Origin: a bacterium
Lineage (GTDB): Bacteria > Patescibacteriota > Minisyncoccia > JAHIHE01 > JAGLIN01
Direction: 5' to 3'
NCBI GenBank assembly: GCA_030638825.1
Contig: DAOWDU010000021.1
Span: forward strand, 1-35,598
Length of the DNA stretch: 35,598 nucleotides
Shown one piece after another: positions 1 through 35,598 of the stretch (positions are counted from its first letter, which is position 1; the number at the start of each line of letters is the position of its first letter). Under the pieces are notes generated by a model, which ran no database searches, was not told where the DNA came from, and was given only the letters and a program-made list of their open reading frames with translations. Both the position numbers and the translations under genes were made by a program.

Positions 1-1
1 A

Positions 2-1042
2 CGAAGAAAAATTGAAACGCCAAAAAAATATCGGAAAGGCAGCAGCGCGGAAATAATTATTAAGGGCGCTAGCGAACACAATTTAAAAAACATTGACGCG
101 AAAATTCCTTTGGGGAAATTTGTTTGCGTGACCGGAGTTTCCGGGTCTGGAAAATCGTCCTTAATAAACGACATTTTAGCAAAGGCGCTTGCTAAAAAAA
201 TTCATCACGCGCAAACGGAGCCTGGCAAACACAAAGCGATAATTGGCGACAAAAAAATTAGCAAAGTTATTAACATAGACCAATCGCCAATTGGACGGAC
301 GCCCCGCAGTAATCCTGCTACTTACACAGGAATATTTACGCTCATCAGAGAGTTGTTCGCCCTTACGAAAGAATCAAGAAATAGAAAATATAAAGCGGGG
401 CATTTTAGTTTTAATGTTAAAGGCGGACGCTGTGAGAATTGCAAAGGCGACGGTGTCACAAAAATAGAGATGTATTTTTTGCCAGATGTTTATGTGGAGT
501 GCGAACAATGCCACGGCAAAAGATACAACAGCGAAACGCTGGAGATTGAATATAAAGGAATTAAAATTTCAGAAGTTCTGGAAATGTCTATCAGAGAAGC
601 GTTTGGATTTTTTAGGGAAGTGCCTGCTTTAAACAGCAAACTTTCCGTTTTAAATGATGTCGGGCTTGGCTATATGAAACTCGGTCAAAGCGCGACCACT
701 CTTTCTGGCGGAGAAGCGCAAAGAATAAAACTCTCCGCAGAACTGGCGCGTCCCGTTAAAGAGGGTAAAACTTTATATATTTTAGACGAACCAACGGTTG
801 GGCTTCACTTTGAAGATATCAGAAAATTATTAAGTGTCTTAAATAAATTAGTAGATCGCGGCAATACGGTTTTAGTAATTGAGCACAATTTAGAAGTAAT
901 CAAATGCGCTGACTGGATTATTGATTTAGGTCCCGAAGGAGGGGACAAAGGAGGATTTATAATTGCCGAAGGAACACCGAAGGAGATTATGAAAAATAAA
1001 AAAAGTTGGACGGGGAGGTATTTAAAAGAGATTGTTGATTAA
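2..1042 (+). CDS. uvrA: UvrA excinuclease ABC subunit A, C-terminal part (5' truncated by window edge)
   Basis: Open frame runs from base 2 (..[46 protein letters not shown]..); Walker [10 protein letters not shown], zinc-finger [20 protein letters not shown] signature [12 protein letters not shown], Walker [13 protein letters not shown]. The M at 110 in the ORF track is an internal TTG. Confidence 0.97.
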
Positions 1043-1109
1043 CGGATTACGAATTAACATTGCTCAGGGTGACAAATTTAGCTATTCCATAATTCAAATA
1101 TCAAATATT

Positions 1110-1206
1110 GAGGGTTCCATAGTCTCCACCGCAGTGGAGCTGTGGAACCCAGAATGCAAGTCTTGCAAATGCGGTGCCATAGCTCTGCGGAGACTATGGC
1201 ACCGTC
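1110..1206. repeat. Multi-hairpin palindromic element, copy 1
   Basis: GGGTTCCATAG-T-CTCCAC..GTGGAG-CTGTGGAACCC hairpin, TGCAAGTCTTGCA hairpin, GGTGCCATAG..CTATGGCACC hairpin; near-identical copy at 2076-2166. Confidence 0.85.
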
Positions 1207-1296
1207 AAATTTTTTCTGGAGTTCAGGTTTTAACCTGTAAGTTTTTTGAAATAAAAAAAGACCTTTCTCAAAAAAATTGAAATCGGTCATTAGCCC

Positions 1297-1431
1297 CTAA
1301 GGAGCGAAAGCAAATATTAACATTCCGCTAACGCCAATTCCTATCAGCAAGGCATTTATTTTGCAGTTTTTTGCTGGATATTTAGCGCCGAAAATCGCTA
1401 AGCCCAATCCTATTGATCCTATTATTTCCAT
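1297..1431 (-). CDS. Small hydrophobic/membrane protein (44 aa), start revised from ORF track
   Basis: MEIIGSIGLGLAIFGAKYPAKNCKINALLIGIGVSGMLIFAFAP; AGGAG ribosome binding site just upstream of ATG at 1431 on minus strand. Confidence 0.55.
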   Translation of the reverse strand: MEIIGSIGLGLAIFGAKYPAKNCKINALLIGIGVSGMLIFAFAP

Positions 1432-1533
1432 TATCTTGCTCCTATTAGTTGGATTTATATCCATAAATCGCTTTAAAAGCAATTTATCTCATATAGAGAA
1501 ACCAATATAAAATACTATCATCTAATCAAAAAT

Positions 1534-1626
1534 ATGTCAACCCCAACTATTGAAAAACAAATCCTCGCGACGATTGTTTATTTTATTGACATAAACCATT
1601 TTTTTGATAGAATTAAATTAAATTAG
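1534..1626 (+). pseudogene. Truncated duplicate of the 5' end of the downstream nucleotidyltransferase gene
   Basis: 1534-1582 encodes MSTPTIEKQILATIVY, closely matching MPTHLEKQILATIVY at 1835; a long stretch (GAAAAACAAATCCTCGCGACGATTGTTTATT) is identical, then diverges and stops at 1624-1626. Confidence 0.65.
1586..1613 (+). promoter_or_regulatory. Putative sigma70-type promoter
   Basis: TTGACA (1586-1591), 16-bp spacer, TAGAAT (1608-1613). Confidence 0.5.
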
Positions 1627-1640
1627 CTTAATAAAAATTT

Positions 1641-1826
1641 ATGATGATTAGTCCAATACAAGAAAGAGAAGAGATAACAATTCCGAAATCGGAATATAAT
1701 CTTTTGAATGAAGTTTATAATCAGTTTAAAAAACAGGCTTTGCTGTTTAGAATAATAGAGGCGGAAAGAAATTTGAAAAGAGGGAAAGTGGAAGAAATGA
1801 ACTTTAGTAAATTTGTTTATTTATAG
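1641..1826 (+). CDS. Small protein (61 aa), function unknown, antitoxin-like appearance
   Basis: ORF with upstream promoter candidate; charged helical sequence, no decisive motif. Confidence 0.45.
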   Translation: MMISPIQEREEITIPKSEYNLLNEVYNQFKKQALLFRIIEAERNLKRGKVEEMNFSKFVYL

Positions 1827-1834
1827 ATAAATTT

Positions 1835-2929
1835 ATGCCAACCCATCTTGAAAAACAAATCCTCGCGACGATTGTTTATTATGATATTTTAGATTATCCT
1901 CTGACGGGGTTGGAGATTTTTTTGTATTTGGTGAGGGAAGATGGGAATGTAAGCGATGTAGAGACGAGGCACTGCCTCGTCTCTACGGAGGTTATAGAAC
2001 TATTAAACACCAGCGAGTATTTAAAAAAACATCTTGGGCAGAAATTGGGATTTTATTTTTTGAAAGAGCGTAAACGAGGGTTCCATAGTCCCGTTAGGGC
2101 TGTGGAACCCAGAATGCAAGACTTGCATATGCGGTGCCACAGCTCTGCGGAGACTATGGCACCGTCGGACGACATCGTCCAACTACGCCTGAACCGCAAG
2201 AAAATATGGGACCGGAAATGGAAGAAAGCGAAGAAAATATTTTGGATTATGCAAGTTATTCCGTTTTCAAAATTAGTGATGGGGAGCGGATCGTTTTCGC
2301 TTGGAAATACGAGAAAAGATTCTGATGTGGATTTATTGATTGTTGCTAAAAAAGGAAGAATCTGGACAGTGCGGACATTTTTTACATTGCTAACTTCTTT
2401 TCTGGGAGTGCGGAGATATAAAGATAAAACAGAAGACAAAATTTGCCTGAATCATTATATCACAGATAGGTCTCTTAGAATTCCGTTTGAAAGCATTTAT
2501 ACAGCGCATTTGTACTGTCATATTTTGAGTGTTTACGACAGTAAAGAAGACAGGAAATTATTTAAGAAATTTCAGGAAGAGAATAAATGGATGAAAAAAT
2601 ATCTTCAGAATTATCAGTTTTCAGAGTTGGAGGGATTTAGAAGTATCAAGAGAAATAAAATACTAAGTCTTGTTGCTAAGCTTTTTGAATTTATTTTATC
2701 TGGAAAAATAGGGGATTACTTTGAAAAGAAAATGTCCGAAGTTCAAACGAAGAGAATAAAAAAAGATCCTCTTAATATGAAAAAAGGAGGACGAATTACA
2801 ATCAGCGACGACCAGCTTGAATTTCATCCCAATTCTCACGAGGCAAAGATAATTCCGGAATTTAACAAAAGAATGAAAGAATTAAAGTTATTTGAATTCG
2901 GAGAGCAGAAAGATTCAGGGTTGACATAA
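1835..2929 (+). CDS. Nucleotidyltransferase-domain protein with in-frame palindromic insertions
   Basis: GSGSFSLGNTRKDSDVDLLIV resembles the GSxxxGxxRxxSDxDLL nucleotidyltransferase motif; ORF is open through the repeat elements. Confidence 0.75.
   Translation: MPTHLEKQILATIVYYDILDYPLTGLEIFLYLVREDGNVSDVETRHCLVSTEVIELLNTSEYLKKHLGQKLGFYFLKERKRGFHSPVRAVEPRMQDLHMRCHSSAETMAPSDDIVQLRLNRKKIWDRKWKKAKKIFWIMQVIPFSKLVMGSGSFSLGNTRKDSDVDLLIVAKKGRIWTVRTFFTLLTSFLGVRRYKDKTEDKICLNHYITDRSLRIPFESIYTAHLYCHILSVYDSKEDRKLFKKFQEENKWMKKYLQNYQFSELEGFRSIKRNKILSLVAKLFEFILSGKIGDYFEKKMSEVQTKRIKKDPLNMKKGGRITISDDQLEFHPNSHEAKIIPEFNKRMKELKLFEFGEQKDSGLT
1958..1986. repeat. 29-bp palindrome inside the nucleotidyltransferase ORF
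   Basis: GTAGAGACGAGGCA-C-TGCCTCGTCTCTAC, arms perfectly complementary. Confidence 0.85.
2076..2166. repeat. Multi-hairpin palindromic element, copy 2 (in frame inside CDS)
   Basis: GGGTTCCATAG-TCCCGTTAGGG-CTGTGGAACCC, TGCAAGACTTGCA, GGTGCCACAG..CTATGGCACC; compare 1110-1206. An extra GGACGA-CA-TCGTCC hairpin follows at 2167-2180. Confidence 0.85.
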
Positions 2930-2948
2930 ATTTTAAATCAAATATAAT
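2921..2948 (+). promoter_or_regulatory. groES promoter
   Basis: TTGACA (2921-2926), 16-bp spacer, TATAAT (2943-2948). The -35 lies in the last sense codons of the upstream CDS. Confidence 0.75.
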
Positions 2949-2952
2949 AACA

Positions 2953-2979
2953 TTAGCACTCAGGAATGCAGAGTGCTAA
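2953..2979. promoter_or_regulatory. CIRCE operator (HrcA binding site)
   Basis: TTAGCACTC-N9-GAGTGCTAA, perfect match to the known consensus, directly after the -10 and before groES. Confidence 0.95.
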
Positions 2980-3015
2980 TTTAAAAAATTAACCATAAAG
3001 AAAGGAAAAATTCTT

Positions 3016-3306
3016 ATGAAACTAAAACCACTTGGAAACAGAGTTATTTTGGAAGCTGTTTCTACAGAAGAAAAAACAAAAAGCGGGATTATTATTCCCG
3101 ATACAGTAGATAAAGAAAAACCGGAACAGGGGAAAGTTCTCGCGGTTGGTCCCGGAAAAGTCTTGGAAAGCGGACAGAGAAATCAAATGGATATTAAAGA
3201 AGGGGATACTGTTCTGTTTTCAAAGTATAGCCCAACGGAGATTAAGATTGAAGGGAAGGATTATTTAGTTGTTTCGGATGAGGATATACTTGCTGTTATT
3301 GGGTAA
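3016..3306 (+). CDS. groES: Co-chaperonin GroES
   Basis: [30 protein letters not shown]...[27 protein letters not shown]. Confidence 0.97.
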
Positions 3307-3335
3307 TGGATTGAAATGAATATTGAATATTGAAA

Positions 3336-3470
3336 AATTTCTACGGCACTTTAGTGCACGGTCGCAGAGGTTTTAACCTCGCGAAAAGAATAGAAATTAA
3401 GATATTTTATTGAGTTAAAATTCGGGAGGTTAAAACCTCACGGACCCTCGGCTAAAGCCGGGTAGAAAAA
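3336..3470. repeat. Cruciform-like palindromic element, copy 1 (between groES and groEL)
   Basis: Nested short palindromes GCACTTTAGTGC, GAGGTTTTAACCTC, GAGGTTAAAACCTC, CGGCTAAAGCCG; same arrangement at 6220-6344. Confidence 0.8.
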
Positions 3471-3495
3471 TAATTAATAAATTAATAAAAACATT

Positions 3496-5166
<1,671 letters not shown>

Positions 5167-5209
5167 ATCAACCCATAACTCAAAACCTATAACTTATAAC
5201 TGACTTGTT

Positions 5210-5245
5210 GGCTCCAGTCTTCTGACTGGAGCCTTTTGTTATTTT
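5210..5245 (+). terminator. Intrinsic terminator after groEL
   Basis: GGCTCCAGTC-TTCT-GACTGGAGCC followed by TTTTGTTATTTT. Confidence 0.9.
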
Positions 5246-5295
5246 AGAAAATTTGTTTAAATGTTAGTATGTTAAAATGTTTAAATGACTTTTTC

Positions 5296-5323
5296 TTGCC
5301 ATTTTTTATTTCTATGCTATACT
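5296..5323 (+). promoter_or_regulatory. rpsB promoter with extended -10
   Basis: TTGCCA (5296-5301), 16-bp spacer, TGC-TATACT (5318-5323). Confidence 0.6.
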
Positions 5324-5423
5324 TCTTTTTAGTTCTAAGGCAATTTTGCCTTAAACTTTTTAATTTATTAAACTACTGAAAACCAGTAGAATTAGCGGAA
5401 TATTAAAAAAACGAATAGTTTTG

Positions 5424-5487
5424 TTTGAGATTATCATTCCTGAAGGCGACATTCTGGAATGTCGCCTTCAGGAATGATAATCTCAAA
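5424..5487. repeat. Perfect inverted repeat, 31-bp arms with 2-nt centre, in rpsB leader
   Basis: TTTGAGATTATCATTCCTGAAGGCGACATTC-TG-GAATGTCGCCTTCAGGAATGATAATCTCAAA. Confidence 0.95.
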
Positions 5488-5520
5488 TCAATATCTGTTA
5501 ATATAGAAAGAAAAAAAACA

Positions 5521-6219
5521 ATGAGTGAAGAAAAAAAGAATGAGATTAGTATGATGGAAATGCTAAAAGCGGGGGTTCATTTTGGGCATAAGAAAGCGAA
5601 AAAGCATCCCAAAATGGAACAGTATATTTATACTGTGAGAAATGGAATAAATATCATAGACCTGGGCGCGACTAAATCAAAATTAGAAGAAGCGCTTCAG
5701 CATGTAAAAGAAATTTCAGCAGAGGGAGGAACGATTCTTTTTGTGGGAACGAAGAAACAGGCTAAAAAAATTACAGAAGAGGCGGCTAAAAAATGTGAAA
5801 TGCCTTTTGTGACGGAAAGGTGGCTTGGCGGTACATTTACCAATTTTGATAAAATTTCTGCCAGTGTGAAAAGGTTAGAAAGAATGATAGAAGAAAAAGA
5901 AAACGGAGAGTTGGAAAAAAAATATAATAAAAAAGAAAGGCTAGAAATTGACAGAGAAATAAAAAGATTGGAAAGGAAATTCGGCGGAATTAGAAAAATG
6001 AAAAAATTGCCTGAAGCGGTTTTTGTGCTTGATGTTAAGGAAGACGAAACAGCGGTTCTTGAAGCTATTAGCAGGAAAATTCCAATAATTGCTCTTGTTG
6101 ATACGAATGCGGATCCGACGATAATTGATTATCCAATCCCATCTAATGATGATGCGGTTGGAGCGATTAAATTAATTACAGATGCGGTTGTGGAAGTGAT
6201 TGTTAAAAGTAAATCTTGA
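5521..6219 (+). CDS. rpsB: 30S ribosomal protein S2 (start revised from 5425)
   Basis: MSEEKKNEISMMEMLKAGVHFGHKKAKKHPKMEQYIYTVRNGINIIDL...; the 5425 start would translate the palindromic leader. Confidence 0.96.
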   Translation: MSEEKKNEISMMEMLKAGVHFGHKKAKKHPKMEQYIYTVRNGINIIDLGATKSKLEEALQHVKEISAEGGTILFVGTKKQAKKITEEAAKKCEMPFVTERWLGGTFTNFDKISASVKRLERMIEEKENGELEKKYNKKERLEIDREIKRLERKFGGIRKMKKLPEAVFVLDVKEDETAVLEAISRKIPIIALVDTNADPTIIDYPIPSNDDAVGAIKLITDAVVEVIVKSKS

Positions 6220-6344
6220 AAATTTCTACCCAGCTTTAGCTGAGGGTCAAAGAGGTTTTAACCTCTCGAAATTTAGCTCAATAAAATTATTTATTTTCTC
6301 GCGAGGTTAAAACCTCACGAACCCTCGGCTAAAGCCGGGTAGAT
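6220..6344. repeat. Cruciform-like palindromic element, copy 2 (between rpsB and tsf)
   Basis: CTACCCAGCTTTAGCTGAGGGT ... GAGGTTTTAACCTC ... GAGGTTAAAACCTC ... ACCCTCGGCTAAAGCCGGGTAG. Confidence 0.85.
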
Positions 6345-6369
6345 GATATTAAAATCTTAAAATAAAACT

Positions 6370-6954
6370 ATGATTTCAGCTCAAGAGGTAAAAAAATTAA
6401 GAGATCGCACGGGGGCGAGTATGGCAGAGTGTAAAAAATCTTTAGAAGAAAGTTCTGGCGATATGGAAAAGGCGATTAAAATAATGCAAAAATGCGGATC
6501 AAAAATAGCTGACAAAAAATGCGGTCGGGAGATGGCAGAAGGATATATCGGATCATATATTCATAGCAATGGCAAAGTCGGCGTTTTGGTTGAAGTGAGC
6601 TGCGAGACGGATTTTGTCGCTAAGAATAAAGAGTTTCAAGAATTGACTCACGATCTAGCGATGCATATCGCCGCGCTTAACCCAGAATATGTTAATTGCG
6701 ATGAAATAGATTCTGAAATAATAAAAAATAAAAAAACAGAATTTGCAGAAGAAGTGAAAAAAGAAAATAAACCGCCTGAGATAATGGAAAAAATAATTGA
6801 GGGGAAAGTGAAAAAACATTTTGATGAGATTTGTTTAATGTCTCAAATATTTGTAAAGAATTCAGAGATAACTATTGAAGGATTAGTGACTGAAAAGATT
6901 GCAAAATTGGGAGAGAATATAAAAGTAAAAAGGTTTGTGAGGTTTGAAATATAA
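6370..6954 (+). CDS. tsf: Elongation factor Ts
   Basis: MISAQEVKKLRDRTGASMAECKKSLEESSGDMEKAI...; GKVGVLVEVSCETDFVAKNKEF. Confidence 0.97.
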   Translation: MISAQEVKKLRDRTGASMAECKKSLEESSGDMEKAIKIMQKCGSKIADKKCGREMAEGYIGSYIHSNGKVGVLVEVSCETDFVAKNKEFQELTHDLAMHIAALNPEYVNCDEIDSEIIKNKKTEFAEEVKKENKPPEIMEKIIEGKVKKHFDEICLMSQIFVKNSEITIEGLVTEKIAKLGENIKVKRFVRFEI

Positions 6955-6972
6955 ATTTTAGGATTGCATATT

Positions 6973-7113
6973 TTGTCATTGCGAGGAGTGAAATTATCCG
7001 AAGGATAATTGAGCGACGAAGCAATCCCGTAACTATGCCTAATGAATTTAATCACGGGATTGCTTCGTCGCCATTTCGTTCGCTACGCTCTCTCAGACTT
7101 CTCGCAATGACAA
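6973..7113. repeat. TIR-type palindromic/MITE-like element (141 bp)
   Basis: Ends TTGTCATTGCGAG ... CTCGCAATGACAA; internal inverted repeat GCGACGAAGCAATCCCGT (7013-7030) / ACGGGATTGCTTCGTCGC (7054-7071). Confidence 0.85.
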
Positions 7114-7143
7114 ATTGTTTAGGAAAACTAATCTAAAAACGAT

Positions 7144-7929
7144 ATGATTGTAAATCTAAAAATATTTCCGTGGAATGGATCTGTGATGTATGATTCTGGA
7201 AATTGGGGTTTAGAGGCGGGCGATATGGTGATTGTTATTGCTGATTCTGAAACTGAAATTGCTACGGTTGAAGAAATCAACATAGAGATAAAGACAGAAA
7301 CAAAAGAGGAAATTCCTAAAATCATCAGGAAAGCGACTTCAGTTGATTTGGAAGTAGTTGAAAAAAATGGCCAAAAATGCGCGGAGATAATAAAAACCTG
7401 CCGTGATTTGGTTAGGGAAAATAAATTGCCAATGAAAATAGTAGATGTTCATTTGAGTTTCGGCGGCGGGAAAATAACCTTTTCATTTATTGCTGAAAGC
7501 AGAGTTGATTTTAGAGAACTAGTAAAAAGTCTTTCTAGAAATTTTCAGAGATCGGTAAGATTGCATCAAATTGGTTCAAGAGATGAAGCGAGAAAGAGGG
7601 GCGGGTTTGGAGTTTGCGGTTGCCAGCTATGTTGCGTGAAATTTTTAAAAGATTTGCCAAGTGTTATCACCGAAGATGCCAGAGTCCAGCAGATGGGACA
7701 CCGCGGAAGTGAAAGAATTTCTGGCCTGTGCGGAAGATTAAAATGCTGTTTAGGATTTGAAGCGGGACAATACAGAGAGCTTTTAAAAAGCATGCCAAAT
7801 ATTGGAAAAGCTGTTAAGGTTGACGGTAAAAAATGCGTAGTTACAGAATTAGACACATTATCCCAAAAAGTTACTATTAAATTTGACGATGGAAATAAGA
7901 AAAAAGTATCTATTGAAGAATTAAAATAA
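7144..7929 (+). CDS. ricT: PSP1-domain protein, RicT/YaaT-like
   Basis: Cys motifs GGFGVCGCQLCCVKFLKDLPSV and ISGLCGRLKCCLGFE characteristic of PSP1/YaaT proteins. Confidence 0.85.
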   Translation: MIVNLKIFPWNGSVMYDSGNWGLEAGDMVIVIADSETEIATVEEINIEIKTETKEEIPKIIRKATSVDLEVVEKNGQKCAEIIKTCRDLVRENKLPMKIVDVHLSFGGGKITFSFIAESRVDFRELVKSLSRNFQRSVRLHQIGSRDEARKRGGFGVCGCQLCCVKFLKDLPSVITEDARVQQMGHRGSERISGLCGRLKCCLGFEAGQYRELLKSMPNIGKAVKVDGKKCVVTELDTLSQKVTIKFDDGNKKKVSIEELK

Positions 7930-7951
7930 TAATTTATAATAAAACAAAAAT

Positions 7952-8602
7952 ATGGAATTTGACATAGTTCCACAGGCTGTAATAGTTTTTTCAATGGCGA
8001 TTATAATTCTTATTCTGGGAAGAAATATATCAAAAGTGAAAGAAACGCCAGATGATTTTTTATTTGAGAATAGAGACGAAAAAAAAGAAAAGGAAAAATT
8101 TCTGTATCTTTGTAAAAGATTAACGAGAAGAATTAATAAAGAAAAGTATCAGGAAAAAGTTGATTCGTTCTGGGTTTGGTTTGAAAAAGTTTTGCGTAAG
8201 TTAAGAATTAAGTTTTTAAGATTAGACAATAAAATAGTTTCTGCTTTGGATAAAGTTAAGGAGAAAAATGTTGAGAACGAGGTTGAAATTGAAGAATCAA
8301 AAAATGATGACGAGAAATTGAAAAGCGAAAATATGTATGTAGATAATAAGATAGCTGAAGAAAAAGACGAAAATAAATTAGATACAGAAAACAAGAAAGG
8401 AAGAGAAAAAGAATATATTGATCTTATTATGAAAAATCCTGTTGACATTAAATCTTATTGGAAATTGGGGATAGTTTATTCCAGAAGAAAAAATTACAAA
8501 GATGCTATTTCTTGTTTTCGTCAAATTACGAAAATAGATCCGACTTATACAAAAGCTAAAAAAAAGATTATTGATTTGATGGGGAGGATGAAGAAAAAGT
8601 AA
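7952..8602 (+). CDS. N-terminally membrane-anchored TPR-like protein
   Basis: N-terminal hydrophobic helix AVIVFSMAIIILIL; C-terminal TPR-like SYWKLGIVYSRRKNYKDAISCFRQITKIDPTYTKAKKKI. Confidence 0.65.
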   Translation: MEFDIVPQAVIVFSMAIIILILGRNISKVKETPDDFLFENRDEKKEKEKFLYLCKRLTRRINKEKYQEKVDSFWVWFEKVLRKLRIKFLRLDNKIVSALDKVKEKNVENEVEIEESKNDDEKLKSENMYVDNKIAEEKDENKLDTENKKGREKEYIDLIMKNPVDIKSYWKLGIVYSRRKNYKDAISCFRQITKIDPTYTKAKKKIIDLMGRMKKK

Positions 8603-8648
8603 ATAGAAATTTATGGATGTTATTGGTTATAAGTTGTGGGTTAAATAT

Positions 8649-8720
8649 GCCGACTTAGCTCAGTGGTAGAGCAGCTGTTTTGTAAACAGCAGGCCGTCAG
8701 TTCGAATCTGACAGTCGGCT
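8649..8720 (+). tRNA. tRNA-Thr (anticodon UGU)
   Basis: Cloverleaf: acceptor GCCGACT/AGTCGGC, anticodon stem GCTGT/ACAGC with loop TTTGTAA, TTCGAAT T-loop. Confidence 0.93.
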
Positions 8721-8738
8721 CAGTTCAATATGTCTCGC

Positions 8739-8811
8739 GCCGTTGTAGCTCAGCTGGTAGAGCAACTCCATGGTAAGGAGTAGGTCTGCGGTTCGAGTCC
8801 GCACAACGGCT
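8739..8811 (+). tRNA. tRNA-Thr (anticodon GGU)
   Basis: Acceptor GCCGTTG/CAACGGC, anticodon loop ATGGTAA, T-loop GGTTCGAGTCC. Confidence 0.92.
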
Positions 8812-8917
8812 CAGTGGAAAAGAATACTGCAATTGATTTTGTGGTGTTTTTTTAAAACTTATGAATATTAATATTGGACACTCGTCTATTTTTTTTAGGC
8901 AAATAGCGAGTTAATCA

Positions 8918-8946
8918 TTGACCAAGTCTTAAAATTTGCATATACT
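8918..8946 (+). promoter_or_regulatory. Putative promoter upstream of hsdM
   Basis: TTGACC (8918-8923), 17-bp spacer, TATACT (8941-8946). Confidence 0.55.
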
Positions 8947-8987
8947 AATCACATATAATTAATCTTAATATAGTTAATAGTTAATAA

Positions 8988-9050
8988 TTGAAACAGTTAA
9001 AAAAAATTGCAGGCGCGTTTGGTGTTTCGCTTGATGATTTAATAAAATAA
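8988..9050 (+). pseudogene. C-terminal remnant of an XRE/HTH_3-type regulator
   Basis: Reads LKQLKKIAGAFGVSLDDLIK*, typical C-terminal end of HTH_3 domains; in-frame stop TAA directly upstream (8985-8987). Confidence 0.5.
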
Positions 9051-9055
9051 AAAAT

Positions 9056-10513
9056 ATGTTTGAACAGGCGTTAAAAAATATTGATAATATTCTCAGAGCA
9101 GATAATGCGGGAGGCGCTCTTGATTATATTGAGCAAACTTCGTGGATTTTGTTTTTGAAATATCTTGATGATTTGGAAGAAACTAAAAAGACCGAAGCGG
9201 CGCTGGCGGGAAAAAAATATAACTATATCTTGAGTCCCCAATATAAATGGAGCGCTTGGGCATGTCCGAAAACCGTTGACGGAAAACTTGATCATCAGAA
9301 AGCTTTTGATGGCGATGATTTGAGGGATTTTGTGAATCTGAAACTTTTTCCACATCTGAAAACATTTAAGATGTCCGCTGAAAATTCGGACACTGTTGAA
9401 TATAAAATCGGAGAAATTTTTAGCGAATTAAAAAACAAAATTCAAAGCGGATACGCGCTTCGCAAAATCTTGAATATTGTTGACGCTTTGCATTTTCGCA
9501 CGGAAGAAGAAAAGCACGAATGGTCGCATTTATACGAGAGTAAAATTAAAGGAATGGGCAATGCGGGGCAGGATGGCGGGCAATATTATACACCGCGACC
9601 GCTAATTAAGACGATTGTAAAAGTAGTTAATCCAAAAATCGGGGAAACAATTTATGACGGCGCATGTGGCTCTGCTGGATTTTTGGTAGAAGCCTTTGCT
9701 TATTTAAGCAAGGACAGAGAAAAGCTTTCATCAAAAGATTGGGAAGTTCTTCAGAAAAAAACTTTGTATGGAAAAGAAAAAATTTCACTTCCGTATATTA
9801 TTGGTATTATGAATATGATTTTGCATGGAGTTGAAACGCCGAATATTAAACGGACAGATACACTTGCGGAAAATATTAATGACATTCAAGAAAAGGATCG
9901 TTATGATATTGTTCTTGCAAATCCGCCTTTTGGAGCAAAAATGGGACGAGAACTTCAACAAAATTTTCCTATTAAATCTAGTGATTCCGCTTTTTTGTTC
10001 CTTCAACATTTTATCAAAATTCTCAAAGCAGGCGGACGAGCGGGGATTGTTATTAAAAATACTTTTTTGAGCAATACTGACAATGCGTCTGTTAGTTTGC
10101 GAAAACTCTTGCTGGAAAGCTGTAATTTACATACCGTGCTTGATTTACCAGGCGGAACTTTTACGGGCGCTGGAGTAAAAACGGTGATTTTGTTTTTTGA
10201 AAAAGGAGCGCCGACAAAAAAGATTTGGTTTTATCAGCTTAATTTAGATAGAAATCTTGGGAAAACAAACGCTTTGAATGAAAATGATTTGGCGGAATTT
10301 GTGGAACTGCAAAAAAATAAAAAAGACTCTGAAAATTCTTGGAGCGTAGATACTTCCACCCTGAGCTTGTCTAACGGGTTTGATTTGTCAGTAAAAAATC
10401 CGCATAAAAATGATGAAATTATTTTGCGAGAACCGAAGGAGATTTTGGAGGAGATGGGGGAGTTGGACAAAGAGAGCGAGAAGGTCTTGAATAAAATTAA
10501 GAGATCTTTATAA
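9056..10513 (+). CDS. hsdM: Type I restriction-modification DNA methylase, M subunit
   Basis: GQYYTPRPLIKTIVKVVNPKIGETIYDGACGSAGFLVEAF, catalytic NPPF (ANPPFGAKMG). Confidence 0.96.
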   Translation: MFEQALKNIDNILRADNAGGALDYIEQTSWILFLKYLDDLEETKKTEAALAGKKYNYILSPQYKWSAWACPKTVDGKLDHQKAFDGDDLRDFVNLKLFPHLKTFKMSAENSDTVEYKIGEIFSELKNKIQSGYALRKILNIVDALHFRTEEEKHEWSHLYESKIKGMGNAGQDGGQYYTPRPLIKTIVKVVNPKIGETIYDGACGSAGFLVEAFAYLSKDREKLSSKDWEVLQKKTLYGKEKISLPYIIGIMNMILHGVETPNIKRTDTLAENINDIQEKDRYDIVLANPPFGAKMGRELQQNFPIKSSDSAFLFLQHFIKILKAGGRAGIVIKNTFLSNTDNASVSLRKLLLESCNLHTVLDLPGGTFTGAGVKTVILFFEKGAPTKKIWFYQLNLDRNLGKTNALNENDLAEFVELQKNKKDSENSWSVDTSTLSLSNGFDLSVKNPHKNDEIILREPKEILEEMGELDKESEKVLNKIKRSL

Positions 10514-10550
10514 TCTTACAGCTTAGGATTTATGTGTCTAGGTCTTGTTA

Positions 10551-10579
10551 TTGACAAATCGGATATAATCGTATATAAT
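10551..10579 (+). promoter_or_regulatory. Promoter of first Fic gene
   Basis: TTGACA (10551-10556), 17-bp spacer, TATAAT (10574-10579); flanked by AT palindrome AGATATATCT. Confidence 0.7.
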
Positions 10580-10598
10580 TAGATATATCTACAAATAT

Positions 10599-11654
10599 AT
10601 GATCAAAGACAGATTAAACAAAAGAATAAAACTTTCAAATGAGATGATTTTGAAAATTGCTCAGATTGATGAGCTAAAAGGGCGATGGAGCGGCTCTCTT
10701 TCTTTGAATCCAAAAATTTTGCATCAGTTAAAAAAAACAGTCATAATTACCAGCTCAGCTTCGTCCACTCGTATTGAGGGAGCAAAAATGACCGATCAAG
10801 AAGTGGAACGATTTTTGCGTGGTATTAAACAGAAAACGCCGAAAAATAGGGACGAAGAGGAAGTGGCTGGATATGCTGATTTACTGGGAAGAATTTTTGA
10901 TAATCACAAGAGTTTGAAAATCAGCGAGAGCGGAATTTTAGAGTTGCATAAAATAATGCTGGTTTTTTCCAAGAAAGATAAAGAGCATTATGGAAAATAT
11001 AAAACCAGAGATAATACTGTGGCTATTATTGAAAAAGGCAAGATTAAGAAAATTCTTTTTCAGCCAACCGCGCCGTGGTTGGTAAAAAAAGAGATGGATG
11101 ATCTGTTTGAGTGGCAGAAGGAAAGGCAAGAAAAAAAAGATCTGCATTCTTTAGCAATTATCGCGAATTTCATTTTTGAATTTTTAGCGATCCATCCTTT
11201 TATTGACGGCAACGGACGGCTTTCGCGAGCTTTGACTAATTTGATGATGTTGCAAAATGGTTATGGATTTGTTCCTTATGTTTCTCTGGAAGAGATTATT
11301 GAAGAAAAACAAGTGGAGTATTATTTGTCTTTAAGGAAGACACAAAAAAATCATAAAACCAGAAATGAAGACATTACGCCTTGGCTAAACTTTTTTTTAG
11401 ACGCTGTTTTAGCGCAAATTGAAAAAGCGTTGAATTTGCTGGAAGGGAAAGAAAACAGAAAACTGCTTTCAGGAGCGCAAGAAAAAGTTTATGATCTATT
11501 TATTGGCGGTATTGAATTAAAGGTTTCCGAAATTCAAAAGAAAACAAAAATTCCAATGCCGACGGTGAAGCAGTCCGTGTCTAGATTGGCGGAATATAAA
11601 ATGATTGAAAAAATCGGGCAGGGTTCGGCGACGAGGTATAGGGGGATGAAATAG
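10599..11654 (+). CDS. Fic-domain protein (class II type: N-terminal inhibitory helix) with C-terminal wHTH
   Basis: Fic motif HPFIDGNGRLSR; inhibitory motif STRIEG (S/TxxxE[G/N]); C-terminal KVSEIQKKTKIPMPTVKQSVSRLAEYKMIEKIG. Confidence 0.93.
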   Translation: MIKDRLNKRIKLSNEMILKIAQIDELKGRWSGSLSLNPKILHQLKKTVIITSSASSTRIEGAKMTDQEVERFLRGIKQKTPKNRDEEEVAGYADLLGRIFDNHKSLKISESGILELHKIMLVFSKKDKEHYGKYKTRDNTVAIIEKGKIKKILFQPTAPWLVKKEMDDLFEWQKERQEKKDLHSLAIIANFIFEFLAIHPFIDGNGRLSRALTNLMMLQNGYGFVPYVSLEEIIEEKQVEYYLSLRKTQKNHKTRNEDITPWLNFFLDAVLAQIEKALNLLEGKENRKLLSGAQEKVYDLFIGGIELKVSEIQKKTKIPMPTVKQSVSRLAEYKMIEKIGQGSATRYRGMK

Positions 11655-11692
11655 TGGAGTTTAGTCAGAAGGATATTTGGAAGTTAATTAAA

Positions 11693-11784
11693 ATAAAAAA
11701 CCGCCATTTCTGACGATCTTTTATAACACTTGGTTACGGTTTGGAAAACATTGACCGTGAGAGAGCAAAGCCCTCCAAGTGTTA
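11693..11784 (-). ncRNA. Candidate free-standing small RNA, ~90 nt, three-way-junction fold plus intrinsic terminator
   Basis: Minus strand: TAACACTTGG-AGGGCTTTGCTCT-..ACGGT..ACCGT..-CCAAGTGTTA-TAAAA-GATCGTC-AGAAAT-GGCGGTTTTTTATTT; P1 10 bp, P2 5 bp, P3 5 bp, terminator hairpin with T6. Confidence 0.6.
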
Positions 11785-11789
11785 GCTAT

Positions 11790-11817
11790 AGTGTAGCAGA
11801 GATTATTTTCTTGTCAA
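11790..11817 (-). promoter_or_regulatory. Promoter for the candidate small RNA
   Basis: Minus strand TTGACA (11817-11812), 16-bp spacer, TACACT (11795-11790); expected start coincides with 5' side of P1. Confidence 0.6.
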
Positions 11818-12137
11818 TGGGGGTTTGTGGATAAAGTTTGTCAGGAGGATATTCAGGGTTGATTGGATGATTTTAATCTTGCTTTTGCGGGGTGGAAAAA
11901 GGATATTATTGGATGTGTAGTTTTTGTGAGGGAGAAAATTAAAGAAAAGGATTGAAAAATAAGGATTTTTTTATAATTTTTATTAGATTAAATATATAAG
12001 GTATTTTAAGGAAAGATAGCTAAAGTAAGCTGTTTTTTTATATCATAATTTTTAACACTTGACATTTATCTTTTTAAAGATTATTATATAAAAGTAAAAA
12101 GTTTATTTTATCTGATATTAATAGTGTTTTTGGCAAC

Positions 12138-12165
12138 TTGACATAATTTTAAAACTAGTTATAAT
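12138..12165 (+). promoter_or_regulatory. Promoter of the wHTH/hsdS operon
   Basis: TTGACA (12138-12143), 16-bp spacer, TATAAT (12160-12165), 31 bp before ATG 12197. Confidence 0.75.
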
Positions 12166-12196
12166 GGAATTAATGATTAAATAATAAATAAAATAT

Positions 12197-12550
12197 ATGA
12201 AAAAAAATGAACAAATTATCAAGAAAATAGAAATACTTTTGATAGAATTAAAGCAATCTCTAAATATAGAGAACGAAATTTCATTGTATGATGGTAAACA
12301 TAAAATAATCCCCAATCAAAAACAGCAATTTTCTGGTCTTACTGGGAGTATTTATGAATTAATAGAAGAAGGATTTTTAAATGATCCTAAAACAATATCC
12401 GATCTACAAAAAAAATTAAAAGATAGAGGTATTAAAAAACCGACTACTAGTCTTATGCCATCATTAAAAATTCTAATTATCAAGAAAGTGCTTGACAGAA
12501 ACAAGCCTAAAAAGGGTTTATATCAATATTTTAAAAGACAACAATTATGA
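12197..12550 (+). CDS. Small winged-helix-like protein A (117 aa)
   Basis: C-terminal GLTGSIYELIEEGFLNDPKTISDLQKKLKDRGIKKPTTSLMPSLKILIIKKVLDRNKPKKGLYQYFKR aligns by eye with the two following ORFs; ATGA overlap with next ORF. Confidence 0.75.
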   Translation: MKKNEQIIKKIEILLIELKQSLNIENEISLYDGKHKIIPNQKQQFSGLTGSIYELIEEGFLNDPKTISDLQKKLKDRGIKKPTTSLMPSLKILIIKKVLDRNKPKKGLYQYFKRQQL

Positions 12551-12897
12551 AAAAAAATGCAAAACAATTAGCAGATAGTATAATTACTCAAACGATAGAA
12601 CTTGCTAAACTTGCTGGAGTTAACATTGAAATACCTAAAGCGAAAATTCAATATAATCAAAAGAATAGCCGAAAAGGTACAGCTGGTGCAGCTGGTGGTT
12701 TAAGGATTTTGGTTGATGAAGGTTATTTTAATGTTCATAAACAGCTTTCGGAAATTATTGAAAAATTAAAACAAGAAGGCAGACCATATTCAAATGCAAC
12801 AATCTCAATGGGATTGCTGAATCTTGTTAAAGAAAGAATATTAATGCGATTTCGTGATAATGGTGATAAAAAGTGGAAATATATAATTAGAAAATAA
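12547..12897 (+). CDS. Small winged-helix-like protein B (116 aa)
   Basis: GAAGGLRILVDEGYFNVHKQLSEIIEKLKQEGRPYSNATISMGLLNLVKERILMRFRDNGDKKWKYIIR; overlaps previous ORF by ATGA. Confidence 0.75.
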   Translation: MKKNAKQLADSIITQTIELAKLAGVNIEIPKAKIQYNQKNSRKGTAGAAGGLRILVDEGYFNVHKQLSEIIEKLKQEGRPYSNATISMGLLNLVKERILMRFRDNGDKKWKYIIRK

Positions 12898-12901
12898 ACT
12901 C

Positions 12902-13576
12902 ATGTTGAATGTAAATAAAGTAACTTTAAAAAATGCATCAGAAGCTCTTAGAGTTCTATGGGCAGAAGAGTTTTTTAAAAGTTGGCGGAATTTATCTTCC
13001 ATTTCTGATGAACTTAGTAGTCGTGGAAATAATTTTCTATCAAAAGATCTTTGTGTTGCGTTATTGCGTGCAAAGTTTTTGACTCGTCGTGGCAAGCGAG
13101 GTTTTTTTGAATATGCTCAGAAAAAAAATGCTGTCAGTAAAGAAATAAAAAATATAGAACATAATTTATTTTCTGATGATTTAGTAAAGAAACTTGGAAA
13201 AGCATTTATGGTAGAAATAGAAGATTTGCGGCTTAATTTTGGAAAAAGTGGTAATTGTACAGCTTTTTTATTAAGAAAAATTTTAGAAAAATTAATTTAT
13301 ATTACTTTTGCAAAAAATAATCTTTTAGAAAAATTAGAAAATCAAAATAGCGTGGGCAAATTGATTGGATTAAAGTCTATGATTAACAAAGCATCGTTGG
13401 AAAAAATCAAGGGTACTCCGTTTATTACGCCAAAGACAGCTCAAGAAATTAACGGAATTAAATTTTTAGGTGATGTTTCGGCACATAACCCCCTTGTCAA
13501 TGTTGATATGAAAACGATAATACCTCAAATGCCGTATATTATAACTGTGTATAAAGAATTGTCTCAAAAACTATGA
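12902..13576 (+). CDS. wHTH-like N-terminal domain fused to helical, possibly DUF4145/HEPN-like C-terminal domain
   Basis: N-term ALRVLWAEEFFKSWRNLSSISDELSSRGNNFLSKDLCVALLRAKFLTRRGKRGFFEYAQK; C-term IKFLGDVSAHNPLVNVDMKTIIPQMPYIITVYKEL; ATGA overlap with hsdS. Confidence 0.65.
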   Translation: MLNVNKVTLKNASEALRVLWAEEFFKSWRNLSSISDELSSRGNNFLSKDLCVALLRAKFLTRRGKRGFFEYAQKKNAVSKEIKNIEHNLFSDDLVKKLGKAFMVEIEDLRLNFGKSGNCTAFLLRKILEKLIYITFAKNNLLEKLENQNSVGKLIGLKSMINKASLEKIKGTPFITPKTAQEINGIKFLGDVSAHNPLVNVDMKTIIPQMPYIITVYKELSQKL

Positions 13577-14745
13577 CTTGGCAAACAAAAAAACTCGGTG
13601 AAGTTTGTGATGTAATTGCTGGACAATCTCCAGAAGGAAAATATTATAATAAAATTTGTAAAGGACTGCCTTTTTATCAGGGTAAAAAAGAATTTACAGA
13701 AAAATTTATTGGAGAGCCAAAAATATGGACAACAAGGATCACAAAGGAAGCTGAAAAAAATGATATTTTAATGTCAGTAAGAGCTCCAGTCGGTCCGATA
13801 AATTTTGCAACTCAAAAAATTTGTATTGGACGAGGGCTAGCGGCAATTCGCACAAGCAAAGAAATTGATGTAATTTTTTTATTTTACTTTTTAAAAAATT
13901 TTGAAAGCGAAATCATTGGCAATCATGGAGCGGTTTTTAATTCAATAAATAAAAAACAAATTGAGGAAATCCAAATCCCTCTCCCATCTCTCTCAATCCA
14001 AACGCGCATTGTCAAAATTCTTGATGAAGCATTTGCTGAAATAGAAACAGCCAAGAAAAACGCAGAGAGAAATTTGCGGAACGCCAAGGAACTTTTTGAA
14101 TCGTATTTGCAGGAGATTTTTAATAGTAAAGGGGATGAGTGGGAGGAGAAAAAATTGGGAGATATTTTTCAAATAAAACCATCAAAGAAAGAAGCGAAAG
14201 AAAAATTGAAAGATAATGACTTAGTTTCGTTTTTACCAATGGCAGATTTAGGAATATCGCAAAAAGATGTAATAGCAAAACAAGAAAGAAAATTAAAAGA
14301 AGTTTCTGGAAGTTATACATATTTTGCGAATGAAGATGTTTTGTTGGCGAAAATTACACCATGCTTTGAAAATGGAAAATTGGGAATTGTGCGAAATTTA
14401 AAAAATGGAATTGGTTTTGGTTCCAGTGAATATATTGTTTTTCGTTCAAAAGGCGAAGTAGTTCCTGATTATTTATATTATTTTTTGGCACGCAATCAAT
14501 TTAAAAAAGAAGGAGCAAAAAGAATGTCAGGAGCTGTTGGTCACAAAAGAGTTTCAAAAGGATTTATAGAAGAAAGTATTTTGCTATTCCCAAAATCTCT
14601 CACCACCCAAAAACAAATCGTCGCCAAACTTGACGCTCTCTCCGCTTCAACCAGAAAACTTGAAAAAAACTATCAGCGGAAAATTGATGATTTAGGCGAA
14701 TTGAAAAAATCAGTTTTGAAAAAAGCGTTTGAGGGGGAGTTGTAA
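13573..14745 (+). CDS. hsdS: Type I restriction-modification specificity subunit S, two target-recognition domains
   Basis: WQTKKLGEVCDVIAGQSPEGKYYN...ILMSVRAPVG...LPSLSIQTRIVKILDEAF and second half EWEEKKLGDIFQIKPSK...TTQKQIVAKLDALSA. Confidence 0.94.
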   Translation: MTWQTKKLGEVCDVIAGQSPEGKYYNKICKGLPFYQGKKEFTEKFIGEPKIWTTRITKEAEKNDILMSVRAPVGPINFATQKICIGRGLAAIRTSKEIDVIFLFYFLKNFESEIIGNHGAVFNSINKKQIEEIQIPLPSLSIQTRIVKILDEAFAEIETAKKNAERNLRNAKELFESYLQEIFNSKGDEWEEKKLGDIFQIKPSKKEAKEKLKDNDLVSFLPMADLGISQKDVIAKQERKLKEVSGSYTYFANEDVLLAKITPCFENGKLGIVRNLKNGIGFGSSEYIVFRSKGEVVPDYLYYFLARNQFKKEGAKRMSGAVGHKRVSKGFIEESILLFPKSLTTQKQIVAKLDALSASTRKLEKNYQRKIDDLGELKKSVLKKAFEGEL

Positions 14746-14794
14746 AATCCTGTAAATAAGCTATTTTATACTAGGCACACCGATTGTGCGTATA

Positions 14795-14824
14795 TTGACA
14801 ACTATGCACAAAGAATGATAAAAT
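14795..14824 (+). promoter_or_regulatory. Promoter of second Fic gene with overlapping candidate operator repeats
   Basis: TTGACA (14795-14800), 18-bp spacer, TAAAAT (14819-14824); TTGTGC ... GCACAA inverted repeat spans the -35, further ATATGTGCATAAT downstream. Confidence 0.6.
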
Positions 14825-14851
14825 ATGTGCATAATACAAAATAATAAAAAT

Positions 14852-15940
14852 ATGTTTGATCAAAAAATTCCATATAATGATTTGCCATTACTTCCTCCAA
14901 ATTTCAATTTTGATGATGTGGCTCTTTTGAAATTAGTCAATAAAGCCAATAATTCCCTTTTTGAATTAAAAGGTATGGCCAATATTTTACCAAATAGCGG
15001 TATTTTAGTTTCACCAATGACAATACGAGAAGCGGTTGCTAGTAGTAGAATTGAAAATATCAATACCACTGTAGCAGAAGCTCTTAAAGCTGACATTATT
15101 TATAAAGAGTCAGAACTTTCTGGAGCAGAAAAAGAAATTTTGAATTATCGTGATGCTCTTCGCAAAGGATATAAAATGTTGCTTAAAGATGAGTTTTTAA
15201 ATACGAATAGTTTTATAAAGATTCAATCTGTTTTAGAGCCAAACAAAAAAGATATTAGAAAAATTCCAGATGTTAAAATTCAAAATTCAAAAACTGGCGA
15301 AGTAATTTATATGCCACCAGAAGGGTATGATGTTATTATGAATAAACTTAAAAATTTTGAGGATTATTTTAATGATAATAAAGATTTTGATAATGTTGAT
15401 CCTCTTGTGCGTATGGCTATTATGCATTATCAATTTGAAGCCATACATCCATTTCTTGATGGCAACGGAAGGACAGGAAGAATTGTGATGATTTTGTATT
15501 TAGTTTTAACAAAGCGCTTGGAATTACCAATCTTGTTTTTAAGTAAATATATTTTGGAAAATAGAGACGAATATTATAAAAAATTGCGCGCTGTTACTGA
15601 AAACGGGAAGTGGCGTAATTGGGTGTTTTATATTCTTCAAGGCGTTGATATGCAAGCGCAAGAAACAAGAGAAAAAATATTACAGATTAAAGCGTTAATT
15701 GATAAATATAAAAAAGATGCTCAAAAGGATGGGACAAATATAACTCCGCAAATGTTGGATTATCTCTTTTCTAATCCGTTCTATTCGCAAAAAAAGATGT
15801 CGGAAAGTTTGGGTGTGCATAGAAATACAGCAAGAAAGTATTTTCGAGAACTAGAGAAAACGGATACTGTAAAAAAATTCAAACATAAACAAGGATATAT
15901 TTATTATAATAGAAAATTTCTTGATATCTTAAGTTATTAG
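14852..15940 (+). CDS. Fic-domain protein (class II type) with C-terminal HTH; start revised from 14825
   Basis: MFDQKIPYNDLPLLPPNFNFDDVALL...; Fic motif HPFLDGNGRTGR; inhibitory motif SSRIEN; C-term KKMSESLGVHRNTARKYFRELEKT. ATG 14825 abuts the -10 so is unlikely. Confidence 0.92.
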   Translation: MFDQKIPYNDLPLLPPNFNFDDVALLKLVNKANNSLFELKGMANILPNSGILVSPMTIREAVASSRIENINTTVAEALKADIIYKESELSGAEKEILNYRDALRKGYKMLLKDEFLNTNSFIKIQSVLEPNKKDIRKIPDVKIQNSKTGEVIYMPPEGYDVIMNKLKNFEDYFNDNKDFDNVDPLVRMAIMHYQFEAIHPFLDGNGRTGRIVMILYLVLTKRLELPILFLSKYILENRDEYYKKLRAVTENGKWRNWVFYILQGVDMQAQETREKILQIKALIDKYKKDAQKDGTNITPQMLDYLFSNPFYSQKKMSESLGVHRNTARKYFRELEKTDTVKKFKHKQGYIYYNRKFLDILSY

Positions 15941-15962
15941 ATTTTTATTAAAATTAAATTTT

Positions 15963-18308
15963 ATGAATGAATCGGAAACAAGAGCGGAATATATTGATCC
16001 GAAATTGAAAGCGAGCGGTTGGGGTGAAGTTGAAGAGTCAAAGATTTTAAGAGAACGCAATGTTTGTAAAATTACAGATGGGCGGATTTTGGCTGGAGGG
16101 GAACGAGCGAAAGCGGAGATCGCCGATTATATTTTGGTTTATAAAAATAAAAAAATCGCTGTTGTTGAAGCGAAAAAAGATGAGTTAGAAGTGGGCGAAG
16201 GAGTGGCACAGGCAAAATTGTATGCTGAGAAATTGCAGATAGATTATACTTATTCAACAAATGGAAAAGAGATTTATGAAATTTCAATGAAGACAGGGCA
16301 GGAAAAATTGATTGATCAATTTCCAACTCCCGATGAATTGTGGCAAAAAACCTATTTTGATCAAAACGAATGGAATGACAAATTTGGAAGCGCGCCCTTT
16401 GAAGATGGCGGAAGCGATAAAAAATTAAGATATTATCAAGAGATTGCGATAGATAATGTTTTAAGCGCAGTGGCAGAAGAAAAAGACAGAATTCTTTTGA
16501 CGATGGCGACAGGAACGGGAAAGACATTTATCGCTTTCCAAATTGCCTGGAAACTTTTTCATACTCGCTGGAATTTAAAACGGGACGGCAAAAGAAGACC
16601 AAGAATTTTGTTTTTGACTGATAGAAATATTTTAGCGGATCAGGCATTCAATGCTTTTTCTGCATTTGATAAAGATGCGTTAGTTCGTATTAATCCTTTA
16701 GATATTCGCAAGAGAGGCGGTGTGCCGATGGCAGGCAGTGTTTATTTTACAATCTTCCAAACTTTTATGAGTGGTTCGGACGGCACGCCATACTTTGGAG
16801 ATTATCCGCCAGACTTTTTTGATTTTATTATTATTGACGAGTGCCATCGCGGTGGCGCAAATGATGAAAGTAATTGGCGTGGAATTTTGGAATACTTCTC
16901 GCCCGCTGTCCAGCTTGGAATGACCGCCACTCCTAAAAGAAAAAATAATGCTGATACTTATCACTATTTTGGCGAACCAGTTTATATCTATTCGCTCAAA
17001 GAAGGAATAAATGATGGATTTTTAACGCCGTTCAAAGTTAGGAGAATTCAAACAACGCTTGATGAATTTATATATACTTCGGATGATCAAGTTATTGAGG
17101 GAGAAGTTGAAGTAGGTAAGATTTATGGCGAGAATGATTTTAATAAAACTATTGAAATTGTAGAGCGAGAAAAATATCGGGTTGGGCTTGCGCTAAAGGA
17201 AATTAATCAAAACGAAAAGACCATTATTTTTTGCGCGAATCAAGCGCACGCATTATTGGTTCGAGATTTGGTAAATCAAATGAAGAAAAATAAAGATCCA
17301 AATTATTGCGTTCGCGTCACTGCTAATGACGGAGAACGAGGAGAACAATATTTGCGCGACTTTCAAGATAATGATAAAACAATTCCAGTAATTCTCACAA
17401 CTTCGCAAAAACTTTCTACAGGCGTGGATGCGCGTAATATCCGCAACATTGTTTTAATGCGCCCGATAAATTCTATGATTGAGTTTAAACAAATTATTGG
17501 ACGAGGAACACGGCTTTATGATGGCAAGGAATATTTTACGATTTATGATTTTGTGAACGCCTATCATCACTTTTCTGATGAAGAGTGGGATGGTCCTGCG
17601 GAAGAAATTATGGGAGAGAAAAAAATAAGAGAAGAAATTAAATATCCGAAAGAAGTTGAGGACACGAGTTCTATTATGAAAGATGAAGAAAGAGAAGAAC
17701 CGAAGAAAAAATTAAAAATCAAATTGCGCGATGGCAAAGAGCGGGAAATTCAACATATGATTTCCACTTCATTTTGGAGCGCTGACGGAAAGCCGATTTC
17801 TATCCGGGAATTTATGGATAATTTATTCGGAGTAATGCCTGAATTTTTCAAAAGTGAAGAAGAGTTAATAAAAATTTGGTCAAACCCGACAACACGCAAA
17901 TCATTTTTAGAAAAGATTGCTGAAATCGGTTATGGCAGGGGCGAATTAGAAACACTACAAAAAATGATTGACGCGGAAAATAGCGACTTGCTTGATGTGT
18001 TGACTTATATCTCATTTCTTACCAAGCCTATTTCAAGAGTTGAAAGGGCAGAAAAAGCAAAAGACAAAATTTTTGAAGGTTTGGAAGAAAAACAAAAAGA
18101 ATTTTTAGATTTTGTTTTATCAAAATACGAAGAAAAAGGTGTCGAGGAACTTGATGAAGAAAAATTGCCAATCTTGTTGAATTTAAAATATCATGCCATT
18201 GCCAATGCCGAACAATCGCTTGGCGATGTAAATCAAATCCGTTCAATTTTCTTTGATTTTCAGAAGGATTTGTATAATAAAGAAACTAAGGAGTATGCGC
18301 GCAGATAA
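15963..18308 (+). CDS. hsdR: Type I restriction enzyme R subunit (helicase/translocase + nuclease)
   Basis: N-terminal nuclease-like AEIADYILVYKNKKIAVVEAKK; Walker A TMATGTGKTFIAFQIAW; DECHRGG; IIGRGTRLYDGKEYFTIYDF. Confidence 0.95.
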   Translation: MNESETRAEYIDPKLKASGWGEVEESKILRERNVCKITDGRILAGGERAKAEIADYILVYKNKKIAVVEAKKDELEVGEGVAQAKLYAEKLQIDYTYSTNGKEIYEISMKTGQEKLIDQFPTPDELWQKTYFDQNEWNDKFGSAPFEDGGSDKKLRYYQEIAIDNVLSAVAEEKDRILLTMATGTGKTFIAFQIAWKLFHTRWNLKRDGKRRPRILFLTDRNILADQAFNAFSAFDKDALVRINPLDIRKRGGVPMAGSVYFTIFQTFMSGSDGTPYFGDYPPDFFDFIIIDECHRGGANDESNWRGILEYFSPAVQLGMTATPKRKNNADTYHYFGEPVYIYSLKEGINDGFLTPFKVRRIQTTLDEFIYTSDDQVIEGEVEVGKIYGENDFNKTIEIVEREKYRVGLALKEINQNEKTIIFCANQAHALLVRDLVNQMKKNKDPNYCVRVTANDGERGEQYLRDFQDNDKTIPVILTTSQKLSTGVDARNIRNIVLMRPINSMIEFKQIIGRGTRLYDGKEYFTIYDFVNAYHHFSDEEWDGPAEEIMGEKKIREEIKYPKEVEDTSSIMKDEEREEPKKKLKIKLRDGKEREIQHMISTSFWSADGKPISIREFMDNLFGVMPEFFKSEEELIKIWSNPTTRKSFLEKIAEIGYGRGELETLQKMIDAENSDLLDVLTYISFLTKPISRVERAEKAKDKIFEGLEEKQKEFLDFVLSKYEEKGVEELDEEKLPILLNLKYHAIANAEQSLGDVNQIRSIFFDFQKDLYNKETKEYARR

Positions 18309-18347
18309 AACAAGATAATGAATCTGCTCTTGATAAATTGTTTTATC
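18304..18347. repeat. Inverted repeat after hsdR
   Basis: GATAAAACAA (18304-18313) / TTGTTTTATC (18338-18347). Confidence 0.6.
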
Positions 18348-18370
18348 TATGTTAAATTAAATTAAGTTGA

Positions 18371-18400
18371 AGCAGTTTGCTTTTGCAATTTTGCTTTTTT
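18371..18400 (+). terminator. Putative intrinsic terminator
   Basis: AGCAGTTTGC-TTTT-GCAATTTTGCT followed by T run; imperfect stem. Confidence 0.45.
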
Positions 18401-18418
18401 AATCTCTAATTTGTCATT

Positions 18419-18580
18419 ATGTCACAAGATAGCCTAATTAAATTGCGTTGCAAAGAGTGTAAACAAATCAATTATCATTCTACGAAAAACAAAAAAACAA
18501 AAAAAGAAAAAATTGAACTAAAAAAACATTGCCGTTTTTGTAAAAAACATACGGAGCATGTGGAGGTAAAAGGAAAATAG
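18419..18580 (+). CDS. rpmG: 50S ribosomal protein L33 (53 aa; absent from the ORF track because <60 aa)
   Basis: [53 protein letters not shown]; CxxC...CxxC and L33-like [13 protein letters not shown]. Confidence 0.9.
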
Positions 18581-18619
18581 TTTTTTAGAAAACAAGGATA
18601 CAAGAAACAAAAATCAAAA

Positions 18620-18677
18620 AATAATCAATAACCAAATCTCAACAATCAAACGATTTGGAGTTTGGTTATTGATTATT
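18620..18677. repeat. Inverted repeat between rpmG and tRNA-Trp
   Basis: AATAATCAATAACCAAA (18620-18636) / TTTGGTTATTGATTATT (18661-18677), perfect 17-bp arms. Confidence 0.85.
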
Positions 18678-18718
18678 GAAATTTGTTTGGTTATTGTATC
18701 TTGTATCTTGATTACCTT

Positions 18719-18789
18719 GGGAGCTTAGTTTAGCGGTAGAACTTCGGTCTCCAAAACCGACGGCGGGGGTTCGATTCCCTCAGCTCCTG
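18719..18789 (+). tRNA. tRNA-Trp (anticodon CCA)
   Basis: Anticodon stem TCGGT/ACCGA with loop CTCCAAA; T-loop GGTTCGATTCC; acceptor GGGAGCT/AGCTCCT. Confidence 0.9.
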
Positions 18790-18801
18790 CTGATAAAATA
18801 T

Positions 18802-18886
18802 GGGTAGGTACCAAAGCGGTCAAATGGGACTGGCTGTAAACCAGTTGGCTCTGCCTTCGGGGGTTCGAATCCCTCCCTACCCACCA
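18802..18886 (+). tRNA. tRNA-Tyr (anticodon GUA), long variable arm, encoded CCA
   Basis: Acceptor GGGTAGG/CCTACCC, anticodon stem ACTGG/CCAGT loop CTGTAAA, variable arm, GGTTCGAATCC, ACCA. Confidence 0.94.
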
Positions 18887-18939
18887 TATCAACTTATAAC
18901 TGATGACTTATAATCTGTAACTTGTTTTATTATTTTATA

Positions 18940-19656
18940 ATGAATGAAACAAAAAATTTGCCCAAACATATTGCTATTATTCCAGATGGGAATCGTCGCT
19001 GGGCAAAAAGGCATAAGCTGAAGACTTGGATGGGGCATAAAACTGGAACAGCAAGTCTGGAGAAATTAGGGGATATTATAGTTGAATTGAATATCCCGCA
19101 TCTTTCTTTTTGGGCGTCTTCAGAAGACAATTTGAAAAAGCGTCCAGCTCAGGAGGTGGAATTTTTGCTGAATTTATTTAAAGAAAAGTTTTTAAAACTT
19201 TCCAAGAGCGAAAAGATCCATAAAAATAAAATGAAGATTAATATTTTTGGTAGTTGGCGGGAGCAGTTTCCAGAAGATGTGAAGCAGTCTTTAGAACGGG
19301 CGATAGAATCCACAAAAAATTACAATGATTATTTTCTCAACTTTTTTATCGCTTACAGCGGAACGGGCGAAATTTTGAATACGATTAAATGTATCGCAAA
19401 AAAGGCGCGGGGAGATTTAGACTTAAAAATAGATAAAAATCTTTTGAAAAAATGTCTTTTGACTTCTGATCTGCCACCAGTGGATTTATTAATTAGAACG
19501 GGCGGAGAACCGCACAATAGCGATGGATTTATGATGTGGGATACGGCAAACGCGCAATTGCATTTTTCCGAAAAACTCTGGCCCGATTTTGATGAGCAGG
19601 ATTTTAGAAATGCGATTGAAGATTATGCGGGAAGAGGGAGGAGATTTGGAAAATAG
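18940..19656 (+). CDS. uppS: Isoprenyl (undecaprenyl) diphosphate synthase
   Basis: MNETKNLPKHIAIIPDGNRRWAKRHKL...GHKTG...DLLIRTGGEPHNSDGFMMWDTANAQLHF. Confidence 0.94.
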   Translation: MNETKNLPKHIAIIPDGNRRWAKRHKLKTWMGHKTGTASLEKLGDIIVELNIPHLSFWASSEDNLKKRPAQEVEFLLNLFKEKFLKLSKSEKIHKNKMKINIFGSWREQFPEDVKQSLERAIESTKNYNDYFLNFFIAYSGTGEILNTIKCIAKKARGDLDLKIDKNLLKKCLLTSDLPPVDLLIRTGGEPHNSDGFMMWDTANAQLHFSEKLWPDFDEQDFRNAIEDYAGRGRRFGK

Positions 19657-19667
19657 TTTTTAAATTT

Positions 19668-20282
19668 ATGAAACAGCTAGTAGAGAAACTAATCAGCACT
19701 GGCTATCTGAAAACGCCAGAAATTATTAATGCCTTGTACAAAATTAACAGAGCCGATTTTTTGCCTGAAAATCTTAAGTCTGAGTCTCAAGTCAATGCGC
19801 CATTGCCAATTGGATATGGACAGACAATTTCTCAGCCGTTGACAGTTGCTTTTATGCTGGAGTTATTACAGCCGAAAAGCGGCCATAAAATTCTTGATGT
19901 TGGCTCTGGCTCTGGCTGGCAAAGTTTATTGCTTGCTTATATTACCAGCGATAAAGGCAGAGTGATTGCCATTGAAAGAATTTCAGAATTATCGGAATTC
20001 GGAAAAGAAAATTCCCGAAAATATAATTTTAAAAATCTTAAGTTCATTGTTGGCAATGGATCTAAAGGTTATAAAGAAGAAGCGCCTTATGACAGGATAA
20101 TTGTAGCGGCGGCCGCTTTTGATAAAATTCCAAAGGAGCTCAAAAATCAATTAAAAATTGGAGGCAGATTAGTTATTCCTGTTAAAAACAGCATTTGGCT
20201 GGTGGTCAAAAAAAAGGAAAATAAATTTGAAGAAAAAGAATTTCCTGGATTTGTGTTCGTGCCGTTGGTGGAAGATGTTTAG
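19668..20282 (+). CDS. pcm: Protein-L-isoaspartate O-methyltransferase
   Basis: INRADFLPENL...PLPIGYGQTISQPLTVAFMLELLQPKSGHKILDVGSGSGWQSLLLAY. Confidence 0.93.
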   Translation: MKQLVEKLISTGYLKTPEIINALYKINRADFLPENLKSESQVNAPLPIGYGQTISQPLTVAFMLELLQPKSGHKILDVGSGSGWQSLLLAYITSDKGRVIAIERISELSEFGKENSRKYNFKNLKFIVGNGSKGYKEEAPYDRIIVAAAAFDKIPKELKNQLKIGGRLVIPVKNSIWLVVKKKENKFEEKEFPGFVFVPLVEDV

Positions 20283-20358
20283 TAATTATTAGCAGAATGA
20301 CAAGTGAATAGTAATAAATGGACATTTGTGAATTACAAATAAATATTTAATATCTGAT

Positions 20359-21390
20359 ATGAAAATAAATAGAACCATAAAAAGAATAATTATAATATTT
20401 ACGGTTTTTGTGTTGCTCTTTTTTATTGCCATTATTTATATTCAAAACAGTATTAACACTCCGTATAATATACAAGACAATACTAAAAAAGAATTTGTAA
20501 TTCAAAGCGGGGAAAGCGTTCAGCAGATTGCGGATAATTTAGAGAATGAAAATTTAATAAAGAAAGCGGACCTTTTTAAGTTTTATGTATGGAGAGAAAA
20601 TTTAGCAAGCAAACTTCAAGCTGGAAATTATGAGTTATCTACTATGATGATAATTCCTGAAATAGCCGATTTATTTATTGGCGGAAAAATAAAATCTGAT
20701 CAAATCAAAATTACAATTCCAGAAGGTTTTTTAAATAAAGAAATAGACGAAAGATTGGCGAGTAATAATTTAATTAAGAAAGGCGAATTTGTAAAATTTG
20801 ATGAAGATCATAATTTAGATTTATTAAGGTATAGCTTCTTAGAAGACAAGCCAGAAAATATTGGACTGCAAGGATATTATTTCCCAGACACTTATATTTA
20901 TTATAAAGATTCAACAATAGAAAATATTGTCATAAAAATGCTTGATAATTTTGATAATAAATTGTCGCAAGATTTAAAAGAAGAAATTAAAAAGCAAAAG
21001 AAGTCTATTTTTGAAATTATAATTCTAGCGAGTATCATTGAGAAAGAAGCAGGTTTTGTTGAAGATATGGGAAAAGTCGCTAGTGTTTTTCAGAATAGAC
21101 TAGATATTGGAAAAGCGCTTGAATCTGACGCGACTATAAATTATATAACTGGTTCTGGCAGGGCGCAGTCAACTTATGATGATTTGAAAATTGATTCGCC
21201 TTACAATACATATAAATATTCTGGACTTCCGCCAGCGCCAATCTCTAATCCTGGAATTGAGGCCATCAAAGCGGCAGTCTATCCAGAGGAAACGGATTAC
21301 TTTTATTTTCTGACAGATAAAAATAAAAAAACTATTTTCAGCGTTTCGTATGACGAGCATTTGAGGAGTAAGAGTAAATATCTAAAATAG
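20359..21390 (+). CDS. mltG: Endolytic transglycosylase MltG (YceG-like)
   Basis: N-terminal TM; LQGYYFPDTYIY; ASIIEKEAG; VFQNRLDIGKALESDATINY; SPYNTYKYSGLPPAPISNPGIEAIKAA. Confidence 0.95.
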   Translation: MKINRTIKRIIIIFTVFVLLFFIAIIYIQNSINTPYNIQDNTKKEFVIQSGESVQQIADNLENENLIKKADLFKFYVWRENLASKLQAGNYELSTMMIIPEIADLFIGGKIKSDQIKITIPEGFLNKEIDERLASNNLIKKGEFVKFDEDHNLDLLRYSFLEDKPENIGLQGYYFPDTYIYYKDSTIENIVIKMLDNFDNKLSQDLKEEIKKQKKSIFEIIILASIIEKEAGFVEDMGKVASVFQNRLDIGKALESDATINYITGSGRAQSTYDDLKIDSPYNTYKYSGLPPAPISNPGIEAIKAAVYPEETDYFYFLTDKNKKTIFSVSYDEHLRSKSKYLK

Positions 21391-21398
21391 ACAGATTT

Positions 21399-21451
21399 TT
21401 GTCATTGCGCCATCTCATTCGCTACGCTCATTCAGTCTCCTCGCAATGACA
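21399..21451. repeat. Deletion derivative of the 6973-7113 TIR element
   Basis: TTGTCATTGCG-CCATCTCATTCGCTACGCTCATTCAGTCTCCTCGCAATGACA; matches ends and right half of 6973-7113. Confidence 0.8.
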
Positions 21452-21481
21452 GGTGAAAATAATAAAATTTAAGATAAATAT

Positions 21482-22051
21482 ATGCTAAAAGAAAAAAAAT
21501 TGGAGAACAAAAGTATTCTAATAATAATCGCAAGCAAGAATTTTAGAGACGAAGAATATTTTATTCCTTACGAAGTTTTTCAAAAAGAAGGCGCCAAAAT
21601 TACCACCGCCAGTTCCGTTGAAGGAGATATAATTGGAATTGAAGGAGGGGAGGCCAGATCCACTTTGACTTTGAGCGAGATCAATACAAAAGATTTTGAC
21701 GCAGTTGTTTTTATTGGCGGAAGCGGCGCTGTTGAATATTTTGACAATAATGACGCTCATAAAATCGTTCAAGAAATGGCAAATTCGCATAAAGTTGTGG
21801 CGGCAATTTGTATTGCTCCGATAATTTTGGCGAAAGCTGGAATTCTCACTGGAAGAAACGCAACTGTTTGGTCAAGCTTGATGAACAAAAATAATATAAA
21901 AGAACTTGAAGATTCCGGCTGTTCTGTTTTAGAAGAAAGAGTTGTCAAAGATAAAAAAATTATCACAGCTGATGGACCAGCCGTTTCAAAAAAATTCGCG
22001 GAGAAAATAGTTGAGACCATAACAGAAAGAAAAGTTGAAGAAAATGATTAA
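21482..22051 (+). CDS. DJ-1/PfpI family protein
   Basis: FDAVVFIGGSGAVEYFDNNDAHKIVQEMANSHKVVAAICIAPIILAKAGILTGRNATVW. Confidence 0.88.
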   Translation: MLKEKKLENKSILIIIASKNFRDEEYFIPYEVFQKEGAKITTASSVEGDIIGIEGGEARSTLTLSEINTKDFDAVVFIGGSGAVEYFDNNDAHKIVQEMANSHKVVAAICIAPIILAKAGILTGRNATVWSSLMNKNNIKELEDSGCSVLEERVVKDKKIITADGPAVSKKFAEKIVETITERKVEEND

Positions 22052-22077
22052 AATAAATTAAAAATTATTTATCATTT

Positions 22078-22764
22078 ATGACGGGAAACAAATACAAAAT
22101 TCCAGAATTGTCTTTTGAGAAAAGACCAAGAGAGCGGTTGATTGAGAATGGACCAGATGGTCTAAAAAATTATGAGTTGCTGGCAATTATTTTGGGAACT
22201 GGCTATCGCGGCGAAGATGTCTTGGCTCTCGCTTCTAGAATTTTACAGGAATATGGTTCTAAGGCGATTACGAAAGAAAGAAGTGTGAGCCGCTTAATGG
22301 CTGAATTAGGAATTCCTAAAGTTAAGTCCTGCCAAATTATCGCTTGCTTTGAAATCGGCAGGCGTTTTTTCGTGGAAGATGCTGGTAAAATGCCGACAGT
22401 TAGGGATGCGGAAGATGTTTATAAATATTTAAAAGAGATGAGCAAATTTAAAAAAGAGCAATTCCGCGGGCTCTATTTAAATTCACGAAATAAACTTATT
22501 TATGACGAGGTGATTTCTCTCGGCACTCTTAATGCTAATCTAGTTCATCCCCGCGAAGTTTTCCAACCCGCCGTTGAATTTTCCGCGGCGGCAATTATTG
22601 TCGCTCACAATCATCCCTCTGGCGATCCCGAACCATCTGAGGATGATTTAGAAATTACCAAACGCCTTGTTAACGCGGGAAAAATAATGGGACTGGAAAT
22701 TTTAGACCATCTTATTATTGGAAGGGATAAATTTGTGAGTTTGAAGGGGAAAAAGTTAATGTAA
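22078..22764 (+). CDS. radC: RadC family JAB-domain protein
   Basis: RPRERLIENGPDGLKNYELLAIILGTGYRGEDV; IIVAHNHPSGDPEPSEDD. Confidence 0.94.
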   Translation: MTGNKYKIPELSFEKRPRERLIENGPDGLKNYELLAIILGTGYRGEDVLALASRILQEYGSKAITKERSVSRLMAELGIPKVKSCQIIACFEIGRRFFVEDAGKMPTVRDAEDVYKYLKEMSKFKKEQFRGLYLNSRNKLIYDEVISLGTLNANLVHPREVFQPAVEFSAAAIIVAHNHPSGDPEPSEDDLEITKRLVNAGKIMGLEILDHLIIGRDKFVSLKGKKLM

Positions 22765-22770
22765 AAAATT

Positions 22771-22953
22771 ATGGCAAAACTTAAAAAACAAATTGCTGAA
22801 CGATTGAATAAATCCTGTGTTTGCTGTGGCAAAAAAATTAAGGTATTCTTATATCAGGACAAGAGCTATCGCGGCGGACATTTTTTTGGCAAGATTTTAG
22901 ATGATGGTAAAAAGGAATATTGGGAATGCCCGAAGTGTTATTGGAGGAAGTAA
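22771..22953 (+). CDS. Small zinc-ribbon-like protein (60 aa)
   Basis: CVCCGKK ... WECPKCYWRK. Confidence 0.65.
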   Translation: MAKLKKQIAERLNKSCVCCGKKIKVFLYQDKSYRGGHFFGKILDDGKKEYWECPKCYWRK

Positions 22954-22996
22954 GTTTTAAAATATTTTAGTTATTAATTTAAATTTAAAAGCAATT

Positions 22997-23197
22997 ATGA
23001 AATTTAAAAAAGAGATTGTTATAGGGTCTGGCAAAACAGCTTATCTATTGGCTTGTTCCAAGGAGGAGATTAAATTGCTTTTTGGTATTGTAAAAACTAC
23101 ACGGCGTTATTTCCCAGAAAATTTTGAATTAAGTCAGGAACGGCATCGTCTTAATAATATGTTAAAAGAACTAAAGAGAGTTTACGAAAAAGATTAA
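22997..23197 (+). CDS. Hypothetical small protein (66 aa)
   Basis: Intact ORF between co-oriented genes with short spacers. Confidence 0.5.
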   Translation: MKFKKEIVIGSGKTAYLLACSKEEIKLLFGIVKTTRRYFPENFELSQERHRLNNMLKELKRVYEKD

Positions 23198-23220
23198 AAT
23201 AATAACCTAAAACAAAAACA

Positions 23221-23733
23221 ATGCCCCAAATAAATTATCCATTACAAAAAGAAAAAATCAAAATTAGCGCGGAAGAGTGCTTTAAACTTGGCGAACAAAA
23301 AGGATATTTTATTTTGGACAAAGGCAAGATAAAATATACCGCTGTTGGCAAAAGCTATAACTTTTCTGATCCAGAAGAAAAAACGAGGATGATGTTTTAT
23401 TTTGATTTGATTGAGAAATATAAATATCCAGTGAATAGGATTGAGTTTGAAGTTGGGATATTTGATGATAAGGCGATAAATAAATACGCAGATATTGTCG
23501 TTTTTACAAATGATGAACAGAGAAAACCGTATATTGTTGTAAAATGCGAAAAAGACGGAATAGCAGATTTGGAATTTGAAGAGGCAGTTAAACGAGTGAT
23601 CGCTAACGCTTGGAATTTAGGGGCGTTATTCGCAGCTTGCGTTGCTGGCGATAAATATCGCGTGGTGGAAATAGATGATAAAAATAATAAAACTGAGATT
23701 GATGATCTTCCAATTTGCTATGGCGAAAAATAA
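23221..23733 (+). CDS. Stand-alone HsdR N-terminal-like (PD-(D/E)XK-type) domain protein, apparently altered catalytic site
   Basis: YPVNRIEFEVGIFDDKAINKYADIVVFTNDEQRKPYIVVKCEKDGIADLEFEEAVKRVIANAWNLGALFAACVAGDKYRVVEI resembles HSDR_N-type domains, where [E]-x-K is expected at VVKCEK. Confidence 0.6.
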   Translation: MPQINYPLQKEKIKISAEECFKLGEQKGYFILDKGKIKYTAVGKSYNFSDPEEKTRMMFYFDLIEKYKYPVNRIEFEVGIFDDKAINKYADIVVFTNDEQRKPYIVVKCEKDGIADLEFEEAVKRVIANAWNLGALFAACVAGDKYRVVEIDDKNNKTEIDDLPICYGEK

Positions 23734-23736
23734 AAT

Positions 23737-23764
23737 TTGACATAAATTTTTTACTGTATATAAT
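23737..23764 (+). promoter_or_regulatory. rplJ-rplL promoter
   Basis: TTGACA (23737-23742), 16-bp spacer, TATAAT (23759-23764). Confidence 0.75.
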
Positions 23765-23783
23765 AAACCCATACTTAACTTAT

Positions 23784-23869
23784 CCATAGACAGCAGGCAA
23801 TTAAGACCTGCCGAGGGTAAAATAAAGATTGTTATAGTTATTAGCATTTTATTTTACTGCCGTCTATGG
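23784..23869 (+). promoter_or_regulatory. Ribosomal L10 leader-like RNA element
   Basis: CCATAGAC-AGCAGGCAATTAAGACCTGCCGAGG...ACTGCC-GTCTATGG: closing stem, AGCAGG/CCTGCC hairpin and position directly upstream of rplJ match the known L10 leader architecture. Confidence 0.8.
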
Positions 23870-23962
23870 AACGCGCAGTTTTTTCATTTTTGGATTACAA
23901 AAACTTTCAATTTCTGTCATTCCCGCGGAGGCGATGACAATAATAATTAAAATATTAAAATT

Positions 23963-24481
23963 ATGATTACTAAAGATCAAAAGAAAGAAATAATAGAAAA
24001 TCTTAGCGATAGATTTTCGAAATCCAAGGCGATTGTTTTTTTGGGTTTTCAGGGATTGTCGGCAAAAGAAAATATAGAACTAAGAAGAAAATTGAGAGAC
24101 GAAAATGTTGAGTATAAAGTTGCGAAAAAAACACTTATCAAAAAAGGGCTTAAAGATGCGAAAGTTCTTGGGAATAATGATTTGGATTTAAAAGGTTCAG
24201 TCGCTGTTGCAGTTGGTTATGACGATGAAGTTGCTCCAGCAAGATTGTCAAGTGAATACTCCAAGACTAATAAAAAACTAAAATTGCTGGGAGGATTTAT
24301 CGCAACAAAATATATGGATGCGAAAGAAATAAAGGCGTTGGCGCTTTTGCCGGGAAAAGATCAGTTAAGAGCGCAGTTAGTTGGAACGATCAATGCGCCA
24401 GTTTCTGGATTTGTAAATGTTTTAGCCGGCAATATGCGGGGATTGATTACTGTTTTGAAAGCGGTGGGGGAGAAGAAATAA
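23963..24481 (+). CDS. rplJ: 50S ribosomal protein L10
   Basis: MITKDQKKEIIENLSDRFSKSKAIVFLGFQGLSAKENIELRRKLRDENVEYKVAKKTLIKKGL. Confidence 0.96.
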   Translation: MITKDQKKEIIENLSDRFSKSKAIVFLGFQGLSAKENIELRRKLRDENVEYKVAKKTLIKKGLKDAKVLGNNDLDLKGSVAVAVGYDDEVAPARLSSEYSKTNKKLKLLGGFIATKYMDAKEIKALALLPGKDQLRAQLVGTINAPVSGFVNVLAGNMRGLITVLKAVGEKK

Positions 24482-24510
24482 AATTTACTAATTAATTTAA
24501 AAAAAATATT

Positions 24511-24981
24511 ATGGCAGAAGAAAAAAAAGAGGAAAAAGCTGTTGAAGAAAAAAAAGAAACAGCTGAAAAGGTAGAAGAAAAAAAGGAAGTGGAAGTTCCT
24601 AAAAAGTTTCAAGATTTGGTAAAACAAATTGAAGAACTAAGCGTTCTTGAACTTTCAGAATTAGTGAAAGTTTTAGAAGAAAAATTTGGAGTTTCCGCGG
24701 CAGCTCCAGCGATGATGGCGGCAATGCCAGCTGGTGGCGCGGCTGCTGATGGAGGCGCAGAAGAAGAAAAGTCTGAATTTGATGTTGAGCTCGTAGCTGC
24801 TGGTGACGCAAAAATCGCGGTTATCAAAATCGTCAGAGAAATTACCGGGCAAGGATTAAAAGACGCAAAAGATATCGTTGACGCGGCTCCGAAAATTATC
24901 AAAGAAAAAGCTCCCAAAGCGGAAGCGGAAGAACTAAAAAAGAAATTAGAAGAAGCGGGCGCGACTGTGGATTTGAAGTAG
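24511..24981 (+). CDS. rplL: 50S ribosomal protein L7/L12, with N-terminal K/E-rich extension
   Basis: ...[72 protein letters not shown]-term [32 protein letters not shown]. Confidence 0.97.
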
Positions 24982-24994
24982 AGTATTTAGTATT

Positions 24995-25028
24995 TAAAAA
25001 AACAGGGGATTTGATTCTCCTGTTTTTT
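24995..25028. terminator. Bidirectional intrinsic terminator between rplL and convergent ORF
   Basis: AAAAAACAGGGGA-TTTGAT-TCTCCTGTTTTTT. Confidence 0.85.
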
Positions 25029-25044
25029 GTAATTAAAAATAATT

Positions 25045-27351
25045 TTATTCCTCTCTCTCAATCCCAACCACAAAAACTTTATCCCCATTCAGCACATACA
25101 TTTTATTCTCCATCTCACTAACAACAATATTTTTTAAATCAGCAAAACTATCGCTAGCATATTGTCCGATTAAGCTGCCGTTTGTTTTATTAAATAAGAT
25201 AATTCTTTGCTTCGGAGGATCTATAATATAAAGATATTCCAAATTCTCGTTCGTGTAAATTTTTGCCGAAGATGAAAGAGGTTCGCTTAGTTTTTCTAAA
25301 GCAAAATCTTTTATTGCTGGTATTTCTGGTTTAGCTCCAGATAAACATTTGTCAGCCGTACCGTCTGATTTTAAAATATAAATAAATCCGTCAATAGCGA
25401 AAGAAATAGCATTTTCTATATTTATTTCTGTATCTGTAATCCATGATTCTCCGTTGTCAAATCCGTTTGCTGTTCGTTGATACTTATAAATTTGATTTGC
25501 CTCAGGCTCTAAGAAATATAAATAATTACTATAAGAAGCGAGAGCTTTAATCTTTGGATTGTCATTGATAAATTCTATCTCTACAGGTACTAATTCTTTT
25601 TTGTCCAAGTCTAGCGAAGATAATTTATTTGAATCAGACAAGAAAATTATTTCTCCGGTTTTTTCAATTGGAATCGCTAATTTTGAGTGTTCAATATCGT
25701 CAGATTTAATTTGTAAATCTTCCGCCTTTTTATTTTCTAAATCTATCTGGTAGACGGAATTTCCAGAAGTGGAAGCGTAATATTTTTTATTGATAAGCAT
25801 TATTTGCTCTGCTGGTTGTTCTAAGCTAACAGCGATTTCAGGATTGTCTATTCTGTGGACAAGATTAACTGCGTCAAGTTGAACTTGAATTTTACCAAGC
25901 AAATTCTCTGCTTTCTCGTCTAATTTATTGTAATCATTTTTCACTTTAAGCGTTAAATTTTTCGCATCTGCTAAAAATATTCTAGCTTGCGCAAGATCAT
26001 CGTAAATCATAACTTCTTCCGCCTTGCTTATTTTTTCTTCCGCTTGAGAAAGTTTATTATTATAAAGATTAAATTTTCTTTCTGCTTCTTCTTGGTAATT
26101 TGTGAAAATTAAATTTCCTGTGAATAATAAAGTAATGAATATAAAAGCGATAAATATCAATTTATTTTTATTTGACGGAAGATTTATTTTTTGCAGCAAT
26201 GCATCCTCTGTTTTTTGGTCTTTTGTGGAATCAGCGTTTTCTAAATTATCTTTTTTCTTTTGCTTATAATTTTCAATTTTAGTCGCAATACTATTTTTTA
26301 AAGAACTAAATAATTCCTTTAATATTTTTAGCAATCCCTTTGACTTGTTTATTACAGATTTTTCTTTTTCAATTTCCTCAAATTCTTTTACTGCCTCTTC
26401 CTGTTTTTCTGTTGTTGATTTAAGCTTCTGCTCAAATTTTTGTTCAGTTGTTTGTTTCTCTACTTCCGCCTTTTCGTATTTATCTATAATGTCATCAAGA
26501 GTTATTTTTTTACTATCGTTAGTAATATTTATTTGTTGTTCTGCTTGTTTTTCGGGAATTACTTTTTCAGATTCCAAATTCTTCAGAGATTCAGAATCAT
26601 CACTTTCTTTTTCGTTTTCAGCAATAAATTCTTCTTTAAGTATTTCTTCTTCTTTTTCGGTTTGTTTTTCGTTCCCAATTTTCATAATTAACAATCCCAC
26701 AGTTGTTATATTTCCCTCCTGTTCAATTGTATTCTGAATTGTTTCTGCCAGTTTGTTTGTATCAAGCGAGGATGACAGCTGCCTTATTTTTTCCAAAGAA
26801 AAGATATTAAAAAATTCTGGAGTGGCCAATAAGATTAAATCGTTTTTTTCTATTTCTCCACTGGCGATATTCGCGAAGGTTTTAAAGGGATGAGGCTTTT
26901 CCTCTTTTACTGTATTTTTTCCAATGTCTGTGATTTGATTATCTCTGACAAGTAAAGTCTTCACATTGCCAACCTGGCTAAAATATAGTTCGTTCTTTTT
27001 ATATGCTCCGCAAATCATATTTAAATTTCCAATCCAGTCCACATTGCCCTGCTCAGCGAGATTGGATAAAGTGGAATTTGCTTTATGAAGTCCAGCTTCC
27101 AGACTTTCCATCGTGGATCTTTTTGGCTTAGAGTAAAATTCTTTTTTAATAATAGAGGCCAAAAGATTTACTAAATAAGACGAACTTTCTGAAAAATTTA
27201 CAATTTCTCCGACAATGTATAAATTTCCCAGATTTTGCTCGTCCACATTTTCCGGCTCATAAACAAAGATATCGCAAAACGAATTTTCTTCTTCGTTGCA
27301 AAAAACAATCTCTCGGACCTCAAGTTTCTCCTCTTTTTTTAAAATGCTCAT
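25045..27351 (-). CDS. Membrane protein: PP2C-like N-terminal region, coiled coil, TM helix, C-terminal repeat (beta-propeller-like) region
   Basis: N-term ...GNLNMICGAYKKNELYFSQVGNVKTLLVRDNQITDIGKNT...NDLILLATPEFFN...; K/E coiled coil; TM LIFIAFIFITLLFTGNLIF; downstream beta-rich repeats. Confidence 0.6.
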   Translation of the reverse strand: MSILKKEEKLEVREIVFCNEEENSFCDIFVYEPENVDEQNLGNLYIVGEIVNFSESSSYLVNLLASIIKKEFYSKPKRSTMESLEAGLHKANSTLSNLAEQGNVDWIGNLNMICGAYKKNELYFSQVGNVKTLLVRDNQITDIGKNTVKEEKPHPFKTFANIASGEIEKNDLILLATPEFFNIFSLEKIRQLSSSLDTNKLAETIQNTIEQEGNITTVGLLIMKIGNEKQTEKEEEILKEEFIAENEKESDDSESLKNLESEKVIPEKQAEQQINITNDSKKITLDDIIDKYEKAEVEKQTTEQKFEQKLKSTTEKQEEAVKEFEEIEKEKSVINKSKGLLKILKELFSSLKNSIATKIENYKQKKKDNLENADSTKDQKTEDALLQKINLPSNKNKLIFIAFIFITLLFTGNLIFTNYQEEAERKFNLYNNKLSQAEEKISKAEEVMIYDDLAQARIFLADAKNLTLKVKNDYNKLDEKAENLLGKIQVQLDAVNLVHRIDNPEIAVSLEQPAEQIMLINKKYYASTSGNSVYQIDLENKKAEDLQIKSDDIEHSKLAIPIEKTGEIIFLSDSNKLSSLDLDKKELVPVEIEFINDNPKIKALASYSNYLYFLEPEANQIYKYQRTANGFDNGESWITDTEINIENAISFAIDGFIYILKSDGTADKCLSGAKPEIPAIKDFALEKLSEPLSSSAKIYTNENLEYLYIIDPPKQRIILFNKTNGSLIGQYASDSFADLKNIVVSEMENKMYVLNGDKVFVVGIEREE

Positions 27352-27455
27352 TTTTTTGTTTTAATAATAGTTTTAACTTTACTATTATAATGTTTTTTGG
27401 GATTTTTAGCAAATTTAAATCATTTAAACAAGTTTTGGGTTTTGCATTAGGTTAA

Positions 27456-27495
27456 TTAAAACAGTATGGTAATACATATTACCATACTGTTTTAA
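27456..27495. repeat. 28-bp-core palindrome, copy A
   Basis: TTAAAACAGTATGGTAATA-CA-TATTACCATACTGTTTTAA, 19-bp arms; 3' of the minus-strand gene 27514-29097. Confidence 0.92.
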
Positions 27496-27513
27496 AATAA
27501 TCCAAATAAAGCT

Positions 27514-29097
27514 CTAAAAAGGAATTTCATCAATCGGTATCTCGTCTATCCAGTTTTTGTTATTTTTATCTTTATTTTCATCTCGATATTCATACATTTT
27601 TTCTTCCACGCTAAGCGGCTCTAATTCATCGCATTCGCATAGTGGGTCGTGATAACAAGCAGCATTTTCTTCGGAGGACGGTTTTGCTTTGCTGTAATAA
27701 ACCTCCAGCCCCTCTGTGTCATTTTTATATTCTTCCGTTTCAAGCTCTTCTTTAATGGTTTGATATGTTTCTTTTAAAGTTTTCAAACGATCCCAATCAT
27801 CCTGATCTGGCTGTTCAAATCCTAAAATAGTCTGCAAAGCAATAAGTTCATATCTCCATCTCTCTGAATCTTTTTCTAATTTTTCAATTTCATTCTTATT
27901 TTTTTCCTGTTTTATTCTCTCCTGAATCTCATCTCTTATTTTCTCCGCGATCTTTATCTGATACTCTAAATCAAGCGAAGGTCTTTTGGTCGCTTCTATT
28001 TTTCCTTCAATTTCTATTCTCTCTTTCATTAGCTGTTTTAGAACGCGGTATCTTCTTTTATCTTGTTCTTCTCTTCGTTCAATAGCAGTTTCGCATTTTA
28101 GTTCTTCAAAGCATCCTTCACACCAGCTGGAGCAGTTGCCGCGATGCACAGTATCTCCAGTCGTTTTTATTTTTAGGGGAAGATTAAAATATTCGCCGTA
28201 TAATTTTTCGCCAGAAAAATCTAATAAAATTCCTTCTGGCTTTTTTGACATTTCCAACAGGCTATCAAAATAATTCGCATAAAATTCATAAAATCCTTCT
28301 TGCAATGTTTTCGATTCTGCAAGTTTTTCTCCTTTTTCATCACACAACATTAGTTGCTCAATATTTTCTAAATCTCCTTTTTGTAAATTGTTGCTTTCTA
28401 ATCCGTTTTTAAAGCGTATCATCCAGTCAGTAAAATCTGGTTTAATACTAACCAGCAAAACATCGTCAATTATAAATTCAGTTTTATCTTCACCAACGAC
28501 TTTGTTCTCATAATGAAGTTTAGCGGTTTTGCCATAAGTGAAGTTTATTTTTTGGTCATCTAATTCTTTTTTCAGGGCGTTAGTGACGATCTCTTTATCC
28601 CATGCAAATTCTTTCGCTTCCAAAAAAACTTTTTCTGCTGCTTTCTTTAATTTTTTTTCTGCTTCATTCAGTTGTTTTCCAATCGTATCTTCCCATAAAA
28701 TCGTTTCACATTCTTCCATTCCGCAATCAATCCACATTGGCGCGCGCGGATCTTTTTTAAATTTTTGCAACGCTTCAATTGCTTTTTTAGTGCCATGATG
28801 CGCAAGAGTCATCGCCGTTCGAGCGCATTCTTCTGCCGATTTTCCCGAATTTAATTCCAAGTCTGGCGCATATTTCTTGAATTCCTGCTCAACTCTTTTT
28901 GCTTCTTTTTTTATCCATTCTTCAGGAGAATAATCCCAGCAAGTTTTATTTTTTTCTTCAACCTTTTTTAAACTTGCCAAAGTGAGAGCTTTTGCATCAG
29001 CGCTATTTTTAACATTTTTCTTAGTACTATTTTTTCTAATTACTTTTTTCGTTTGCTTTTTAATTTTAGTTTTCCTAATAGGTTTTTTTGTTGGCAT
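27514..29097 (-). CDS. Hypothetical protein (527 aa), K-rich N-terminus, Cys-clusters, coiled-coil
   Basis: Long intact ORF; CGMEEC, CSSWCEGCFEELKC, CYHDPLCEC clusters; no family recognised. Confidence 0.7.
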   Translation of the reverse strand: MPTKKPIRKTKIKKQTKKVIRKNSTKKNVKNSADAKALTLASLKKVEEKNKTCWDYSPEEWIKKEAKRVEQEFKKYAPDLELNSGKSAEECARTAMTLAHHGTKKAIEALQKFKKDPRAPMWIDCGMEECETILWEDTIGKQLNEAEKKLKKAAEKVFLEAKEFAWDKEIVTNALKKELDDQKINFTYGKTAKLHYENKVVGEDKTEFIIDDVLLVSIKPDFTDWMIRFKNGLESNNLQKGDLENIEQLMLCDEKGEKLAESKTLQEGFYEFYANYFDSLLEMSKKPEGILLDFSGEKLYGEYFNLPLKIKTTGDTVHRGNCSSWCEGCFEELKCETAIERREEQDKRRYRVLKQLMKERIEIEGKIEATKRPSLDLEYQIKIAEKIRDEIQERIKQEKNKNEIEKLEKDSERWRYELIALQTILGFEQPDQDDWDRLKTLKETYQTIKEELETEEYKNDTEGLEVYYSKAKPSSEENAACYHDPLCECDELEPLSVEEKMYEYRDENKDKNNKNWIDEIPIDEIPF

Positions 29098-29147
29098 AGT
29101 TTTATTTTTAGTGAATTATGTCTTTATTATAAATTAAACGAGAGACG

Positions 29148-29549
29148 ATGGCAAATAAAAAATCTAAAGTTGATTTTTGGGGTGGGGGTGGTAGAATGGA
29201 AGTAATGAAAAATAATTGTAGTTATATTAATTCTTCTAAATCTAAATTTATGCAAACAAAAGATTTTCAAAAAAAATGTGTTGAGATAGTAAAGAAAATA
29301 GATGATAAATATGAAATCAAAAGAAATCCTCATTTAAGTTTTATGCAAATGATGGAAGAAATAGGGGAGCTTGCAAAAGATATAAATTATCCAAAATTAA
29401 GAAACAAGAAAATTAATAAAGATAATTTAGAAGGAGAATTTGCTGATGTGATTTTACAGCTGGCAATATTGGCTGGTTTGTTTGATATTGATTTTGAAGA
29501 AGTGGTTGAGTCTAAATGTAAAATACTAAAGAATAGACATAATTTATAA
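29148..29549 (+). CDS. MazG-like nucleotide pyrophosphohydrolase (start may be 29250)
   Basis: MMEEIGELAKDI ... LEGEFADVILQLAILAGLFDIDFEEVVESKCKI. Confidence 0.8.
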   Translation: MANKKSKVDFWGGGGRMEVMKNNCSYINSSKSKFMQTKDFQKKCVEIVKKIDDKYEIKRNPHLSFMQMMEEIGELAKDINYPKLRNKKINKDNLEGEFADVILQLAILAGLFDIDFEEVVESKCKILKNRHNL

Positions 29550-29550
29550 A

Positions 29551-29578
29551 CAGTATGGTAATATGTATTACCATACTG
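29551..29578. repeat. 28-bp-core palindrome, copy B
   Basis: CAGTATGGTAATA-TG-TATTACCATACTG, 13-bp arms; one base after the MazG-like stop codon. Confidence 0.92.
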
Positions 29579-29615
29579 ATGAGAGAAAAGTTGTAAAAAA
29601 TAAATTTATCAAATT

Positions 29616-30596
29616 ATGAAAATTATTAAACCAAAGAAATTACAAAAAGGCGATAGTGTAATGATTGTTTCGCCGTCAAGTGCGATACCTGATGAGCTGA
29701 AAAGGCAATTTAATAATGGTGTGAAATTTTTGAAAGGGTTGGGGCTGAAAGTTAAAATTGGTAAGAATGTTTTTAAGAAGCATTACTATTCCGCTGGAAC
29801 AGTTGAAGAAAGATTAAGTGATATTCATGAAGCATTTGCTGATAAAAAAATAAAAGCGGTGATAATGTCTATTGGGGGAAATAGCGCTAATCAGCTTTTA
29901 GATGGATTAGATTATAATTTAATTAAGAAAAATCCCAAAATATTTTGCGGTATCAGCGATGGCACGACTTTGCTTAATCCGATATTTTCTAAAACTGGAT
30001 TGATTATCTATCACGGTCCTGATTTGATTTTTACTTTTGGTTTGCCAATGTCTTTAATAATTAAGGAAAATTTAGTTAAGACTTTATTTGATGGAAGTGT
30101 CGGAGAGTTGCGTCCGAATTTAAACTGGAAAGGTCTAGATGAATTAAATAAAAATGAAAAATATTACGGTTGGCAATGTGTTCGCAAAGGAAAAGCTAAC
30201 GGCAAATTAATTGGTGGAAATGTAACTTGTCTCACAAATTTAGATAACACAGAGTTTAGACCAGATTATAAAAATAAAATTTTATTTCTGGAAGCATTTT
30301 CGCCTAATATTGAAAAATTAGATCAATTATTTACGCATTTTCGTCAGACAAAAGTTTTTGATGAAATTAATGGTTTAATTTTGGGACATTTTTACGGTTC
30401 GCATATGGCGAATAAAAAACAGGACAGAAAAGTCAGCAATTTAATTCTAGAAATTACGAAAGATTATTCTTTCCCAATTTTAGAAATTGGAGAACTTGGT
30501 CATAATGTAGAAAATTATATTTTCCCAATTGGATGCGAGGTAACGATAGATACAGAGAAGGAGTATTTTTCAATTGACGAGAAGACTGTTTTGTAG
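29616..30596 (+). CDS. S66 family peptidase (LD-carboxypeptidase / MccF-like)
   Basis: PKKLQKGDSVMIVSPSSAIP; IMSIGGNSANQLLDGLDYNLIKKNPKIFCGISDGTTLLNPIFSKTGLIIYHGP; GLILGHF; GELGHNVENYIFPIGCEVTID. Confidence 0.9.
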   Translation: MKIIKPKKLQKGDSVMIVSPSSAIPDELKRQFNNGVKFLKGLGLKVKIGKNVFKKHYYSAGTVEERLSDIHEAFADKKIKAVIMSIGGNSANQLLDGLDYNLIKKNPKIFCGISDGTTLLNPIFSKTGLIIYHGPDLIFTFGLPMSLIIKENLVKTLFDGSVGELRPNLNWKGLDELNKNEKYYGWQCVRKGKANGKLIGGNVTCLTNLDNTEFRPDYKNKILFLEAFSPNIEKLDQLFTHFRQTKVFDEINGLILGHFYGSHMANKKQDRKVSNLILEITKDYSFPILEIGELGHNVENYIFPIGCEVTIDTEKEYFSIDEKTVL

Positions 30597-30614
30597 TTCT
30601 AAAGTTAGAAGCTA

Positions 30615-30660
30615 TTTTTATAACAGTATGGTAATATGTATTACCATACTGTTATAAAAA
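30615..30660. repeat. 28-bp-core palindrome, copy C
   Basis: TTTTTATAACAGTATGGTAATA-TG-TATTACCATACTGTTATAAAAA, 22-bp arms; 3' of S66 peptidase gene. Confidence 0.93.
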
Positions 30661-30741
30661 ACTAACAGTTTTTGTTGGGTATTGATTTTTTAAATAAGGG
30701 TGGTAAAGTAGGAATAGACGAGAAATAAAAAAATAATCTAT

Positions 30742-33700
30742 ATGAATCAAAGCAGTGAAACTTTGTTGAAAAATAATTTGAGACATACCGTTGAGAGTAG
30801 AATTTACACTCGCGGGATGGGGTATTATCGCTCAGGACATATTCAAAGCCTGAGGGTTTTTTTATTTGCCTCGTCAAGAGATAAAATTGAAATCAGGGGA
30901 GAGGTGATGGGAACTAATGATTATAAATCAAGTTTAGTTTTTGATTTGCAAGAAAGGAGTTTTGAAGATTTGGATTGCAATTGTCCGTATGGATCTTATT
31001 GCAAGCATTCTGTTGCTTTAGGACTCAAATTCATTGAGTTATTTCACGAGTTTTTGGAACAGGCTGTTGAAAATAATCAAGAAGTTAATAATAATAATTT
31101 GCGGAGAAAATTAACGAGCTGGATTAATAATCAGAAATTAGGGCAAGAATATGGATTTGATGAATATGATGAGGAGAGAGACTATTTAGTGGAAGATGAA
31201 GATGAAATTATTGAAGGCGAATTTGAAGATATTGGTAATGATTTTAAAAAGATGAGTAAAGAAGAATTGATGAATGAATTAACAAAAGAAATTAGCTCAG
31301 GTAATACGGCAGGAGAGGTGGTTGATGAATTAATTCGGGAGATAGCAAGTAGAGAAGCGACGAGTAAAATAGATAAAAGTAAAAATAGTGTTGTTGCTTT
31401 GCCAGAAAATAAAACTTTTAAAAAGCGACAACCTTCTTTTTTACCGAAAGCTAAATTTGAAAAAGAAGAGTTTAACGCCAGTAGTTTTTATATTTTGATA
31501 AAACAGGGATATGACGATAGAATTTCTGATATAGTAATTAAAAAAAATAATCATACTGCTGCGGAGATAGATATATTTTTGGAGGAATATAAAAATTTAA
31601 CGGAAGCTCAAGAGGAATTGTTTAGATTTTTGAAACCGTTGAATTTTTATTATAGCAAATTTAATTATCAGGAATTGTTTGAATTATTGCGGGATTCAGG
31701 AATAAAAGTGTTTTGGGATAGAAAGATTAAGACACAAGAGTTGATATTTAGAGAAGATAGAGATAATAAAATAAAAGTTGAATTAAATTTAAAAAGCGAA
31801 ATTAATGAATATAGCGGAGAGAGTAAAGAAAAATTTGTTTTTAAATTAGATAGTGATTATAAAAATAGCGGGTTATTTCTATTATTTTTTGATAAAGCGC
31901 ATCTTGTCCAAATAGAAGACCAAGAAGTTAGTTTTCACAAATTATCTAAACTAATGCTTGGATTATTATCAAGAATTAGTTTAGATAAATATGAATATTA
32001 CGGATCAAAATCTCTTGAGACTGTTTTAGGGGAAGAGGAGATTATAAAAATAGATCAGATTATAAAAGATGGTTTTAGATATTTAGATTTCAAGACTAAT
32101 TTAAAATCTGATTTTCAAATTAAAAAATTTACTTCAGCAGAACCTTGTATAGTAATAGACTATGACAATAAAAAAGATTCTTTAAAAATCCAGGCGACGA
32201 TTGATTACGGAGCTGGCAAAATAGATGTTGGAGAATCCGTGCGGCGATATCATAGCAGAGGAGAAAATTATATTGAGCGGTGGGATAATAGCAAATATGT
32301 TATTAAGGCGGGCAAAGAAAAAATAGAATACGCTTTAGTGAAAAGCAAGAAAGAAGTAAAACTTTATCAGCAGTTTTATTATTTTGGCAAAGAGTGCGGT
32401 TTTACAAAAAATCTAAAATGCGAGTTTAATGGTGAGAAGGAAATTTTTAAATACCTTTCTAAACATTGGCAGAATCTTAAAAATTTAAATTACAAAATAG
32501 AATTTATTCATGACGAGTTTCAATTTGTTGAGGAAAATTTTGAAGCTGGTTTTGATGTTGGTCTTGACGCGGAAAATGATTGGCTTGGCTTTGATGTCAA
32601 TTGCTATTGCGGTGAAGATCAAATTAGTCTAGATGATTTACGAAAATATATTGAAGACAAAAAAGAATTTATTAAATTAAATAATGGCAGAATACTTAAA
32701 ATTACCAATAGAGAAGAATTAGAAAGATTTGTTTTAATGCTGGAAAGTTTTTATGCTAAGGAAAATAATAAATTTGAAGGGAAGCTTTATCACGCTCCCG
32801 AGTTGGAAGATATTTTTACGAGCTCAAAATATTATAACGCTAAAGTTGAGAAGAGTTTCAATAAATTTATTCAGGAAGCGAAAAGTGGCAAGCCAGTCCG
32901 AAAGGTAAAACTGCCAATACGATTTAGCAAAGTTCTGCGCGACTATCAAAAAGACGGAATTAACTGGTTTTATTTTTTGCGAAAATACAGATTTGCGGGA
33001 ATTTTGGCGGACGATATGGGATTGGGAAAAACTTTGCAAGCGTTAGTTTTAATGGAAAAGGAAAAAGTAAAAAATAAACCGTCAATTGTGATTTGCCCAA
33101 AGACATTATTATACAACTGGCAAAACGAAATGGAGAAATTTACGCCCAGATTAAAAACAATAATCATTGATGGTTTTCCAGAAGAGCGGAAGAAGTTGAT
33201 TAAGAACGCTAAGCAATATGATTTAATAATCACAGGCTATGCGACGATGCAAAAAGATTGCGAGATTTATAATAAACAAAAGATTAAATTCAATTATTGC
33301 GTTTTGGACGAAGCGCAGTTTATTAAAAATCACATCACTAAAAACGCGCAAATAGTAAAAAAAATAAATGCTGATTATCGTTTAGCTTTGACGGGCACGC
33401 CACTAGAAAATAGCGTTTCAGAAATCTGGTCTATTTTTGATTTTTTGATGCCTGGATTTTTGGGATCATACAATGCTTTTCATAAAAAGTTTCAGAAACC
33501 GATTATGAAAGATGGCGACGCTTTGGCTCTAAAAAATCTGCGAAAAAAGACGGAATGCTTTATGCTTCGTCGCGCTAAAAAAGAAGTTTTGAAAGAACTG
33601 CCTCCTAAAATAGAACAGGTGAGCCGCTGTCATTTAGAAAAAGCGCAGAACATTTTGTATCAGGAAATTTTGGCGAATGTCAAAAGTGAGATTTTTGAAA

Positions 33701-34329
33701 CGGTAAAAAATAAAGGATTTAATAAATCACGCATTCACATTTTAGCGGGACTGATAAAACTACGGCAAGTTTGCAATCATCCCGTGCTTTTATTAAAAGA
33801 CAAAGATTACACAAAATACGAATCAGCGAAATTAAATATGTTTGTAGAATTGATTGACGAAATTATCGGCAACAAAAGAAAGGTTTTAGTCTTCAGCCAG
33901 TTCACGCAGATGCTTGATATTTTGGCGGAAGAGTTAAATAAAAATAAAATTAATTATTCTTATCTCTCAGGCAAAACCAAAAAGAGGCAAGAAGTTATTA
34001 ATGATTTCAACGAAAATAAAAATAAACAAGTTTTCCTAATCAGCCTCCGCGCGGGAGGCGTCGGACTAAATTTAACTTCTGCCGACAATGTAATTATTTT
34101 TGACCCCTGGTGGAATCCGAGTGTAGAAAATCAAGCCATTGATCGCGCGCATCGCATTGGTCAAAAAAATTCCGTCAATGTTTATCGCTTAATCACGGAA
34201 GGAACGATTGAAGAAAGAATTGTCAAATTGCAAGAAAAGAAGAAGTTTTTGTTTGATAATTTGGTTGGGGAGAGCAAGGATTTGTTTACGAAGTTAACTT
34301 GGGATGATATTCAAGGGCTGTTTCGGTAA
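30742..34329 (+). CDS. SNF2-family helicase with N-terminal SWIM zinc finger
   Basis: SWIM CNCPYGSYCKH; GILADDMGLGKTLQAL; DEAQFIKN; LTGTPLENSVSEIWSIFDFL; SLRAGGVGLNLTSADNVIIFDPWWNPSVENQAIDRAHRIGQ. Confidence 0.95.
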   Translation: MNQSSETLLKNNLRHTVESRIYTRGMGYYRSGHIQSLRVFLFASSRDKIEIRGEVMGTNDYKSSLVFDLQERSFEDLDCNCPYGSYCKHSVALGLKFIELFHEFLEQAVENNQEVNNNNLRRKLTSWINNQKLGQEYGFDEYDEERDYLVEDEDEIIEGEFEDIGNDFKKMSKEELMNELTKEISSGNTAGEVVDELIREIASREATSKIDKSKNSVVALPENKTFKKRQPSFLPKAKFEKEEFNASSFYILIKQGYDDRISDIVIKKNNHTAAEIDIFLEEYKNLTEAQEELFRFLKPLNFYYSKFNYQELFELLRDSGIKVFWDRKIKTQELIFREDRDNKIKVELNLKSEINEYSGESKEKFVFKLDSDYKNSGLFLLFFDKAHLVQIEDQEVSFHKLSKLMLGLLSRISLDKYEYYGSKSLETVLGEEEIIKIDQIIKDGFRYLDFKTNLKSDFQIKKFTSAEPCIVIDYDNKKDSLKIQATIDYGAGKIDVGESVRRYHSRGENYIERWDNSKYVIKAGKEKIEYALVKSKKEVKLYQQFYYFGKECGFTKNLKCEFNGEKEIFKYLSKHWQNLKNLNYKIEFIHDEFQFVEENFEAGFDVGLDAENDWLGFDVNCYCGEDQISLDDLRKYIEDKKEFIKLNNGRILKITNREELERFVLMLESFYAKENNKFEGKLYHAPELEDIFTSSKYYNAKVEKSFNKFIQEAKSGKPVRKVKLPIRFSKVLRDYQKDGINWFYFLRKYRFAGILADDMGLGKTLQALVLMEKEKVKNKPSIVICPKTLLYNWQNEMEKFTPRLKTIIIDGFPEERKKLIKNAKQYDLIITGYATMQKDCEIYNKQKIKFNYCVLDEAQFIKNHITKNAQIVKKINADYRLALTGTPLENSVSEIWSIFDFLMPGFLGSYNAFHKKFQKPIMKDGDALALKNLRKKTECFMLRRAKKEVLKELPPKIEQVSRCHLEKAQNILYQEILANVKSEIFETVKNKGFNKSRIHILAGLIKLRQVCNHPVLLLKDKDYTKYESAKLNMFVELIDEIIGNKRKVLVFSQFTQMLDILAEELNKNKINYSYLSGKTKKRQEVINDFNENKNKQVFLISLRAGGVGLNLTSADNVIIFDPWWNPSVENQAIDRAHRIGQKNSVNVYRLITEGTIEERIVKLQEKKKFLFDNLVGESKDLFTKLTWDDIQGLFR

Positions 34330-34370
34330 AAGGGTTGGGGAATTTAAGCATAAGTATTCTCGGAATTTAT

Positions 34371-34400
34371 AAAGAGGCAGTTTTATAAAACTGCCTCTTT
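34371..34400. terminator. Perfect 30-bp palindrome/likely terminator stem after SNF2 gene
   Basis: AAAGAGGCAGTTTTA/TAAAACTGCCTCTTT, 15-bp arms, no spacer; 3 bp before IS left end. Confidence 0.7.
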
Positions 34401-34402
34401 GG

Positions 34403-35598
34403 CAGGGTTGTTCATTTATCTAAAGAGTAGTATAATAAAGCTATAATAAGCTAACATTAAAAATATGCTACTATCAATTTTTAGTAAAGTTCCCGATCAG
34501 CGCAGTGTTCATGGTCGGCGATATGAATTACAATATATTCTTTTCTTTTCTGTTCTGGCTATCTTGAGCGGAGCTGATTCGTATCGAAAAATAGAATTAT
34601 TTATCAAAGAAAACTGGACAACTTTAAAAGAGGAGTTTAATTTGGAATGGAGAAAACCTCCCGCTTACACTGGAATCAGAAAAATATTAGTGGAGATTGA
34701 TTCCAAAGAACTAGAAAAAGCTTTTCGAAAATATTCCAAATTTTTATCTAATTTAGAGCCTGAGAAATACGCTTTTATCAGTATGGATGGCAAGGCTCTC
34801 CGAGGAAGCTTCGATAATCTCAAAGATCAAAGAATGATTCAAATCTTCAGCGCTTTTTTAACTGACCAAGATATTATTCTTGCTCATGAAAAAATAGATT
34901 GTAAAACGAATGAAATTCCAATGGCTCAGAAATTAGTTAAGGAGTTGGGAATAGGTAAATGCATTTTTACAATGGATGCTCTTCATTGTCAAAAAAAACG
35001 CTGAAAGCAGTGAAAGAATCAGGCAACGAAGCAATCATTCAAGTAAAAGGAAATCAGAAAAAACTTTTAGAAAATTGTCAAAAAGCAACCAAGAAAATTG
35101 AAGCAACAGACAAATATATCAGCCGAGAGAAATCCAGAAATAGAATTGAAACAAGAAAAACAGAAATCTATAATAATAGTTTAAAATATTGGACAAAAAA
35201 TACTAAAGAGCAATGGGGCAAATATATCAAAACAATTATCAAAATGGAACGAACCAGAAAAGAATTTAACGCCAAAGATAAAAAATGGATTAGAAGTTTT
35301 GAACGATCATATTATATTTCAACAATTCAATTAACAGCTAAAGAATTTTCCAGAGCAATTCGAGGACACTGGGCGATAGAAAACAGAAATCATTGTGTCA
35401 AAGATATTTCAATGAACGAAGATAAATCTAGAATTAGAATCAAAGCAGATATCTTTGCCAGACTGCGCAGCTTCGCTTTAAACGCAATGAGAGCAAATGA
35501 AGTAGAAAATATCAGTCAGGAATTATATAAAAACAGTTTAAACATTAAGAGATTATTCAGCTATGATAAGCTGAGTTAGAGATAAATGCACAGCCCTG
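34403..35598 (+). mobile_element. ISAs1-like insertion sequence, complete to the right TIR at window end
   Basis: Left end CAGGGTTGTTCATTTATCT; reverse complement of right end CAGGGCTGTGCATTTATCT; length ~1196 bp; transposase inside. Confidence 0.85.
34465..35579 (+). pseudogene. ISAs1-family (DDE) transposase in two frames, frameshift at an A8 tract near 34991-34998
   Basis: ORF1 ends ..TMDALHCQKKR*; ORF2 frame continues ..KTLKAVKESGNEAIIQVKGNQKKLL...RAIRGHWAIENRNHCVKDISMNEDKSRIR. Either programmed -1 frameshift, decay, or homopolymer error. Confidence 0.85.

What the first reader, a model, noticed from the sequence alone, without database searches (positions are those of the whole stretch)
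11690..11817. Candidate novel small RNA gene on the minus strand inside the R-M locus
In a ~540-bp gene gap the minus strand has, in order, TTGACA-N16-TACACT, then about 6 nt later a 10-bp stem UAACACUUGG/CCAAGUGUUA enclosing two hairpins (AGGGC-UUU-GCUCU; ACGGU-N13-ACCGU), a short linker and a terminator hairpin GAUCGUC-AGAAAU-GGCGGUU ending in U6AUUU. P2 pairs fully (with a G.U) only when read on the minus strand. A complete promoter-to-terminator unit of about 90 nt with a three-way junction and no ORF is what a free-standing ncRNA looks like. I do not recognise it as a known family.
Basis: partly seen in the sequence, partly recalled or inferred. Interest (0 to 1): 0.8.

Follow-up and report, generated by a model that had tools for sequence, protein, structure and literature searches.

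The report
New bacterial RNA paired with protein
The window holds one copy of a previously undescribed small structured RNA that, across ultra-small Patescibacteria (and at least one gammaproteobacterium), is almost always encoded tail-to-tail with an uncharacterised protein, which suggests an RNA that restrains a toxin-like protein; in this genome the protein has gone and a Fic gene sits in its place.

Summary
A minus-strand unit (promoter 11817-11790, RNA 11784-11724, terminator 11724-11693) folds far better than chance (z -5.8), with no Rfam match. A covariance model built from the window copy and one BLAST-found relative recovered 24 strong homologues in 384 genomes of the same class, and 73 distinct ones in total. 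The three-way junction is supported by covariation: 97.9% of cells paired, 14 of 20 pairs with changes on both sides. 68 of 73 copies have their own promoter at a fixed distance and 71 of 73 a terminator.

The main finding lies outside the given coordinates. The RNA belongs to a two-gene module: it is convergent with an uncharacterised ~160-aa LPD3-like protein, usually 34-38 nt away (26 of 26 adjacent, opposite strand; Fisher p 1e-23). A search with the protein alone recovered the RNA in about 62 of 74 loci. Highly diverged proteins, including one from Thiocapsa, carry a sequence-diverged RNA of the same shape in the same place. In the window the protein is absent; a Fic gene occupies its slot between hsdM and the RNA.

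Most likely mechanism (inferred): the RNA binds and restrains a toxic nuclease-like protein, type III toxin-antitoxin-like but with different anatomy. The window RNA is an orphan antitoxin. No toxicity, binding or transcript has been shown.

The parts
11790..11817 (-). sigma-70-type promoter TTGACA-N16-TACACT (TG before the -10) of the RNA
   Evidence: a promoter of at least 8/12 at a fixed distance in 68/73 homologues against 6% of random windows
11724..11784 (-). three-way-junction RNA core: P1 11784-11775/11733-11724, P2 11774-11762, P3 11758-11736 with a 13-nt loop
   Evidence: fold z -5.8; covariance-model homologues; covariation
11693..11724 (-). intrinsic terminator hairpin GAUCGUC-AGAAAU-GGCGGUU with U-tract; the A-rich 5' side may make it bidirectional
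   Evidence: hairpin plus T-run downstream in 71/73 homologues against 21% of random windows
11826..11834 (-). DnaA-box-like TTATCCACA just upstream of the -35
   Evidence: a similar 9-mer upstream of 22/73 homologues
11665..11691 (+). possible remnant of the C-terminus of the lost partner gene (SEGYLEVN-stop, compare L044 HEGVLEED-stop); weak
   Evidence: stop codon at about the usual distance from the RNA
10599..11654 (+). Fic-domain gene (351 aa) that occupies the slot of the LPD3-like partner between hsdM and the RNA
   Evidence: Pfam Fic 1.7e-16; compare hsdM-LPD3-RNA-hsdS in L040 and L041
9056..10513 (+). hsdM of the type I R-M locus
13573..14745 (+). hsdS of the type I R-M locus

Best explanation
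The RNA is the non-coding half of a mobile two-gene RNA-protein module. The usual partner is a convergent, ~140-165-aa LPD3-like protein, predicted to be a small RNase-like toxin. The RNA is made from its own strong promoter, folds into a compact three-way junction, and binds the protein through the conserved junction to keep it inactive, as RNA antitoxins of type III-like systems do. In the window the protein gene has been lost or replaced by a Fic gene while the RNA unit stayed intact, so here it is an orphan antitoxin that could still protect against incoming copies of the module. Shown: RNA family, structure, strand, promoter-like and terminator-like sequences, linkage to the protein, and absence of the protein here. 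Inferred: direct binding, inhibition, toxicity, nuclease activity, protection.
For: RNA and protein occur together in 26 genomes against 3.6 expected (Fisher p 1.4e-23); all 26 are on the same contig, on opposite strands, mostly 34-38 nt apart. A search with the protein profile alone brought in 74 loci, about 62 of them with a strong RNA hit at the same place. Diverged relatives (WWE3, Woesebacteria, Jacksonbacteria, Thiocapsa) keep a sequence-diverged three-way-junction RNA there (95.2% of cells paired, 11 of 14 pairs with changes on both sides). RNA and protein distances correlate (Mantel r 0.54). Compact alpha/beta fold (pLDDT 87-89), with invariant His in a helix and Ser in the last strand, the arrangement given for BECR RNases in PMC5512222. 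Patchy presence, about 9-11% of genomes. Several copies with broken or truncated protein genes keep an intact RNA. Repeated nesting in R-M operons.
Against: No toxicity, binding or transcript data exist. Foldseek found no solved BECR nuclease; only viral LPD3 proteins matched. The paper that defined LPD3 does not list it among the LPDs thought to be enzymatic. The RNA-protein correlation is confounded by common descent. Proximity to R-M genes is not significantly enriched (15/74 against 3/30). The protein could instead be an RNA-binding effector that the RNA activates.
Confidence: 0.5

Rival explanations
1. The RNA is a cofactor or scaffold that activates the LPD3-like protein (a defence RNP), rather than an inhibitor.
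For: Tight linkage and probable co-evolution fit any obligate RNP.
Against: No guide-like variable segment: the RNA is a closed three-way junction running straight into its terminator. Orphan RNAs without the protein persist (7 of 33 RNA-bearing genomes), while proteins without an RNA look rare (L180 is one), which fits an antitoxin better.
Confidence: 0.2
2. The RNA regulates the neighbouring gene in cis, as an antisense to its 3' end or as a shared bidirectional terminator; the RNA fold is secondary.
For: Convergent layout with a shared terminator 34-38 nt from the stop codon.
Against: The core lies beyond the shared terminator. Covariation and the G.U against A.C asymmetry show selection on the RNA fold on one strand. 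A dedicated promoter is conserved. The RNA persists without the gene.
Confidence: 0.12
3. The RNA is a housekeeping or global-regulator sRNA that happens to lie near these genes.
For: It is a complete transcription unit, and the window copy has no partner.
Against: It is present in only about 9% of genomes of the class and its occurrence tracks the protein.
Confidence: 0.05
4. In the window the RNA has been recruited to control the adjacent Fic protein; in L039 it would serve a RelE-like toxin beside a Panacea gene.
For: In both loci a toxin-family gene sits exactly in the convergent slot, and the RNA unit is intact.
Against: Only single cases; the replacing genes are unrelated to each other; in L039 the toxin-like gene has its own Panacea-type neighbour.
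Confidence: 0.1

Closest known systems
Type III toxin-antitoxin systems (ToxIN, CptIN, TenpIN, AbiQ)
   Same: Small non-coding structured RNA genetically paired with a small protein of predicted endoribonuclease type; patchy distribution.
   Different: Here there is a single three-way-junction RNA with its own promoter, convergent with and downstream of the protein gene. There are no tandem repeats, no operon from one promoter, no pseudoknot predicted, and the protein is LPD3-like rather than ToxN-like (definitions from PMC5086642).
AbiF / RCd22 (abiF-motif RNA with an Abi_2 protein)
   Same: A structured ncRNA next to a toxic protein that it neutralises by direct binding (PMC12373285).
   Different: Different protein family (Abi_2, linked to Cas13 ancestors), different RNA; no Rfam match of our RNA to any family.
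LPD3 domain (Pfam PF18798) of phage polyvalent proteins
   Same: Weak but repeated sequence matches (35 of 63 members, best 3.6e-7) and the only convincing structural matches.
   Different: Here it is a solo, chromosome-borne ~140-165-aa protein paired with an RNA; function unknown in both.
PrrC anticodon nuclease nested in a type I R-M locus
   Same: An RNase-type toxin held silent by a linked R-M system; the module here is nested between hsdM and hsdS in several loci. PrrC silencing by the linked R-M enzyme: abstract of PMC2610378.
   Different: PrrC is silenced by the R-M protein complex, not by an RNA, and no relation in sequence is known to me.

Membership tests
Type III toxin-antitoxin | RNA antitoxin encoded upstream, in one operon with the toxin, from a single promoter | tested here: not met
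   RNA is convergent with its own promoter
Type III toxin-antitoxin | antitoxin made of tandem repeats | tested here: not met
   one ~60-nt unit per locus; L139 has two well-separated copies
Type III toxin-antitoxin | pseudoknotted antitoxin RNA | tested here: inconclusive
   a nested three-way junction accounts for the pairs counted; tertiary pairing was not excluded
Type III toxin-antitoxin | ToxN/AbiQ-fold endoribonuclease toxin | tested here: not met
   no match to PDB chains by profile or by fold; LPD3-like instead
Type III toxin-antitoxin | RNA neutralises the toxin by direct binding | not testable with these tools
   needs experiment
Any Rfam 15 family | match at or above the curated gathering score | tested here: not met
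   window and ten homologous loci: tRNAs only, plus an L10 leader elsewhere in the window
Pfam LPD3 (PF18798), for the partner protein | score above the gathering cut-off of 27 bits | tested here: inconclusive
   the members shown individually fall below (14-25 bits); best E among 63 members 3.6e-7
[quoted passage not shown]
   H47 in helix 42-49 and S137 in strand 133-140, both invariant; definition from PMC5512222. There is a further helix before and two helices between, so the reading of the core is mine
BECR-fold RNase, for the partner protein | structural match to a solved BECR nuclease | tested here: not met
   Foldseek E > 0.1 for all PDB hits, no BECR enzyme among those listed

The most novel reading that the evidence does not exclude
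A previously unknown class of RNA-controlled toxin or defence module: an LPD3/BECR-like nuclease and a convergently encoded three-way-junction RNA, widespread in Patescibacteria and present outside them, with orphan RNAs acting as stand-alone immunity RNAs or re-paired with other toxins such as Fic.
Probability: 0.4. Interest if true: 0.9.

Novelty: new variant of a known kind. Interest (0 to 1): 0.78.

Why it matters
It adds an RNA family absent from Rfam 15 with covariation support and a defined protein partner in a phylum whose RNA biology is almost unexplored. If the antitoxin reading is right, RNA antitoxins exist with a different toxin family, RNA fold and gene layout from all three type III families, and LPD3, a domain of unknown function in phage polyvalent proteins, gains a testable function. 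The module is small enough to test in E. coli.

Tried and rejected
The pattern CTTGGAGGGCTTTG with one mismatch in 54 relatives: apart from the two known copies, all chance. The pattern TTGGAGGGCTTT-N-CCAAG in viral contigs: 66 hits, all chance by covariance model. L053-L058: matches to tRNA genes, rejected. Protein relatives in viral contigs, phages and plasmids: none found. RNA core patterns in viral contigs and blastn in plasmids: none. Considered and rejected: transposon end, riboswitch (no gene downstream on the strand), small-ORF mRNA (no conserved frame), SRP, 6S or tRNA-like RNA (no Rfam match). R-M proximity as a general property: 15/74 against 3/30 controls, not significant. The possible P3 anticodon-arm mimicry (7-nt loop UAUCCAA) was dropped because loop length and sequence vary. 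PBECR4 as a bridge to BECR: no hits in 116 Patescibacteria.

Full report
Observation. The described unit is present exactly on the minus strand. Folded as RNA, 11784-11690 gives -33.0 kcal/mol against -16.4 +/- 2.9 for shuffles (z -5.79); the plus strand gives z -2.33. No Rfam family matches. The surroundings are a type I R-M locus: HsdM, Fic, [RNA], three small unknown ORFs, HsdS, a second Fic, HsdR.

Homologues. BLAST in 54 relatives found one clear relative (G052, 73% over 72 nt), whose differences are compensatory. A covariance model made from those two sequences (for the alignment only, six loop bases of the window copy were left out) found 24 strong homologues, the two founders included, in 384 genomes of the class. 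With the loci brought in later, 73 distinct sequences were aligned. 97.9% of cells are paired, 14 of 20 pairs have changes on both sides, and no shuffle reaches these values; sliding the structure by 1-3 columns drops pairing to 29-48%. Caveats: the alignment was fitted to the model, and related sequences are not independent. G.U cells outnumber A.C cells 140 to 17 on the minus strand, which fixes the strand. The bases around the junction are the conserved part; the P3 loop varies in length. 68 of 73 copies have a sigma-70-like promoter, the -10 ending 4 nt before the model in 51, and 71 of 73 have a terminator.

Partner. In about 19 of the 24 first homologues a ~160-aa gene on the opposite strand ends just behind the RNA terminator. 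Using only the protein alignment (A5), a scan of named genomes gave 74 loci, nearly all Patescibacteria (mainly Parcubacteria lineages) plus Thiocapsa sp. KS1. The RNA model then found a strong RNA in about 62 of them at the same place. In an even sample of 368 genomes of the class the RNA is in 33, the protein in 40, both in 26 (expected 3.6; Fisher p 1.4e-23); all 26 pairs are on one contig, on opposite strands, mostly 34-38 nt apart. The proteins without a model hit are mainly a diverged subfamily. Where inspected, these carry a three-way-junction RNA too diverged for the model (L184-L187, L189 Thiocapsa, L190, L192, L193, L198; most of L207-L225). Eighteen such RNAs aligned without the model keep 95.2% of cells paired, with 11 of 14 pairs changed on both sides. 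Those 18 sequences were picked by their fold, so the pairing percentage is biased upward; the changes on both sides are the stronger evidence.

What the protein is. Pfam gives only weak LPD3 matches, mostly under the cut-off; NCBIfam and PADLOC give nothing convincing and PHROGs only weak partial matches to families of unknown function. AlphaFold models of two subfamilies are confident (pLDDT 87.4 and 88.9) and show a helix, two short strands, a helix with invariant His, two helices, then four antiparallel strands with invariant Lys, Phe and Ser in the last. That matches the verbal definition of the BECR RNase core in Iyer et al. 2017 (PMC5512222). Against it: no solved structure matches and that paper does not list LPD3 among likely enzymes. 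The nuclease assignment is therefore an inference of moderate strength.

The window. The genome has one RNA and no copy of the protein. In L040 and L041 the order is hsdM - LPD3 protein - (convergent) RNA - hsdS; similar nesting is seen in L133, L140 and L145, and in a type III R-M locus between mod and res in L176. In the window the Fic gene occupies the protein's slot. A short frame after the Fic stop, SEGYLEVN-stop at 11665-11691, resembles the partner's C-terminus (L044 HEGVLEED-stop) and ends at about the usual distance from the RNA; this is weak evidence of a remnant. Other orphans are L029/L267 (tRNA in the slot), L039/L266 (RelE-like gene beside a Panacea gene; L044 in the same genus keeps the normal protein), L050/L265 (NYN protein), L052/L264, L262 (transposase-like gene) and L263. 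Several loci have a truncated or stop-interrupted protein and an intact RNA (e.g. G038, G042, G100, L188, L191, L196).

Mechanism. A small protein locked to a highly structured RNA with its own promoter, patchily distributed, with RNAs that outlive the protein, is best explained by an RNA antitoxin. AbiF/RCd22 shows that RNA antitoxins exist outside classical type III (PMC12373285). The anatomy differs from type III as defined in PMC5086642: no shared operon, no repeats, no ToxN-like protein, no pseudoknot found. I therefore do not file it as type III, only as something that probably works like it. The alternative that the RNA activates the protein is not excluded.

Limits. No expression data. 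The literature library holds open-access papers only, so earlier description elsewhere cannot be ruled out. Loci from genome contigs and from the genome search overlap. E-values from the short model calibration are rough.

Noticed in passing
window 11826-11834 and upstream of 21 other homologues: DnaA-box-like 9-mers (TGTGGAYAA or TTRTCCACA) lie within 100 nt upstream of 22 of 73 distinct RNAs, often touching the -35; only 5 of 115 other TTGAC-type promoter-like sites in the same loci have one. Could mean DnaA-linked control, or a general promoter feature of these bacteria.
   Followed up: partly
L039 / L266 (G106): In place of the usual partner the RNA is convergent with a RelE-like 110-aa gene next to a SocA/Panacea antitoxin gene; L044 from the same genus keeps the normal partner.
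   Followed up: partly
L139:191-250 and L139:3511-3570: Two separate copies of the RNA within about 3.3 kb on one contig, the second beside the protein.
   Followed up: no
L136 and L139: Contigs labelled Nitrospira and Rhizomicrobium carry Patescibacteria-type modules; probably mis-binned contigs, otherwise horizontal transfer.
   Followed up: no
L189 (Thiocapsa sp. KS1): A gammaproteobacterium has a diverged protein plus a three-way-junction RNA in the same layout; the wider range outside Patescibacteria was not mapped.
   Followed up: partly
L263 (G256): An orphan diverged-type RNA is followed by a second, partial copy of the same RNA sequence.
   Followed up: no
window 12197-13576: Three ORFs (117, 116 and 224 aa) inside the R-M locus, behind a perfect TTGACA-16-TATAAT and a near-perfect promoter, have no Pfam match.
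   Followed up: no
window 23766-23894: Ribosomal protein L10 leader (RF00557), just above the gathering score.
   Followed up: no
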